This document shows positions 1 through 64,000 of a stretch of DNA of 64,000 nt, one piece after another (within the stretch, counting starts at the first letter, position 1; each line of letters starts with the position of its first letter). Position numbers and translations under genes: made by a program. The notes beneath the pieces were generated by a model. The model was not told where the DNA came from. It did not search any database and saw nothing but the letters and a program-made list of their open reading frames with translations. Source of the stretch: Hamadaea tsunoensis DSM 44101 (GTDB lineage: Bacteria; Actinomycetota; Actinomycetes; Mycobacteriales; Micromonosporaceae); the NCBI RefSeq assembly GCF_000428945.1, contig NZ_AUAX01000005.1, positions 248,001 to 312,000 of the forward strand, in the 5' to 3' direction.

Positions 1-579
1 GTGTGGGAACCCGGCGACACGGTCGCGCTGCGCCCCACGGTCCAGATCGAGGCGCGCGCGGCGGTCCTCTACGTCATCCTCGAACGCTGCTTCGGCATGC
101 CGGTCGACCATGCGCTCGCCTGGCTCGACGCCAACCGGCTCAACGACGAGGTCACCGACTTCGAGTTCGACTTCATCAAGGGCGGGGTGGGGGACCAGCA
201 CGCCTTCGCGCTGCACCTGGACGCCCTCGCCGCGCTGACCTGGATGCTCGGCCTGTCCCGGCGCCTGGATCCCACCGCCCCACCGGACGATCACATGGCG
301 CTCATGCCCGATCTGACCCGCTCGGAGACGTTCGAGGAATGGCGGTCGCGCATCCTGCCCGCGCCGCGCGAACCCGAGCTCATCGCCGCGGTGCTGGACC
401 TCTACTACTGCCTCGACTGGTCGTTCCAGGCCGCGGAAGCGCAGGGCCTCTCCCTCCCGGGCGTGTTGGACTCAGCCGCGATCGGGCAGCGCCGGTGGGG
501 GCTGGAGTGGGCGGTGGTTCTCGCCGGCCCGTACCAGGAAGCGCCCGTCGGCTGGGAAGAGATAGATCTTTCTACGTAG
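1..579 (+). CDS. DUF4272-like protein, possibly cut by the window edge
   Basis: The reading frame opens with GTG at the first base, so the true start may lie outside the window; 192 residues are visible. The C-terminal part (about residues 120-180) has a Leu/Tyr-rich helix around VLDLYYCLDWSF and then a GQRRWGLEWAV segment. This resembles what I know of DUF4272 proteins, which end in a helix pair with an RRxALxW motif. No signal peptide or membrane segment is seen. The function is unknown; such families often lie near secreted-toxin loci, but nothing here proves an immunity role. It converges on the rlmA-like gene across a structured dispersed repeat. Confidence 0.5.
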   Translation: MWEPGDTVALRPTVQIEARAAVLYVILERCFGMPVDHALAWLDANRLNDEVTDFEFDFIKGGVGDQHAFALHLDALAALTWMLGLSRRLDPTAPPDDHMALMPDLTRSETFEEWRSRILPAPREPELIAAVLDLYYCLDWSFQAAEAQGLSLPGVLDSAAIGQRRWGLEWAVVLAGPYQEAPVGWEEIDLST

Positions 580-586
580 TGGCTTA

Positions 587-733
587 AGATCGAATTCAAG
601 TGCCTGAAGAGCATCTTGTCCCGGGTTCGTCGATCTCACCTCCGCTCCTCGCGCGGGAGACCGTTCCGGCGCGGGGCGCCTCCACTGCCAGGTGAGTGGG
701 GCGACGCATCGTTCGCCGTCGTTCCCTCGCGCT
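587..733. repeat. Structured dispersed element, copy 1
   Basis: This 147-bp stretch is repeated in the same orientation at 62565-62712. From 618 to 721 the copies are nearly identical; the AT-rich left part (587-617) has about 9 substitutions in 39 bases and no gaps. Complementary segments pair as nested stems: 628-632 with 702-706, 635-641 with 690-696, 645-648 with 656-659, and 668-672 with 676-680. The last stem differs between copies by one compensated base pair. The right end reaches to within 2 bases of the rlmA-like stop codon. No transposase, target duplication or flanking operon is shared, so it may be a small RNA, a 3'-end element or a MITE-like repeat. Confidence 0.7.
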
Positions 734-734
734 C

Positions 735-1526
735 TCAACCCTTCATGTATGTCGTCACCCGGATCGCCGCGGTCACCGTCGTCGGTTCGTAGGCGCGGGT
801 CTGGGTGTGGAAGGCGTTGGGGCCCATACCGACCACTGCCGTGACATCTTCGGCGGTGAGACTCATCGGCCACGTGAGGTCTTCGGAAGCAGTCGCTTGG
901 AAGGCCGACAGCGAGGTCGCGAGCCGTTCCTCCTTGGCGGGATCCACGTCCAGAAGCCCGTGCGCCGCTCGTAGCTCGCTGAGGTGGTCCGCCAGCGGGG
1001 TGACGACTACGAGGCGGCCTCGTGGGGTGAGGATGCGGGCGTACTCGGGGCCGTTGCGGGGGGCGAAGACGTTGAGGAGGACGTCGACGGCGGAGTCCCG
1101 GAGGGGTAGCGGGCCCCACAGGTCGGTGAGCACCGCGGCGGCGCGGGGATGGCAGCGGGCGGCGCGGCGCAGGGCGGCCTTCGACACGTCCATGGCGAGC
1201 CCGGCCGCGTCGGGGGCGGCGTCCAGCGCGCCGGACAGGTAGAAACCGGTTCCGGCGCCGGCGTCGGCGACGAGGGCGGCCCCGCCGGGTACCGCGTCGG
1301 CGACGGCTGCGCGTACAGGCAGGTAGTGATGGAGGAACCCGGCGCGGGCCGCGACCATCTCGGGGGTGTCGCCGGCCGGGAGCCGCCGGCCGACGCCGAG
1401 GTGCGCGTAGCCGGCGCGGGCGACGTCGAAGCTGTGCCCGTGCGGGCAGCGCAGAGACCCGGGCGTCGCGGCCAGGCCGTCAGCGCAGAGCGGGCAGCGC
1501 AACGCGGCCACCACGGCGTCGTTCAT
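735..1526 (-). CDS. 23S rRNA (guanine-N1)-methyltransferase, RlmA/TlrB type
   Basis: 263 residues. The N-terminus has the zinc-finger pattern of RlmA-type enzymes (CPLC near residue 11, then [14 protein letters not shown]). It is followed by the [10 protein letters not shown] segment and a class I SAM-binding loop ([14 protein letters not shown]). This order of Zn-ribbon then Rossmann methyltransferase is typical of enzymes that methylate G745/G748 of 23S rRNA, some of which give macrolide resistance. The ATG start is preceded by GGAGA at 6 bases on the minus strand. It diverges from add with only 24 bases between the start codons. The exact target base cannot be read from sequence. Confidence 0.8.
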
Positions 1527-1538
1527 CGTGTTCTCCGA

Positions 1539-1544
1539 TATGTT
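1539..1544 (+). promoter_or_regulatory. -10 box of adenosine deaminase (leaderless pattern)
   Basis: TATGTT lies 6 bases before the ATG at 1551 and no Shine-Dalgarno is present, so transcription probably begins at or next to the start codon. It sits in the 24-base gap between two divergent genes. Confidence 0.5.
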
Positions 1545-1550
1545 GGGTAC

Positions 1551-2624
1551 ATGGTCGCACCCAGCCACGACGAGATCGTCAACGCCCCGAAGGCCCTGCT
1601 GCACGATCACCTGGACGGCGGCCTGCGGCCGGCGACCATCGTCGAGCTGGCGGCGGAGATCGGCCACCGGCTGCCCACGACCGACCCCGCCGAACTGGGG
1701 CAATGGTTCGCCGACGCGGCCGACTCCGGCTCGCTGGAGCGCTACCTGCAGACCTTCGGGCACACGGTGGCCGTCATGCAGACCGCCGAGGCGCTGCGCC
1801 GGGTGGCCGCCGAGTGCGCCCTCGACCTGGCCGCCGACGGCGTCGTGTACGCCGAGGTCCGCTACGCGCCCGAGCAGCACCTCGACCGGGGCCTGACGCT
1901 GCCGCAGGTGGTGGAGGCGGTGCTGGAGGGGTTCGCCGAGGGCACCGCGCGGGCCGCCGAGGCCGGCCGGACGATCCGGATCGGCTGCCTGCTCACCGCG
2001 ATGCGGCACGCCGCCCGCTCGATGGAGATCGCCGAGCTGGCCGTCGCGTACCGGGACGCGGGGGTGGTCGGGTTCGACATCGCGGGCGCCGAGGCGGGCT
2101 ACCCGCCCACCCGGCACCTGGACGCGTTCGAGTTCCTCCAGCGGGAGAACTTCCACTTCACGATCCACGCCGGCGAGGCGTTCGGGCTGCCGTCCATCTG
2201 GCAGGCCATCCAGTGGTGCGGCGCCGACCGGCTCGGCCACGGCGTACGCATCGTCGACGACATCGCCGACGGCCGGCTGGGCCGGCTCGCGTCCTACGTG
2301 CGCGACAAGCGCATCCCGCTGGAGCTGTGCCCGTCGTCGAACGTCCAGACCGGCGCGGCCGCCTCGATCGCCGAGCACCCGATCGGACTGCTGCGTGACC
2401 TGCGGTTCCGCGTCACGGTCAACACCGACAACCGGCTGATGTCGGGCACCTCGATGTCACGGGAGATGGCCCTGCTCGTGGCGGCCTTCGGCTACGGCTG
2501 GGCGGAGCTCCAGTGGTTCACCATCAACGCCATGAAGAGCGCATTCATACCATTCGATGAGCGTCTGGCCATCATCAACGAGACGATCAAGCCGGCGTAC
2601 GCGAAGCTGATCGCATCGGCATAG
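1551..2624 (+). CDS. add: Adenosine deaminase
   Basis: 357 residues; hydrolyses (deoxy)adenosine to (deoxy)inosine in purine salvage in the cytoplasm. Zinc ligands are visible in HDHLDGG (His18 and His20). Later motifs follow in family order: HAGEA near residue 204, [21 protein letters not shown], and [13 protein letters not shown] with the metal-ligand Asp. Length matches bacterial Add. The ATG at 1551 was chosen because the conserved region begins 15 residues later and a -10 box lies 6 bases upstream. A longer frame from 1149 runs antisense through the methyltransferase and is a shadow. It fits with deoC, upp, the phosphosugar mutase and guaB1 further along. Confidence 0.95.
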
Positions 2625-2870
2625 TTACGGACGGTGATATTCGGCGGCTTCTGGCGGACCGGTATTAACTAACTGTCCAATTGTTCCGCCCCAACTGTGC
2701 GAAGCGAGGCGGGCTGGCCTTTTGCTTTGTCGCTCGGCGTGATGGAATCTCGGGGGTCCGGCCCTTGCGGCCGGTCCGGTGATTGCTGAGCAAGCGCGTG
2801 GCGGATTTCTGGAACCCTGGGTACCGTGTGGCGAGCCAGGGCCAGGGCGGTCCGCATGAAGGGCGGTGAC
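2625..2870. other. Intergenic region upstream of the conservon
   Basis: About 246 bases between add and the sensor kinase. It contains a comparatively AT-rich stretch at 2660-2690 and a short GC hairpin around 2758-2785, which could end add transcription. A promoter for the conservon must lie here, but no convincing -35/-10 pair was identified. Confidence 0.4.
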
Positions 2871-5800
2871 GTGAGCAAGCGGCCAGGATCGGGTGACACG
2901 GTCCTTTCGCGTCTCCGTCGACCGGCGGGTCGACTCCGGGACATGCCCATCTGGGCCAAACTCGGCCTGATCATGGTCGTGCCGACCTTGGCGACGATCG
3001 TCGTCGGTGTCAACGGCCTCGTCGGTCAGATGGATACGGTCCAGCAGGCGGACAGGGCGCGAACTTTCGCGAACCTCGACGCCGAGGCTGGTGCGCTGAC
3101 GCATTCCCTGCAGGAAGAACGAGCCAAGGCCGTCTACCTGCTCGGCGCGGGCAGCGACAAGAACAACGTGCAGACCGCGAAGAGTGCGCTGGACCAGGCC
3201 GTCGGCGAGACCGACAAGGCGGTCGGCGACTATCTGCAGCAGATGCAGTCGTTGTCCACCGGGGACCTGCCGGCCAACTTCGTCAGCGCGATCGAGCACA
3301 TCCAGCAGGGTCTGCAGGACCTCGGCCCGCTCCGGGACGGCACGAAGAACGCCAAGTCCCAGTCCAGCGAGGTCGCCAACTCGTACGGCGTCATCATCGA
3401 CGACCTGCTGAACGTGCGGAACTTCACCGCCCAGCTGGCCGGCGACACCACGCTGTCCGAGCGGATGCAGGCCGGCGCGCAGCTGGCGAAGTACAAGGAA
3501 TACATGGCGCAGGAACGCGTCATCATCCTCAACGCCTTCGCGAGCGGCAGCCTCAGCGACCAGATGCGCCAGTCCTACATCGGCGCCCGCATCGGTGCCG
3601 AGCAGGCGTACGCGTCGTTCAAGCTCGTGGCGACGCCCGAGCAGAACGAGCTGTGGACCAGCCGCACCAGCGGCCGGGCGATGCGCGAGGTCGGCATCGA
3701 CGAGAGCGCGATCGACTCGATGCAGTCGCCGACGATGTCCACCCTGAACTTCAACGCGCAGAACTGGGACCAGGCCCACTCGGAGGCGTCCGACCTCGTC
3801 CGCAAGGTCGAGGAGAAGGTCGACGCCGACGCGGCGGCCGAGGCGACCGCGGTCCGCGACCAGGTCACCCAGCGGATCCTGGTCGAGACCGGCCTGCTGC
3901 TCGGCGCGCTGCTGCTCGCCATCCTGTTCGCCTGGTTGATCGCCCGGTCGATGGCCCGGTCGCTGCGGGAGCTGCGCCACGGCGCGCTCGCGGTCGCCCA
4001 GTACGGCCTGCCCCAGGCGGTCGCCCGGCTGCGCGACCCCTCCATCTCCAGCGCCCTGTCGCCGGCCCAGGTGGCCAGCCAGATCGCCGACCCCCTGCCG
4101 GTCCGCAGCAAGGACGAGTTCGGGCAGGTGACCGAGGCGTTCAACGCGGTCCACCTCGAGGCCGTGCGTACCGCGGCGGAACAGGCCGCCCTGCGGGCCT
4201 CCGTCGCGACGATGTTCGTCAACCTCGCCCGCCGTTCCCAGATCCTGGTCGACCGGCTCATCGGCCACCTCGACCGGCTGGAGCGCGGCGAGGAGGACCC
4301 CGACCGTCTCGGCGAGCTGTTCCAGCTCGACCACCTGGCCACCCGGATGCGGCGCAACGACGAGAACCTCCTGGTCCTCGCCGGCGCCGACTCGACTCGC
4401 GTACAGCGGGACCCGGCGTCCCTCGGCGACGTGCTGCGGGCCGCCCAGTCCGAGGTCGAGCACTACACCCGCATCGAGTTCGGCACCGTCGACCGGGACA
4501 TCGAGGTGGCCTCGCACGCGGTCAACGACCTCGTGCACCTGGTCGCCGAGCTGTTCGACAACGCGACCGCCTTCTCCCCGCCGGACTCGATCGTCATGGT
4601 CGAGGCCCGCCGGGTCGGCGACCGCGCCGTGCTCTACGTCGAGGACCAGGGCATCGGCATCTCCAACGAGATGCTGGCCGACATCAACGAGCGCCTCGCG
4701 ACGCCGCCCATGGTGGACGTCGCGGTCTCCCGGATGATGGGCCTCGTCGTGGTCGCCCGGCTGGCTGCCCGGCACAGCGTCAAGGTCGAGCTGCGGCCCG
4801 CCGCGGACCGGGGCACGATCGCCGACGTCACCCTGCCGCAGTCGGTGCTGGTACCGCGGGCCCTGTCGGGCCGCGGCCAGGCGCCGAGCCGTGCGGTGAC
4901 GCCGCAGGCCCAGCCCTCGCAGGTGCCGCCGCGCTCGCCGTTCGCCCAGCCGCTCGCGCTGGAGAGCGGGCCCGTGCCCGCGCCGCACTCCAACGGCCAC
5001 GTCCCGCAGCGCCCGCTCTACGAGGTCCCGCCGTCGCCGAGCCGCCTCTTCGAGGCGCCGCCCGCACCGCCGGCGAGCACCCCGGCCGGGGACTTCGGCA
5101 CCAACGGCCGCTCGATGCCGGCCTGGTCGGATCTGACCGGCGCCAACGGCCGCCCGGCAAGCCCGGCGAACGGCAGCAACGGCTCGCCGATCGACCCGCT
5201 GCCGCAGCGCCGCGCGACCGAGCAGAACACCGTCGAGGGCGAGCTGATGTCGGACGGCCGGGGCATCCCGCGCCAGATGCCGACGTCGCCCGAGGTGAAC
5301 TCGCGCGCCGACACCACCTGGCCGCCGTCCGCCGCGCCCGAGACCACGCGGTCCGAGCCGAACTGGACGTCCGGCGACACGTTCGCGGGGCAGCCGATGT
5401 CCGCGCCGCCGTTCGGGTCGAGCCCGGTCAGCAGCGTCCCGGTGAGCAGCATGCCGGTCAGTGGCGTACCGGTGAGCAGCATGCCGGTGAGCAGCACCCC
5501 GGTCAGCGCGCCGTCGGTGCCGAGCGGCGCCGCGTTGCCGGTCTGGCCGCCGGTCACGCCCGGTGACACGCCGACGCCCGATCGGACGAGCGAATTCCCG
5601 ATGGTCGACGAGCAGGCGACCGCTCAGCCGACGATCTCCTACGTTCCACCGGCTCCCGCGAACGCCGACAGCGCGGTAGCCTACGCGGACGAGACGATGG
5701 AGTTGCCGATCTTCCGGGAACTCGAATCGGCTTGGTTCCGCACCCGCAAACCGGCTGCCGGCGAGCCCGCGGAACCGGTCGACATCTCGGAGACGGCACA

Positions 5801-6341
5801 GTTCCCGAGCGTCGCGTCGGGCGATGCCTCGGCCACCGGCCAGTACCGGACCGTGTCGGCGCAGAGCGCGCCCACCAGCCAGTACCCGGTCGCCGGCGGG
5901 GCATGGGACGACGCCGACGAGCGGCGTTCGACCACGACGGCAAGCAGCACGAAGCCCTACTCCGACGACCGGGCCGCGAGCAACCCGACGATCCCGGCCC
6001 CCTACTCCGTCCCGGCCGCGTACGCGCCGAGCTGGCAGACGTCCGCCGACGACGGTTGGGCGGCCGCGTCCGCGGCCAGTTCAGCCGCTCACGACGGCGG
6101 CATGGACGAGACGACCGGCGCCGGGCTGCCCAAGCGCGTTCCGATGGCACAGCTGGTTCCCGGTGGAATCGAGCGCCCTGGCGGAGCCGCGACCGTCCAG
6201 CGGCGTACGCCTGAGGGGGTGCGCGGCCTGCTCTCCGCGTACCACCGAGGAGTGCAGCGAGGCCGCACACAGCAGAACGACGAAACGCCCGCCAGTTCCA
6301 CCCCGAACGGGCGGCAATCCGGCAAGGAGCATGAGGCATGA
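2871..6341 (+). CDS. cvnA: Conservon sensor histidine kinase-like protein (nitrate-sensor type)
   Basis: About 1156 residues. A first membrane helix (about 31-52) is followed by a long helical extracellular region of the nitrate/nitrite-sensing type, a second helix (about 340-360, [16 protein letters not shown]), a HAMP-like region, and an HATPase_c domain. The N-box is [12 protein letters not shown] and the G1 box VEDQGIGIS. The dimerisation segment ([13 protein letters not shown]) lacks an obvious phospho-acceptor His, as is usual in conservon kinases. A disordered 480-residue tail has repeats of PVSSMPVSG type (nt 5425-5520), a SAWF segment and an end module [17 protein letters not shown] 2871 was preferred; GTG 2826 and ATG 2856 are in frame. 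It heads cvnABCD and overlaps cvnB by ATGA. Confidence 0.88.
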
Positions 6342-6742
6342 CATCAACGCAGGATCTGGGTTGGCTTCTGGCCAACTTCGCGGATCGTGTACCGGGAGTC
6401 GCGCACGCCGTCGCCGTCTCCGCGGACGGTCTGCTCCTCGCGTCTTCGCGGGACCTGCCGCGGGACCGGGCCGACCAGCTGGCGGCGATCTCCTCTGGTC
6501 TGGTCAGCCTCACGCAGGGCGCGGCGCGCTGCTTCGAGGGCGGCGCCGTCCTGCAGACCGTGGTCGAGATGGACAACGGGTTCCTGTTCCTGATGTCCAT
6601 CTCGGATGGTTCATCGTTCGCCGTCCTGGCGTCGCGGAGCTGCGACGTCGGCCAGGTCGGGTACGAGATGGCGCTGCTGGTGGACCGAGTGGGCGACGCG
6701 CTCACGCCGGCGCCGCGCTCGCCCGCGGGCATGCTCAACTGA
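6338..6742 (+). CDS. cvnB: Roadblock/LC7-domain protein of the conservon
   Basis: 134 residues forming one roadblock/LC7 domain ([20 protein letters not shown], then [10 protein letters not shown]). In conservons this small protein is thought to modulate the neighbouring CvnD GTPase and connect it to CvnA. The ATG overlaps the cvnA stop as ATGA and has AAGGAG upstream, so translation is probably coupled. Function is taken from Streptomyces conservon work; nothing in the sequence shows its signal. Confidence 0.92.
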
Positions 6743-6800
6743 ACAGGATGGCAGCCCGCGCTGGACGGTCCACGCGGGTCCGAAAGGGGGTGAACGGCTG

Positions 6801-7175
6801 ATGGTTGAACGAGATGAGCCGACCGGCGCGCTGGTTCGGCCGTATGCCGTTACCCGTGGTCGCACCCGGCCCAGGCTGGACATCGCGATCGAGGCATTGG
6901 TCGAGACCACCATGCGCGGCCGGTCGTCTTCGGCGTCCAAGGGCTCGACCGGCCGCGAACACCAGCACATCGCGTCGTTGTGCGACGGTAGGTTGCAATC
7001 CCTCGCGGAGATCGCGGCGCGGATGCAGCTTCCGCTGGGTGTGGCGCGCGTGCTCATCGCGGACATGGCCGCAGACGGTCTCGTCGCGGTCTATGAGCCC
7101 ACCTCATTCGAGACCAATGACGCAGTAGGCACTGAATTGCTGGAAAGGGTGCTGAGTGGACTTCGGAGGCTCTGA
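6801..7175 (+). CDS. cvnC: DUF742 protein of the conservon
   Basis: 124 residues with the DUF742 pattern: GALVRPYAVTRGRT near the N-terminus, then a helical part HIASLCDGRLQSLAEIAARM followed by LPLGVARVLIADMAADGLV, which looks like a winged-helix fold. It follows cvnB by 58 bases and overlaps the GTG start of cvnD by 20 bases. ATG 6801 is preceded by AAAGGGGG about 10 bases upstream. Its biochemical role in conservons is not established. Confidence 0.9.
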   Translation: MVERDEPTGALVRPYAVTRGRTRPRLDIAIEALVETTMRGRSSSASKGSTGREHQHIASLCDGRLQSLAEIAARMQLPLGVARVLIADMAADGLVAVYEPTSFETNDAVGTELLERVLSGLRRL

Positions 7176-7764
7176 CATGTCGCACCGTCCCAACCCTGGA
7201 CGGGTGACCTCGGCGAAGATCGTCATCGCCGGTGGCTTCGGCGTGGGTAAGACCACGCTGGTCGGCTCGGTCTCAGAGATCACGCCGCTGACGACGGAAG
7301 CGATCATGACGTCAGCCGGCGTCGGGGTCGACGACACGCGCCAGGTGCCGGGTAAGACGACCACCACGGTCGCCATGGACTTCGGCCGCATCTCGATCGA
7401 CCGCGACCTCATCCTGTACCTCTTCGGTACGCCGGGCCAGACGCGGTTCTGGTTCATGTGGGATGAGCTGGTCCGCGGCGCGATCGGCGCGGTCGTGCTC
7501 GTCGACACCCGTCGTCTCGCCGACTGTTTCGCGGCGATCGACTTCTTCGAGCACCGCAAGCTGCCGTACCTGGTGGCGATCAACTGCTTCGACGGGACCC
7601 AGTACCACACGGCGCAGGACGTGCGCGACGCGCTCGCCATCTCGCCCGAGGTGCCGGTCGTCACGTGCGACGCCCGTGGTCGTGAGTCCACCAAGCAGGT
7701 GCTGATCTCGCTGGTCGAGTACGTACTGAGCATGCGGCGTACGCGACAGGGCATCCCCGCCTGA
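7156..7764 (+). CDS. cvnD: Conservon small GTPase
   Basis: 202 residues. The P-loop GGFGVGKTT lies at residues 26-34, a switch/G3 region reads YLFGTPGQTRFWFM, and the base-recognition part is atypical (AINCFDG in place of NKxD). This matches the CvnD / MglA-like GTPases that act with roadblock partners. GTG 7156 (AAGGG upstream) was chosen because homologues begin with MDF; ATG 7177 with GGAGG 7 bases upstream is a strong alternative. It is the last gene of cvnABCD and is followed by a strong terminator. Confidence 0.92.
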   Translation: MDFGGSDMSHRPNPGRVTSAKIVIAGGFGVGKTTLVGSVSEITPLTTEAIMTSAGVGVDDTRQVPGKTTTTVAMDFGRISIDRDLILYLFGTPGQTRFWFMWDELVRGAIGAVVLVDTRRLADCFAAIDFFEHRKLPYLVAINCFDGTQYHTAQDVRDALAISPEVPVVTCDARGRESTKQVLISLVEYVLSMRRTRQGIPA

Positions 7765-7787
7765 CGCGTCCCGGCGATACGACGACA

Positions 7788-7815
7788 GAAGCCCGGTCCT
7801 GATGGACCGGGCTTC
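7788..7815. terminator. Bidirectional terminator between cvnD and the solute-binding lipoprotein
   Basis: A perfect 12-bp inverted repeat (GAAGCCCGGTCC and its complement) with a TGAT loop lies between two convergent genes. T/A runs are minimal on both sides, but the stem is strong enough to stop transcription both ways. Confidence 0.85.
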
Positions 7816-7868
7816 TTCAGATCTTGCCGACCCGGGCGTCTTGCCGAGCCGGCGTCTCGCCGAGCGGG

Positions 7869-9071
7869 CTACAGGCGGATCCAGGTGTGGCGCTGGGCGA
7901 CGAACATCGCCAGCACGTCGGGTGACATGCCGCCGTGGTCGATCGGGCTGAACCCGTACGCGCCCGCGACTCCTTCGTATGGCGTGGATTCCAGAGCACC
8001 CCGGAGCCGCCGTGGTTCGACGCTGGACGCCCGGCGTACCGCCGCCGCGACGAGGGACAGGGCGTCGGCCGCGTACGGCGCGCAGCCGCTGAACGAGCCG
8101 AACTGCTGCGTGTACCGGTTGATGAAGCTGCGGGTCGCCCGGGCACTGGCTCCGTTGGCCAGGAACGGGGCACCACCGAGCACCGCCGGGTACGCGACGC
8201 GTACGCCCTGCATGATGGGCTGGTTGTCGGTGGACAGGGTGTCGTCGTCCACCCCGCCCGTCGGCAGGTAGATCTTGGCGGTGGTGTTCACGCCGCGCAG
8301 CTCCTTGACGGCCCGCGCCGTGTTCGACGGGCCGGCCCACACCACGATCGCGTGCGGATGGGTGTCCACGGCCCGGGCGGCGGCACCGGAGTAGTCCTTG
8401 CCCGACGACGGCAGCGTCACCTTGTCGCTGAGCGTACGCCCGGCGGCGTCGAGAGCGGCCGTCATCGCGCGCAGGCCGTCCGAACCCAGCGTGTCGGTAC
8501 CCGACATCACCACGACGCGCTTGAGGCCGCTGGAGCGGATGTCGCGGGCCAGCGTCGTCGCGATGTCGGACGCGTTCGGGGCCAGCTTGTAGGTGAACTT
8601 CCGCGTCGTCAGCGGAATGGAGATCGCATCGGCCCCGCACAGCGACAGGTACGGCACGCGGCGGTCCTCCGCGACGGCCAGCGTCGCGAACGCGGTCTCG
8701 GCCGTGATGCCGCCGATGATCGCGGACACGCCCTGCTCGGCGAACTGCCGGGCGACCAACGTCGCCTGGCCGGCGTCGCCGTGGTTGTCCAGCACGATCG
8801 CGTCGAGGCGACGGTAGACGTCGCCGACGCGTACGCCGTCGACGTTGAGGTCGGCCAGCGCGATGCCGACCGCCCGCTCCTGCAGGCGGCCGAAGACGGC
8901 GTTGCTCCCGGACAACTCCAGGCTGACGCCGATACGGATCGGGTCGGTACTCAGCACCTTGTGGGTGGTTGTCGCGGCACTGGAGTCGGTCATGACATCA
9001 CAGGCCGTGAGCGCCGAGCCCGCCGCGACCGCGGCTCCCATGGTGAGGAATCCGCGTCGGGTGACTCTCAT
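7869..9071 (-). CDS. Tat-exported solute-binding lipoprotein, branched-chain amino-acid type
   Basis: 400 residues. The N-terminus MRVTRRGFLTMGAAV is a twin-arginine signal, and LTAC around residue 24 is a lipobox, so the protein should be folded before export and anchored by lipid. The body is a periplasmic-binding fold of the LivJ/Leu-Ile-Val class (IRIGVSLELSGSNAVFGR, then VSAIIGGITAETAFA and IYLPTGGVDDDTL). No ABC permease or ATPase lies nearby, so it could serve a transporter encoded elsewhere or act as a sensor for the neighbouring conservon. GGAGG lies 5 bases before the ATG. Confidence 0.85.
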   Translation of the reverse strand: MRVTRRGFLTMGAAVAAGSALTACDVMTDSSAATTTHKVLSTDPIRIGVSLELSGSNAVFGRLQERAVGIALADLNVDGVRVGDVYRRLDAIVLDNHGDAGQATLVARQFAEQGVSAIIGGITAETAFATLAVAEDRRVPYLSLCGADAISIPLTTRKFTYKLAPNASDIATTLARDIRSSGLKRVVVMSGTDTLGSDGLRAMTAALDAAGRTLSDKVTLPSSGKDYSGAAARAVDTHPHAIVVWAGPSNTARAVKELRGVNTTAKIYLPTGGVDDDTLSTDNQPIMQGVRVAYPAVLGGAPFLANGASARATRSFINRYTQQFGSFSGCAPYAADALSLVAAAVRRASSVEPRRLRGALESTPYEGVAGAYGFSPIDHGGMSPDVLAMFVAQRHTWIRL

Positions 9072-9184
9072 GTACGCCTCCGAACTGCTACTACTGCCCG
9101 CGTATGCTCTCTGGCCAGGCAGTACAAGGTCAAGCCCTTGCCGTGTGGAGAACCTCACGACAAGGGCTGAACAAGGGGGAGCAG

Positions 9185-11785
9185 TTACCGGCCGTAATTG
9201 GCTGTGCGGTAGCCGTAGTCTTCGCGGTCGTCGGTGTCGCGGCTGAAGTCCCAGCCGCCGGCCGATTCGCGACCCGGGCGGCCGCCGACGGCGTAGCCGT
9301 TGACCTCCTGGCCGCGCCGCCAGCCCCGGAAGTAGCCCGAGGTGTGCTGGGCGAGGCGCTGCGGGTCGCGCACTATGCGCAGCGAACGGTCGGGAGTGGT
9401 GATCGGCGAGCCCGGCACCAGATTGGCCTGCGGTACGCGTTTCGGCAGGCCGGCCCGGGTCTCCTCGGCGAAGCTGGGGCTGGCCGCGCTCTCGGCGGCC
9501 CGCCAGCCGAGGTCGACTTCGGAGTTCCAGGTCGGCTCGTCGCCGTTGTCCTCGGGGGCGTCCCCTTCGGGGTGCCCGGTGAACCAGGCGGACCGGATCG
9601 TGGAGAAGATCAGCAGGTCGCCGTCGCCGTCGTCCACGACGGGCGAGCCGCCCCGGTTGGCGGCGCGTACGCTCAGCGGCTCCTCCAGGGCGCTGGCGTC
9701 GACCAGGCGCAGCGGCGGAGGCTCGGGCAGGACCAGATCGTCGGCGAGCCACGGCGGGGTGACCTTGTCGTAGCCGCCGGTGTCGTAGCCGTTCGCCTCG
9801 TAGCCGTTGGACCCGTTGGCTTCGTATCCGTTCGGCCCGAAGCCGTTGGCCCCGTAACCGTTGGCCTCGTAACCGTTGGCCTCGAAGCCGCTGCCCTCGA
9901 AGCCGCCGCTCTCGTAGCCGCGGTCGTAACCGTTGCGGCCCCGGCCGTCCCGGTCCCGGACATCTCTGTCCCGGGCATCCCGGTCTCTGGCGTCCCGGTC
10001 CCGGGCGTCGCGACCGTCCCGGACGTCCAGCGGATCGCGGGTGTCGCGGACGTCGCGGTCGCGCGGATCCCGGCCGCGGCCGTCGCGCTCGTAACCCCGC
10101 TCTTCGTAGCCGCGTTCCTCGTAGCCGCGGTCGAAGCCGACCGGCTCGTAGGGCGCCTGGTACGCGGGCGGTTCGTAGGCCGGCGGCCCGGACACGGCGG
10201 CCCGTTCGTCGCGGTCGCCGATCAACGGCCAGGACGACCGGGAGCCGGCGGGCTCGGCGGACGGCGCCGGCCGGGTGAGCGGCAGCACGATCTCCGTGGC
10301 ACCGATGCCGGCACCCTGCTCGTCGAGGGCGGAGCCGGCCGGCTCGCCCGGCGACGTGAGGCGCTCGGCACGGGCGTTGTGGATGGCGGCCTGCGACAGG
10401 GTCGGCACGAACGGCGCACCCACCTCGGCGGGCGTCGTGGTCCGGGGGCCGTCGTCGATCGGGCCGCGCTGGGCCGGCACGGCGGCCGTGCCCCCCTGCA
10501 CCGGCTGCGGTTGAGGCTGCGCAACCGTGGTGGTGGCGACCGGCTGCGGCTGGGTCTTGGGCTGCGCGACGGGCCGGGGGTGCGCCGGCTGGCTGACCTG
10601 CTGCGGCTGCCGCGGCGGCTGGATCACCGGTACGCCGACCGCCGGCGTCGGCTCGAAGCCGGGCGGCAGGGGCGCGACGGGTGCGACAGGCGCGGGCGAG
10701 ACCGGTGCGGCGGCGACGGGGTTCAGGGGCGACCGGGCCCGGCGCGAGGCCGGTATCCGGGTCGGGGCCTGTACCTCTTCGCGGACCGGCCGAAGCGGCA
10801 TCGGTACGGGCGCCGGCAGCGTGGCCGCGGGTGGTGCGGACGCCGGTGCGGCGGCCGTCCGGCGCAGCGGTTTCGCGGGTGGCGGTACCGGTGCGGCCGC
10901 GCCCGGCGAGGAGACCCGGTCGGCGATGGTCTGGATGAGCGAGGCGCAGGCGGCGTCGCAGGCGCGCACGGCGGCGACGGCCTGCCGGACGGTCTCGGCG
11001 ATCGCGGCGGTGATCTGCTTGCTCACGCCGCCGCGGCGCGGCGTCTCGGCGATGGCCACCCGCAGGGCGGTGACGGCTTCGGTGGCGGTGGCGTGGTCGG
11101 TGACACCGGCCGTGGCGACCTGAGCGGCCACCGAGTCGACGGTCAGCACCTCGCGGCCGCGGCCGGCCGGGGCCGCGAGCATGCCGGGCTCGGGCAGGAC
11201 GTCGAGGATCGCCAGCGAGAGGTGCTCGGCCGGGTCCGGGTACGCCCGCAGGGCCGCCGGGTAGAGCTCGCGGAGGACCTCCCGCAGGGCGCCCGCGGTG
11301 CCGTGCCGGCCGTACGCGAGTGCGGTGTGCGCGGCCAGCACCGGCTTGAGCCCGGCGAGGTCGCGGGGGGCCGGACCGGCCTGGGCGGACAGCGCACCCG
11401 CCTGCAGGGCGCGGGCGAGACCGACCGCGCGCCGCTCGGCCGGGGCCGACTCGATCTCGTCGGCCGAGTCGTCGTCGGCGAAGCGCTCGGCGAAGTCGTC
11501 CGCGGCGTCGTCGTCGGCCACCGCCAGCGATCGGCCGGCGGTGGTGAGCAGCATCGTCAGCAGGTGGTCATCGCTGTCGGCGGCGACCGCGACCCCGGAG
11601 GGGGCGCTGGAGCGCTCGGCGAGCAGGGCGCTCAGCGTCGCGTACCCGTTGGCGTCGTCGCCGATCTCGCAGACGTCGAGCAGGCGGCCCGAGTCGTCGA
11701 CGACGGCCGCGGTCAGCCATCCGTCGTCACCGGCGACCCCTGTGTCGGCCGAAGCCAAACCGCAATACACGCGAACGAGCGCCAC
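9185..11785 (-). CDS. Domesticated IS110-like transposase domain with repeats and a conservon-kinase-like tail
   Basis: 866 residues. Residues 1-250 follow the IS110 (DEDD) transposase N-terminal domain: VYCGLASADTG in place of VYCGID, then DSGRLLDVCEI, AVAADSDDHLL, and a helical part ending ILDVLPEPGM. The catalytic acids appear lost (GLA instead of GID) and no second catalytic domain follows. A Pro/Ala-rich linker leads to Arg-Asp dipeptide repeats and then NGYEA/NGYGA repeats (nt about 9780-10130). The C-terminal 150 residues contain IRSAWFTG and GLPKRVPQANLVPG followed by an RGWRRGQ segment, matching CvnA at 5700-6270. A GTG start has GGGAGGAG upstream. It is probably a scaffold or regulator; its molecular role is unknown. 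Confidence 0.6.
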   Translation of the reverse strand: MALVRVYCGLASADTGVAGDDGWLTAAVVDDSGRLLDVCEIGDDANGYATLSALLAERSSAPSGVAVAADSDDHLLTMLLTTAGRSLAVADDDAADDFAERFADDDSADEIESAPAERRAVGLARALQAGALSAQAGPAPRDLAGLKPVLAAHTALAYGRHGTAGALREVLRELYPAALRAYPDPAEHLSLAILDVLPEPGMLAAPAGRGREVLTVDSVAAQVATAGVTDHATATEAVTALRVAIAETPRRGGVSKQITAAIAETVRQAVAAVRACDAACASLIQTIADRVSSPGAAAPVPPPAKPLRRTAAAPASAPPAATLPAPVPMPLRPVREEVQAPTRIPASRRARSPLNPVAAAPVSPAPVAPVAPLPPGFEPTPAVGVPVIQPPRQPQQVSQPAHPRPVAQPKTQPQPVATTTVAQPQPQPVQGGTAAVPAQRGPIDDGPRTTTPAEVGAPFVPTLSQAAIHNARAERLTSPGEPAGSALDEQGAGIGATEIVLPLTRPAPSAEPAGSRSSWPLIGDRDERAAVSGPPAYEPPAYQAPYEPVGFDRGYEERGYEERGYERDGRGRDPRDRDVRDTRDPLDVRDGRDARDRDARDRDARDRDVRDRDGRGRNGYDRGYESGGFEGSGFEANGYEANGYGANGFGPNGYEANGSNGYEANGYDTGGYDKVTPPWLADDLVLPEPPPLRLVDASALEEPLSVRAANRGGSPVVDDGDGDLLIFSTIRSAWFTGHPEGDAPEDNGDEPTWNSEVDLGWRAAESAASPSFAEETRAGLPKRVPQANLVPGSPITTPDRSLRIVRDPQRLAQHTSGYFRGWRRGQEVNGYAVGGRPGRESAGGWDFSRDTDDREDYGYRTANYGR

Positions 11786-11843
11786 GGCGTCGATCTCCTC
11801 CCGGGACTGTCGTGTGCCAAGCTTTGATGCTGCCTTGCGATGC

Positions 11844-12704
11844 TCAGTCGCGCCAGTCCACGGCGCTGGAGATCTTGCCGATCACCGTACGCCAGCCGAG
11901 GCTCGCCTGTTGTGCACCGATTTTACGAATGCGGCGCTTGGCCATGAATCCGCCGATGCCGCCGGCCGATGCCGCCCGGAGCGCCTCGTCGAGATCGTCC
12001 AGCGGGGAACCGGGGGACAGCATGGTCAGCACCGTCTCCAGGCGCAACGCGTACGCGAGGTCGCGGGCCACCTCGCCGGCGCTCAGCAGCAACGGGGCGT
12101 CCCAGGCGTCGTGACCGCCGCGCAGGTTCTCCACCACGAGGTCGAGCTCGTAGGCGTCGTCCTCGGCCGGCTCGATCTCGTCGGCGGTGACCGCCTCGGC
12201 GAACTCGTCCCATTCGGCGAGCTGGCGCAGGTCGTGCGGGGCGTCCGACTTGACGAAGTCGAGCAGGCCCTCGGTCGACTTGAAGATCAGGACCTTGCCC
12301 TTGTGGGACAGGAAGAGCGGGACCTCCTCGGCGTCGGCGGCCGGCTCCTCCTCGGTCTCCGCCGCGTCCTCGGCGTCGTCGGCCGAGTCCTCGTCGGTGA
12401 CCGGCTCGAGGTCGACGCTCGTGTCGCCCTTGCCGGCGGCCTTGTCCGCGTCGTCGGAGTCCTCACCCAGCGCCTGGCGGGTGAGCTCGTCCTCGTCGAA
12501 GTCGGGCAGGTCCTCGTCTTCCAGCGGCTCGTCGGGCTTGCGCGCGAACGGGTTCTCCTCGGGCTCGCGCTCCGAGACGTCGGTCGGCGTCACCGCGTCC
12601 GACGTCCGGTAGGCGCGCAGCGTGAAACCGCTGCCCGCGGGCAGGGCGATCTCGACCGGGTCCATCGCGTACCCGCTCCAGAACTCGGTGGGCTCCTCCG
12701 CCAC
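11844..12704 (-). CDS. Acidic protein of unknown function
   Basis: 286 residues, not recognised. The N-terminal 40 residues (FWSGYAMDPVEIALPAGSGF) are ordered. A highly acidic Asp/Glu stretch of roughly 90 residues follows, then a mixed domain (PLFLSHKGKVLIFKSTEGLL, with a later AEWDEFAEAV) and a basic C-terminus (AKRRIRKIG). No signal or membrane segment is present. The GTG start has AGGAGG 5 bases upstream. It lies in line with the IS110-like gene (58-base gap) and could be co-transcribed. An 8-bp-arm inverted repeat at 12756-12781 may regulate it. Confidence 0.7.
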   Translation of the reverse strand: MAEEPTEFWSGYAMDPVEIALPAGSGFTLRAYRTSDAVTPTDVSEREPEENPFARKPDEPLEDEDLPDFDEDELTRQALGEDSDDADKAAGKGDTSVDLEPVTDEDSADDAEDAAETEEEPAADAEEVPLFLSHKGKVLIFKSTEGLLDFVKSDAPHDLRQLAEWDEFAEAVTADEIEPAEDDAYELDLVVENLRGGHDAWDAPLLLSAGEVARDLAYALRLETVLTMLSPGSPLDDLDEALRAASAGGIGGFMAKRRIRKIGAQQASLGWRTVIGKISSAVDWRD

Positions 12705-12755
12705 TGCGGCCTCCTGCGTTCGCTGTCCGACGCTTGTCGCTGTCCGATGGTGCCG

Positions 12756-12781
12756 GAGTCACGCACCAACCGTCGTGACTC
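12756..12781. promoter_or_regulatory. Inverted repeat upstream of the acidic-protein gene (operator candidate)
   Basis: GAGTCACG and CGTGACTC form perfect 8-bp arms separated by 10 bases, about 52 bases upstream of the GTG start at 12704. The spacing fits a dimeric regulator binding two adjacent major grooves, and no T-run suggests a terminator. Confidence 0.45.
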
Positions 12782-12833
12782 AGGGCACAACCCTAGTCGT
12801 TCCCCCGGCCGCGCGTGCGCCCGGCTCCGCCAG

Positions 12834-12855
12834 TGGTACGCGTTGCGGCGTACCA
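12834..12855 (-). terminator. Hairpin after the aminotransferase gene
   Basis: TGGTACGC and GCGTACCA form a perfect 8-bp stem with a 6-base loop, 4 bases beyond the stop of the minus-strand aminotransferase gene. It probably ends the cyd operon transcript. Confidence 0.6.
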
Positions 12856-12858
12856 GGG

Positions 12859-14559
12859 TCAGAGCAGGCATTCGTCGGGCAGCTCGAACCAGCGAAGCTC
12901 CTCGAAACCCGCGGAGACCCTGGCCCCGGCGGTCCCGTCGGCGTAGGGGCGGTCCTCGAATTTGTCGAACAGGCTCCGGGCTGTTTCGAGATAGTCGTCG
13001 AGTGCCGACTCGGGCGCCCGCTCGTGCTGGGCCGGCCAGCGCAGTTCCCCGGCGGCGTCGTAGCGCAGGCGGCCCAGGCGCAGCGGCGGCTCGACGACCC
13101 CTTCGCGGTGCCGCCACAGCCCGGTACGCGCCTCGAACCGGTACTCCGGCAGCAGCCGGTGGCCGTAGGTGGCGACGAGATGGACGGCCTCGGCGATGTA
13201 GCGGAAGACGGTCTCGGAGATGAAGTAGTTGAAGCTGACCCGCACCCAGCCGGGCTTGATCCCCTCGCAGCCCTTGAGCACCTCCTGCTCGAACTGGTGC
13301 GACCGGGCGAGGTCGATGCCGAGCAGGCGGTGGCCGTAGGGCCCCGCACAGGAGCAGCCGCCGCGGGACTGGATGCCGAACAGATCGTTCAGCAGCGCCA
13401 CCACGAAGTTGTGGTGAAGGTAACGTCCGGAGGGTCCCTTCACGACGAAGGACACGATGGACAGCCGCTCGGCGCTGGTGTTGCCGAGGATCTGCACATG
13501 CGGGTTGTGCTGCCAGGACGCGATCGCCCGGTGCAGGAAGTCCTCCTCGCGCGCCCGGATCACGTCGGCGCCGACCGCCTGCTTCAGCTGGAACACCAGC
13601 CCGGCCCGGATGTCGTCGACGATCGCCGGGGTGCCGCCCTCCTCGCGGTGGGCCGGGTCGGCCAGGTAGTGGTGCTCAAAAGTGTTGACGTAGTCGACAG
13701 TCCCGCCGCCCGGCACCGTCGGTACGCGATTCGTCAGCAGCTCCCGGCGTACGACGAGGACGCCGGGGGTGCCCGGACCGCCGACGAACTTGTGCGGCGA
13801 CATGAACACCACGTCCTTGTACGCCAGCGGGTGCTTCGTGCACCGCCCGTACATCTCGATGTCCACATAGGGGGCCGCGGCGGCGAAGTCCCAGAACGAG
13901 AGGGCGCCGTACCGGTGCAGCAGGTCGGAGATGCCGTGGGTGTCGCTCACGATGCCGGTCACGTTCGACGCCGCCGAGAACGATCCGATCTTGAGCGGCC
14001 GTTCGGCGTACTCCTGGAGGGCTTTTTCGAGAGCCTGGACGTCGATGTGGCCGTCGTGGTCCTCGGGGATGACCACGACGTCGGCGATGGACTCGCGCCA
14101 CGGCAGTTCGTTGGAGTGATGCTCGAACGGGCCGATGAAGACGACCGGGCGCTCGGCGGCCGGGATGTGCTCGCGCAGCGAGTAGCGGTCGTCGAGTTCG
14201 GCGGGCAGGCGGATGCCCAGGATGCCGATCATCTTGTCGATGGCGCCGGTGGTGCCGGAGCCCGCGAAGATCACGACCGTACGCTCGTCGCCGCCCACGG
14301 CGTCGCGGATGATCTGGCGGGCGTCCTCGCGCAGACGGGTGGTCTGCAGCCCGGTGCCCGACGACTCGGTATGTGTGTTCGCGTAACGGGGGAGTACCTC
14401 GTCGCGGATGAAGTCCTCGATGAAGGACAACGCGCGACCCGAAGCGGTGTAATCGGCGTAGGTCACCCGACGGGGGCCGTAGGGACCCCACATGACCTGA
14501 TCGTCACCGATGACGGATTCGCGGATCCGCCGGATGAGCGGGCTGTCCTGAGCGACCAT
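12859..14559 (-). CDS. Class V aminotransferase-fold PLP enzyme (cysteine desulfurase-like)
   Basis: 566 residues. The N-terminal region has YADYTASGRALSFIE and NTHTESSGTGL, then FAGSGTTGAIDKM (phosphate-binding turn). FSAASNVTG is followed by the PLP-aspartate region WDFAAAAPY, and the Schiff-base Lys lies in FMSPHKFVGGPGTPGVLVVRR (His-Lys). The large length and extra C-terminal domain differ from IscS/SufS and match a class V subgroup of uncharacterised function. It starts 6 bases after the cydC stop, so it is probably the last gene of the cyd operon. A role in sulfur supply cannot be concluded from sequence alone. Confidence 0.8.
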   Translation of the reverse strand: MVAQDSPLIRRIRESVIGDDQVMWGPYGPRRVTYADYTASGRALSFIEDFIRDEVLPRYANTHTESSGTGLQTTRLREDARQIIRDAVGGDERTVVIFAGSGTTGAIDKMIGILGIRLPAELDDRYSLREHIPAAERPVVFIGPFEHHSNELPWRESIADVVVIPEDHDGHIDVQALEKALQEYAERPLKIGSFSAASNVTGIVSDTHGISDLLHRYGALSFWDFAAAAPYVDIEMYGRCTKHPLAYKDVVFMSPHKFVGGPGTPGVLVVRRELLTNRVPTVPGGGTVDYVNTFEHHYLADPAHREEGGTPAIVDDIRAGLVFQLKQAVGADVIRAREEDFLHRAIASWQHNPHVQILGNTSAERLSIVSFVVKGPSGRYLHHNFVVALLNDLFGIQSRGGCSCAGPYGHRLLGIDLARSHQFEQEVLKGCEGIKPGWVRVSFNYFISETVFRYIAEAVHLVATYGHRLLPEYRFEARTGLWRHREGVVEPPLRLGRLRYDAAGELRWPAQHERAPESALDDYLETARSLFDKFEDRPYADGTAGARVSAGFEELRWFELPDECLL

Positions 14560-14565
14560 CCCTCA

Positions 14566-16269
14566 TTATGCGGCCGGGCTTGTTTCCCGCGCAGTACCGA
14601 TTCGGATCACCTGATCGAATCCGGCGGTCTCCGCCGTCCGGTGGGTCACCAGCACGACCGTACGCCCGCGCAGGAATTCCAGCACGTCGCGGAGCACGGT
14701 GTCGGCGTGCGCGGGGTCCAGGCCCTCGGTCGGCTCGTCGAGCAGCACGACCGGAGGTGCCTGCAGCAGCGCCCTGGTCAGCGTCAGGCGCTGGCGCTGA
14801 CCGCCGGACATCGCGGTGCCGTCCTCGCCGACGATCGTGTTCCAGCCCTCGGGCTGCGCCTCGATCCAGTCCAGCAGGCCGGCCGCGCGGGCGGCGTCCC
14901 GGCGCTCGGGCTCGGTGGCCTGCCGGCCGAGGGTCACGTTCTCGGCGATGCTCGCGTGGAAGACCGCCGCATCGGCGAAGAGGCCGCCGACGGTCGCGTA
15001 CGCGTCTTCGGGCAGCGGCCGGCCGTCGTAGCGGACCTGGCCCTCGTCCGGGCGCAGGGCACCGGAGAGCAGGGCGAGGACGGTGGACTTGCCGGCACCG
15101 GACGGCCCGACGAGCGCGGTCGTCGATCCGGGGGCGAGGGTGAGCGAGAAGTCCGCGAGCGCGGGTGGTCCGGCGGGCCGGTACCGCACCGAAACCCCCT
15201 CCACCTCCAGCAACCCGGGCCTGCCGGGCGCCCCCAAGATCCGGTTTGGATCAGGGAAATCACCCGAATCTTGGGCCATGATCACGTGGTTTTCCGTGAT
15301 CCAAACCGGATCTTGGCGGTCGCCGCCGGAGGCGGCGCGGCCGTCAGCGGTGGGGGCGGCGGCGGTGGTGAGGAGGGGGCGGAGGCGGTCCAGGGCTCCG
15401 GCGATCTCCGCGCGGCGCCGGGCCGCCGCCGTCAGCGAGAGCGCGACCTCCCCGGCGGCGATCGTGCCGACCGCGAGGACCCCGATCCACACGCCCGGTA
15501 CGCCGGCGGCGTGGGCCGCGGCGATCACCGAGAATGCGGTCAGCGCCATGATCAGCGAGCCCATCAGGTCGACCAGGACGGCCCGGAACGCCAGCCGCTT
15601 CTCCAGTCGCGCCAGGGCGTCCGAGATCGACGCCGCCGTGGCCTCGTACGCCGGCCGGGCCCCGTACGCGGCCAGGTCGGCGGCGCCGTGGACGAGATCG
15701 AGGGAGGCGACGGCGTACTCGGCGCGGAGCGCGGCCAGGGTGGAGGTCGCGGCCAGCCGGTACGCCAGCACCGGCAGCACTACGCCGCAGAGCACGAGCC
15801 CGGCCCCGAGGACGACCCCGCACCACGGGTCGATCAGGACGGCACCGGTGACGGCGAGGGCGCTCGCGAGCGTACCGGCGCAGGCGGGGATCCAGACGCG
15901 GACGACGAGATCCTGGACGGCATCCACATCGGACACCATGCGGGCCAGGGCGTCGCCGCGGCGTACCGGTTCGGCCGGGCGGTCCACGAGGGCGGCGAAG
16001 ACGCGCGCGCGTACGGTCGTGACGATCCGGAGTACGGCGTCGTGCGAGGCCAGGCGTTCGGCGTAGCGCAGGGCGCCGCGGGCGATGGCGAGGGCGCGTA
16101 CGGCGACGATGGCCACGGTCAGCGAGGCGACCGGCGGCTGCCCGGCGGCCGTCATGAGCAACCAGGTCGCCGTCGCCATCAGGCTCAGCCCGGCGAGTTC
16201 GGTCGCGGTCGCGAGGAGCACCGCCCCCAGCAACCGTCCCGCCACCGGCCTCGCCAACCGGAAGATCAT
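14566..16269 (-). CDS. cydC: Thiol reductant ABC exporter subunit CydC, with an in-frame palindromic repeat
   Basis: 567 residues. A six-helix exporter domain (starting MIFRLARPVAGRLLGA) is followed by an ATPase with Walker A GPSGAGKST, signature MSGGQRQRL and Walker B VVLLDEPTEG. CydDC exports cysteine/glutathione-type thiols needed to assemble cytochrome bd. Between the two domains lie about 28 residues (QDPVWITENHVIMAQDSG and onward) encoded entirely by an 83-bp palindromic repeat at 15234-15316 that is also found in intergenic DNA. The ATG overlaps the cydD stop as ATGA. A longer open frame to 17709 is antisense-like noise through cydD. Confidence 0.92.
   Translation of the reverse strand: MIFRLARPVAGRLLGAVLLATATELAGLSLMATATWLLMTAAGQPPVASLTVAIVAVRALAIARGALRYAERLASHDAVLRIVTTVRARVFAALVDRPAEPVRRGDALARMVSDVDAVQDLVVRVWIPACAGTLASALAVTGAVLIDPWCGVVLGAGLVLCGVVLPVLAYRLAATSTLAALRAEYAVASLDLVHGAADLAAYGARPAYEATAASISDALARLEKRLAFRAVLVDLMGSLIMALTAFSVIAAAHAAGVPGVWIGVLAVGTIAAGEVALSLTAAARRRAEIAGALDRLRPLLTTAAAPTADGRAASGGDRQDPVWITENHVIMAQDSGDFPDPNRILGAPGRPGLLEVEGVSVRYRPAGPPALADFSLTLAPGSTTALVGPSGAGKSTVLALLSGALRPDEGQVRYDGRPLPEDAYATVGGLFADAAVFHASIAENVTLGRQATEPERRDAARAAGLLDWIEAQPEGWNTIVGEDGTAMSGGQRQRLTLTRALLQAPPVVLLDEPTEGLDPAHADTVLRDVLEFLRGRTVVLVTHRTAETAGFDQVIRIGTARETSPAA
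15234..15316. repeat. 83-bp nested palindromic repeat inside cydC
   Basis: 20-bp perfect inverted arms (left 15234-15253, right 15297-15316) enclose a 43-base loop. Relatives lie at 23249-23331 and 46178-46260. Compared with the copy at 23249, one base pair in the arms has changed on both sides (CCGG against CCCG), so the stem is kept. Here the element is translated in the cydC frame. Confidence 0.9.
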
Positions 16270-17915
16270 GAGAGCACCTTCTCGCGTACGCGGCCGTCGA
16301 CGACCTCGATCACGCGGGTGGCGAGGTCGAGCATGGCCGGCCGGTGGGCTACGAAGATCGCGGTGCGGCCCTCGACCAGCCGGGCGGTCGCCTCGATCAC
16401 CGCCTGCTCGCTGCCGCCGTCGAGGCGGGCCGTCGGCTCGTCGAGCAGGATCAGGTCCGCGTCCGTACGCGCGTACGCCCGGGCCAGGGCCAGCCGCTGC
16501 CGTTCGCCGCTGGACAGGCCGACGCCGCGTTCGCCGAGCGGGGTGTCCAGGCCGAGCGGGAGCGCGTCGATCACGTCCCCCAGGTACGCCGACCGCGCCG
16601 CCGCCTCGATCGCCGCCCGGTCGAGGCCGGGGGTGCCGAGAGCGATGTTCTCGGCGAGCGTCGCGGCGAACAGGTGGGCGCGCTGCGGAACCCAGGCGAG
16701 CCGCCGGCGCCAGTGCTCGATGTCCAGTTCGGACAGATCGATGCCGTCGACGGTGACCGTGCCGGCGGTCGGGCGTACGAAGCCGAGGAGCAGTCCGACC
16801 AGCGTGCTCTTGCCGCCGCCGCTGGGACCGACGAGGGCGATCCGGTCGCCGGCGTTGATCGTGAGGTCGACGTCGACCAGCGCCGGCCCGCGCTCGTACG
16901 CCACGCCGACCCCGCTCAGGACGATGGCCGAGGGCGCCGCCACAACGGCCTGACCGACGGAGACGGAGACCTCTGACGGAGCGAGAAGGGTGAACGCCTC
17001 GTCGAGCGCGGTCAGCCCTTCCATGCTCGCGTGGAACTTGCTGCCGGCCGCGCGCAGCGGTGCGTACGCCTCCGGGGTCAGCAGCAGCACCAGCAGCGCG
17101 GTCGACAACGTCAGGCTGCCGGACAGCAGGCGCAGGCCGACCGGGACGGCGACCAGCGCCACCGAGATCGTCCCGATCAGTTCCAGGACGAGCGCCGAGA
17201 GGAACGCGATCCGCAGCGTCTTCATGGTCGCGACGCGATGCTGGTCGGCCATCGCGCGTACGGCGGAGACCTGGGCCTGGGCGCGACCGAAGGCACGTAG
17301 CGTGGGCAGCCCGGAGACCATGTCGAGGAAGTGCCCGCCCAGGTGCCGCAGGCGCCGCCACTGCTTCTCGGTGGCGGCCTGGGTCTGCCAGCCGATCAGG
17401 ATGCCGAACACGGGGATGAGCGGCAGCGTGACCAGCACGATGATCGCGCTGGTCAGGTCGCTGAGGGCGAGGGTCAGCACCGCCGCGGCCGGCACGGTCG
17501 CGCCCAGCACGAGCTGCGGCAGGTAACCCGTGAAGTAGCCGTCGAGCGCGTCGAGACCGCGCCCGGTCAGCGTCGCCAGCTCGCCCGCGCGCTGGCCGGC
17601 GAGCCAGCCGGGGCCGCGCTCGCCGACCGCGCCGAGCAGATCCGCCCGCAGCTGAGCCTTGACCGTCGCCGCCATCCGGGCCGCGGCCAGACCGCTCAGG
17701 GCGGTGCACCCGGCCCGCAGCACGAGGGCGACGACGAAGCCGGCGAGCGCCACCCCGTCCAGCCGGCCCTCCGCCGCGGCGGCCAGGGTGCGGGCCAGCG
17801 CGTACGCCACCGCGACGATCGTCACCGCGGTGGCGCCGCCGGTCAGAGCGAGCGCGGCGGCGTCACGCCGGGCCGCGGGCACGGCGCGCAACAGGCGCGG
17901 ATCGAACGGACGCAT
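16266..17915 (-). CDS. cydD: Thiol reductant ABC exporter subunit CydD
   Basis: 549 residues: six membrane helices, then an ATPase with Walker A GPSGGGKST, signature LSSGERQRL and Walker B LILLDEPTARLDGG. It pairs with CydC to form the heterodimeric exporter that supports cytochrome bd maturation. The ATG lies 24 bases after the cydB stop without a clear Shine-Dalgarno. The gene overlaps cydC by 4 bases, so the two subunits are probably translated in equal amounts. Confidence 0.93.
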   Translation of the reverse strand: MRPFDPRLLRAVPAARRDAAALALTGGATAVTIVAVAYALARTLAAAAEGRLDGVALAGFVVALVLRAGCTALSGLAAARMAATVKAQLRADLLGAVGERGPGWLAGQRAGELATLTGRGLDALDGYFTGYLPQLVLGATVPAAAVLTLALSDLTSAIIVLVTLPLIPVFGILIGWQTQAATEKQWRRLRHLGGHFLDMVSGLPTLRAFGRAQAQVSAVRAMADQHRVATMKTLRIAFLSALVLELIGTISVALVAVPVGLRLLSGSLTLSTALLVLLLTPEAYAPLRAAGSKFHASMEGLTALDEAFTLLAPSEVSVSVGQAVVAAPSAIVLSGVGVAYERGPALVDVDLTINAGDRIALVGPSGGGKSTLVGLLLGFVRPTAGTVTVDGIDLSELDIEHWRRRLAWVPQRAHLFAATLAENIALGTPGLDRAAIEAAARSAYLGDVIDALPLGLDTPLGERGVGLSSGERQRLALARAYARTDADLILLDEPTARLDGGSEQAVIEATARLVEGRTAIFVAHRPAMLDLATRVIEVVDGRVREKVLS

Positions 17916-17939
17916 CAGACGCAGTACAGCAGACGCCGC

Positions 17940-18608
17940 TCAGACCGGCTGCTTCGCCTCGCTGGGGTGTCGCGTACGGAACAGCCACCAGGTGACCGCC
18001 TGCACCGCGATGAGGACCGGCAGGGCCACCATGACCACCGGCGCGATCACCGCGACGGACTCGCGGTCGGCGGCGTGCCAGGTCACGGCGCTGCCCGCGA
18101 GGAGGACCGCGGCCACGACCGTCATCGAGGTCGCCGCGAGCAGCAGCCAGCGCCGCCGCAGGAAGGCCCAGCCGTGCGCGCAGAGCAGGGCCAGCAGGCC
18201 GACCGAGCTCGCCATCACCAGGGGTGTGAGGCGGAACTCACCGCCCTGCCAGACCGCGCCGAGAAATGCACCCCAACCCAGGGCGGCCACCACGGCACCC
18301 ACCCGCGCGACCCCGTCCAGCGCGCCGCCCGGCTTGAAGATCCTCAGCCCGTACGCGGCCACGACCAGCACGGCACCGCCCAGCGCGAACCAGACCGGCA
18401 CGCGGTACGCGCCGAGCAGTTCGCCTTCATTCCACGGGTACGCGCCGAACAGCAGCCCGGCCGCGGCGACCAGCCAGACCTCGTTGCCGAGGAAGAACGG
18501 TGCGACCCTGTTCATCTCGGCCCGGTCGCGGGCCATGATCCCGACGCCGTAGTCGAGCCCGCCGAGCAGGAAGTAGCCGGTGAACATCACGGCCAAGACG
18601 ATGAGCAT
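17940..18608 (-). CDS. cydB: Cytochrome bd oxidase subunit II, unusually short
   Basis: 222 residues, against about 330-380 usually. The N-terminus is typical (FTGYFLLGGLDYGVGIM, then FFLGNEVWLVAAAGLLFGAYP) and so is the end (PVLIAVQAVTWWLFRTRH), so residues are missing from the middle and not from the ends. Roughly six or seven membrane helices remain. ATG has AGGAGG 6 bases upstream. It follows cydA by 9 bases. Subunit II carries no haem, so a shortened form could still stabilise CydA. No frameshift signature was seen. Confidence 0.85.
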   Translation of the reverse strand: MLIVLAVMFTGYFLLGGLDYGVGIMARDRAEMNRVAPFFLGNEVWLVAAAGLLFGAYPWNEGELLGAYRVPVWFALGGAVLVVAAYGLRIFKPGGALDGVARVGAVVAALGWGAFLGAVWQGGEFRLTPLVMASSVGLLALLCAHGWAFLRRRWLLLAATSMTVVAAVLLAGSAVTWHAADRESVAVIAPVVMVALPVLIAVQAVTWWLFRTRHPSEAKQPV

Positions 18609-18617
18609 GACTACCTC

Positions 18618-19841
18618 CTATGCCAGTGCGGTGAGCGCGTCGGGCGTGGGCTCGACCGGCCCGCGATGGGCGGCCCGGGCGATCAGCACCCAGTCCGTCA
18701 CCGCCAGCGCGACGAGGACCGCCGTGAAGATCAGGTAGCTGGTGAGCATCGAGCCCGTCGAGCCGCCCGGTGTGATCGCCTGGTCCAGCGGCAGTACGCC
18801 GTACGCCGCGAACGGCTGCCGGCCGCCCTCGCGTACCAGCCAGCCGAAGATCGCCGCCAGGAACGGCAGGGGGATCGCCAGGAGCAGCAGCACGAGCGGG
18901 AACTTCAGCCGGATGATCCAGTCCCGGAAGAACAGCGGGATGAGGGCACCGACGAAGAACAGGCCGAACGCGATCAGGATCATGAAACCGAGCCCGACGC
19001 TGCCGTAGGTCGGCATCTGGTAGTGGCCGGGCCCGAACCGGTGTGTGAAGTCCGCGACCGCCGCCGCCTTGGCGTGATCGTCGCCGAGCTTGGTCGGCTG
19101 CACCTCGCCCACCGGCTTGAACTGCGCGAAGCCGGCCCCGATCGTCATGACGATGCCGACGAAGGCGGTCACCACGCCGAGCCGCAGGGACTTCCGGAAG
19201 AACTCCAGTTCCCGCGTACGCCGGAGCAGGTGCCACGAGCTGATGCCGGCCATGACGAAACCGCCGGTGGTGATCGCGGCGAACACGACGTGCGGCACGG
19301 CCATGACGAAGGTGGGGTTGGTGAACAGCGCGCCGAAGTCGGTCAGGTGCAGTACGCCGTCCGCCGACCGCGTGTACCCGACCGGATGCTGCAGGAACGA
19401 GTTGCTCGCCAGCACCCAGAACACGCTGAGGTACGCCGTCGCGGCGATCAGCCAGATCAGGGCGGTGTGGACGAAGCGGTTGAGCCGCCCCCAGCCGAAG
19501 ATCCACAGTGCCAGGAACGTGGATTCGAGGAAGAAGGCGAGGATGGTCTCCATCGCCAGCGGTGCGCCGAAGATGTTGCCGAGATAGTGCGACAGGCCGC
19601 TCCAGTTCAGGCCGAACTGCAGCTCCAGGACGATCCCGGTGGCGATGCCCAGGAAGTAGTTGATCACGTAGAGCCGGCCCCAGAACCGGACCTGGCGCTC
19701 GTACGCGGGTTTGCGCGTGATCAGCCAGGCGGTCTGCAGGACGACGAGCAGGGTGACGAGACCCAGAGTCAGCAGCACGAAGAGGAAATGGAAGATCGTC
19801 GTCGTGGCGAACTGGAGTCGCGCGATGTCGAGCACACTCAC
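18618..19841 (-). CDS. cydA: Cytochrome bd oxidase subunit I
   Basis: 407 residues, shorter than the usual 450-520. It binds the haems and oxidises quinol with oxygen. The N-terminus has the haem-ligand His in TIFHFLFVLLTLG (about residue 18). Later come the EGG...GRQPF segment of the quinol loop (usually GRQPW) and helices ending VALAVTDWVLIARAA. The Q-loop appears of the short type. GTG 19841 is preceded at 6 bases by TAGCTT, so the operon mRNA is probably leaderless. First gene of cydABDC. Confidence 0.93.
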   Translation of the reverse strand: MSVLDIARLQFATTTIFHFLFVLLTLGLVTLLVVLQTAWLITRKPAYERQVRFWGRLYVINYFLGIATGIVLELQFGLNWSGLSHYLGNIFGAPLAMETILAFFLESTFLALWIFGWGRLNRFVHTALIWLIAATAYLSVFWVLASNSFLQHPVGYTRSADGVLHLTDFGALFTNPTFVMAVPHVVFAAITTGGFVMAGISSWHLLRRTRELEFFRKSLRLGVVTAFVGIVMTIGAGFAQFKPVGEVQPTKLGDDHAKAAAVADFTHRFGPGHYQMPTYGSVGLGFMILIAFGLFFVGALIPLFFRDWIIRLKFPLVLLLLAIPLPFLAAIFGWLVREGGRQPFAAYGVLPLDQAITPGGSTGSMLTSYLIFTAVLVALAVTDWVLIARAAHRGPVEPTPDALTALA

Positions 19842-19847
19842 ATGATC

Positions 19848-19853
19848 AAGCTA
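19848..19853 (-). promoter_or_regulatory. -10 box of cydA (leaderless pattern)
   Basis: On the minus strand TAGCTT lies 6 bases before the GTG start of cydA, with no Shine-Dalgarno between them. Confidence 0.5.
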
Positions 19854-19909
19854 GCCACGGCGACGGCCTCGCCGAATCGGTGCTTCCCCGGAAAACGACC
19901 CCTAGGGCG

Positions 19910-20812
19910 TCAGTAGGCCGACCCCTTGGCGCCTTCGAAGCTCTTCGGGTGCCAGACCGTCTTGGTCTCCAGGAACGCCGTCATCCGGGCGATGCCGGGG
20001 TCGGCGGACCAGTCCACGGCGGCCGGGCGTACCACGCGCTTGAGGGTGTCCGCCGCCGCGACCTCGAGCTCCTTCGCCAGCCCGTGGTCGGTCACGCCGG
20101 TGAGGTCGAGCGCGTTGACGTCGGCGTGCGACGCCAGCCAGGGCGCGATCTCGGCCGGGCTGCCGGTCAGCAGGTTCACCACGCCACCGGGCAGGTCGGA
20201 GGTGGCCAGCACCTCGGCCAGGGTGATCGCGGGCAGCGGCCGGTCCGGCGAGGCGACCACGACGACGGTGTTGCCCGTGACGATCGCCGGTGCGACGACG
20301 CCGACCAGCCCGAGCAGGGCCGGTTCGGCCGGGGCCACGATCGCGACCACGCCGGTCGCCTCCGGGGCCGACAGGTTGAAGAACGGTCCGGCGACCGGGT
20401 TCGCCCCGCCGACCACCTGCGCGATCTTGTCGGACCAGCCGGCGTACCAGACCCAGCGGTCGATCGACGCGTCCACTTCGGACACCGCGGCGGCCGCCGA
20501 CAGCCCGAAGGTACGCAGCTCCGCGATGAACTGGTCGCGGCGCCCCTCCAGCATCTCGGCGATCCGGTAGAGGATCTGGCCCCGGTTGTACGCCGTCGCC
20601 CCGGACCACTTCGCCACGGCACCCCGCGCGGCGAGCACCGCGTCGCGGGCGTCCTTCCGGGAGGCCTGGGCCGCGTTGGCCACGAAGTTCCCCTTCGCGT
20701 CGGAGACGACATAGCTGCGCCCGGACTCGCTGCGCGGGAAGGCGCCCCCGATGAAGAGCTTGTACGTCTTGCGTACGGCCAGCCGGGCGGGCTGAGCATC
20801 CTTAGTGGGCAA
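19910..20812 (-). CDS. Half-length aldehyde dehydrogenase-like protein without catalytic cysteine
   Basis: 300 residues from a TTG start at 20812, chosen because GGAGG lies 6 bases upstream and no ATG/GTG fits before the conserved KLFIGGAF segment. It contains the N-terminal NAD-binding domain of aldehyde dehydrogenases (FIGGAFPRSESGRSYVV, then IVAPAEPALLGLVG and LLTGSPAEIAPW). It then jumps to a typical C-terminal ending FLETKTVWHPK. The catalytic Cys/Glu domain is missing. The TTG overlaps the end of the complete aldehyde dehydrogenase by 11 bases. It may be a non-catalytic partner subunit of that enzyme. Confidence 0.8.
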   Translation of the reverse strand: MPTKDAQPARLAVRKTYKLFIGGAFPRSESGRSYVVSDAKGNFVANAAQASRKDARDAVLAARGAVAKWSGATAYNRGQILYRIAEMLEGRRDQFIAELRTFGLSAAAAVSEVDASIDRWVWYAGWSDKIAQVVGGANPVAGPFFNLSAPEATGVVAIVAPAEPALLGLVGVVAPAIVTGNTVVVVASPDRPLPAITLAEVLATSDLPGGVVNLLTGSPAEIAPWLASHADVNALDLTGVTDHGLAKELEVAAADTLKRVVRPAAVDWSADPGIARMTAFLETKTVWHPKSFEGAKGSAY

Positions 20813-22232
20813 GGTACGCCTCCAGGCCGTGCCGGCCGCCTTCGCGACCGTAACCGGACTCCTTGTAACCGCCGAACGGCGACGTCGGGTCGAACTTGTT
20901 GAACGTGTTGGCCCAGACGACACCGGCCCGCAGCTGGTCGGCGACGGCCAGGATCCGGGAGCCCTTCTCGGTCCAGATCCCCGCCGACAGCCCGTACGGC
21001 GTGTTGTTCGCCTTCTCGACGGCCTCGGCCGGCGTACGGAAGGTGAGGACCGACAGCACCGGGCCGAAGATCTCCTCGCGCGCGATGCGGTGGGCCTGCG
21101 AGACGCCGGTGAAGATCGTCGGGCGGAACCAGAAGCCCCGGCTCGGCAGCTCGCACGGCGGCGACCAGGCCTCGGCGCCCTCCTGCTCGCCGGCCGCGGT
21201 CAACTCCTTGATGCGGGCCAGCTGCTCGGCCGAGTTGATCGCGCCGATGTCGGTGTTCTTGTCCAGCGGGTCGCCGACGCGCAGGGTGCTCATCCGCCGC
21301 TTGAGCGACTCGAGCACCTCCTCCGAGATCGACTCCTGGACCAGCAGCCGGGAGCCCGCGCAGCAGACGTGGCCCTGGTTGAAGAAGATGCCGTTGACGA
21401 TGCCCTCGACCGCCTGGTCGACCGGCGCGTCCTCGAAGACGATGTTGGCCGCCTTGCCGCCCAGCTCCAGCGTGACCCGCTTGTTCGTGCCGGCCACCGT
21501 ACGCGCGATGATCCGCCCGACCTCGGTCGAGCCGGTGAAGGCGACCTTGTCGACGTCCGGGTGGGCCACGAGAGCGGCGCCGGCGGCACCGGCCCCCGTG
21601 AGGATGTTGACCACGCCCGGCGGCAACTCGGCCTGCTGGCAGATCTCGGCGAACAGCAGCGCGGTCAGCGGAGTGGTCTCGGCCGGCTTGAGGACGACCG
21701 TGTTTCCGCAGGCCAGTGCGGGCGCGATCTTCCACGCCAGCATGAGCAGCGGGAAGTTCCACGGAATGATCTGCCCGGCCACGCCCAGTGGACGCGGGCT
21801 CGCGCCGAACCCGGCGTGATCGAGCTTGTCGGCCCAGCCCGCGTAGTAGAAGAAGTGCGCGGCGACCAGCGGGATGTCGACGTCCCGGGATTCGCGGATC
21901 GGCTTGCCGTTGTCGAGGGACTCCAGCACCGCCAGCTCGCGGCCGCGCTCCTGGATGATCCGGGCGATGCGGAACAGGTACTTGGCCCGCTCGGCGCCGG
22001 ACATCTTGCCCCACACCTGCTCGTACGCCTTCCGGGCGGCGGCGACGGCCCGGTCGACGTCGGCCTCGGACGCCTCGGCGACCTCCGCGAGCACTTCCTC
22101 GCTGGACGGGGAGATGGACTTGAAGCTGCCCGACCCGTCGACGAACTCGCCGCCGATGAACAGCCCGTAGGACGGCTTGAGGCTGACGATCGCCCGCGAC
22201 TCGGGGGCCGGGGCGTACTCGAAGATGCTCAT
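20802..22232 (-). CDS. NAD(P)-dependent aldehyde dehydrogenase
   Basis: 476 residues, complete. The general-base Glu is in LELGGKAANIV, the nucleophile Cys in FFNQGHVCCAGSR, and the C-terminal EEIFGPVLSV and PFGGYKESGYGREGG segments are present. It starts 2 bases after the deoC stop. Deoxyribose 5-phosphate aldolase yields acetaldehyde, so oxidation of acetaldehyde to acetate is the likely role; substrate is inferred only from the neighbour. Confidence 0.9.
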   Translation of the reverse strand: MSIFEYAPAPESRAIVSLKPSYGLFIGGEFVDGSGSFKSISPSSEEVLAEVAEASEADVDRAVAAARKAYEQVWGKMSGAERAKYLFRIARIIQERGRELAVLESLDNGKPIRESRDVDIPLVAAHFFYYAGWADKLDHAGFGASPRPLGVAGQIIPWNFPLLMLAWKIAPALACGNTVVLKPAETTPLTALLFAEICQQAELPPGVVNILTGAGAAGAALVAHPDVDKVAFTGSTEVGRIIARTVAGTNKRVTLELGGKAANIVFEDAPVDQAVEGIVNGIFFNQGHVCCAGSRLLVQESISEEVLESLKRRMSTLRVGDPLDKNTDIGAINSAEQLARIKELTAAGEQEGAEAWSPPCELPSRGFWFRPTIFTGVSQAHRIAREEIFGPVLSVLTFRTPAEAVEKANNTPYGLSAGIWTEKGSRILAVADQLRAGVVWANTFNKFDPTSPFGGYKESGYGREGGRHGLEAYLAH

Positions 22233-22234
22233 GA

Positions 22235-23194
22235 TCAGTCCAGGGTCACGTAGTCGGGGCCGGAGTAGTGCCCGGTCTTCATCTTGCTCCGCTGCATGAG
22301 CAGGTCGTTGAGGACCGAGGAGGCGCCGAAGCGGAACCAGTGCGGGTCGAGCCAGCCGTCGCCGACCGTCTCGTTGACCAGCACGAGGTACTTGATCGCG
22401 TCCTTGCTGGTCTTGATGCCGCCGGCCGGCTTCACGCCGACCTTGCGGCCGGTGACGGCCAGGAAGTCGCGGACGGCCTCCAACATGATCAAGGTGACCG
22501 GCGGCGTCGCGGCCGGCTGCACCTTGCCCGTCGAGGTCTTGATGAAGTCGCCGCCGGCCAGCATCGACAGCCACGAGGCCCGGCGTACGTTGTCGTAGGT
22601 GACCAGCTCGCCGGTCTCCATGATGACCTTCAGCCGGGCGTCGCCACAGGCGTCCTTGACCGCCACGATCTCCTCGAACACCTCGAGGTACCGGCCGGAG
22701 AGGAAGGCGCCTCGGTTGATCACCATGTCGACCTCGTCGGCACCGGCCCGCACCGCGTCGCGTACATCATCAAGTTTGACCTTGAGGGACGCCTGGCCGG
22801 CCGGGAACGCGGTGGCCACGGAGGCGATCTTGACCGGGCTGCCCTTCACGACCCGGGCGACCTCGGCGACCATCGACGGGTAGACGCAGACCGCGGCGGT
22901 CGGCGGGCAGGTCGGGTCGAGCGGGTCGGGGCGCAGGGCCTTGTTGGCCAGGCCGCGGACCTTGCCGGGAGTGTCGGCGCCCTCCAGCGTGGTCAGGTCG
23001 ACCATGCTGATCGCCAGGTCGATGGCGAGGGCCTTGGCGGTGGTCTTGATCGAGCGGGTGCCGAGGGTGGCGGCGCGCGCGTCGGCGCCGACCTTGTCCA
23101 CGCCGGGCAGGCCGTGCAGGAACGCCCGGAGGGCCGCGTTCGACCTGGTCACCTCGGCCAGGGTGGCGGCCGAGGGGGTGGTCGCGACTGTCAT
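22235..23194 (-). CDS. deoC: Deoxyribose-phosphate aldolase
   Basis: 319 residues; splits 2-deoxyribose 5-phosphate into glyceraldehyde 3-phosphate and acetaldehyde. The Schiff-base Lys is in GGDFIKTSTGK, preceded by VDMVINRGAFLSG and KVIMETGEL. The N-terminal extension of about 60 residues is common in actinobacterial enzymes. The ATG is preceded at 7 bases by TAGGCT. It heads a three-gene operon with two aldehyde dehydrogenase genes, which fits the disposal of acetaldehyde from deoxynucleoside breakdown. Confidence 0.95.
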   Translation of the reverse strand: MTVATTPSAATLAEVTRSNAALRAFLHGLPGVDKVGADARAATLGTRSIKTTAKALAIDLAISMVDLTTLEGADTPGKVRGLANKALRPDPLDPTCPPTAAVCVYPSMVAEVARVVKGSPVKIASVATAFPAGQASLKVKLDDVRDAVRAGADEVDMVINRGAFLSGRYLEVFEEIVAVKDACGDARLKVIMETGELVTYDNVRRASWLSMLAGGDFIKTSTGKVQPAATPPVTLIMLEAVRDFLAVTGRKVGVKPAGGIKTSKDAIKYLVLVNETVGDGWLDPHWFRFGASSVLNDLLMQRSKMKTGHYSGPDYVTLD

Positions 23195-23201
23195 GCCCGA
23201 A

Positions 23202-23207
23202 AGCCTA
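23202..23207 (-). promoter_or_regulatory. -10 box of deoC (leaderless pattern)
   Basis: TAGGCT on the minus strand, 7 bases before the deoC ATG, without a Shine-Dalgarno. Confidence 0.5.
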
Positions 23208-23224
23208 CCCGTCCGCGATCAACC

Positions 23225-23247
23225 CCGACGATCTTGCGCGAATGTCC
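23225..23247. repeat. Left half of the second palindrome family, truncated
   Basis: These 23 bases are identical to 35675-35697, the left arm of a complete hairpin there. Here the loop and right arm are absent and the 83-bp palindrome at 23249 follows directly, which makes a composite repeat. Confidence 0.75.
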
Positions 23248-23248
23248 C

Positions 23249-23331
23249 CCAAGATCCCGTTTGGATCAGGGAAATCACCCGAATCTTGGACCAAGATTAC
23301 GTGCGAAACCATGATCCAAACGGGATCTTGG
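23249..23331. repeat. 83-bp nested palindromic repeat between upp and deoC
   Basis: 20-bp perfect arms (23249-23268 and 23312-23331) with a 43-base loop that contains a second hairpin (AATCTTGG, one base, CCAAGATT). It lies between two minus-strand genes and could end upp transcription. Same family as the copies in cydC and at 46178. Confidence 0.9.
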
Positions 23332-23362
23332 GGGCTTGCCTGAGTGGGATCTTGAAGCGGGG

Positions 23363-23995
23363 TCAGAAGCGGGGCATGCCGCCGAACTGGCGGTCGCCGG
23401 CGTCGCCGAGGCCCGGCACGATGAACATCTTCTCGTTGAGGCGCTCGTCGATGCTCGCCGTCACCAGCCGCATCGGCAGGCCGGACCGGGACAGCCGCTC
23501 GATGCCCTCGGGCGCGCAGATCACGCAGAGCACCGTGATGTCCGTGGCCCCCCGGTCGGTGAGCAGGCGTACGCAGTGCTCCAGCGAGCCGCCGGTGGCC
23601 AGCATCGGGTCGAGCACCAGCACCGGAATGCCGCGCAGGTCGGCCGGCAGCGACTCCATGTAGGCCCGCGGCTCGAACGTGTGCTCGTCCCGGGCCAGCC
23701 CCACGAAGCCCATCGAGGACTCCGGCAGCAGGTTGAGGACGGCGTCGGCCATGCCGAGACCGGCCCGCAGCACCGGCACGATCAGCGGCGGGTTCGCCAG
23801 CCGGGTGCCCTCGGTCGGCGCCACCGGCGTCTCGATCGGGTACTTCTCGGCGGCGAAGGACCGCGCGGCCTCGTAGGCCAGCATGGTGCTCAGCTCGTGC
23901 AGCGCCGCCCGGAAGGAGGCCGAGTCGGTCCCGCCGTCCCGCATGGCGGTCAGCCGGGACTGGGCGAGCGGATGATCTACGACGTGTACGTCCAC
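23363..23995 (-). CDS. upp: Uracil phosphoribosyltransferase
   Basis: 210 residues; makes UMP from uracil and PRPP in pyrimidine salvage. The PRPP loop is [13 protein letters not shown] and the uracil-binding end is [15 protein letters not shown]. Length is typical. The GTG start has only a weak Shine-Dalgarno; TAGGTT lies 8 bases upstream on the minus strand. The gene is followed by the palindromic repeat and then deoC. Confidence 0.96.
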
Positions 23996-24022
23996 GGGCT
24001 CACAACCTACCGGATATGTATT

Positions 24023-25702
24023 TCACGGATGGACACTCCAGATTCCCAGCGCGGCGGCCATCTCCGTGCGCAGCGCGGTCAGCGCGGCGCCCGCCTGCTC
24101 GCGCGCCGCCGCGATGTCGCCGTCCACGACCTTCTCCACCACTTCGAGGTACGCCTTGAGCTTCGGCTCGGTGCCCGACGGGCGCACGACGACCCGGGCG
24201 TCGGCCGTCCGCAGGATGACGACGTCCGCCTCGGGCAGCAGGTCCTCGGCCGACGTCACCTTCTCGTCGAGCAGGGTCGCCGGCATCTTCGCCCGCAGCC
24301 GGGCCATCGCGTCGGAGATCTCGGTGAGGTCGTCGACGCGTACCGCGAGCTGGTCGGTCGCGTACAGGCCGAAGTGCTCGGCGAGCTCGTCGAGGCGGTC
24401 GGTCAGCCCGCGCAGTTCCGCCTTCAACCCGGCCGCCAGTTCGGCCACGACCAGCGCCGCCGAGATGCCGTCCTTGTCGCGTACGCTGCCCGGGTCCACG
24501 CAGTAGCCCAGCGCCTCCTCGTAACCGAAGGCGAGATCGTCGGCGGCCCGGACGATCCACTTGAACCCGGTGAGGGTCTCGGCGTACCCGAGTCCCCGTT
24601 CGGCGGTCATCGCCTTGAGCAGGGACGAACTGACGATCGAGCACGCGTACGTGCCGCGCCGGCCCTTGCGCATGAGGTGGTCGGCGAGCAGTACGCCGAC
24701 CTCGTCCCCGCGCAGCATCCGCCAGCCGCCGGGCACGTTCGGCGCCGGAACGGCCACCGCGCAACGGTCGGCGTCCGGGTCGCTCGCGATGGCGATGTCT
24801 GCGTCGATCCGGCGGGCCAGCGCCATGACGTGATCCATCGCGCCGGGCTCCTCCGGGTTCGGGAAGGAGACCGTCGGGAAGGTGCCGTCCGGGACCCACT
24901 GCTCCGGGGCGGCCTGCGGCGTGGCGAAACCGGCCTGCTCGAAGGCGTCGACGAGCACCTGGCCGCCCACCCCGTGCATCGGCGTGTACGCGATCACCAG
25001 GTCCCGCGGCCCGTCGGGATCCACCGTGGCGGCGGCCGCGGCGACGTAGCTCTCGACGATCGACTCGTCCAGCAGTTCCCCGTCGTCGCCGAGAGGTACG
25101 CCGGACAGGCTCGTCACGGCACTGATCCGCGCCGAGATCTCGGCGTCGACCGGCGGGACGATCTGCGCACCGGCGCCGAGCGGGCCACCGAGCCGCGCCC
25201 CGAGATACACCTTGTACCCGTTGTCGTTCGGCGGGTTGTGCGACGCGGTCACCATGACGCCGGCACAGCCGCCGAGCTTGCGTACCGCGAAGGCGAGCAG
25301 GGGAGTCGGCAGGTTGCGGGGCATCACCAGCGCCCGCAGGCCGGCACCGGTGGCGACCCGGGCCGTCTCCAGCGCGTACTCGTGTGAGCCCCGCCGGGCG
25401 TCGTAGCCGATGACGAGCGGTTCGCCGGCCGTGGTCCCGTTCGCGAGCAGCCAGGTGACCAGGCCGGCCGCGGCCTGGCGGACGACGGCGAGATTCATGC
25501 CGTTCGGGCCGGCCCGCAGCGGTCCCCGCAGCCCGGCCGTGCCGAACATCAGCGGCCCCGCGAACCGGTCGGCCAGTTCGGCCGCGGCACCCGTGTCGAG
25601 CAGGGCCTGCAGCTCGGCCCGGGCAGCCGGGTCGGGGTCGTCATCGATCCAGGCGCGTACGCGGTCGGCCAGCGCGGGGTCCAGGACGGTGTGGTCGCTC
25701 AT
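24023..25702 (-). CDS. Phosphosugar mutase (phosphopentomutase/phosphomannomutase-like, alpha-D-phosphohexomutase family)
   Basis: 559 residues with all four domains of the alpha-D-phosphohexomutase family. The phosphoserine loop is VMVTASHNPPNDNGYK, the metal loop DPDADRCAV, the sugar-binding loop EEALGY, and the phosphate-binding loop VVRPSGTEPKLK. It lies upstream of upp in the same direction with 27 bases between. In actinobacteria this type is often placed with nucleoside genes, so a role converting (deoxy)ribose 1-phosphate to the 5-phosphate for DeoC is plausible; hexose substrates cannot be excluded. Confidence 0.85.
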   Translation of the reverse strand: MSDHTVLDPALADRVRAWIDDDPDPAARAELQALLDTGAAAELADRFAGPLMFGTAGLRGPLRAGPNGMNLAVVRQAAAGLVTWLLANGTTAGEPLVIGYDARRGSHEYALETARVATGAGLRALVMPRNLPTPLLAFAVRKLGGCAGVMVTASHNPPNDNGYKVYLGARLGGPLGAGAQIVPPVDAEISARISAVTSLSGVPLGDDGELLDESIVESYVAAAAATVDPDGPRDLVIAYTPMHGVGGQVLVDAFEQAGFATPQAAPEQWVPDGTFPTVSFPNPEEPGAMDHVMALARRIDADIAIASDPDADRCAVAVPAPNVPGGWRMLRGDEVGVLLADHLMRKGRRGTYACSIVSSSLLKAMTAERGLGYAETLTGFKWIVRAADDLAFGYEEALGYCVDPGSVRDKDGISAALVVAELAAGLKAELRGLTDRLDELAEHFGLYATDQLAVRVDDLTEISDAMARLRAKMPATLLDEKVTSAEDLLPEADVVILRTADARVVVRPSGTEPKLKAYLEVVEKVVDGDIAAAREQAGAALTALRTEMAAALGIWSVHP

Positions 25703-25792
25703 GGGCGATTTCTAGCACAGTGTGACGCCCTGGTCGCAGTGGTCGGCGAAGTTGCCCTGTGACCGGCCGGGCCGACCGGTCACCGGCCCCGG

Positions 25793-27532
25793 TCAGGCGG
25801 CCTTGACCTGGAACGTCGAGGTGGACGCGTCGAACAGGGTCTTCATGGCGTCGTAGTCGTTCTGCCACGTCGACAGGTAGATCTGGTAGACCTTGCCGTC
25901 GATCGCGACCGCCCGCCACAGGCCGTGGCGCTGCTTGCCGCCCTTGGGCGTGCACAGGTATTCGAGTTCGGAGCCGGCGGCCCCCGCGAGCTGGATGTCG
26001 CGCGTATCGACCTCCTGGTAGAGGTCCTCGCAGCCGGACTTGCTCAGCCGGCTGCCGCCGCTGGAGAGGATCTTGTCGGCGTCCTTGCCGTTGCTGACGA
26101 TCAGCCGGATCCAGTGGCCGCTGTCGCTGGGGTCCTCGGCCTGGATGTAGGAGCCGGCCTTCTTCGGCTTCCAGCCGTCGGGAAGGATCACCGAGTAGCC
26201 GCTGCCCTGGTAGATGTCGCCGGCGACGCTCGGCGAGGGCTCGACCGACGGGCCGGTGGACGCGCCGTTCGCGGCGGGCGTGCCCGAACCGCCCATCTTG
26301 CTCACGGCGATGATCCCGGCGGCGAGCAGGACGACGGCCAGGCCGCCGACGAGCCCGAGCCGGACGTTGCGGGACAGACCGCCCAACGCGGCGAGCGGGC
26401 TCTTGCGCGGCCGGTCCAGCGCGGGCATCGCGCTGGTCGCGTCCTGCGGGACGCTCACACCCGGCATCGCGCCGGTGGCCAGCAGCGCACGGCCGCCGAC
26501 CTGCTTGCCCGGCTTGGCCGGGCTCGGCTGCGCGGGGCCCGCCGGGGCGAGCGTGTCGTGGGCGCCGGTGGCCTCGCTCGCGGCAGCCGGCCGGGTGGCG
26601 GGCAGCTGGGCGGGCACCACGGCCCACGGATCGGTGTACGCGTTGCCGGCCGGCGCCTGCGCCAGCGATCCGGCCAGCAGCTCGCGCAGCTCGGCACGGG
26701 CCTGGTGGACGTCCCACCGCCGGGCGGGATCCTTGATCAGCAGGCCGGCCAGGACGTCGGCGAGCGGTCCGGCGAGCACCGGCTTGGCCGGCGGGTCCTC
26801 GACGACGGCGTGCATCGTGGCCAGCGGGTCGCCCTTGTCGAACGGCGGCCGGCCCTCGACGGCCGTGAAGAGCGTGACGCCGAGCGAGAACAGATCGCTG
26901 GGCGGCCCGAACGGGTGGCCCATCGCGCGCTCGGGCGAGATGAAGTGCGGCGAGCCGAGGACCATGCCCGGCGTGGTGAGCTGGACGTCGCTGGGCATCC
27001 GGGCGACGCCGAAGTCGGTCAGCACGCATCGGCCGTCGGCGCAGATCAGCACGTTCGCCGGCTTCACGTCCCGGTGCAGTACGCCGGCCGCGTGCGCCAC
27101 CTCCAGCGCGCCCAGCAGCGCGACACCGATCTTGGCGACGGTACGCGGCGCCAGCGGGCCACCCTCGATGACCATGTCAGCCAGGCTGCGCGCGTCGAGC
27201 AGCTCCATCACGATCCACGGCCGGCCGTTCTCGTGCACGACGTCGTAGACCTGGACGACGCTCGGGTGGGCCAGCGCGGCCGCCGCCCGGGCCTCGCGCA
27301 TGGTCCGCTCGTACATCGCCTCGCGGTCCGACGACGCCATCCCGGGCGGGCAGACGACCTCCTTGACCGCCACTTCCCGGCGGAGGAGGGTGTCGGAGGC
27401 CCGCCAGACGGCGCCCATGCCACCGGTGCCGATCGCGGTGCGCAGTGAGTAACGTCCGCCGATCAGGGTCCCGGGGGCGGCTCGTCCGTCGCCTGGGGAG
27501 CTGTTCCAGGTTGTGGGCATGGGGGTAGTCAC
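25793..27532 (-). CDS. Membrane Ser/Thr protein kinase (PknB-like kinase domain)
   Basis: 579 residues from GTG 27532. A eukaryote-type kinase domain occupies residues about 27-285 with Gly loop GTGGMG (35-40), catalytic HRDVKPANVL and DFGVAR. A Pro/Ala-rich linker precedes one membrane helix (about 390-412, GLVGGLAVVLLAAGIIAVS). A roughly 150-residue extracellular domain follows (SGYSVILPDGWKPKK, then a Cys pair). There are no PASTA repeats, so the ligand differs from peptidoglycan-binding PknB. ATG 27520 is an alternative start. Confidence 0.88.
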   Translation of the reverse strand: MTTPMPTTWNSSPGDGRAAPGTLIGGRYSLRTAIGTGGMGAVWRASDTLLRREVAVKEVVCPPGMASSDREAMYERTMREARAAAALAHPSVVQVYDVVHENGRPWIVMELLDARSLADMVIEGGPLAPRTVAKIGVALLGALEVAHAAGVLHRDVKPANVLICADGRCVLTDFGVARMPSDVQLTTPGMVLGSPHFISPERAMGHPFGPPSDLFSLGVTLFTAVEGRPPFDKGDPLATMHAVVEDPPAKPVLAGPLADVLAGLLIKDPARRWDVHQARAELRELLAGSLAQAPAGNAYTDPWAVVPAQLPATRPAAASEATGAHDTLAPAGPAQPSPAKPGKQVGGRALLATGAMPGVSVPQDATSAMPALDRPRKSPLAALGGLSRNVRLGLVGGLAVVLLAAGIIAVSKMGGSGTPAANGASTGPSVEPSPSVAGDIYQGSGYSVILPDGWKPKKAGSYIQAEDPSDSGHWIRLIVSNGKDADKILSSGGSRLSKSGCEDLYQEVDTRDIQLAGAAGSELEYLCTPKGGKQRHGLWRAVAIDGKVYQIYLSTWQNDYDAMKTLFDASTSTFQVKAA

Positions 27533-27743
27533 TTCGCCGCCGTCTCGCTGAGGGATCTGTCTCGGGCTCGGGGGCCGGTCGCAGCCGTACCCTGGGGCCG
27601 GGTCGGCCAATCGCCCTATTCTGCTGCAGATCCCGGTCGAGCGAAAGCCGTGTGGGCTGATCATCGCTCCTTACTGCAAATTCGTGCGGGCGTACGGGTG
27701 GTCCTGTGGGGAAGACCTCATCCACCGGCCGGGTGCCTACCCC

Positions 27744-27749
27744 TACGAT
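27744..27749 (+). promoter_or_regulatory. -10 box of the mutase gene (leaderless pattern)
   Basis: TACGAT lies 7 bases before ATG 27757 and no Shine-Dalgarno is present. Confidence 0.45.
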
Positions 27750-27756
27750 CGGCGGT

Positions 27757-29331
<1,575 letters not shown>

Positions 29332-29699
29332 AACTTCACAGTTACGGCGGATATCAGGACTCCGTGGGGTCATCCGAAAGGGCACCGATGACATCCAAAA
29401 GGTTGCTCAGTTAATCACTCTTTCGGTGCTCGCACCGCCTGTGCGACGCGGACGCCCCTCGATGCACGAGCGTGAAACTTCATGACCGGACCAGGTGTGC
29501 GTCACATCCACAGCCGTCACGCGTTGTGAGAGGTGTAGGGGCCATGCCAGCGATCGAAACAGCCATGAAATCTCCCTACCTGGGAGGACGTGACACAGTG
29601 CAACGTCATCGCTACCGCAATGACGTTGCGCAGAGTTACCGGTCTGGGGCTAGGCTTGTCGAGGTTTGTCCCACTGTCGATCGAGATCGAGAAAACGCC
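29332..29699. other. Intergenic region before the M20 peptidase
   Basis: 368 bases without a convincing gene. The G+C content is lower than in neighbouring genes, especially at 29400-29425 and 29570-29650. A short open frame through the region lacks a ribosome site and family resemblance. It holds the promoter listed at 29651. No strong terminator for the mutase gene was seen. Confidence 0.5.
29651..29656 (+). promoter_or_regulatory. -10 box of the M20 peptidase gene
   Basis: TAGGCT, with TTGCGC 19 bases upstream as a possible -35. It lies about 44 bases before GTG 29700, so this gene would have a short leader. Confidence 0.45.
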
Positions 29700-30959
29700 G
29701 TGACGAGTGCGCTGACGCTGCCCGAGGGCAGCACGCTGACGTCGAACTGGCCCGAGACTTTGCCTGGGGCTGATCCGTTGCCTGGTCATCTGGACCGATG
29801 GCTCGCCTCCCGAGGGGCCGAGCTCGTAGCGATTCGACGGCACATTCACGCGCATCCGGAGCTTTCCGGTCACGAGTTCGAGACGGCCGCCCTGGTCGCG
29901 CGCGAATTGGCGGTGGCCGGCCTGCAGCCGCGGTTTTTGCCCCGCGGCAATGGCGTGATCTGCGACATCGGCTCCGGCGACCGGGTGATCGCGCTGCGCG
30001 CGGACCTGGACGCGCTGCCGCTGCCGGACACAAAGGACGTTCCGTACCGCTCGCTGGTCTCCGGAGCCGCCCACGCGTGCGGCCACGATGTACACACGAC
30101 GGTACTGCTCGGCGTCGGGCTCGCCCTGGCTCAGCTGGACCAGCGCGGCGAACTGCCGGGCCGGGTCCGGCTGCTCTTCCAGCCGTCCGAGGAGAAGTTC
30201 CCGTCGGGCGCGCCGGAGATGATCTCCGCCGGGGCCATGAAGGACGTCGCCGCGATCTACGCGCTGCACTGCGCGCCGCAGCTGCCGGTCGGGCTGATCG
30301 GCGTACGGTCCGGAGCCTTCACGGCCGCGGCCGACACCGTCGAAGTCCGCCTCACCGGCAAAGGCGGCCACACCGCCCGCCCGCACCTCACCGCCGACCT
30401 GGTGCACGCGCTCGCCCGCGTCATCGTGGACGGCCCGGCTCTGCTCGACCGCCGCGTCGACCCGCGGGCCGGCGTCTCGATGGTGTTCGGCGCGGTGCAC
30501 GCGGGCGAAGCCGCCAACGCGATCCCGATCGAGGGCGTGGCCAAGGCGACCGTTCGCATCCTCAACAAGGACGCCTGGCAGCAGGCCCCCGAGCTGATCA
30601 CTCAGCTGATCAAGGACGTCGTCGCCGCCACCGGCGCGGGCGTCGAGGTCCGCTACACGCGCGGCGTACCGCCGGTGATCAACGACCGGATGGCGACGGC
30701 CGTGATCGCGGCGGCCGCCGGCGCGGCGCTGGGTGCCGAGCGGGTGGTCGAGGCGGAGATCAGCATGGGCGGCGAGGATTTCGCCTTCTACCTGGACCAC
30801 GCACCAGGAGCGATGATCCGCCTAGGCACCGGGATTCCCGGCTCCGAGGTGCGGATGGACATCCACCAGTCAGGGTTCGACGTGGACGAACGCGCCATCG
30901 GCTACGGCGTCCGGACCATGGTCCACACAGCGCTGGCTGCTCTGTCTTCTTACTTCTAA
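29700..30959 (+). CDS. M20-family amidohydrolase (N-acyl amino acid / hippurate hydrolase-like)
   Basis: 419 residues. The metal-site motifs follow the family: HIHAHPELSGHEFE, LRADLDALPLPDT, AHACGHDVHTTVLLG (Cys/His ligands), FQPSEEKFPSGAPEM and GGEDFAFYLDHAPG. The dimerisation domain lies at about 200-310 (GKGGHTARPHLTADL). Such enzymes remove acyl groups from amino acids; the substrate is unknown. GTG 29700 was chosen because the conserved part begins about 50 residues later and the longer frame is not conserved. A long hairpin follows the stop codon. Confidence 0.88.
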   Translation: MTSALTLPEGSTLTSNWPETLPGADPLPGHLDRWLASRGAELVAIRRHIHAHPELSGHEFETAALVARELAVAGLQPRFLPRGNGVICDIGSGDRVIALRADLDALPLPDTKDVPYRSLVSGAAHACGHDVHTTVLLGVGLALAQLDQRGELPGRVRLLFQPSEEKFPSGAPEMISAGAMKDVAAIYALHCAPQLPVGLIGVRSGAFTAAADTVEVRLTGKGGHTARPHLTADLVHALARVIVDGPALLDRRVDPRAGVSMVFGAVHAGEAANAIPIEGVAKATVRILNKDAWQQAPELITQLIKDVVAATGAGVEVRYTRGVPPVINDRMATAVIAAAAGAALGAERVVEAEISMGGEDFAFYLDHAPGAMIRLGTGIPGSEVRMDIHQSGFDVDERAIGYGVRTMVHTALAALSSYF

Positions 30960-30990
30960 ACGGCCCCAGGGACCCGCACTCGGCCGCGAC

Positions 30991-31047
30991 GTCCGGCAGT
31001 GCAAGATCCGCAAGCGCGAAGCGTTTGAGGATCTTGTGCTGCCGGAC
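30991..31047 (+). terminator. Long 27-bp-arm hairpin after the M20 gene
   Basis: Left arm 30991-31017, GAA loop, right arm 31021-31047. In the plus-strand RNA 23 pairs are Watson-Crick, three are G-U and one is a mismatch; in the minus-strand RNA the three would be A-C mismatches. The arms contain GCAAGATCC, a word shared with the other palindromes in the window. No U-run follows. Confidence 0.7.
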
Positions 31048-31109
31048 GTTGCATAAGGGCCGATGTGCCCTCGTCTCGCCCGAAGGGCGAACGGGCAATA
31101 ACCTTCCCA

Positions 31110-31172
31110 GCAACCACCGGGGGCAGCGCCCATCGAGGGCAGCAACCACCGGGGGAAGCAACCACCCGCGGG
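31110..31172. repeat. Short direct repeats of GCAACCACC
   Basis: GCAACCACCGGGGG occurs at 31110 and 31142, and a variant GCAACCACCCGCGGG begins at 31158. Spacing is 32 then 16 bases. They lie between the hairpin and the stop of the DUF4349 gene. Confidence 0.55.
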
Positions 31173-32099
31173 TCAGTCCGTGGACTCTTGATCCTTGAGG
31201 GCCGAGCTCGCCCGCGGAGTCTTCCGGCGGCGGCGCCAGACCAGCAGGGGGACCAGGATTACGGCCAGGACCAGTAGGAAGGGCAGGAGGAAGCCCAGTA
31301 CTGCTGAGGCGACCTTGAGCATCGTGACGAACGTGTCCCAGCCGGTGGACAGGCCGCCGAGGAATGTGGGGTCCGCCTTTTTCGGCTGCACGTAGGGGGT
31401 TTGCGGGCCGACCAGGGTGATCGTGATCGTGGACAGGGTCACCAGGTCGTCGAGGTGGCGCTTCTTGGCCATGAGGGAGTCCAGTTCGGCCTGGCGCTGG
31501 GTGAGCTCCTTCTCCAGCAGGACCACCTCGCTGAGCTGCTTGGCCTGCGTGAACATCCGCCGGACACTGTCCACGCTGGCCTTCTGCGCCGCGATCCGGG
31601 CGTCCAGGTCGACGACCGTGTCGGTGACGTCCTGCGTACTGAGGGAGCGGGAGAGTTCGGTGCCGAGCTTGGCCAGGTCGTCGAGGATCGAACCGAACTT
31701 GTCCGCCGGTACGCGCAACGTCAGCGTGGATTCCTCGTGCCCGGGTGAACCGTCGCTCTTCTCGTCCCCGACGAAGCCGCCCGACGACGTCGCCAGTGTG
31801 CGTACGCGGGTGGCGGTGTCGGAGACGTGCTCCACGCGTACCGTGATCTGTCCGTTGTAGATGATCGAGCGGGCGTAGGCGGCGGGGTCATTCGCGGTCT
31901 GGCCGCCCGGTGCGGAGGTGTAGCCGGTGCCGCCGCCGGCGGCCTTCTCGTCGGCGCCCGGAGCCTGGGCCGCGGGTGCGGGGGCGCCGGCGTCGCTGGA
32001 CGTGGCGCCGCTGTCGCTCGAGGCCGCGCAGCCGCCGGTGGCCAGCAGGACCACCAGGCCGGCGGCGGCGAGGGGGCGGCGCAGGGATCGGGTGCTCAT
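31173..32099 (-). CDS. DUF4349 membrane-anchored lipoprotein
   Basis: 308 residues. A signal peptide with lipobox (ATGGC at about residue 24) is followed by a Ser/Ala/Gly linker. The DUF4349 domain includes SIIYNGQITVRVEHV, GGFVGDEKSDGS, VPADKFGSILDDLAKLG and a coiled-coil (about 190-235, KELTQRQAELDSLMAKKRHL). One C-terminal membrane helix (about 262-288) and a basic tail follow. So it is held at both ends on the outer face of the membrane. Function unknown in the family. A hairpin lies in its leader. Confidence 0.85.
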   Translation of the reverse strand: MSTRSLRRPLAAAGLVVLLATGGCAASSDSGATSSDAGAPAPAAQAPGADEKAAGGGTGYTSAPGGQTANDPAAYARSIIYNGQITVRVEHVSDTATRVRTLATSSGGFVGDEKSDGSPGHEESTLTLRVPADKFGSILDDLAKLGTELSRSLSTQDVTDTVVDLDARIAAQKASVDSVRRMFTQAKQLSEVVLLEKELTQRQAELDSLMAKKRHLDDLVTLSTITITLVGPQTPYVQPKKADPTFLGGLSTGWDTFVTMLKVASAVLGFLLPFLLVLAVILVPLLVWRRRRKTPRASSALKDQESTD

Positions 32100-32133
32100 G
32101 GGTTCCCCCGGTGCGGAAGAAGGAAAGATGGGC

Positions 32134-32165
32134 GCCGGGTCGCATTGACCCCCAACCGACCCGGC
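32134..32165. promoter_or_regulatory. Hairpin in the leader of the DUF4349 gene
   Basis: GCCGGGTCG and CGACCCGGC form perfect 9-bp arms around a 14-base loop, about 35 bases upstream of the DUF4349 start and between two divergent genes. It could be an attenuator, an operator or a block between divergent transcripts. Confidence 0.45.
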
Positions 32166-32235
32166 GTGTCAGTAGGGACGCAGCGCCGTCCCGGCCGGTT
32201 CCCCGTGACCGGGGCCTGATCCGGGAGGCAGGCTC

Positions 32236-32241
32236 TAGGCT
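32236..32241 (+). promoter_or_regulatory. -10 box of the metallo-beta-lactamase-fold gene (leaderless pattern)
   Basis: TAGGCT lies 7 bases before ATG 32249 and no Shine-Dalgarno is present. Confidence 0.5.
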
Positions 32242-32248
32242 GGAACTC

Positions 32249-32878
32249 ATGCGGGTGACCAAGTTCGAACATTCCTGCGTACGCGTCGAGGACGACGGCG
32301 CGGTGCTCGTGATCGATCCGGGCCCGTGGTCGCGGCCGGAGGCGCTCGACGGGGTGGACGCCGTCCTGATCACGCACGAGCACTTCGACCATCTGGACGT
32401 CGACAAGCTGGCCGACGCGCTGGACCAGCGGCCCCGGGTGACGATCCACGCGCACAAGTCCGTCGTGGACAAGCTGGGCGACCTGCGGTCGGTGGCGACG
32501 GTGGTGGACAGCGGCGACGCGTTCACGGCGGCCGGGTTCGGCGTACGCGCGTTCGGCGGGCTGCACGCGCTCGTGCACGAAGAGGTGACGCCCGTGCCGA
32601 ACCTCGGATTCCTGGTGGGCGAGTCGGTCTACCACCCGGGCGATTCGTTCGACGTCCCCGAGGGTGCCACCGTGGACACCCTGTTCGTGCCGGTCAGCGG
32701 ACCGTGGCTGAAGCTGTCGGAGTCGATCGCGTTCGTCCGGGCGATCCGCCCCCGCCGGGTCTACGCGTTGCACGACGGGCTGCACAACGAGTTCGGGCAC
32801 ATGGTCGTCGACGGCAACATGACGAAGCTCGCGCAGGCGCCCTACCTCCGGCTGGAACCGGGTACGAGCGTCGGCTGA
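32249..32878 (+). CDS. Metallo-beta-lactamase-fold hydrolase (UPF0173-like)
   Basis: 209 residues. The metal motif THEHFDHLD occurs at about residues 47-55; other ligands are HALVHEEVTPVPNLG, YHPGDSF and ALHDGLHNEFG. This order resembles the UlaG/UPF0173 branch of metal-dependent hydrolases. The substrate is unknown. It is followed after 21 bases by an SCO6745-family gene on the same strand that has its own leaderless-type promoter. Confidence 0.87.
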   Translation: MRVTKFEHSCVRVEDDGAVLVIDPGPWSRPEALDGVDAVLITHEHFDHLDVDKLADALDQRPRVTIHAHKSVVDKLGDLRSVATVVDSGDAFTAAGFGVRAFGGLHALVHEEVTPVPNLGFLVGESVYHPGDSFDVPEGATVDTLFVPVSGPWLKLSESIAFVRAIRPRRVYALHDGLHNEFGHMVVDGNMTKLAQAPYLRLEPGTSVG

Positions 32879-32886
32879 ACGCGGAG

Positions 32887-32892
32887 CATACT
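32887..32892 (+). promoter_or_regulatory. -10 box of the SCO6745-family gene (leaderless pattern)
   Basis: CATACT lies 7 bases before GTG 32900, with no Shine-Dalgarno. Confidence 0.35.
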
Positions 32893-32899
32893 CACGAAT

Positions 32900-33640
32900 G
32901 TGACGCCAGAGCAGCTCGCCGCGGCCGGGCGCCGCACCGTCGAAACCCTCGGCACCGAGTGGTCGCGGTCCGCGCGTACCGTCCGGCGGGCGCGGGACCT
33001 CGGCGTCTCCGGCTGGGCCTTCGCCGTCGCCGGTCGCGCGGGCGCCCTGGGCGAGGTGAGCCCGTCGGTCGCGGCCGCCGCCCTCGGTCTCGTCGCCCCT
33101 GACGGTGTACGCGAGGCCTTCGCCGCCGCCCGCAAGGTGATGCCGGTGTCGGAACTGGCCGCCGAGCGGCTGGCGCTGTGCTGCCGCTGGGGTGGCGAGG
33201 AGTTCGCCGGCGTCGTCGGCCCCGGCCGGCTCGCCGATCTGACCGGTCGCGTCCTCGACGCCGCCGACGCGGGCGGGCTGCCGCTCTTCGCGGCCTGGCG
33301 GGAGATGCCGGTGCCGTCGCGCGTACCGGCCGACCTGCTGGCCGTCCGCCTCTACCAGCTCAGCGAGCTGTACGCGGGGGCGGCCGTGCCGGCGTACCGG
33401 GCGGCCGGACTGAGTCCGGTGCAGGCGCTGCTGGCCGGACCGGACGGCGACGCGGCCGCGCTCGACCACGGCTGGCAGCCGCCCTTCCACCGCCCCGGGC
33501 ACCTGCCCCGGCGCCGGGCCTGGGCCGACGCCGCGGTGGTACGCCTGGTCGCACCGGCCTTCGCCGCGCTGGACGAGACCGAGCGCGCCGAATGGCTCGC
33601 CGGCGTGCGTACGCTCGCCGGGCGGCCGGTCATCGTCTGA
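32900..33640 (+). CDS. SCO6745-family protein
   Basis: 246 residues, Ala/Leu-rich and largely helical, no signal peptide. Segments such as GWAFAVAGRAGALGEVSPSVAAAALG, GLPLFAAWREMPVP and YRAAGLSPVQALLAG follow the layout I know from the SCO6745 family, ending with a GW...PPFHRP region. The biochemical role of this family is not known to me. It starts 21 bases after the metallo-hydrolase gene. Confidence 0.65.
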   Translation: MTPEQLAAAGRRTVETLGTEWSRSARTVRRARDLGVSGWAFAVAGRAGALGEVSPSVAAAALGLVAPDGVREAFAAARKVMPVSELAAERLALCCRWGGEEFAGVVGPGRLADLTGRVLDAADAGGLPLFAAWREMPVPSRVPADLLAVRLYQLSELYAGAAVPAYRAAGLSPVQALLAGPDGDAAALDHGWQPPFHRPGHLPRRRAWADAAVVRLVAPAFAALDETERAEWLAGVRTLAGRPVIV

Positions 33641-33680
33641 AGCCGCCGACGGGTCGCGAACGATCCGGCGGACAGAGGCC

Positions 33681-34139
33681 CTACTCCAGCGTGTTGTTGC
33701 GGGTGGGCCGCTCGCGGAGGCTCGCCACGTAGTCGTCGGGCGCACCGGCCTTGCCGGCGGCGCTCGCGATCTCGTTGAGGTACCAGACGGTCGGCAGGCC
33801 GCCCTCGTACCCGTTGAAGACGTAGACCCACGCGGTCAGCTCGCCGTCCAGCGTCGCGACGCGGACGTGCAGCTTGCGGTAGGTGCCCGCGACGACGCCC
33901 TCGACCTCGTCGAGCTGGGACTCGTCCCAGGGATGGACGTCGTAGAGCGCGACGAAGACACGGTCGCCGGGCGACTCGACAATGGTCGTGACGGCGCCTT
34001 CCCAGCCGATGACCTCTTCGCCGGCGAACGTGATCCGCCACCCCTCGAGCCAGCCCACGCCCACCATCGGTGAGTGCTGGCAGTAGGCTCGCATGCGGGC
34101 GGGGTCGAGATTCGAGCCGTACGCAGCGTAATGACGCAC
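33681..34139 (-). CDS. Gamma-glutamylcyclotransferase-fold protein
   Basis: 152 residues. The N-terminal YAAYGSNLDPARMRAYC is the YGSNL substrate loop of the family. A later LYDVHPWDESQLDEVEGV carries the acidic catalytic-region residues, and Y-rich segments (GTYRKLHVRV, WVYVFNGYE) complete the fold. It probably releases 5-oxoproline from gamma-glutamyl compounds or acts on a related amide. The GTG start is preceded at 7 bases by TATCGT on the minus strand. Confidence 0.85.
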   Translation of the reverse strand: MRHYAAYGSNLDPARMRAYCQHSPMVGVGWLEGWRITFAGEEVIGWEGAVTTIVESPGDRVFVALYDVHPWDESQLDEVEGVVAGTYRKLHVRVATLDGELTAWVYVFNGYEGGLPTVWYLNEIASAAGKAGAPDDYVASLRERPTRNNTLE

Positions 34140-34146
34140 GGCGATG

Positions 34147-34152
34147 ACGATA
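34147..34152 (-). promoter_or_regulatory. -10 box of the gamma-glutamylcyclotransferase-like gene (leaderless pattern)
   Basis: TATCGT on the minus strand, 7 bases before the GTG start at 34139. Confidence 0.45.
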
Positions 34153-34253
34153 GTCCGCCTCGGGCGTACGAGAGAATATGGCGGGGCGTGTCGTATGTCG
34201 CGCCATGGCGGAACGGCTCGGCACGACCGGCCGGACGACTAGGGGAAACAGCC

Positions 34254-35657
34254 GTGAACCGGATTGTGATCATCGGTGGGGGACCGGCCGGCTACGAGGC
34301 GGCGCTTGTCGCCGCGCAGCTCGACGCGGACGTGACGATCGTCGAGGAGGACGGCGCGGGCGGGGCGTGCGTGCTACACGACTGTGTGCCGTCGAAGACG
34401 TTCATCGCCAGCTCAGACGTGGTGACCGGGTACCGCGACACCGAGGAGTTCGGCGTTCACTCGGACGGCCTTGAAGCGATAACCGTCGATGCGACCCTGG
34501 TGCACGGCCGTGTCCGCAGGCTCGCCGCCGCGCAATCTTCCGACATTCACGCCAAACTCATCAAAGCGGGCGTGGCGATGATCTCCGGGAGCGCCCGGCT
34601 CGGCGAGGATTCGCTCGGCCATCACCACAAGGTCCGGATCACGCCGACCGACGGTGACGCAGAGTACTCGGTCGATGCGGGAACCGTGCTCATCGCGACC
34701 GGGGCGACCCCGCGCATCCTCTCCGACGCCCAGCCCGACGGCGAGCGCATCCTCACCTGGCGGCAGATCTACGACCTGCGGGAGCTGCCCGAACACCTCG
34801 TCGTCATCGGTTCCGGGGTGACCGGCGCCGAGTTCGCGTCGGCGTACCTGGCGATGGGCGTGAAGGTGACGCTCGTGTCCAGCCGCGACCGCGTGATGCC
34901 GCACGAGGACGCCGACGCCGCCATGGCCATCGAGCGCGTCTTCCGCACCCGGGGCATGCAGATCATGAACAACTCCCGCGCCAACGCGGTACGCCGTCAG
35001 GGTGACGCCGTCGTCGTGGAGCTGGCCGACGGGCGTACCGTCACCGGCTCGCACGCGCTCATGTGCGTCGGATCGGTTCCGAACACGGCCGACCTCGGAC
35101 TCGTCGAGTACGGCGTGGCCGTCTCCCCGGGCGGCTACGTGACGACGGACCGGGTGTCGCGTACCAACGTGCCGGGCATCTACGCGGCCGGCGACTGCAC
35201 CGGCGTGCTCGCCCTGGCCAGCGTCGCCGCCATGCAGGGCCGCATCGCCATGTGGCACGCGCTCGGCGAGGCCGTCGCCCCGCTGCGCCTCAAGACCGTC
35301 GCGGCCAACGTCTTCACCGACCCGGAACTCGCCACCGTCGGCGTCAGCCAGCAGGACGTGGCCAGCGGCAAGGTACCGGCCCGCGAGGTGATGCTGCCGC
35401 TGACCGGCAACGCCCGGGCCAAGATGGCCGGGATCTCCGACGGCTTCATCAAGCTGTTCTGCCGCCCGGCGTCCGGCCTGGTCGTCGGCGGCGTCGTCGT
35501 GTCGCCCCGGGCCAGCGAGCTGATCATGCCGATCGCGATGGCCGTGGAGAACCACCTCACGGTGGACCAGCTGGCGCACACGATCACGATCTACCCGTCG
35601 CTGTCGGGCTCGGTCGCCGAAGCCGCCCGCCAGCTCATGCAACACGAATCCGACTGA
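34254..35657 (+). CDS. lpdA: LpdA-type NAD(P)H dehydrogenase flavoprotein
   Basis: 467 residues. The FAD motif IVIIGGGPAGYEAALVA is at the N-terminus, the NAD motif HLVVIGSGVTGAEFASAY in the middle, and YAAGDCTG binds FAD. The match is close to mycobacterial LpdA, an NAD(P)H-quinone reductase-like member of the lipoamide dehydrogenase family. Two Cys occur at redox spacing in GGACVLHDCVPSK, whereas the mycobacterial LpdA I recall has Ala at the first. The C-terminal His of the usual His-Glu pair is absent (IYPSLSGS). GTG 34254 has AGGGGA upstream. It is unlikely to be part of a pyruvate dehydrogenase. Confidence 0.85.
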   Translation: MNRIVIIGGGPAGYEAALVAAQLDADVTIVEEDGAGGACVLHDCVPSKTFIASSDVVTGYRDTEEFGVHSDGLEAITVDATLVHGRVRRLAAAQSSDIHAKLIKAGVAMISGSARLGEDSLGHHHKVRITPTDGDAEYSVDAGTVLIATGATPRILSDAQPDGERILTWRQIYDLRELPEHLVVIGSGVTGAEFASAYLAMGVKVTLVSSRDRVMPHEDADAAMAIERVFRTRGMQIMNNSRANAVRRQGDAVVVELADGRTVTGSHALMCVGSVPNTADLGLVEYGVAVSPGGYVTTDRVSRTNVPGIYAAGDCTGVLALASVAAMQGRIAMWHALGEAVAPLRLKTVAANVFTDPELATVGVSQQDVASGKVPAREVMLPLTGNARAKMAGISDGFIKLFCRPASGLVVGGVVVSPRASELIMPIAMAVENHLTVDQLAHTITIYPSLSGSVAEAARQLMQHESD

Positions 35658-35674
35658 CCCCGTCCCGCCCTTTT

Positions 35675-35750
35675 CCGACGATCTTGCGCGAATGTCCGGG
35701 CCTATCGGGCATAAGCCGCGATTTTTGGGGCATTCGCGCAAGATCGCCGG
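35675..35750. terminator. Second palindrome family: bidirectional terminator after lpdA
   Basis: GATCTTGCGCGAATG (35680-35694) and its exact complement (35731-35745) enclose a 36-base loop between two convergent genes. A truncated left half of the same element lies at 23225-23247. Confidence 0.8.
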
Positions 35751-35785
35751 GAATCAGGGGCGCCGGGCGGGGAGTGGCGGGGTGG

Positions 35786-36298
35786 TCAGGAGATGTTCTG
35801 GAGCGGGGCGCCGGCGGCGTTGCACTTGGCCTTGAGGACGCCCTCCGCGGGGCCGGTCATCTGCTCGATCTCGTTGAAGTCGTCGAACGTCTTGTAGGTC
35901 GACTCCTTCTTCGCCGCGTCGGCCAGTTGCGTGATCGCGGCCTGGACCTCGGCGTCGTCCACCTTGGAAGCGGCGTCCGTGAACGTCGCGGCCACCCTCG
36001 TGAAGATCGGCTGCAGCTTCGCCAGGGCGGCCTTGGCGCCGGCCGAGTCACCCTTCATCTCCGCCGTCATGCCCTGCACGACGATGGCCTTGGCCTGCGC
36101 GTCCAGCTCGGTGTACGCGGTGTCGACGGCCGCGCAGGCGGCGGCGACACTCATCCCCGCGGAGGTCGGCGACGCCGCGGCACTCGAACCGGCCACGGCG
36201 CTCGGCGCGGCGGCCGGGTCGTCCTTGGGGCCGCAGGCGGTGAGGACGCCCAGCGTGGCGGTGGCGGCGATCAGAAGGACAAGGGGCTTGCTGCGCAT
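35786..36298 (-). CDS. Small lipoprotein of unknown function
   Basis: 170 residues. A signal peptide with lipobox LTAC (Cys about residue 22) is followed by an Ala/Ser-rich linker and a helical domain with two Cys (AAACAAVDTAYTEL and LKAKCNAAG) that may form a disulfide. Not recognised beyond an actinobacterial helical lipoprotein. AGGAG lies about 8 bases before the ATG. It is divergent from the membrane protein gene at 36400. Confidence 0.8.
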   Translation of the reverse strand: MRSKPLVLLIAATATLGVLTACGPKDDPAAAPSAVAGSSAAASPTSAGMSVAAACAAVDTAYTELDAQAKAIVVQGMTAEMKGDSAGAKAALAKLQPIFTRVAATFTDAASKVDDAEVQAAITQLADAAKKESTYKTFDDFNEIEQMTGPAEGVLKAKCNAAGAPLQNIS

Positions 36299-36399
36299 TC
36301 GGTTCGCTCCTATGAGGGCTGGTAGGAACGTCGACTCTAGATCATCAACGGCGGTCGGCGGTCTTGACGTCGGGGCGCCCGTCTTGGAGAGTCGCGCCC

Positions 36400-36852
36400 G
36401 TGAGGATCTATGCCGCCACCCCTCGGGCGTACGCCATCGGCACACTGATGAACGTCGTCTTCTGCGCTCTGATCTGCGTCCTGCTGAACCTGGTGCTCCC
36501 CTTCGGCTGGGCCGCCCTGGCGGCGCTGATTCTCCTGCCGGTCTTCCTGGTACGCATGGTCGTCGCGTCCCGGCGCCGCTGGGTGTTCGTCGGCCCGCAG
36601 GGGATCGCGTGGCGTACGCCGGCCCGGGCGGGGTTCGACGCCGCGCCGACCGGTTCCGTGGTGCTCGACCAGGTCACCGATTACCACATCGGACCGCAGG
36701 CGCTGGGGCGGCGGCCGGGGCAGGCGGTCACCCTGACGCTCGCGGACGGCGGCACCGTGAAGCTCCCGATCTGGGCACCGGTCGGGCAGCCGTTCGGCCC
36801 GCAGGAGGAGATGATCCGGGCCCTCCGCCGGACTCTGCGCACGGCGGGCTGA
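36400..36852 (+). CDS. Small membrane protein with PH-like domain
   Basis: 150 residues. Two membrane helices (about 12-55: LMNVVFCALICVLLNLVLPFG and ALAALILLPVFLVRMVV) are followed by a basic turn (SRRRW) and a beta-rich domain (WVFVGPQGIAWRTP, VVLDQVTDYHIG, AVTLTLADGGTVKLPIW). This resembles small actinobacterial PH-domain membrane proteins. GTG 36400 has GGAGA 9 bases upstream. Function unknown. Confidence 0.7.
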   Translation: MRIYAATPRAYAIGTLMNVVFCALICVLLNLVLPFGWAALAALILLPVFLVRMVVASRRRWVFVGPQGIAWRTPARAGFDAAPTGSVVLDQVTDYHIGPQALGRRPGQAVTLTLADGGTVKLPIWAPVGQPFGPQEEMIRALRRTLRTAG

Positions 36853-36935
36853 CCGGCGTACCAGGGCGGACGACACATCTACTATGGACTATTTCACGAT
36901 GTGAGCGCGTTTACAGCACCGCAATGAGCGGCACG

Positions 36936-36941
36936 TAGCGT
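36936..36941 (+). promoter_or_regulatory. -10 box of the ATP-grasp operon (leaderless pattern)
   Basis: TAGCGT lies 6 bases before ATG 36948; TTTACA at 36910-36915 is a possible -35 with 20-base spacing. Confidence 0.5.
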
Positions 36942-36947
36942 CCAGGC

Positions 36948-38504
36948 ATGGCGGACCTTTTCGAGGACTACCCCGTCGGCGCGGCCGGTGCCGCCTGGGA
37001 TGAGATGTTCGGCGAGCCCGGTACGCCCCGCCCCGACTACGAGACCCTGCATGCCACTCTGCGCCCGTTGTCCGGTGCCGACCTGCGCGTACGCGCTGAC
37101 GTGCTGGCCCGGGCCTTCCTCGATCAGGGGATCACGTTCGCCTTCGGCGGGGTCGAGCGGCCCTTTCCGCTGGACATCGTGCCCCGGATCATCTCGGCGG
37201 CCCAGTGGCGGACCGTCGAGGCGGGCGTGGTCCAGCGCGTACGCGCCCTCGAAGCCTTCCTCGCCGACGTCTACGGCGCCGGCCAGGTGCTCGCCGACGG
37301 GATCGTCCCGCGCCGGGTGGTCGTGACGAGCCAGCACTTCCACCGGGAGGCGGCGGGCGTCGTTCCGGTGAACGGCGTACGCATCCATGTGTCCGGTGTG
37401 GACCTGATCCGGGACGAGGAGGGGGCGTTCCGCGTCCTGGAGGACAACGTACGCATCCCGTCCGGGGTCTCCTACGTGATGGAGAACCGCCGGGCCATGG
37501 CGCACGTGCTGCCCGAGGTCTTCGCCGCGACGCGGATCCAGCCCGTCGAGGAGTACCCGGCGATGCTGCTGCGGGCGCTGAAGGCGGCCTCGCCCGTCGA
37601 CGACCCGACCGTGGTGGTCCTGACGCCCGGCGTGCACAACTCGGCGTACTTCGAGCATGCCCTGCTGGCCCGGGAGATGGGTGTGGAGCTGGTCGAGGGG
37701 CGCGACCTGGTCTGCGTCGGCAACGAGGTCGCGATGCGGACGACGGCGGGCGAGCAGCGGGTGGACGTGATCTACCGGCGGGTGGACGACGAATTCCTGG
37801 ACCCGGTGCAGTTCCGGGCGGACTCGGCGCTGGGCTGCGCAGGCCTGCTCAACGCGGCCCGCGCCGGCCGGGTCACCATCGCCAACGCCGTCGGCAACGG
37901 CGTGGCCGACGACAAGCTGCTCTACACCTACGTGCCCGAGCTGATCCGCTACTACCTCAACGAGGAGCCGGCACTGCCGAACGTCGAGACCTACCGCCTC
38001 GACGATCCCGACGTACGCGAGTTCGTCCTCGCCCGCCTCGACCGGCTGGTCCTCAAACCGGTGGACGGCTCGGGCGGGGCCGGGATCGTCATCGGCTCGC
38101 AGGCGACCGCGGAGCAGCTGGCGAACGTGGGCCGCCGGATCGAGCTGGACCCGCGCGGCTGGATCGCCCAGCGCGAGGTGAGCCTGTCCACCGTGCCGAC
38201 GCTGATCGGCGACCGGCTCGCCCCGCGCCACGTCGACCTGCGCCCGTTCGCGGTCAACGACGGCCGCCGGATCAGCGTCCTGCCCGGCGGGCTGACCCGG
38301 GTCGCCCTGCCGGAGGGGGCGCTGGTCGTCAACTCCAGCCAGGGCGGCGGCTCCAAGGACACCTGGGTCGTCAGCGACGGCGGCCCGTCCCCGTACGCGT
38401 ACCCGGACGCCGCGCTGGAACCGGTCGTCGCGGCGGCCACGCAACCCGACCCGGGCCCGGGCGCCGGCGCGTACGCGGCCCAGCAGCAGCAACAGCAGCA
38501 GTGA
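36948..38504 (+). CDS. Circularly permuted ATP-grasp type 2 protein
   Basis: 518 residues. Segments typical of the family are PDYETLHATL, AFGGVERPFPLDIVPRII, SGVDLIRDEEGAFRVLEDNVR, PSGVSYVMENR, LKPVDGSGGAGIVIG (nucleotide-binding loop) and WIAQREVSLSTVPT. With an alpha-E gene and a transglutaminase gene directly downstream it forms a module predicted in the literature to make and process a peptide or amide-bonded metabolite. The product is unknown. The C-terminus ends in a run of seven Gln, partly encoded by the region that provides the ribosome site for the next gene. Confidence 0.92.
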   Translation: MADLFEDYPVGAAGAAWDEMFGEPGTPRPDYETLHATLRPLSGADLRVRADVLARAFLDQGITFAFGGVERPFPLDIVPRIISAAQWRTVEAGVVQRVRALEAFLADVYGAGQVLADGIVPRRVVVTSQHFHREAAGVVPVNGVRIHVSGVDLIRDEEGAFRVLEDNVRIPSGVSYVMENRRAMAHVLPEVFAATRIQPVEEYPAMLLRALKAASPVDDPTVVVLTPGVHNSAYFEHALLAREMGVELVEGRDLVCVGNEVAMRTTAGEQRVDVIYRRVDDEFLDPVQFRADSALGCAGLLNAARAGRVTIANAVGNGVADDKLLYTYVPELIRYYLNEEPALPNVETYRLDDPDVREFVLARLDRLVLKPVDGSGGAGIVIGSQATAEQLANVGRRIELDPRGWIAQREVSLSTVPTLIGDRLAPRHVDLRPFAVNDGRRISVLPGGLTRVALPEGALVVNSSQGGGSKDTWVVSDGGPSPYAYPDAALEPVVAAATQPDPGPGAGAYAAQQQQQQQ

Positions 38505-38516
38505 GGAGGTGAGGAC

Positions 38517-39455
38517 ATGCTCAGCCGCATAGCGGAATCGCTCTACTGGATCGGCCGCTACGTCGAGCGCGCCGAGGACACCGCGCGCATCCTCGACGTC
38601 CATCTGCACCGGATGCTCGCCGATCCGTGGACCGACGAGGAGGTCGCCTGCCGGTCCCTGCTGTCGGTCATGGGCGCGGCCACCGACCGGCTCGACGCCG
38701 TCGGCGTCACCGGCGTCGTCGAACGCCTCGGCCTCGACACCACCGACACCGGCTCCGTCCTCGGCGCGCTCGCCGCCGCCCGCGAGAACGCCCGCGGCTC
38801 GCGCGAGACCGTCAGCGCCGAGATGTGGGAGTGCCTCAACACCACCTGGCTCGGCCTCGCCGACGCCCGCGACCGCATCGACCGCCGCGGTGTCCATCCC
38901 TTCTTCCAATGGGTACGCGAACGCTGCTGCGTGCTCGCCGGGCTGGCCGACACGACGATGAGCCGGGACGAGGGCTGGCTGTTCCTCGTCCTGGGCCGCA
39001 GCATCGAACGCGTCGACATGACCGCCCGGCTGCTGTCGACGCACACCCGCGCCGGCGGCACGATTCCCAGCTGGCTGACCTTGCTGCGCAGTTGCGGCGC
39101 CTGGGAGACCTATCTGCGCACCTACCGGGGGTCCCTGAGCGACCGGCACGCGGCCGAGTTCCTGCTGCTCGACCGGCTGTTCCCGCGGTCGGTCCTGGCC
39201 GCCCTGATCACCGCCGAGACCTGCCTGGCCGAACTCGAACCCGACCCCGGCCGGGTCGGCGTCGGCACCGAAGCGCAACGGGTCCTGGGGCGGGCGCGGA
39301 CGGAACTGGCGTACAAGTCGCCGGAGGAGCTGCTGACCAGCCTGCCGCAGGTGCTCGCCGGTCTGGAGCGCACCTGCTCGGCGGTGAACGAGGCGGTGTC
39401 GGCACGGTACTTCCGCCAGACCGCGGCGGTCGCATGGGCGGAGGCGGTGGCATGA
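38517..39455 (+). CDS. Alpha-E domain protein
   Basis: 312 residues of almost pure helix. The N-terminal LSRIAESLYWIGRYVERAED and the later LVLGRSIERVDMTARLLS repeat the ER-D motif that defines the alpha-E family. It is always linked with circularly permuted ATP-grasp enzymes and is probably a structural partner. A strong ribosome site (GAGGAGGTGAGG) precedes the ATG, 12 bases after the previous stop. The stop overlaps the transglutaminase ATG. Confidence 0.92.
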   Translation: MLSRIAESLYWIGRYVERAEDTARILDVHLHRMLADPWTDEEVACRSLLSVMGAATDRLDAVGVTGVVERLGLDTTDTGSVLGALAAARENARGSRETVSAEMWECLNTTWLGLADARDRIDRRGVHPFFQWVRERCCVLAGLADTTMSRDEGWLFLVLGRSIERVDMTARLLSTHTRAGGTIPSWLTLLRSCGAWETYLRTYRGSLSDRHAAEFLLLDRLFPRSVLAALITAETCLAELEPDPGRVGVGTEAQRVLGRARTELAYKSPEELLTSLPQVLAGLERTCSAVNEAVSARYFRQTAAVAWAEAVA

Positions 39456-40363
39456 GATCGGAACCGGGCCGGACCCTGGCCAACGAACGGAGAACGCAGA
39501 TGGCGACGGGTGCGCCGGGCTGGCGGCTGCATCTCAAGCACCGCACGGGATTCCAGTACGCGGGCCCGGTCGTGTCGTCGTACAACGAGGCCCGCATGCT
39601 GCCCTCGGCCGAACCGCGGCAGAACGTGCTGCAGGCGACGGTCTCGGTGCTGCCGGCCGCCCGCACGTACGCGTACCACGACTACTGGGGTACGGCGGTC
39701 ACGGCGTTCGACCTACACACTCCACACGAATTCCTGGACGTGGTCGCCGAGTCGGTCGTGGAGACCTCCGGCCCCGCCGCCGTACGCACGGGCGGCCCCG
39801 GCTGGACCGAGCTGGCCGCCCCGTCGATCGTGGACAGGTGGCACGAGATGCTCGTGTCGACACCGCGTACGGCGCTGGACGAGGAGCTGACCGACCGGGC
39901 CGCCGACCTCAGATCCCGCCACCGCGGCCCGCACGAGGCCGCCCGCGCGGTCTGCGAGCTCGTCCGCACCGAGATCGACTACGTGCCGGGCGCGACGGGC
40001 GTGCTCACCGACGCCGTCCAGGTGTGGCGCCAGCGCAAAGGCGTCTGCCAGGACATCTCCCACCTCGCGATCGCCCTGCTGCGCGAGATGGGCGTACCGG
40101 CGCGGTATGTGTCCGGCTACCTCCACCCGACGCCGGGTGCGGGACTCGGGGAAGAGGTCGTCGGCCAGAGCCATGCCTGGATCGAGTGGTGGTCCGGCGA
40201 GTGGCGCGCGTTCGACCCGACCAACGGCGTACCCGTGGGGGAGCGGCACGTGGTGGTCGGCCGCGGCCGGGACTACGGCGACGTGCCGCCGCTCAAAGGG
40301 GTGTACGCGGGACCGGACGGCACCGGGCAGACGGTCGAGGTGATCCTCACCCGCCTCCGCTGA
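39452..40363 (+). CDS. Transglutaminase-like cysteine peptidase
   Basis: 303 residues. The N-terminal beta domain (WRLHLKHRTGFQYAGPVV, SYNEARMLP) precedes a transglutaminase core with catalytic Cys in RKGVCQDISHLAIALLR, His in GQSHAWIEWW and Asp in FDPTNGVPVGE. It probably hydrolyses or transfers amide bonds in the product of the ATP-grasp partner. ATG 39452 overlaps the alpha-E stop (ATGA) and has GGAGG 7 bases upstream; ATG 39500 with GGAGA is also possible. Last gene of the three-gene operon. Confidence 0.9.
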   Translation: MRSEPGRTLANERRTQMATGAPGWRLHLKHRTGFQYAGPVVSSYNEARMLPSAEPRQNVLQATVSVLPAARTYAYHDYWGTAVTAFDLHTPHEFLDVVAESVVETSGPAAVRTGGPGWTELAAPSIVDRWHEMLVSTPRTALDEELTDRAADLRSRHRGPHEAARAVCELVRTEIDYVPGATGVLTDAVQVWRQRKGVCQDISHLAIALLREMGVPARYVSGYLHPTPGAGLGEEVVGQSHAWIEWWSGEWRAFDPTNGVPVGERHVVVGRGRDYGDVPPLKGVYAGPDGTGQTVEVILTRLR

Positions 40364-40366
40364 CCC

Positions 40367-41734
40367 TCAGCCGATTCCCCTCATCCGTTTGTCGTGCTTG
40401 AGGATCTGTACGAGATCTGGGACCGCGGCGTAGACGAACTTCTTCCCCGATCGTGTCTTGGCGAGGAGCCCGGCCTGTTCCAGCTCGACGAGGTCCTTGC
40501 GGGCCGTCTCCATCGCTATTCGATGCGACATCATGTGCGATTGGACGGAGTACGCGACGTGGTCATGCTTGATCGAGTTCTGCAACAGGGCGATCTGGCG
40601 TGAGTTGAAGTCGGTGGCTGCGGTGGACAGCAGCGACCGGACCTCTCGTGCCTCGTCCACCTTCGTGGCCAGGTATCCGTCGAGTGCGTCGATCGCCCGA
40701 TGCAGGATGCCGAGATGGTAGATGTAGAAGTAGGTCATGTCGCCGTCGTCGCTCTCCGTATGGAGAAACGATCGTCCGTACTTGCCGGGAGCCTTCTTGA
40801 GCAGGCGCGAGACGCTCAGGAATTCGGTGAGCCAGTACCCCTGATTCAGCATCGACCAGTAGAAGAGAATGCGGGCCGTGCGGCCGTTGCCGTCCTCGAA
40901 CGGGTGGATGTACCCGATCATGAAGTGGATCGTCAGAGCCCGCAGAACCGGTGGCAGGTATGCGATCGACGTCGTCTCATTGGCGAAATCGCAGAGTTCC
41001 TGAACGCGGTCGGCGATCTCCTCGGCCGGTGGTGGATCGTAGAGGACGGCGCCCTGGTCGTCACGGATCACGACCCGCTCCTCGCCGGACTGCTGGAACC
41101 GGCCCGCCGCCCGGGGATCGTCGAGGGTGCCGTCGGTGACCACCCGATGCAGCTCGCAGATCATTTCCGGAGTGAGCCTCTCGGCCCGTCGATCGCTTAC
41201 CTTCTCCATTGCCGCGAAGTTGTTGAGGATCATGCGCTCGCTGCGGTCGCGGGGCGCCCGGCCCGATCGGATCATGTCCTTCGCCACGCGCCGATCAGTG
41301 GAGGCGCCCTCCAATTGGCTGGAGGTGACAGCTTCCTCGATGAGCGAGGTGACCAGGTACTGGTCCCGGGTAGCCGGGTTCATGACCTGCTCGGCCTGGC
41401 CGATCCGGCCGCTCAGACGTGAGGCGATGAACTCGGTCTCCCGCAGGACTTCGTCGGGCAGGCAATAGTGGAACCGGCGCTGACCTCTGTCCGTGATGGA
41501 GAGCGGCCGCATGGTGCTGGCACGGCGCAGCTTCGTCGCCACCCACCACTGTTCCAGGGTGAATCCGGCGGGCGGCTGGCGGAAGCGCATCTCGTCCCAG
41601 TGCCGGTACGGCTGTCCGACGGCCTGTGCCCAGAGCCGGGCCAGAGCGCTCGTCGTGTCACCGTCACGAAAAGCGCTGGAGAGGAGGCTCTCCAGGGGCG
41701 GGGGAGACATCGGCTGGCGCATGCTCACGTCCAT
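40367..41734 (-). CDS. Fic-domain protein with N-terminal inhibitory motif and C-terminal winged helix
   Basis: About 455 residues. The Fic core has HPFEDGNGRTAR (catalytic His and nucleotide-binding Arg). Upstream of it, EEAVTSSQLEGAS fits the (S/T)xxxE(G/N) helix that self-inhibits class II Fic proteins. The C-terminal 90 residues (DFNSRQIALLQ, then SHRIAMETARKDLVELEQAGLL) look like a winged helix. It probably transfers AMP to a protein target and may control its own gene. The start is uncertain: ATG 41734 was chosen; 41764 and 41722 are in frame, and the longest frame starts inside the operator-like repeats. Confidence 0.88.
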   Translation of the reverse strand: MDVSMRQPMSPPPLESLLSSAFRDGDTTSALARLWAQAVGQPYRHWDEMRFRQPPAGFTLEQWWVATKLRRASTMRPLSITDRGQRRFHYCLPDEVLRETEFIASRLSGRIGQAEQVMNPATRDQYLVTSLIEEAVTSSQLEGASTDRRVAKDMIRSGRAPRDRSERMILNNFAAMEKVSDRRAERLTPEMICELHRVVTDGTLDDPRAAGRFQQSGEERVVIRDDQGAVLYDPPPAEEIADRVQELCDFANETTSIAYLPPVLRALTIHFMIGYIHPFEDGNGRTARILFYWSMLNQGYWLTEFLSVSRLLKKAPGKYGRSFLHTESDDGDMTYFYIYHLGILHRAIDALDGYLATKVDEAREVRSLLSTAATDFNSRQIALLQNSIKHDHVAYSVQSHMMSHRIAMETARKDLVELEQAGLLAKTRSGKKFVYAAVPDLVQILKHDKRMRGIG

Positions 41735-41797
41735 CGTGCGGAGAATGCCACGGAGAACGCCCATGAGCGGCGAATCCCGACACGGTTGTCCCGCGTT

Positions 41798-41825
41798 GCT
41801 CCCACTATCTCCCAGAAGTGGGAGC
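41798..41825. promoter_or_regulatory. Operator-like palindrome A upstream of fic
   Basis: GCTCCCACT and AGTGGGAGC form perfect 9-bp arms around a 10-base spacer that itself contains CTCCCAG. It is one of two 28-bp copies whose centres are 43 bases apart, about four helical turns. Confidence 0.7.
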
Positions 41826-41840
41826 AGATGCCACTGATTT

Positions 41841-41868
41841 GCTCCCACTTTCTCCCAGAGATGGGAGC
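41841..41868. promoter_or_regulatory. Operator-like palindrome B upstream of fic
   Basis: Second copy: GCTCCCA and TGGGAGC arms (7 bp perfect) with the same 28-bp layout. It differs from copy A at four positions, two of them next to the spacer. It lies between the methyltransferase stop and the fic start. Confidence 0.7.
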
Positions 41869-41884
41869 AATGCGCCGCTGACCG

Positions 41885-42826
41885 TCAGTGAGCGACGAAG
41901 TCCCAGTAGGGGCCGTGGCGGTGGTACTCGCGGGCACATCCCCCGCATTTCGCCGTCTCCGGCGTCCAGGCGAGCGCGCCGCGGCAGGCCGGGCACACCA
42001 TCCGAGCCGTGAACGCGGGCAGCCCCGGTGCCGGTTCTCCGAAGCGCGGGGCCGGCGTGATCGTCCGCGTACCCACGACGAACTGGCTGGGGCCGAGCCA
42101 GCCGCGGCCGACGGACTGCGTACAGGCTTCGAGCCCTTGGACGACCGGCCGGGCGTACCGGGCGACGGTCGACGGTACGCGGCTCTCCCAGCGGCGGAAG
42201 TTGTTGACGCTGGCGCCGAGCCGCGTACGCCAGCCGAGCGACGTGAGCCGTTCGCGGATCGCGGTCAGCTGGAAGTTGAAGTACTTCTCGTCGGACGCGC
42301 CGGTGACGAGCGGCTGGGCGTTGCGGACGTCGGCGAGGCGGCGGTTGACGGCACCGCGGGCGAGGCCGAGCAGGTGGTGCTTGATCGGGACGTCGATGAG
42401 CCAGCCGCCGGCGATGGTCCGGCCCATCTCCCCGAGCGCGTGGTCGACGTCGGGCAGGTGGTGCAGTACGCGGATGACCATGGCGGCGTCGAAGGCGTCG
42501 TCGGCGAACGGGACCTTGTTGAGGTCGCACCGGACGAGGCCGAGCTTGTCGAGCGAGCCGGGGTGGCGTCCGGCCGCGTTGGTGAGGTTCGTGGCGGAGT
42601 AGTCGAGGATGACGGCCTGCTGCGCCTCGTGCAGGTAGTACCGGGAGTTGCGGCCGTACGCCCCGCCGAAGTCGGCGAACCACGAGAACGGGCGCAACTG
42701 GGGGATGAGCCGGCGCAGCACCCGGTCCTCGGACCACATCTCGTAGTCGCGGCCGTTCCAGTAGTCCTGGTAGTCGTAGTCGTTCGCGTCGTAGTCGATG
42801 GTGGGGAACGGGCTGGCCGTGGTCAT
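41885..42826 (-). CDS. SAM-dependent methyltransferase with C-terminal zinc ribbon
   Basis: 313 residues. A class I methyltransferase core (FADFGGAYGRNSRYY, then PFADDAFDAAMVIRVLHHLP) is followed at about residue 275 by a CPAC...CGGC zinc ribbon of Trm112-like type ending in YHRHGPYWDF. Trm112-like modules usually support RNA or small-molecule methyltransferases; the substrate is unknown. On the minus strand TAGGAT lies 6 bases before the ATG. The gene is upstream of fic in the same direction, with the twin palindrome between them. Confidence 0.83.
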   Translation of the reverse strand: MTTASPFPTIDYDANDYDYQDYWNGRDYEMWSEDRVLRRLIPQLRPFSWFADFGGAYGRNSRYYLHEAQQAVILDYSATNLTNAAGRHPGSLDKLGLVRCDLNKVPFADDAFDAAMVIRVLHHLPDVDHALGEMGRTIAGGWLIDVPIKHHLLGLARGAVNRRLADVRNAQPLVTGASDEKYFNFQLTAIRERLTSLGWRTRLGASVNNFRRWESRVPSTVARYARPVVQGLEACTQSVGRGWLGPSQFVVGTRTITPAPRFGEPAPGLPAFTARMVCPACRGALAWTPETAKCGGCAREYHRHGPYWDFVAH

Positions 42827-42832
42827 GGCGCC

Positions 42833-42838
42833 ATCCTA
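42833..42838 (-). promoter_or_regulatory. -10 box of the zinc-ribbon methyltransferase gene (leaderless pattern)
   Basis: TAGGAT on the minus strand, 6 bases before the ATG. Confidence 0.5.
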
Positions 42839-42905
42839 AAGGGATAAAAGCGAAGAAAATGGCGTACGGCGGAACGAGGTGTCCCTCGTTCGGGGGCGTG
42901 GCGGT

Positions 42906-43634
42906 TCAGCGGGGCAGCAGCCCGACCAGTCCGATCAGGTCGCTCGGATCGGTGAGCGCGCCGGCGAGGACCAGTGCCACGTGCTCGTCCGGCCGCATCA
43001 GATAGCTGTCCTGGAGGTACGCGTACGCGACCGCGGTGGCCTCGTCGACCGCCAGCCGCCGCTCACGCCACAGGGTCCGGCGGGCGTACGCCGCCCGGTC
43101 GGGGGTCGCCGAGGCGAGCAGGACCCGCGCCTGACCGCCGAGCGCGGCCTCGATGCCGACCGCGAGCGGGCCGGCCGAGACGATGACGGTGTCCAGGCGG
43201 CCGAGGGTCTGCGTCCACAGTTCGAGGCCGACCGTGCCGAGTCCGGTGATCGCCTCCGGGCTCTCCGGGTCGCACAGCAGCGCCCCGGTCGCCAGCCCGT
43301 ACGCGCACGCGGCCGAGCGGTCCTCGGCGAAGTGCAGCGGCAGGTCCAGGGCCCGGGCGACGTGCTCGGCCGCGACGCGTACGCCGTCGTCCCCGAAGGA
43401 CACCAGCCCCGCGTCCGCGTCGAAGGAGCGCTGCTCCAACGCGTACACGATGAGATTGAACAGCCCGCGGACGGTGACCGTGCCGGCGTGCTGGAGTTGT
43501 TCGAGTTTGAGCATGACGGTGCCGGGGAAGGCGCCGGGCTCGATCAAGGTGATCGGCGTGTGGCGGATGACGTGGCGGGTACGCGCCGCCGCCGCCTCGA
43601 TCTCCTCACGCGCGACGCTGCCGATGGTGATCAC
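42906..43634 (-). CDS. Threonine/serine dehydratase-like protein lacking the PLP lysine
   Basis: 242 residues, against more than 310 for the usual enzyme. The fold can be followed from IEAAAARTRHVIRHTPITL and LKLEQLQHAGTVTVRG. The consensus at that site is KLENLQxTGSFKxRG, so the PLP-binding Lys is replaced by Val here. The SSGNH loop is SFGDDG, and the GGGGL phosphate loop is reduced to SAGPLAVG. It is therefore probably not a PLP enzyme. AAGGAGG lies 10 bases before the GTG. Possible roles are ligand sensing or a decaying gene; the intact frame favours function. Confidence 0.7.
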   Translation of the reverse strand: MITIGSVAREEIEAAAARTRHVIRHTPITLIEPGAFPGTVMLKLEQLQHAGTVTVRGLFNLIVYALEQRSFDADAGLVSFGDDGVRVAAEHVARALDLPLHFAEDRSAACAYGLATGALLCDPESPEAITGLGTVGLELWTQTLGRLDTVIVSAGPLAVGIEAALGGQARVLLASATPDRAAYARRTLWRERRLAVDEATAVAYAYLQDSYLMRPDEHVALVLAGALTDPSDLIGLVGLLPR

Positions 43635-43709
43635 GACGGCCCCCTCCTTCGTGGTCCTACATGGTGGACGACCGTCCGGCGTGCCGGGGTTGCCTTACTT
43701 CCAACGCCG

Positions 43710-45788
<2,079 letters not shown>

Positions 45789-45792
<4 letters not shown>

Positions 45793-46100
45793 TCGTAACG
45801 CCGCCCCTCGGCCCCGTCGGTGACGGCGTACGCCGCGGCGGACCGCTGAACGGAGGCCGCGAGGGTCTCGACGTCGACCAGGAGGCCGCGGACGGTCTCG
45901 GCCAGCGCCGCCGTGTACGCAGCGAACGCCCCGTCGACGTCGCATCCGGGAGTGTCGGCGGCATGGGGATCGGCGGGAATGTCCACCCGGGACAGATCGT
46001 CCCAGGAACCGACCAGCAGCGGGTACGCCTCGGCGGTCAGCTTCTCGGCCGCGGCGTGCAGATCCGGGGCGTGGACGGAGACGGGTTCTGACTCGCGCAT
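45789..46100 (-). CDS. Small EspC-like type VII secretion protein
   Basis: 103 residues, two helices, no signal peptide. VHAPDLHAAAEKLTAEAYPLL is followed after a short loop by FAAYTAALAETVRGLLVDVET and SVQRSAAAYAVTDG. The repeated Ala-rich helix and the A-A-Y-x-x-x-D ending fit the EspC/type VII target class. It is translated first in the pair with the 212-residue protein. Upstream lies the third 83-bp palindrome. Confidence 0.6.
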
Positions 46101-46177
46101 ACCCGGCACGTTAATCGAAGTAGGACGATGCCGCGAGGGCCTGTGGATAACCCCGCGGTGATCCGGCTTGGACCGGG

Positions 46178-46260
46178 CCGTGATCCCGTTTGGATCACGG
46201 AAATAACCCGAATCTTGGGCCATGATTCGGGTGAAAAACCTGATCCAAACCAGATCTTGG
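46178..46260. repeat. 83-bp nested palindromic repeat, third copy (decayed arms)
   Basis: Same length and loop as the copies at 15234 and 23249, but the 20-bp arms now differ at 4 positions. An inner hairpin CCCGAATC/GATTCGGG is perfect. It lies between the accA-type gene (stop at 46331) and the EspC-like gene. Confidence 0.85.
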
Positions 46261-46330
46261 GGGGTGGGTGGAAGGTCGCGGATCTTGGGGGTGGGGGAGG
46301 GTCGCGGTGAACCGTCAGGCGGGCGGTTCG

Positions 46331-48079
46331 TCAGGCGATGGTGCAGATGACGGCGCCGGACTGGACGACCTCGCCCACCGCCGCCGTCAGCCCCGTGACC
46401 GTGCCCGCCTTGTGCGCGGTCAGCGGCTGCTCCATCTTCATGGCCTCCAGCACGACGATCGGGTCGCCCTCGGCCACGGTGTCCCCGTCGGCCACCACCA
46501 GCTTGACGATCGTGCCCTGCATCGGAGCGGTGAGCGCGTCCCCGCCGGCCGTGGCCGCGGCACCCCGCTTCGGGCCCTTCTTCGGGGCGGCCCGGCCCGG
46601 GGCGGGCGCGGCGGCGAGGCCGGCCGGGAGGCGTACCTCCAGGCGCTTGCCGCCCACCTCGACGACGACGGTAGTACGCTCCTCGGCCGTGCTGTCGGCC
46701 GCGGCCGCCGGACCGAACGGGGGCACGGTGTTGTCCCACTCCGTCTCGATCCAGCGCGTGTGGACGGTGAACGGCTCGCCGGTGAAGGCGGGGTCGCGGA
46801 CGATCAGGCGGTGGAAGGGCAGCGCGGTCGCCATCCCGTCGACGACCATCTCGTCGAGCACCCGGCAGGCCCGCTCCAGCGCCTCCGCCCGGGTCGCCCC
46901 GGTCACGACGACCTTGGCGAGCAGGGAGTCGAAGTTGCCGCCGATGACGCTGCCGGACTCGATGCCGGTGTCGACGCGTACGCCGGGACCGGCCGGGAGG
47001 ACGAGGCGGGTCACGGCTCCGGGCGCCGGGAGGAAGTTGCGACCCGGGTCCTCGCCGTTGATCCGGAATTCGATGCTGTGCCCGCGGGGCGTCGGGTCCT
47101 CGGTGAACCGGAGCTGCTCGCCGGCGGCGATCCGGAACTGCTCGCGGACGAGGTCGAGGCCGGTGGTCTCCTCGCTGACCGGGTGCTCGACCTGCAGCCG
47201 GGTGTTGACCTCCAGGAAGGAGATCGTGCCGTCCTGGCCGACGAGGTATTCGACCGTCCCGGCACCGTGGTAGTCGGCCTCCCGGCAGATCGCCTTCGCC
47301 GACTCGTGGATCGCGCGGCGCTGCTCGTCGGTCAGGAACGGGGCCGGCGCCTCCTCGACCAGCTTCTGGTGGCGGCGCTGGAGGGAGCAGTCCCGAGTGC
47401 CGACGACGATGACGTTGCCGTGCTGGTCGGCGAGGACCTGCGCCTCGACGTGCCGGGGCCGGTCGAGGTAGCGCTCGACGAAGCACTCGCCCCGGCCGAA
47501 CGCGGCCACCGCCTCCCGGGTCGCCGACTCGAACAGGGCCGGGATCTCCTCGATCGTGCGGGCCACCTTGAGCCCGCGGCCGCCACCGCCGAAGGCCGCC
47601 TTGATGGCGACAGGAAGGCCGTGCTCCTGCGCGAAGGCGACGATCTCGGCCGCGTCCTGCACGGGTTCCGGCGTACCGGGGACGAGGGGGGCGCCGGCGC
47701 GCTGGGCGATGTGCCGGGCGGTCACCTTGTCGCCGAGGTCGCGGATGGACTGCGGGGTCGGGCCGATCCAGGTCAGCCCGGCGTCCAGCACCGCCTGCGC
47801 GAACTCGGCGTTCTCGGAGAGGAAGCCGTAGCCCGGGTGCACCGCGTCGGCGCCGGCCTTCGCGGCCACCGCGATCAGCTTGTCGATGCGCAGATAGGTG
47901 TCGATGGCCGTCTCGCCGTCCAGCGCGTACGCCTCGTCGGCCAGTTTCGCGTGCAGCGCGTCGCGGTCGGAGTCGGCGTACACGGCGATGCTGCGCAGAC
48001 CGGCGTCGCGGCAGGCGCGGATCACGCGGACGGCGATCTCGCCGCGGTTGGCGATGAGGACGGTGGAGAGCGAGCCCAT
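46331..48079 (-). CDS. Acyl-CoA carboxylase alpha subunit (biotin carboxylase plus biotin carrier)
   Basis: 582 residues. The biotin carboxylase part begins [17 protein letters not shown] and has the ATP loop [12 protein letters not shown] and catalytic [16 protein letters not shown]-terminal biotin carrier domain has the biotinyl Lys in [12 protein letters not shown]. It matches the actinobacterial AccA3/PccA type that serves several beta subunits to make malonyl- or methylmalonyl-CoA. The ATG is preceded at 6 bases by TAGACT on the minus strand. The accD-type beta gene and epsilon gene lie 7-14 kb away. Confidence 0.94.
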
Positions 48080-48085
48080 GGCCGG

Positions 48086-48091
48086 AGTCTA
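48086..48091 (-). promoter_or_regulatory. -10 box of the carboxylase alpha gene (leaderless pattern)
   Basis: TAGACT on the minus strand, 6 bases before the ATG at 48079. Confidence 0.5.
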
Positions 48092-48165
48092 AACGCCCGT
48101 TCACGTCAGCACTCTGTGCAATGGCTCACGAGCGATCAAGATGCCGGGCCGAGGCGGTCAGGGCG

Positions 48166-48179
48166 ACTCAAATTTGAGT
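48166..48179. promoter_or_regulatory. Palindromic operator at the padR promoter
   Basis: ACTCAAATTTGAGT is a perfect 14-bp palindrome just upstream of the padR -10 box (48182). The core TCAAATTTGA recurs with one change at 48843-48852, before the ABC exporter. Confidence 0.7.
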
Positions 48180-48181
48180 AT

Positions 48182-48187
48182 TACGCT
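48182..48187 (+). promoter_or_regulatory. -10 box of padR (leaderless pattern)
   Basis: TACGCT lies 7 bases before ATG 48195; the operator covers the spacer just upstream. Confidence 0.45.
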
Positions 48188-48194
48188 GATGCGC

Positions 48195-48842
48195 ATGGCC
48201 ACCTCGTCCACCCGTCTGATGATCCTCGGCGTCGTGAGCTGGATGCAGCCCGTGCACGGCTACGACGTCCGCCGTGAGCTGCTGAGCTGGAACGCCGACA
48301 AGTGGGCGAAGATCCAGCCCGGCTCGATCTATCACGCGCTCAAGAAGATGACCGACGAAGGGCTGCTCGAGGAGACGGGGACCGAGCAGGTCGACGGGCG
48401 GCCGGAGCGCACGTCGTACCAGATCACCCCGCGTGGCCGGGACGTCTTCGAGTCCATGCTGCGGCAGCAGTGGTGGGAGATCAATCCGGCGATGGACCCG
48501 TTCGCCGCCGCCTTCGTGTTCCTGCCCGGCCTGCCCCGCAAGGAGGCGGCCGCGGCGTTGCGGCACCGGGCGCGGATGCTGCGCGTCACCGCACAGGGAT
48601 TCGTCGACATGAACGACACCGGCCGCTCCGACGTCAACAAGCCCGCGTACGTGAAATGGCTGTTCGAGCTGTGGATCGCCCGCAGCGAGGGTGAGATCGC
48701 GTGGTGCGAGCGGATCGCCGACCTGATCGAGTCCGGCGCGCCGTACATGCCGGAGCGGGTGGACCACCCGGAGGGCTGGAGCGAGTTCGCGCGGCGTACA
48801 GGCGAGAAGCTGCCGGTCGGCGAGTCGGATTTCGAGCAATAA
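48195..48842 (+). CDS. PadR-family transcriptional regulator
   Basis: 215 residues. The N-terminal winged helix begins LMILGVVSWMQPVHGYDVRREL and has the PadR signature IQPGSIYHALKKMTDEGLLEE and RTSYQITPRG. The C-terminal part is helical for dimerisation. ATG 48195 follows a -10 box by 7 bases; an in-frame ATG two codons earlier is possible. It is followed at once by a drug-type ABC exporter with a matching operator, so it probably represses both itself and the exporter until an effector binds. Confidence 0.9.
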   Translation: MATSSTRLMILGVVSWMQPVHGYDVRRELLSWNADKWAKIQPGSIYHALKKMTDEGLLEETGTEQVDGRPERTSYQITPRGRDVFESMLRQQWWEINPAMDPFAAAFVFLPGLPRKEAAAALRHRARMLRVTAQGFVDMNDTGRSDVNKPAYVKWLFELWIARSEGEIAWCERIADLIESGAPYMPERVDHPEGWSEFARRTGEKLPVGESDFEQ

Positions 48843-48852
48843 TCAAACTTGA
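48843..48852. promoter_or_regulatory. Second PadR operator, at the ABC exporter promoter
   Basis: TCAAACTTGA matches the core of the padR operator in 9 of 10 bases. It overlaps the -35 element of the exporter promoter. Confidence 0.65.
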
Positions 48853-48878
48853 CTAGTTACGTTATAACGCGATAGCGT
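48849..48878 (+). promoter_or_regulatory. Promoter of the ABC exporter operon
   Basis: TTGACT (48849-48854) and TAGCGT (48873-48878) with 18-base spacing. The -10 box lies 6 bases before ATG 48885, so the mRNA is probably leaderless. TATAAC at 48863 is an alternative -10. Confidence 0.65.
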
Positions 48879-48884
48879 GCGACC

Positions 48885-49838
48885 ATGATGATCGAGACCC
48901 ATGGACTGAAGAAGTCCTTCCGGTCCCGTCAGGGTCGTGACAAGAAGGCCGTCGAAGCGGTGCGCGGCGTCGACCTCGCGGTCGAGCCGGGTGAGATCTT
49001 CGGCTTCCTCGGGCCCAACGGAGCCGGGAAGACCACGACCTTGCGCATGCTGGCCACGCTGCTGGAACCCGACGGCGGCCAGGCCACGATCGCGGGCGTC
49101 GACCTGCGCCGCGACCCCGGCGAGGTCCGCCGGCGGATCGGCTACGTCGCGCAGGGCGGCAGCACCTGGGACGAGTCCACCGCGCGCGAGGAACTCGTCC
49201 TTCATGCCCGCATGTACGGCGTGGGCAAAGCCGAGGCGCAGCGGCGCGCGGCCGTGACGCTCGAAGCCTTCCAGCTCACCGAGTACGCCGACCGCCGCTG
49301 CAAGACCTATTCGGGCGGCCAGCGCCGGCGGGTCGACATCGCGCTCGGGATCATCCACCAGCCGAAGGTCGTGTTCCTCGACGAGCCGACGACCGGCCTG
49401 GATCCGCAGAGCCGCGCGCACATGTGGGACGAGGTGCGCCGCCTGCGTGAAGAGGGCATGACGGTCTTCATCACGACGCACTACCTGGAAGAGGCGGACG
49501 CTCTCTGCGACCGCATCGCGATCATGGATCACGGCCAGATCGTCGCCGAGGGTACGCCGGACTCGCTCAAGCAGGAGATCTCCGGCGACGTCGTGAACAT
49601 CGGCCTGTCCGACACGACCCGGGCCTCCGACGTGCTCGGCAGCGCCGAATTCGTCCGCAAGCTGGAGACGACCGACAACGGCGTACGCCTCTACGTCGAC
49701 GAGGCGGGCACCGCGATCCCGCTGATCCTGCGCGCGCTCGACGGCGAGGGCATCGCGCTCGGCACGATCGAGCTGCACCGGCCCAGCCTCGACGACGTGT
49801 TCCTCACCAAGACCGGCCGCACCCTGCGGGAGAGCTGA
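48885..49838 (+). CDS. ABC exporter ATPase, DrrA-like
   Basis: 317 residues. Walker A GPNGAGKTTT, signature TYSGGQRRRVDIAL, Walker B VVFLDEPTTGLD and the H-loop FITTHYLEEAD are all present. The C-terminal 90 residues form the extension typical of DrrA/daunorubicin-type ATPases. It acts with the permease 3 bases downstream. Control by the preceding PadR protein is suggested by the shared operator. Confidence 0.93.
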   Translation: MMIETHGLKKSFRSRQGRDKKAVEAVRGVDLAVEPGEIFGFLGPNGAGKTTTLRMLATLLEPDGGQATIAGVDLRRDPGEVRRRIGYVAQGGSTWDESTAREELVLHARMYGVGKAEAQRRAAVTLEAFQLTEYADRRCKTYSGGQRRRVDIALGIIHQPKVVFLDEPTTGLDPQSRAHMWDEVRRLREEGMTVFITTHYLEEADALCDRIAIMDHGQIVAEGTPDSLKQEISGDVVNIGLSDTTRASDVLGSAEFVRKLETTDNGVRLYVDEAGTAIPLILRALDGEGIALGTIELHRPSLDDVFLTKTGRTLRES

Positions 49839-49841
49839 GCC

Positions 49842-50597
49842 ATGAAACTGTTCCGAGACACCTGGCTGGTCTTCGGCCGCGCGACCCAGCTGCTGCTGCG
49901 CAATCCCGTGTGGATCATCGTCGGCATCGTCCAGCCCGTCCTCTACCTGCTGCTGTTCGCCCCGCTGCTGAAGCCGGCGCTGGGCGCGAAGACCAACGCC
50001 GAGGCGTACCAGGTGTTCGTGCCGGGTCTGCTCGTCATGCTGGCGATCTTCGGGGCGCTCTTCGTCGGCTTCGGCCTCATCGCCGAACTGCGGGCCGGCA
50101 CCATCGAGCGCAGCCGGGTCACCCCGGTCAGCCGGGGCGCCCTGCTGCTCGGCCGGTCGCTGCGGGACGTCATGTCACTGCTGGTACAGGCGATCATCAT
50201 CACCGTCCTGGCCATCCCGTTCGGCCTGTCCGTACGCCTCGGCGACGTGCTCCTCGCGTACCTGCTGCTGGGGTTGATCGCGATGTTCTGCTCGGCCGTC
50301 TCGTACGCCGTCGCCCTCAAGGTACGCAGCGAGGACGCCCTCGCTCCGCTGCTGCAGACGGTCAGCCAGCCGGTGCTGTTGACGGCCGGCATCCTGCTCC
50401 CGCTCGCGTTCGCCCCGGTCTGGCTGAAAAACGTGGCGAAATGGAACCCGTTCTCGTGGGCGGTGGACGGCGTACGCGCGCTCTTCAACGGCGATCCGGG
50501 CGCGCCCGCGGTGTGGAAGGCGCTCGTGATCATCGGCGTGCTGACCGTGCTGGCCGTGTTCTGGGCAGCGCGTTCGTTCGCCAGGTCCGTACGCTGA
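49842..50597 (+). CDS. ABC-2 type permease, DrrB-like
   Basis: 251 residues with six membrane helices. The ABC-2 pattern includes PVLYLLLFAPLLK, VPGLLVMLAIFGALFVGFGL and the end NPFSWAVDGVRALFNG. It starts 3 bases after the ATPase stop, so the two form one exporter, probably for a hydrophobic drug or lipid. The compound is unknown. Confidence 0.9.
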   Translation: MKLFRDTWLVFGRATQLLLRNPVWIIVGIVQPVLYLLLFAPLLKPALGAKTNAEAYQVFVPGLLVMLAIFGALFVGFGLIAELRAGTIERSRVTPVSRGALLLGRSLRDVMSLLVQAIIITVLAIPFGLSVRLGDVLLAYLLLGLIAMFCSAVSYAVALKVRSEDALAPLLQTVSQPVLLTAGILLPLAFAPVWLKNVAKWNPFSWAVDGVRALFNGDPGAPAVWKALVIIGVLTVLAVFWAARSFARSVR

Positions 50598-50640
50598 CCG
50601 CACTGTCCACAGGCGAACCTCGCCGAGGAAGCTTCGAGTG

Positions 50641-50669
50641 GCGCCGCACGGTACTCTGCCGTGCGGCGC
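50641..50669 (+). terminator. Terminator of the ABC exporter operon
   Basis: GCGCCGCACGG and its complement form a perfect 11-bp stem with a 7-base loop, followed by a T-rich stretch (CTGTTCTTT). It ends 25 bases before the next gene, so it could also lie in that gene's leader. Confidence 0.75.
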
Positions 50670-50694
50670 ACTGTTCTTTGGGGAGGGGACGGGT

Positions 50695-52431
50695 ATGCGA
50701 TCACGAGCGACCACGAGTTGGACGGCGATGCTGCTGGCGGCCGTGACGGCTGTCTGCGCGGCTCTGCTGCCGGCCGGCCCCGCGAGCGCCGCGGACGCCA
50801 CCCGGACGGCCGAATGGTGGTTGTCGCCGCTGAAGATCGCGACGGCCCACAAGATCAGCCACGGTGGCGGGATCACCGTCGCGGTGATCGACACCGGCGT
50901 CTTCGACCACGCCGATCTCAAGGGCCGGCTGCTGACCGGCATGGACTACACCGTCCCCGCGGGTGGCGACGGCAAGACCGACACGGACGGGCACGGCACC
51001 TGGATCGCCGGGATCATCGCCGGCACCGGGCACGGCACGGGCCTCGGCCTGCTCGGCATCGCACCGAGCGCCCGCATCCTGCCGATCCGCGTCTCGGCTG
51101 CCCGCCCGGCCCCGACCGACGGCACGGTGGCCAAGGCCATCGACTTCGCGGTCAAGAAGAAGGCGAAGATCATCCACCTGGCCGGCTACGGCGGCGATCA
51201 GGCCACCATGGACGCGGTCGCCCGGGCCGTCGCGGCCGGGGTGATCGTCGTCGCCTCGACCGGCAACACGCAGTTCGACAAGCAGATCCCGCCACCGGCC
51301 AGCTGGCCCGGCGTGGTGACGGCGGCCGGAACCGACCAGAAGGGCAAGATCGATCCGCTCTTCCTCACCGGCTCGAAGATCGAGTTCGCCGCCCCCGGCT
51401 CGGCGATGATCACGCTCGACAAGACCGCCGGCGCGTACGCGACGCCGGTGTCGACGGCCATGCCGTCCGCCGTGATCGCCGGGGTCGCCGCCCTGGTCTG
51501 GGCGCGGTACCCGAAGCTCAAGGCCGACCAGGTCCTCGACGCGATGCGCAAGAGCGCCACCGACCTCGGGCCCAAGGGTCGCGACCCGCAGTACGGCTTC
51601 GGAATGATCAACCCGGTCGCCGCCCTGAACGCCGCCAACATCCTCGCCTCGCCGTCGCCCTCGGCGAGCCCGTCGGCCAGCGCCGCACCGTCCGCGGAGG
51701 CGTCGGTGCAGACCACTGTGGACGCCACCGAGGCGGCTCCGCCCGCTGCCGCCGGGACCACCTCGGGTGGGGGCGGCGTACCGGTGGGGCTGCTCGCGGG
51801 GATCTTCGGCGCGGTGGTGCTCCTGCTGGCCGTCGGCACGGTGGTCATGATCATGGTTCGCCGGCGCGGCAACCCGCCGCCGGAGCAGGCCTGGGCGCCG
51901 CAGCCGGTGTCGTCGCCACCGCCCATCAGCCCCGCGCCGGCCGCCTGGAACGCCCAGCCGGCCATGACGTTCCCGAGCAACCCGCCGCCGGTCGCGACGG
52001 GCTTCCCGGCGGCGAGTGGATATCCCGCTACTTCCGGGTTCCCGGCGACCACGGCGACGGCCGAGACCACGGCGTCCTACCCCGCGACGCAGCAGGTATA
52101 CGTGCCGGGCTGGGATCCGCCGACGGCGCCGCATCCCACGGTGGCCCAGCCTCCGGCCGCATCGGCCGCCGGGCGGCATGCCCCACAGCACACGGCCGAG
52201 CAGGTCGCGCCGCCCCAGCCGCCGCGGATGCAGCCGCCGCAGCCCGCGGTCCAGCAGCAGCCGGCAGCGCCGATGGTGAACCGGCCCGCCGTCGACGCCG
52301 CCGCGCTGAACCAGCCCACGATCGCCGTCCCGCAGCCGCGCTTCGCCTTCCCGACCGAAGCCGATCCGACGATCTACGACACCGCGAGCTTCCCCGTGCT
52401 GCCTGACGAGGGCAAAGGTCCGCGTACGTAA
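50695..52431 (+). CDS. Subtilisin-family mycosin-like protease
   Basis: 578 residues. A signal peptide (about 1-33) is followed by an S8 domain with Asp in AVIDTGVFDHADL, His in DGHGTWIAGIIAG and Asn in VVASTGN. The Ser region reads PVSTAMPSAVIAG where GTSxAxP is usual, so the Ser is kept in a changed setting. One membrane helix (about 362-386) and a Pro/Gln-rich cytoplasmic tail follow. The layout is that of mycosins, which process type VII substrates, but no secretion core gene lies nearby. GGAGG lies 8 bases before the ATG. Confidence 0.82.
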   Translation: MRSRATTSWTAMLLAAVTAVCAALLPAGPASAADATRTAEWWLSPLKIATAHKISHGGGITVAVIDTGVFDHADLKGRLLTGMDYTVPAGGDGKTDTDGHGTWIAGIIAGTGHGTGLGLLGIAPSARILPIRVSAARPAPTDGTVAKAIDFAVKKKAKIIHLAGYGGDQATMDAVARAVAAGVIVVASTGNTQFDKQIPPPASWPGVVTAAGTDQKGKIDPLFLTGSKIEFAAPGSAMITLDKTAGAYATPVSTAMPSAVIAGVAALVWARYPKLKADQVLDAMRKSATDLGPKGRDPQYGFGMINPVAALNAANILASPSPSASPSASAAPSAEASVQTTVDATEAAPPAAAGTTSGGGGVPVGLLAGIFGAVVLLLAVGTVVMIMVRRRGNPPPEQAWAPQPVSSPPPISPAPAAWNAQPAMTFPSNPPPVATGFPAASGYPATSGFPATTATAETTASYPATQQVYVPGWDPPTAPHPTVAQPPAASAAGRHAPQHTAEQVAPPQPPRMQPPQPAVQQQPAAPMVNRPAVDAAALNQPTIAVPQPRFAFPTEADPTIYDTASFPVLPDEGKGPRT

Positions 52432-52455
52432 GGACCGTGCGTGGTGAAGCTCATA

Positions 52456-52485
52456 GCCGGGCCCGGCCACTCGGCCGAGCCCGGC
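52456..52485 (+). terminator. Terminator after the mycosin-like gene
   Basis: A 12-bp stem with one mismatch (GCCGGGC...GCCCGGC outside, CGGCC...GGCCG inside) and an ACTC loop, 25 bases after the stop. Confidence 0.65.
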
Positions 52486-52501
52486 GCGGCCGGCCCGCTT
52501 G

Positions 52502-52507
52502 TAACTT
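52502..52507 (+). promoter_or_regulatory. -10 box of the MFS gene (leaderless pattern)
   Basis: TAACTT lies 6 bases before GTG 52514. Confidence 0.4.
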
Positions 52508-52513
52508 GGAGGC

Positions 52514-53716
52514 GTGCCTCAGCTCCGCCGTGACTCCGTGACCTGGCTCATCTATGCCCAACTCGGAGCGTGGGGCTACTTCCTCTACGGATTCGGCCCG
52601 GTCGTGCCGATGCTGCGCGACGAGGACCATGTCAGCAGCGCGGTGGCGGGCCTGCACAGCACCGCCTTCGCCGTCGGCTCGCTCATCGGCGGCGCGCTCG
52701 CCCCGGCCGTCCTGCGCCGCTTCGGTCGTGGTCGGAGCATGTGGGCCAGCCTGGCCGGCGTCGTGGCCGGTGTCGTCGCCTTCGCGCTCGTGCGCGGCCT
52801 GGCCTTCACCCTGCCGCTCGCCATGGTCATCATGGCGTTCGGCGTCATCATGATCACCGGTGTGGTGGCTTCGCTCAACGAGCAGCACGGCACCGCGGGC
52901 TCCGCCGCGATCACCGAGGCCAACGCCGTGTGCACCGCCGCCGGCCTCGTCGCGCCGTTCGTCCTGGGCGCCACCGTCGGCGCCGGCTTCGGCTGGCGTC
53001 CCGGCCTGCTGACGCTGGTCGCGCTGGTCGGCGTACTCGCCCTGGTCGCGTTCTTCTTCCGAGTACGCCTTCCGGCCGGGACGGTCGCACCGTCGCGGCC
53101 GTCGGGCGAGCGGCGTCCGCTGGGCCGGGCGTACCGGCTGGCCTGGTCGATGATGGCGATCACCGGCTCGGTCGAGGCCGGGCTGTCGCTCTGGGCCGTG
53201 GACCTGCTGCGCGAGCACAACGGCATGAGCTCGGGAACGGCCGCGCAGGCGATCTCGGCGGTGGTGGCCGGCATGTTCCTCGGCCGCTGGGCCGGTGCCC
53301 GGCTGGCGCTGCGGCTGCCCGCGATCCCGTTCTACTTCGGCGCGCTCTCGGTCAGCGCGGCCGGCTTCCTGCTGTTCTGGTCGACGCCGGTCGCCGCGCC
53401 GGCCATCGTCGGCCTGTTCGTCCTCGGCCTCGGCAACGCGATGCACTATCCGATCGCGATCGCGCTGGCCCTGCGCGCCGCCCCCGACCAGCCCGACCGG
53501 GCGGCGGCCGTCTCGTCCTACTCGATGGCGGTCAGTTTCGGTGTCGGCCCGCTGGCCCTGGGAGCGGCGGCCGACCTGCTCGGCGTACGCGGCGCGTTCC
53601 TGATCGTGCCGGTGCTGCTCGTCGCGGCGGCGGCCTGCGCCTGGCGGCTGCGGGTCTCGATGACCCGGGCGTCGGCCCCGGTTCCGGTGGCCGCCGAGGT
53701 GCTCGCCGTCTCCTGA
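52514..53716 (+). CDS. Major facilitator superfamily transporter
   Basis: 400 residues with about 12 membrane helices and no signal peptide. The first half has FGRGRSMWASLAGVVAG after helix 2-3, close to the MFS motif A loop. The central loop (VAPSRPSGERRPLGRAY) separates two six-helix halves. It resembles sugar/drug carriers of the FucP/set type, but the substrate cannot be read. The GTG is immediately preceded by GGAGGC, too close to be a normal ribosome site; the TAACTT box suggests a leaderless start. Confidence 0.85.
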   Translation: MPQLRRDSVTWLIYAQLGAWGYFLYGFGPVVPMLRDEDHVSSAVAGLHSTAFAVGSLIGGALAPAVLRRFGRGRSMWASLAGVVAGVVAFALVRGLAFTLPLAMVIMAFGVIMITGVVASLNEQHGTAGSAAITEANAVCTAAGLVAPFVLGATVGAGFGWRPGLLTLVALVGVLALVAFFFRVRLPAGTVAPSRPSGERRPLGRAYRLAWSMMAITGSVEAGLSLWAVDLLREHNGMSSGTAAQAISAVVAGMFLGRWAGARLALRLPAIPFYFGALSVSAAGFLLFWSTPVAAPAIVGLFVLGLGNAMHYPIAIALALRAAPDQPDRAAAVSSYSMAVSFGVGPLALGAAADLLGVRGAFLIVPVLLVAAAACAWRLRVSMTRASAPVPVAAEVLAVS

Positions 53717-53736
53717 CGAGCACCCGGCCGCACCAC

Positions 53737-54399
53737 CTACCGCTTGTACGCCAGCGTCAGCCCGTCCCCGATCGGCAGCATCACGGGCTCGACCCGCTTG
53801 TCCGCGGCGACGAGGTCGTTGAATGCGATCATGGCGGCCGTCGACTCCGACCGCTCGCCCTCGGGATCGAGCACTCGGCCCGACCAGAGCACGTTGTCCA
53901 CGGCGAGGACCCCGCCGGGGCGTACGCGCGGGACGAGGGCCTCCCAGTAGGTCGCGTAGTTCTCCTTGTCGGCGTCGATGAACACCCAGTCGAGGTGCGG
54001 CTCGGCCGGCAGCTCGCCGAGCCGGTCGGCGGCCGGGCCGATGCGCAGCTCGACCAGGTCGGCGACGCCCGCCCGCTCCCAGTAGCGCCGGGCGATCGAG
54101 GTGTACTCCTCGGACACGTCGAAGCAGATCAGCTTGCCGCCGGGCGCCATGCCCCGGGCGATCGACAGGCTGGACAGGCCGGTGAACGTGCCGACCTCCA
54201 CCCCGGCGCGTACGCCGATGACCTTGGCCAGGAAGGTGAAGAAGGCGGACTGCTCGGGCGCGATCTGCATCGACGACACACCACCGAGGGCGGCGGAGGT
54301 TTCGGCGATGAGGTCCGCGATCAGGCTGTCGGGCGGCGTACCGTGCGCCACCAGGTACGCGTGCAGTTCGTTCGAGAGAGTCAGGGACTGCTTGCTCAT
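53737..54399 (-). CDS. O-methyltransferase, catechol-type
   Basis: 220 residues. SAM loop VEVGTFTGLSSLSIARGM, metal/substrate motif WVFIDADKENYATYW, and DNVLWSGRV are the hallmarks of the metal-dependent catechol/caffeoyl-CoA O-methyltransferase family. Its ATG overlaps the maf stop (ATGA), so it is the third gene of an accE-maf-methyltransferase operon. The acceptor is unknown. Confidence 0.9.
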   Translation of the reverse strand: MSKQSLTLSNELHAYLVAHGTPPDSLIADLIAETSAALGGVSSMQIAPEQSAFFTFLAKVIGVRAGVEVGTFTGLSSLSIARGMAPGGKLICFDVSEEYTSIARRYWERAGVADLVELRIGPAADRLGELPAEPHLDWVFIDADKENYATYWEALVPRVRPGGVLAVDNVLWSGRVLDPEGERSESTAAMIAFNDLVAADKRVEPVMLPIGDGLTLAYKR

Positions 54400-55019
54400 G
54401 ATCGCCTCCAGAGATCCATGACGGTCAGGTCCAACTCGGCGAGCAGGCGGCGGAAGGTCGGCAGGGACAGGCCGATGACGGTGCTCGGATCGCCGTCGAT
54501 GCCGGACACGAAGGGCCCGCCGAGCCCGTCCAGCGTGAAGGCGCCGGCGACGTGCAACGGTTCACCCGTGCCCACGTACGCCTCGATCTCGTCGTCGGTC
54601 ACGTCGGAGAAGTGGACCGTCGTGGACGCCACCGCCTCGGCGGTCTTGCCCCGGTCCAGGTCCACCAGAAAGTGCCCGGTACGCAGAACCCCGCTCTTGC
54701 CGCGCATGGCGTGCCAGCGGTCGCGGGCGTCCTGAGCGTCGTCCGGCTTGCCGAGCACCTTGCCCTCGAAGTCGAGCACCGAGTCGCAGCCGAGAACGAG
54801 AACCCGGCCGGCCGGCAGATGGATGCCCTGCTCCGCCCGGCGTACGCGTTCCGCTACGGCGAGCGCCTTCATCCGGGCCAGCACGGCGCACAGCGTCTCG
54901 GCGTTGGAGGAGCCGACCGAGGATTCGTCGACCCCGCTGACGATGACGTGTGCGTCGATCCCCGCGGCCGCCAGCAGCGTACGCCGGGCAGGACTCGCCG
55001 AGGCGAGGACAAGATTCAT
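54396..55019 (-). CDS. maf: Maf-family nucleotide pyrophosphatase
   Basis: 207 residues. The N-terminal LVLASASPARRTLLAAAG and the acidic VLGCDSVLDFEGKVLGKP motif are those of Maf proteins, which hydrolyse non-standard nucleotides such as dTTP/UTP derivatives. It lies 9 bases after accE, a neighbourhood conserved in actinobacteria. Confidence 0.94.
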   Translation of the reverse strand: MNLVLASASPARRTLLAAAGIDAHVIVSGVDESSVGSSNAETLCAVLARMKALAVAERVRRAEQGIHLPAGRVLVLGCDSVLDFEGKVLGKPDDAQDARDRWHAMRGKSGVLRTGHFLVDLDRGKTAEAVASTTVHFSDVTDDEIEAYVGTGEPLHVAGAFTLDGLGGPFVSGIDGDPSTVIGLSLPTFRRLLAELDLTVMDLWRRS

Positions 55020-55028
55020 CGGCTCAGA

Positions 55029-55235
55029 TTATCGGCCCGACGCCCCCGGCAACCCCGAGGTACGCCAGTCGCGCGGACGGTCCGGCAGGCCACTCGCCCA
55101 CCAGGCGCTGCGCGGCGCGGGTGCCGGTTCGGCGGGCCGGCCCGCGCCCAGGGCGAGGACGGCGCCGACGAGAGCGGCGATCTCCTCGTCGGTGGGGGCC
55201 CCGGTCACGACCTCGATCATCGGCAGCTGGCTCAT
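55029..55235 (-). CDS. accE: Acyl-CoA carboxylase epsilon subunit
   Basis: 68 residues. IEVVTGAPTDEEIAALVGAVLAL and the end SAWWASGLPDRPRDWRTSGLP match the short actinobacterial epsilon subunit, which raises the activity of acyl-CoA carboxylase complexes. It is normally next to accD; here accD lies 5.7 kb upstream. First gene of accE-maf-methyltransferase. Confidence 0.88.
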   Translation of the reverse strand: MSQLPMIEVVTGAPTDEEIAALVGAVLALGAGRPAEPAPAPRSAWWASGLPDRPRDWRTSGLPGASGR

Positions 55236-55274
55236 GCCGACATTGTGCCCCGTCGGCGGCCGCCGCAGACACAG

Positions 55275-55307
55275 AGCGGGCGGTGCGATCAGATCACACC
55301 GCCCGCT
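55275..55307. terminator. Hairpin between the accE operon and the type VII block
   Basis: AGCGGGCGGTG and its complement form an 11-bp stem around an 11-base loop. It lies 77 bases downstream of the Esx-like gene stop and could end that transcript. Confidence 0.7.
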
Positions 55308-55384
55308 GTACTACCTTGATACCTTGCGGGACGCAGGCGCCCGCAATCACGTTCGGCGCACACACGTGTGGCCGATCCGGGGAC

Positions 55385-55957
55385 TCAGCCGGTGACGTCC
55401 GTGCCGTTGTCCGGGTTCGAGGTCGTGGTGCTGGTCGGCACCGTGACCGTCGTGGTCGTCGCCGGGGCCGTGACGGCGCCGTTCGGCGAGTAGGTCGTGT
55501 TGGTGTTGACCTTCGGATCGGTGCTCGTCGTGCTGTTGTCTATGACCTTCGTGACGTCCCGCGACGTCGCCGACGAGTACGCGTCCGACGACCCGTAGTT
55601 CTTGCTGATCTTGTCCGCGGCGACTGCCATGGTGTCCGTACCGTCGCCGTGGTCGAACAGGCGGTTGAGGGTCAGCTGGCGGATCTCGGCGTGCCGCTTC
55701 ATGGCGTCGATCAGCTCGACGAAGTTCTGGTTGGTGTAGATGTCGCCGACGGCGAGGTCGGTGGCCACCTTGTCGCGGTGCGGGAGGTAGTTCTTCGTCA
55801 GCTCGTCCATCAGCGACTTCGAGAAGGACTCCAGGTCGTCGACGTTGACCGCGATGTCCTTGTAGTCCGCGATGAAGGTGGACGGCCGGTCCTCCGGCGG
55901 AAGGTGGTGGTACAGCTGCGGATCGTAGAGCAGCTTGTCGTCGTTGTTGCCCGTCAT
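55385..55957 (-). CDS. Type VII secretion-associated protein of unknown fold
   Basis: 190 residues without signal peptide. A helical part of about 125 residues (VNVDDLESFSKSLMDELTKNYL, NQNFVELIDAMKRHAEIRQL) looks like an ESX substrate. It is followed by a Thr-rich low-complexity tail of about 50 residues. The gene is downstream of a mycosin gene with 40 bases between, in the same direction as the PPE-like gene. The fold and partner are not identified. Confidence 0.65.
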   Translation of the reverse strand: MTGNNDDKLLYDPQLYHHLPPEDRPSTFIADYKDIAVNVDDLESFSKSLMDELTKNYLPHRDKVATDLAVGDIYTNQNFVELIDAMKRHAEIRQLTLNRLFDHGDGTDTMAVAADKISKNYGSSDAYSSATSRDVTKVIDNSTTSTDPKVNTNTTYSPNGAVTAPATTTTVTVPTSTTTSNPDNGTDVTG

Positions 55958-55997
55958 GGATGCACCTCCGTCACTTTCGATGAACAGTCTGCGCGCG

Positions 55998-57164
55998 TCA
56001 GCGCCCCGGTGACCACGGCGGGCCGGCGCTCGGCGGCGGCGGGCGCCGCCGGGAGCGGCTCATCGCCACCGCGACGATCACCAGGATGATGATCAGGACG
56101 ACCGCACCGCCGGCCACCGCGAGCAGGAGCGGCAGCTTGCTGTCGCCGGAGCCGCCGCTGTCGGGCAGGGCGTCCGCCGGCGGCGAGGCGAGCGTCGGCA
56201 GCGGGCTCGACGCCTGCGCCGACGGCGACGCGCTCGAAGGCACGTCGGCGGTGAGCGCGGCGACCGGATCCACGACGCCGTAGCCGAACTGCGGGTCACG
56301 ACCGGCCGGGCCCTTGTCGACGGCCGTCGCCTCGATCCGGTGCAGCACCTCGGCCGCGCTCAGGTTCGGGAACTTCGACCAGACCAGCGCGGCCACGCCG
56401 GAGACGATCGCGGTCGCGTCGCTCGTGCCGGTGCCCTTGCGCCAGATGCCCTTCAGGCCGGTGGTCACGATGTCGACGCCGGGCGCGGCCAGTTCGACCT
56501 CCGCACCGGCTACCGAGGTGGGGGCGTGGTTGCCGTTCTTGTCGACGCCCGCGACCGCGACCACCCACGGGTACCGGGCCGGGGACGAGACCGCCGTGTC
56601 GCCCTGGTCCGTGTTCCCGGCCGCGGCGAAGATCAGTACGCCGGCCGCCTGCGCGTCGTTGACCGCGCGCAGGGTCTGGAGATCGCCGGTGTCCTGCGAG
56701 ATGTTGATGATCTTCGCGCCGTGGGCCATCGCGTACCGGATGGCGTCGGCCATCGGCTGGTCCTGGCCCTGGTACTTCGCGGTCGTGATGGTGATCGGCA
56801 GGATCTTGGCCTTGGGCGCGATGCCCAGCGCCCCGTCCTTGCCGCCCGCGCCGTGCCCGTGCGCGGCGATCAGCCCGGCCATGCCGGTGCCGTGGCCCTC
56901 ACTGTCGGAGCGGCCGTTGCCCGCGCCGCCGGGCACCACGTCGGTCCCGTCGAGCACGTTGTCCGACAGGTCCTGGTGGTCGGCGACGCCGGAGTCGATG
57001 ACCGCGACGGTGACGCCGGCACCCTGCGCGATCTGCTGCGCCTGGGCGATCTTCAGATAGTTCAGGTGCCACTGCTGTACGCGGACGTTGTCCGCGTACG
57101 CGGGGGTGGCCGCGAAAACGGCCACCACCGCGACTGCCGCCGCGACCAGGGTCCGGCGCAGCAT
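55998..57164 (-). CDS. mycP: Mycosin (type VII secretion-associated subtilisin protease)
   Basis: 388 residues. A signal peptide (about 1-25) is followed by QQWHLNYLKIAQAQ, Asp in AVIDSGVADHQDL, His in EGHGTGMAGLIAAHG, Asn in FAAAGN and Ser in GTGTSDATAIVSGVAALVW. One membrane helix (about 350-375) and an Arg/Pro tail follow. Catalytic residues look intact. Its start shares bases with the stop of the PPE-like gene (TGATG), so the two are coupled. It probably processes the secreted product of that gene. Confidence 0.92.
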   Translation of the reverse strand: MLRRTLVAAAVAVVAVFAATPAYADNVRVQQWHLNYLKIAQAQQIAQGAGVTVAVIDSGVADHQDLSDNVLDGTDVVPGGAGNGRSDSEGHGTGMAGLIAAHGHGAGGKDGALGIAPKAKILPITITTAKYQGQDQPMADAIRYAMAHGAKIINISQDTGDLQTLRAVNDAQAAGVLIFAAAGNTDQGDTAVSSPARYPWVVAVAGVDKNGNHAPTSVAGAEVELAAPGVDIVTTGLKGIWRKGTGTSDATAIVSGVAALVWSKFPNLSAAEVLHRIEATAVDKGPAGRDPQFGYGVVDPVAALTADVPSSASPSAQASSPLPTLASPPADALPDSGGSGDSKLPLLLAVAGGAVVLIIILVIVAVAMSRSRRRPPPPSAGPPWSPGR

Positions 57165-58597
57165 CACCAACGTCCGCCGATCGCCGGGCCCGGATCGATG
57201 GGGCCGGACTCCGCCGGCGCCTCGACCACCGGGGCGACGCCCTCGGCGACCTCCCACGGGTTGTCCGGGTCCCATTCGTTCTCGTGGTCGTCAGGGTTGC
57301 GCTTGCCGCGTCCGCCGACTCCGCCGCCGACCATGCCGGCACCGCGTCCGCCGACTCCGCCGCGGCCACCGCGACCCGCCAGCTCCTCCTCGGTCACGCC
57401 CGGGCCGGTACGCCCGGCCGCGCCGCCACGCCCGCCGATGACTCCACCGGCCGGGTTGACGCCGCGCACGGACCCGCCGCGGGCACCGCCCATCGGGCCC
57501 ATCCCGCCGGTCGCACCCTGGCGGCCGATGACGCCGCCGACGGGGTTGACCCGGCCGCCGCCCATCGGGCCCTCGCCCGGCACGCCGGTGAGGCCGCGGC
57601 CGCCGATGACGCCGGGCCCGGTCTTGCCGCCGGGGAACGTCGTCAGGGGACCGGTGGGGTTGGGCGGCGGGTTGATGAGGCCGCCGGGGCCGACGGGCGC
57701 CACCGGCGGGACCATGCCGATCGGCCCGGTGCCGGGCGGAGTGCTCGGCAGCGTCGAGATCGGCGCCGTCGGCATCGGCGTCGGCGCGACCGGCGGCGGC
57801 AGGGTCGTCGTGCCGGTCAGCGACGGCCCGGTGGTGGTCGGCGGGAGGAACACGGGCGGCGGGATGACCGGCGCGGTGTGGTTGCTGCCGCTGCCGGTGG
57901 TGCTTCCGCCGCCGGTGTCGCCGTCGCTGCCGCCGCCCACTTTGGAGCCGCCGGTGTCACGGCCGGCGATCTGCGGCGGCGTGTACGGCTTGGGCTCGAC
58001 CATCTTGCCGCTGCTCACGACGAGGTCGGTGCTGAGGCCGGACATGGTCTGCCGCACGGTGTCGGTGATCTGCGCCTGGCGGGCGGCCGTCGCGGGGTCC
58101 GGATTGGACCTCTGCCACGCGGCCAGCGCCGACTTGTAGCTGTTGCTGCCGGCCGTGTACTTGTTGGCGAGCTCGGTCTTCTTGCTCGTCAGGTTCTGCT
58201 CGTATGTGGACTGAGTGCCCATGTTCTTCAGGTACTCGTCGTACAGCGGCTTGACCTTGTACTGCGCCTCGGACAACGAGGAAGTCAGGTTGGAGGCGCT
58301 CGTCTTGTTGGCCACGGCCGCGTCGTAGACGTCCTGCACGCTCGTGATCAGCTCGTCCAGCTTGCCGACGTACTCCTGCGAGGCCTGGCTCTTCTCCGGC
58401 GGCCACGCCTGCGTCAGCTTGTCCCGGAAGTCCTTGAGCCGCCACAGGTTCGTGGACGCCAGATCGATCGCCTTGTCCCAGCCGCTCGACTGCGTGTACA
58501 TGGGATCGAGATTGATGCCGCTGATGTAGCTCCACATCGTGGGTACATCCAGCACATACCAGCTGGTGCCGCTGTAGGTGTCCTCTGGTGGAATCAT
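57164..58597 (-). CDS. PPE-like type VII substrate with Gly-rich tail
   Basis: 477 residues. Residues 1-190 are helical with SGTSWYVLDVPTMWSYISG and WRLKDFRDKLTQAWPPEKS, resembling the PPE/WXG class. A Gly/Pro-rich region of about 240 residues has repeated GGVIGxxG units. It ends with an acidic conserved-looking tail (HENEWDPDNPWEVAEGV). The ATG has GGAGG 9 bases upstream. With the downstream mycosin and Esx-like gene it forms one operon. Confidence 0.75.
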   Translation of the reverse strand: MIPPEDTYSGTSWYVLDVPTMWSYISGINLDPMYTQSSGWDKAIDLASTNLWRLKDFRDKLTQAWPPEKSQASQEYVGKLDELITSVQDVYDAAVANKTSASNLTSSLSEAQYKVKPLYDEYLKNMGTQSTYEQNLTSKKTELANKYTAGSNSYKSALAAWQRSNPDPATAARQAQITDTVRQTMSGLSTDLVVSSGKMVEPKPYTPPQIAGRDTGGSKVGGGSDGDTGGGSTTGSGSNHTAPVIPPPVFLPPTTTGPSLTGTTTLPPPVAPTPMPTAPISTLPSTPPGTGPIGMVPPVAPVGPGGLINPPPNPTGPLTTFPGGKTGPGVIGGRGLTGVPGEGPMGGGRVNPVGGVIGRQGATGGMGPMGGARGGSVRGVNPAGGVIGGRGGAAGRTGPGVTEEELAGRGGRGGVGGRGAGMVGGGVGGRGKRNPDDHENEWDPDNPWEVAEGVAPVVEAPAESGPIDPGPAIGGRW

Positions 58598-58818
58598 CGC
58601 CGGACCCTCCCCGCTCGAGCGATCGACGCTGAGCCTACTGTGCCATACCGGTTCCATGCCACCCCGATGCCAGCGGTATGTCCGGCAAGCGGGAACTTGG
58701 CAGAGTTGTCCGCCGGTGACCGGAAGCGACCTCGGCGAACACCTCCCGCGTGACCTCCATGGGACGCGGCCCGGCGGAGGTTCCGCCGGGCCGCGATCAG
58801 GGGAGGAACAGAGATCCG

Positions 58819-60021
58819 TCAGAACCCGGCGACGCCGTTCGGCGTACCCAGACCGGTCGGGCCGTCCCAGCCGGCGCGCGCGTTGCACCACTGGGTCGTG
58901 GTGCACGAACCGTTGCTGCCGCTGGTCACGTCGAAGAAGTTGGCCGAGCTGTACCCCGTGTACAGGGTGTTGTTGCTGATCGACGCGGCGTTGCCGGCCA
59001 GCGCGTACACGCCGGCGACGATCGGCGCCGAGGCGCTCGTGCCGCCCACGACCCACCAGCCGCTCTGGCCCGAGTAGACCGTGCTGTCGTAGACCGACAC
59101 GCCGCTGGCCGGGTCGGCCACGGCGGAGACGTCGGCCTCGGCCCGCTTGCTGCAGCCGGTGCCGAACGTCGAGGCGCCCGACAGTGCGGTGTTGTACTTC
59201 GAGCAGCCGCTGCCCGCGCTGGTCCACGCGGTCTCGGTCCAGCCGCGCGAGGTGCCCGTCGCCTTGGTCAGCTTGGTGCCGCCGACCGCGGTGACGTAGT
59301 GGGACGAGGCCGGGTACTCCGCGCCGTAGCCGCTGTCGCCCGAGGAGACGGTGATCGCGACGCCGCTGTGGTTGAAGTACGAGCCGTAGGTGGTGTCGCG
59401 CGCGTCCGAGCCGCCCCAGCTGTTGGAGACGACGGTGGCGTGCGCGGCCGCGTAGTTCTCCGCCGCGCCCAGGTTGGCGAAGCTCGACGAGGTCGCCTCG
59501 ACCAGCAGGATCTTACAGTTCGGGCAGATCGCCGAGGCCATGTCCAGGTCGAGCGAGATCTCCAGCGCCCAGCCGGCGTCGGTGGCCGGGTACGACGTGC
59601 CGCCGGTCTGGTTGACCTTCTTGAAGCAGCCGTTGGCGGTGGTGCACGCGCTCAGCCCGAACTGGGCGCGGTAGACGCCGAGGTCGGCCTCTGCCGTCGG
59701 GTCGTTGTACGCGTCGACGATCGCGATCGTCTGCGATCCGCCGTTGGAGCCGGCCAGGGCGGTCAGCTTGTACGCGTCCAGCAGGTCGACCGGGTTGAGG
59801 CCGGCCGGCGAGGCCGTGGTGGCGTGCGGCGTCGCCGAGTCCGTGCGGACCCGGGCGTGGCAGGCGGCGGAGCCGGAGGCGGCCGTCGCGCAGGTGCGCT
59901 GGGACGAGTAGTGGTGCGCGGTGGACGCCTGCGCGGCCTGTGCCGGCTGCTGTGCGAGGACGGCCGTCAGTGCGGCGGCCAGGGCGGCAAGGCCCAGCCC
60001 GGCGCGGAGTGAGGTACGCAT
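58819..60021 (-). CDS. Secreted S53-family (sedolisin) peptidase
   Basis: 400 residues. A signal peptide (about 1-29) is followed by a short propeptide. The catalytic Glu and Asp are in GWALEISLDLDMAS, the oxyanion Asp in VSSGDSGYG and the Ser in GGTSASAPIVAGV, the sedolisin pattern. Eight or more Cys suggest disulfides. A typical prodomain is missing or very short. AGGAGG lies 6 bases before the ATG. No link to the flanking genes is evident apart from secretion. Confidence 0.9.
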   Translation of the reverse strand: MRTSLRAGLGLAALAAALTAVLAQQPAQAAQASTAHHYSSQRTCATAASGSAACHARVRTDSATPHATTASPAGLNPVDLLDAYKLTALAGSNGGSQTIAIVDAYNDPTAEADLGVYRAQFGLSACTTANGCFKKVNQTGGTSYPATDAGWALEISLDLDMASAICPNCKILLVEATSSSFANLGAAENYAAAHATVVSNSWGGSDARDTTYGSYFNHSGVAITVSSGDSGYGAEYPASSHYVTAVGGTKLTKATGTSRGWTETAWTSAGSGCSKYNTALSGASTFGTGCSKRAEADVSAVADPASGVSVYDSTVYSGQSGWWVVGGTSASAPIVAGVYALAGNAASISNNTLYTGYSSANFFDVTSGSNGSCTTTQWCNARAGWDGPTGLGTPNGVAGF

Positions 60022-60323
60022 TCGAACCCTCCTGGGGGTTTGAGGGATACGCCGATGCCCACACCGGGTGATGGCGTGGGCACCTTTGATGCAGAACTGT
60101 AAATGTATAAGTTCGTGTGAGATCTCGTGAATGCGTTGCGAAAAGGCTGCGATTCGATGGGCGTACGCTGGGAATTCGCTAAGATCCACAGTGGAGGAAG
60201 TCTCCTACGAATCATAGGAGAAAGGCGATTCATCGCGCCACCGGCGGTGGACTCGCGGTCGGCTGGACCGCACCGGCGGGGGCGGGGAGTTGCCGGTCGG
60301 TACCAGCCGGCGTTGAGCTGGTC
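60022..60323. other. Divergent promoter region
   Basis: 302 bases between the S53 gene and the lipoprotein gene, AT-rich for this genome at 60085-60230. TACATT on the minus strand at 60102-60107 is a possible -10 for the protease gene. No gene or repeat is supported. Confidence 0.4.
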
Positions 60324-60926
60324 ATGAGGTTGCTCGTCGTCGCCGTCCTCGTTCTCGCCGCCGCCGGCAGCTGTGCGCCGCGGCCCGCCGGGCAGGCCGA
60401 CCGGACGGCCGTGCCCGCGCCCGACCCCCGGCTGCTCACCGTTCGTGAGATCGGCGGCGCGGGCTGGCGGGCGGCTCCCGCCCCGGAGGCCGTGGGCTGG
60501 GCGTTCGCGCTGAGCGGCTGCGCGGCGTACGCGCCCGCGGACTATCCGGCCCAGCAGCACCGGACCGCCGCGCGGGCGGCCGTGTTCACGCAGGGCCACG
60601 GCCGCACTGTGCAGATCGTGCTGGAGGAGTACGCCGACGGCTGGGCCCCGCGCGCGTTGACGGACATCCGGGCGGTGCTGACCGCCTGCCCCCGCTACCA
60701 GACGACGGCCGCCCTGGTCAGCCACACGATCGAGGACCAGCGGTTCACGGCCGACGACGCGGTGCTCGTCCGCAGCGACAGCATCCACGCCGACGATCCG
60801 GCGGTCCAGTGGTGGACGGCCGTCGTACGCCGGGGCGCGTTCGTGGCCACGGTCGCGGGCACGAACATGACCGCCGCCGAGGTGCGCCGGATCGCCGCCG
60901 CCCAGGCCGTCCGGATCGGCGGCTGA
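60324..60926 (+). CDS. Lipoprotein with putative sensor-like domain
   Basis: 200 residues. The signal peptide ends near a Cys (AAAGSCAP, residue 17), consistent with a lipoprotein. The body has FALSGCAAYAP, VLEEYADGWAPRALTDIRAVLTACPRY and repeated beta segments, like extracellular sensor domains of actinobacterial kinases with two paired Cys. No ribosome site is clear. It converges on accD with 4 bases between the stops. Confidence 0.6.
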   Translation: MRLLVVAVLVLAAAGSCAPRPAGQADRTAVPAPDPRLLTVREIGGAGWRAAPAPEAVGWAFALSGCAAYAPADYPAQQHRTAARAAVFTQGHGRTVQIVLEEYADGWAPRALTDIRAVLTACPRYQTTAALVSHTIEDQRFTADDAVLVRSDSIHADDPAVQWWTAVVRRGAFVATVAGTNMTAAEVRRIAAAQAVRIGG

Positions 60927-60930
60927 CCGG

Positions 60931-62502
60931 CTACAGCGGAATGTTGCCGTGCTTCTTCGGTGGCAGCGTCTCCCGTTTGGTGCGCAGCGTACGCAGCGCC
61001 CGCGTCACGTGCGCCCGGGTGGCCGACGGCTGGATGACGGCGTCCACATAGCCCCGTTCGGCGGCGACATACGGGTTGGCCAGCGTGTCCTCGTACTCGG
61101 CGATGAACTTGGCCCGCTCGGTGACCGGATCGGCCGCGGCGGCCAGCTCCGCGCGGTAGAGGATGTTGACCGCCCCCTGCGCGCCCATCACCGCGATCTG
61201 CGCCGTCGGCCAGGCGAAGTTCAGGTCCGCCCCGAGATGCTTCGACCCCATCACGTCGTACGCGCCGCCGTACGCCTTCCGCGTGATCACCGTGATCTTC
61301 GGGACGGTGGCCTCCGCGTACGCGTAGATCAGCTTGGCTCCGCGCCGGATGATGCCCTCCCATTCCTGGCCGGTGCCGGGCAGGAAGCCGGGCACGTCCA
61401 CGAAGGTCAGCACCGGGATGTTGAACGCGTCGCAGGTACGCACGAACCGCGCGGCCTTCTCGCTCGCCGCGATGTCGAGGCAGCCCGCGAGATGCGTCGG
61501 CTGGTTGGCCACGACACCGACCGGGTGCCCCTCGACGCGGCCGAAGCCGACCACGATGTTCTGCGCGTACAGCGGCTGGACCTCGAGGAAGTCGCCGTCG
61601 TCGAGCACCGTCTCGATGACCTGGTGGATGTCGTAGGGCTGGTTGGCCGAGTCCGGGATCAGCGTGTCGAGCGCGCCGTCGGAGTCGGTGGGCTCCAGCG
61701 ACGCCGTCACCGGGTACGCCGGAGCCTCGTCCATGTTGTTCGAGGGCAGGTACGCCAGCAGCGCCTTCACGTACTCGACGGCGTCTTCCTCGTCGGCCGC
61801 CAGATAGTGCGCGTTGCCGGACTTCGTGTTGTGCGTACGCGCCCCGCCGAGTTCCTCGAACCCGACGTCCTCACCGGTGACGGTCTTGATCACGTCCGGG
61901 CCGGTGATGAACATGTGCGACGTCTGGTCGACCATCACGGTGAAGTCCGTGACCGCCGGCGAGTACACCGCGCCACCCGCGCACGGCCCCATGACCAGCG
62001 AGATCTGCGGGATGACGCCGGACGCCCGTACGTTGCGGAAGAAGATCTCGCCGTACAGGCCCAGCGAGACGACGCCTTCCTGGATCCGCGCGCCGCCGGA
62101 GTCGTTGATCCCGACGACCGGGCAGCCGATCTTCATCGCCAGGTCCATGACCTTGACGATCTTCTCGCCGAACACCTCGCCCAGCGACCCGCCGAACACC
62201 GTGAAGTCCTGCGCGAACACGCACACCTGACGCCCGCCGACCGTGCCGTACCCGGTCACCACGCCGTCGCCGTAAGGCCGTGTCTTCTCCAGGCCGAAGT
62301 TCTGCGACCGGTGCCGCGCCAACTCGTCGAGCTCCACGAAGCTGCCCTCGTCGAGCAGCATCGCGATCCGCTCGCGGGCGGTCCGCTTGCCCCGCGCGTG
62401 CTGCTTCTCCACGGCCCGCGCCGAGCCGGCGTGCACGGCCTCGTCGATGTGGGCGGCGAGGAGGGCCAGCTTGCCGGCGGTGGTGTGGGGATCGGGCGTC
62501 AT
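60931..62502 (-). CDS. Acyl-CoA carboxylase beta subunit (AccD/PccB type)
   Basis: 523 residues, two crotonase-like halves. The segments [54 protein letters not shown] and [20 protein letters not shown] are typical of the family. The Asp in [15 protein letters not shown] aligns with the residue that favours propionyl-CoA in Streptomyces PccB; enzymes specific for acetyl-CoA have Ile. It is therefore probably a propionyl-CoA carboxylase subunit. The ATG is preceded at 7 bases by TAGGAT. Confidence 0.93.
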
Positions 62503-62509
62503 GCGCTCG

Positions 62510-62515
62510 ATCCTA
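62510..62515 (-). promoter_or_regulatory. -10 box of accD (leaderless pattern)
   Basis: TAGGAT on the minus strand, 7 bases before the accD ATG. Confidence 0.5.
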
Positions 62516-62564
62516 AATCAGCGTTCAGGAGAAAATCTGTGACTGTGGTCATTCCTGAGATTCA

Positions 62565-62712
62565 AGATCAAATTCTGGAGGATAAAGATCATTTTGTCCC
62601 GGGTTCGTCGATCTCACCTCCGCTCCTCGCGCGGGAGACCGTTCCGGCCCTGGGGGGCCTCCACTGCCAGGTGAGTGGGGCGACGCATCGTTCGCCGTCG
62701 GCCGGTCGCGCT
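62565..62712. repeat. Structured dispersed element, copy 2
   Basis: Same element as at 587-733, in the same orientation. It differs mainly in the AT-rich left part and in the loop and one base pair of the hairpin at 62646-62659 (GGCCC/GGGCC against GGCGC/GCGCC). The right end overlaps the stop codon of the putative immunity gene, and the left end lies about 50 bases from the accD -10 box. Confidence 0.7.
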
Positions 62713-63388
62713 ATTCGGCGGCGAAAAAGACGTCGCCCGCGGCGATCTGTGCGGCTGTCGCTCCGCTCAGGCTGACGAGGCCCTTGGCGCCGTCGGCGAG
62801 CTCTGTGGCCATGCCGTCGCGGAGGCGGACTCCGGCCACGGTGACGCGCTCGTCGGTGCCGTGCCGGATGAACTCGGCGCCTACGGTGATCGGGCCGCCG
62901 GTTGCCGAGGCGCCGCAGAGGGCCAGGGTTTCGTCGCCGGTGCCGGTGACTTCGCGGACGAGGATGACGTCGAGGCGTACGCGGTCGTCGGCCGAGGCCG
63001 GGCGCGGGGTCAGGAGCGTGCGGTTGGCTTCGAAGATCTCGATAAGCTCTTCGCGCTCGACGGTCGGCGGCACGTAGGCGGCGGCGCGGATGCGGGCGAG
63101 GAACTCCTCAGGCAGGTCCATGTCGTAGGTGGCCACGAGGTACGCGGCCATCGTCGGCCACGCCCATTCCCCGTCGGTACGCACACCGGACCCGCCGTCG
63201 ACGGTCTGCGTCCCGCCGATGGGGTCCTGCTCCGGGCCCGGGACGGCGATGAGCGTCGTACCCCGGTCGAGGTACGCGACGACCCGGTCGCGGTCGATGA
63301 GGCGGATCCGGTCGCCCAGCACGGATCGGGGTTCGACCCCGGTCCCGACGGTGTAGCCGAGGGCGTCGTAGAAGCCGGCGTACCTCAT
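62711..63388 (-). CDS. Putative immunity protein next to a polymorphic toxin
   Basis: 225 residues, no signal or membrane segment, family not recognised. The N-terminal half (YAGFYDALGYTVGTGVEP, then WAWPTMAAYLVATYDMDLP) is mixed alpha/beta. The C-terminal 95 residues (VRLDVILVREVTGTGDETLAL, DERVTVAGVRLRDG, AAQIAAGDVFFA) look like a beta-barrel of the EF-Tu domain II type. The ATG overlaps the toxin stop as ATGA, the typical arrangement for toxin then immunity. Function is inferred from position only. Confidence 0.55.
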   Translation of the reverse strand: MRYAGFYDALGYTVGTGVEPRSVLGDRIRLIDRDRVVAYLDRGTTLIAVPGPEQDPIGGTQTVDGGSGVRTDGEWAWPTMAAYLVATYDMDLPEEFLARIRAAAYVPPTVEREELIEIFEANRTLLTPRPASADDRVRLDVILVREVTGTGDETLALCGASATGGPITVGAEFIRHGTDERVTVAGVRLRDGMATELADGAKGLVSLSGATAAQIAAGDVFFAAE

Positions 63389-64000
63389 TCGAGCATCCAC
63401 CCGTCGTTCTCCCAGTCGAAGTTCTGCCATTGGCCGCCGCCCGCGAACGAGCCGTCCGGGTTCACGTAGAGCTTCGTATTGTAGCCGTGAACAGTGGTTT
63501 TGAGCTCTCTGGCCATCGGGGTCGTCATGTTGCCGCCCCAGCACGTGATGAGCCGGATCGGCTGACCGGGCACGTAGGACGGATTGGCCCGGACGGCCGC
63601 CGCGACCTCCTCGGGCGTCGTGCCCATGGCGAAACCGTGCTGGTTGCCGTGGATGACGACGTTGTGGACGCCGTCCTCGCGGGGCGCGAACGCCAGCGCG
63701 TCCGCGGTGTTGGGGTCGTTGCCGATCGCGGTCGCGCCGGGCTCGTGGGTGACGGTGGGTTCCCAGGTCGCCGGGTCGAAGTCCTCGGCCATCCCGCGGC
63801 CGTGCGGCGCGTGCGGGTCACCGTGCAGCGGATCGGCCCGGCCCAGCTTCTTCAGCAGGGCGCGCAGTTCGGTGAGGATGTCGCCGAGCTTGCCGACGAG
63901 CGGGCGCAGCCGCTTGAGGGAGCGCAGGAGTGCCTCGATGAATCCTTTGATCTTGTTGACCCACTTGGCGACCAGGGCGGTGACCTGGCCGATGACGACC
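63385..64000 (-). CDS. C-terminal part of a large polymorphic/type VII toxin, 5' end outside the window
   Basis: The frame is open to the last base of the window, so ATG 63792 is internal and the gene is truncated by the window edge. About 205 residues are visible. The first 68 are amphipathic helices (WVNKIKGFIEALLRSLKRLRP), as in long secreted carriers. The C-terminal domain has VVIHGNQHGFAMG, then PIRLITCWGGNMTTPMAREL and LYVNPDGSFAGGG. The His-Gly and the later Ile-Thr-Cys resemble the His/Cys dyad of clan CD-like peptidase toxins. The activity is not proven. Confidence 0.6.
   Translation of the reverse strand, partial: VVIGQVTALVAKWVNKIKGFIEALLRSLKRLRPLVGKLGDILTELRALLKKLGRADPLHGDPHAPHGRGMAEDFDPATWEPTVTHEPGATAIGNDPNTADALAFAPREDGVHNVVIHGNQHGFAMGTTPEEVAAAVRANPSYVPGQPIRLITCWGGNMTTPMARELKTTVHGYNTKLYVNPDGSFAGGGQWQNFDWENDGWMLE

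Follow-up and report, generated by a model that had tools for sequence, protein, structure and literature searches.

An IS110-derived protein with a CvnA-type tail encoded beside a conservon in Hamadaea tsunoensis

Recombinases of the IS110/IS1111 family (IS621, ISCro4; PF01548 and PF02371) are built from a RuvC-like fold and a helical region. In IS621, according to passages of its description, dimerisation takes place through the coiled coil, while the catalytic serine and the recognition of the bridge RNA both belong to the Tnp domain (PMC11208158). The Piv invertase of Moraxella is an IS110 relative that serves its host in another job (PMC11187229) and is reported to require its DEDD motif. 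Inactive RuvC-like domains are also found in TasR and in Nop5 of the box C/D snoRNP, and that of Nop5 is stated in part of one source to recruit the fibrillarin methyltransferase (PMC12045711), by analogy a precedent for the use of an inactive RuvC-like domain in protein binding. The CvnA kinases of the conservons (AGPS) have a C-terminal tail with the motifs SAWF, GLPxRVPxAxLVPG and RGxxRG. Excerpts of two papers report binding of CvnA9 to both CvnB9 and CvnC9 (PMC8510531) and describe an action of MfpD, a roadblock protein, on its GTPase (preprint PMC13015309). Further proteins tied to conservons by an extra gene are the AGPS accessories CvnE (P450) and CvnF (GAF), whose CvnA is said in a portion of the source to lack a sensor domain (PMC13343842).

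Here we describe P0001, encoded in a window of 64,000 nucleotides of the Hamadaea tsunoensis DSM 44101 genome, the whole stretch of DNA that was analysed. The protein has the RuvC-like fold and helical region of the IS110/IS1111 recombinases but differs from them in its replaced acids, the missing Tnp domain, the fixed neighbourhood of its gene and the fusion to a kinase tail; the DEDD motif required by Piv is thus lost in P0001. The tail is common to P0001 and CvnA; of the NIT, HAMP and HATPase domains of the latter, a Pfam scan found none in P0001. Like CvnE and CvnF it is the product of an extra conservon-tied gene, and conserved linkage to cvnABCD, the general criterion for an AGPS accessory, was found in 66 of 70 loci; it has another fold, however (the Pfam scan matched neither a P450 nor a GAF domain), its gene is convergent and outside the operon, and the neighbouring CvnA has an NIT domain. 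Compared with Nop5 and TasR, its C-terminus is different. We found no earlier account of P0001 in the literature searched, a body to which most preprints and subscription journals did not belong.

Architecture and IS110 origin of P0001

P0001 (866 aa) is encoded on the minus strand at 9185..11785 in an open reading frame with a GTG start codon, and has matches in the genomes of the family. The start is supported by the opening MALVR.YCGL, which is conserved in a 74-row alignment. The N-domain (aa 1-290; 10916..11785, minus strand), delimited by PF01548, hhalign, the AF2 model and fold search, consists of an inactivated RuvC/DEDD-like fold (about aa 4-138) and a helical region matching the IS110 stretch after it. 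The linker (aa 291-719; 9629..10915, minus strand), identified by sequence reading and dN/dS, is Pro/Gln-rich at first, continues with RDxRD and YxANG repeats and is fast evolving. At 9768-10127 of the window, 15-nt repeats in the linker encode YxANG-like pentapeptides, and RDxRD runs are present as well. The CvnA-type tail (aa 720-866, about 147 aa; 9188..9628, minus strand), defined by its profile and by the search of its own genome, contains SAWF (aa 732-735; 9581..9592), invariant in a 19-row alignment, followed by the GLPKRVPQANLVPG motif (aa 779-792; 9410..9451) and the RGWRRG segment (aa 820-825; 9311..9328), both located by BLASTP and the tail alignment. The protein ends, as do the scored lineages without an adjacent roadblock gene, with a C-terminal extension (GGRPGRE..GGWDFSRD; 9188..9310), all on the minus strand.

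The preliminary description, made from the sequence alone, had assigned an IS110-type transposase domain with apparently lost catalytic acids to the N-terminus. Pfam scanning of the whole protein returned a single insignificant match and missed PF01548 itself, for which P0001 scores a weak 14.2 bits against a cut-off of 29 bits; a PDB search with the whole protein found no match and one with the N-domain profile only nine weak, unrelated rows (E 0.63-1.8). The assignment was nevertheless borne out by profile-profile comparison (hhalign) of the N-domain with four IS110 transposases (E 3.7e-20 over 203 columns), by PF01548 matches in 14 of 25 aligned family members (E up to 10; best 1.2e-10) and by fold search, in which the VIA-align list of structures was headed by ISCro4 and IS621. 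The AF2 model of the N-domain is moderate (pLDDT 74.5, pTM 0.49) and its Foldseek TM-scores are low (0.35). An RNase H fold of the IS110 type was found here, the lack of which had been named as evidence against the assignment. In an unrooted tree, a single branch connects the P0001 family with actinobacterial IS110 proteins that are intact.

The DEDD site is broken in all 128 copies of the P0001 family, a set that comprises loci L031-L130 and L001-L030 minus two true transposases and includes one paralogue and some species twice. The D1 position is occupied by Ala in 118 copies, Thr in nine and Val in one, and is acidic in none; D3 is acidic in four copies and D4 in one. The E2 position holds Asp in 124 copies and Glu in one. 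Hence the supposed loss of the catalytic acids stands for D1, D3 and D4, while E2 is changed and not lost. Most of the replacements are Ala or Arg. Among 17 control IS110 loci from outside the family, 16 keep all four acids and one is without D3. Since the Pfam scan had missed even PF01548, absence of the Tnp domain was re-tested with our own profile, built from ten IS110 C-terminal parts (the stretch after the N-domain). With filters off and E up to 10, the profile found the domain in none of 135 frames with an N-domain, some of which run off the end of their sequence piece, and recovered seven of seven other transposases (E 3e-75 to 4e-6). We have thus shown that the N-domain of P0001 is of IS110 origin, that its active site is lost and that the Tnp domain is gone as well.

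The CvnA-type tail and the flanking genes

The conservon of the window lies on the plus strand. Its cvnA (2826..6341, with the earliest start codon in the frame taken as the beginning) encodes a kinase-like protein of NIT-HAMP-HATPase architecture that ends in the same tail, as identified by Pfam and the tail searches; reading and BLASTP place SAWF at 5727..5738, a 14-residue motif of the GLPKRVPxAxLVPG type at 6123..6164 and RGVQRG at 6246..6263. It is followed by cvnB (roadblock/LC7; 6338..6742; PF03259, 79 bits), cvnC (DUF742; 6801..7175; PF05331, 106 bits) and cvnD (small GTPase; 7156..7764; PF03029, 120 bits, with Ras below its cut-off). On the minus strand, at 7869..9071, lies the gene of a periplasmic-binding-protein-like lipoprotein (PF13458, Peripla_BP_6) with an RR signal and an LTAC lipobox by reading. 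This gene is optional here, being present between cvnD and the P0001 gene in 26 of 70 loci, and its product could be a sensory partner. The preliminary description put CvnA three genes away from P0001, which proved incorrect: cvnB, cvnC, cvnD and the binding-protein gene all intervene. On the other side, P0003 (286 aa; 11844..12704, minus strand) is located directly upstream of P0001 in 97 of 97 loci, here across a gap of 58 nt. Stretches resembling P0003 (28-33% identical) occur in open frames of 435-923 aa in 10 of 197 sampled genomes, all from one other family of the same taxonomic order; these were the only relatives detected outside the family, and they do not indicate a function. Elsewhere in the window, a palindromic repeat of about 90 nt was observed in three places (15231-15319, about 23251-23329 and about 46180-46258; six arm matches against 0.02 expected), the first copy with 44-nt arms that are 80% complementary, in frame inside an ABC-transporter open frame (CydC-like by reading).

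The proposal that P0001 and CvnA share C-terminal modules in the same order was confirmed: SAWF, GLPKRVPxAxLVPG and RGxxRG follow one another identically in both proteins, and BLASTP aligns the P0001 tail with that of the neighbouring CvnA at E 2e-7 (42% over 81 aa). The alignment of 19 IS110-type proteins contains 27 invariant columns, and the profile made from these tails alone, no kinases included, gave three strong matches in the 9.5-Mb genome of the organism: P0001 (1.8e-49), a CvnA-like kinase on contig C40 (3.0e-20) and the CvnA of the window (3.0e-15), the next protein following at E 0.6 (150 of 325 candidates scored). By kinase-domain search, this genome encodes eight CvnA-like kinases (two pieces on C8 counted as one, and an ordinary histidine kinase on C47 left out), of which two have the full tail; by reading, five of the other six end in a looser GLP.R and one in LLPTR. 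Across a class sample, the tail was found in at least 130 of 296 genomes at E up to 1e-4 (15 candidates scored per genome). Of 29 places read from among the best-scoring, two are P0001 orthologues and 27 lie outside the family, in three other families; 20 of these 27 show a CvnA kinase domain within the sequence piece available, and in the other seven pieces neither a kinase nor an IS110 domain is seen. A roadblock gene is next in all 27, as is partly expected with cvnA preceding a roadblock gene by definition.

By sequence, the tail is thus a feature of a subset of the conservon (AGPS) kinases of the class and not just of the neighbouring CvnA. Being carried by this wider subset, it is no private link between P0001 and its neighbour. 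A private copy of the neighbour's tail was considered and is not favoured, the P0001 tail being nearer to that of the C40 kinase. Modelled alone, the tail is predicted to be mostly disordered, in a poor model (pLDDT 53.7, pTM 0.20).

Conservation and the adjoining roadblock gene

The gene of P0001 is old and stable within one bacterial family. The N-domain was matched in 149 of 150 family genomes (E up to 0.001), once in 134 and more often in 15; of the three extra matches that were read, two proved to be true IS110 transposases and the third a paralogue. Seven genomes with weak matches (G007, G016, G017, G048, G083, G096 and G116) contain, on reading, true orthologues with the tail. G112 is counted by its profile match alone (E 9e-4) and the only genome without a match is G041, both drafts of hundreds of contigs. 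In the class sample, the N-domain profile matched at least 18 of 296 genomes at E up to 1e-12 (8 candidates scored per genome), three of them of the own family (1e-108 to 1e-111), while 15 from elsewhere reached 1.4e-30 at best. Of the 21 places in these 15 genomes, 17 were read, and at this depth of scoring none is a P0001 orthologue: all are frames of IS110-type transposases, in part truncated, and the tail is missing from them. Genome G074 encodes a diverged second paralogue with both N-domain and tail (L037:8094-9521), near which no P0003, roadblock or conservon gene was detected, and genome G076 has a second tail of the P0001 type.

For synteny we used 97 loci (the 100 loci L031-L130 minus two transposases and one paralogue), an uneven set in which L031-L050 were picked for diversity whereas Micromonospora makes up most of L051-L130. 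In 66 of the 70 loci with at least 6 kb downstream, a complete convergent cvnD-C-B-A with the tail faces P0001, and each of the four remaining loci has the adjoining roadblock gene described below. The tail of P0001 itself was detected in 70 of 70, as a separate frame in two (L125, L127). A tail-bearing frame of kinase size coexists with P0001 in all 14 genomes checked (kinase domain read in five), non-adjacent to it in six (G007, G083, G096, G015, G016 and G048). By a simple counting method, the N-domain has a dN/dS of 0.12-0.15 against two genomes of the same genus, and of 0.28 and 0.43 against two other genera. The corresponding values are 0.21-0.30, then 0.43 and 0.46, for the tail, and 0.33-0.35, then 0.74 and 0.79, for the linker.

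A roadblock gene directly follows P0001 on the same strand in 11 of 70 loci (L031, L032, L033, L034, L038-L043 and L047). The one product scanned matches Robl_LC7 at 62 bits, and in nine of the 11 loci the open frame (a frame, not a start codon) begins at or before the P0001 stop. Family-wide, a roadblock of this type was found in 33 of 150 genomes at E 1.6e-50 or better; the other roadblock matches (8.8e-32 or weaker; up to 27 candidates scored per genome) were taken as ordinary CvnB. It adjoins P0001 by coordinates in 31 of the 33 and by reading in the other two, and the search placed none beside P0001 in the Hamadaea genome of the window. Hence in 33 of 150 genomes P0001 and the adjoining roadblock recreate the gene order of cvnA-cvnB, a new finding of this analysis. 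Together with the facing conservon, this upholds the tie to the conservon system proposed in the preliminary description.

In the tree, the 11 adjoining roadblocks group together (100/100) at the end of a long branch (1.85). They fall outside CvnB, which gives no support to an origin from a copy of the local cvnB. By reading, the roadblocks of the 11 loci lack the alpha-1 Trp kept in CvnB; for MfpD, a passage of the preprint PMC13015309 notes this position as opposite the GTPase face. The C-terminal end of P0001 could be scored in 85 of 104 loci: the extension is present in 69 of 69 without the roadblock and its motif, picked after viewing the alignment, is missing in 16 of 16 with it, a pattern that may reflect one event in one clade; one of these 16, L222, has a related-looking extension.

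Proposed role and alternative readings

We consider it rather likely that P0001 is a catalytically dead, probably dimeric IS110 scaffold with a CvnA-type docking tail for roadblock/GTPase components. A fragment of an IS110 recombinase, with the RuvC-like fold and the helical region, dead and devoid of the Tnp domain, would have been domesticated, with the tail of a CvnA kinase attached to it at the C-terminus by way of a linker that is long and probably disordered. The IS110 part may dimerise, and the tail may act as a docking peptide that folds on binding. We propose such a scaffold because the tail is shared with CvnA, G-protein genes lie around the P0001 gene, and both the binding by CvnA9 and the action of MfpD on its GTPase have been reported; the partner would be a roadblock of the CvnB type or the GTPase machinery also used by CvnA. 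Because that machinery is also that of CvnA, P0001 may be the soluble, non-kinase counterpart of CvnA and compete with it, bridge, or hold a pool of G-protein components. In lineages without a roadblock of their own, including that of the window, the CvnB of the conservon could be used in trans, perhaps with the help of the C-terminal extension. Judging from its domains, P0001 should neither transpose nor phosphorylate. Gene order is an association and not binding, and it is from such associations that we infer the docking partner.

Other readings of these data differ widely in plausibility. That P0001 is a decaying or still mobile IS110 copy mistaken for a domesticated gene is hardly credible in spite of its clear IS110 kinship: it is matched in 149 of 150 genomes, and once in 134, its catalytic site is broken, its dN/dS within the genus is low, and its surroundings are constant in 97 of 97 loci, P0003 included, whereas mobility would place an IS110 element in multiple or variable positions. 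On these grounds a living or decaying element was ruled out. Nearly as improbable is a likeness of the tails by chance or low complexity, a thought invited by the Pro/Ala-rich linkers that both C-terminal regions follow. The 27 invariant columns in 19 rows and the search of the own genome, with three strong matches and nothing further before E 0.6 (150 of 325 candidates scored), led us to reject it; the tail profile matched no unrelated proteins among the 27 outside loci. The low-complexity outcome named in advance as contrary evidence was therefore not seen, yet alone the tail is predicted to be mostly disordered.

More weight is due to two readings that keep the domesticated protein and change its partner. 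The dead IS110 domain could still bind DNA or a bridge-like RNA, the tail linking a nucleic-acid or transcription input to the conservon. The RuvC-like fold is retained, and part of one source (PMC12045711) describes both RNA binding by IS110 relatives through a Nop-like region and an inactive RuvC-like domain retained in box C/D Nop5. We regard this as improbable, however, with the Tnp domain, the reader of bridge RNA, absent from all 135 frames and the acids replaced mostly by Ala and Arg; moreover, the gap between the P0001 gene and P0003 is just 58 nt, which leaves an RNA gene little space there. Somewhat less doubtful, though still not the reading we would choose, is that the tail binds another common partner, for instance a polar, membrane or cell-division scaffold, and serves co-localisation with CvnA and not G-protein signalling. 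Its presence on a membrane kinase and on a kinase-less protein alike is compatible with this, as is its predicted disorder, like that of a generic docking peptide; the linkage to cvnABCD in 66 of 70 loci and the roadblock adjoining in 33 of 150 genomes argue for the G-protein components instead.

For the scaffold with a docking tail, a tentative history, which we hold to be possible but less likely than its alternatives taken together, would be a single recruitment at the base of the family, in which cvnA-cvnB was duplicated and an IS110 element took the place of the kinase part in the copy, giving a protein with a dead recombinase head, the docking tail and a roadblock partner of its own; later lineages would have lost the roadblock, with P0001 wired to the neighbouring conservon. 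The data suggest that the enzyme of a jumping gene has been recruited as part of a signalling system. If the history above is true, the family possesses a bacterial G-protein system in which an exapted recombinase stands where a sensor kinase would be. A section of PMC13343842 describes the flow of signals through actinobacterial G protein systems as poorly understood, and P0001, which shares just the tail of the kinase, isolates this tail as the likely docking element. P0001 would be a bacterial case, comparable to Nop5, of a transposase fold kept throughout a family as a non-catalytic regulatory part.
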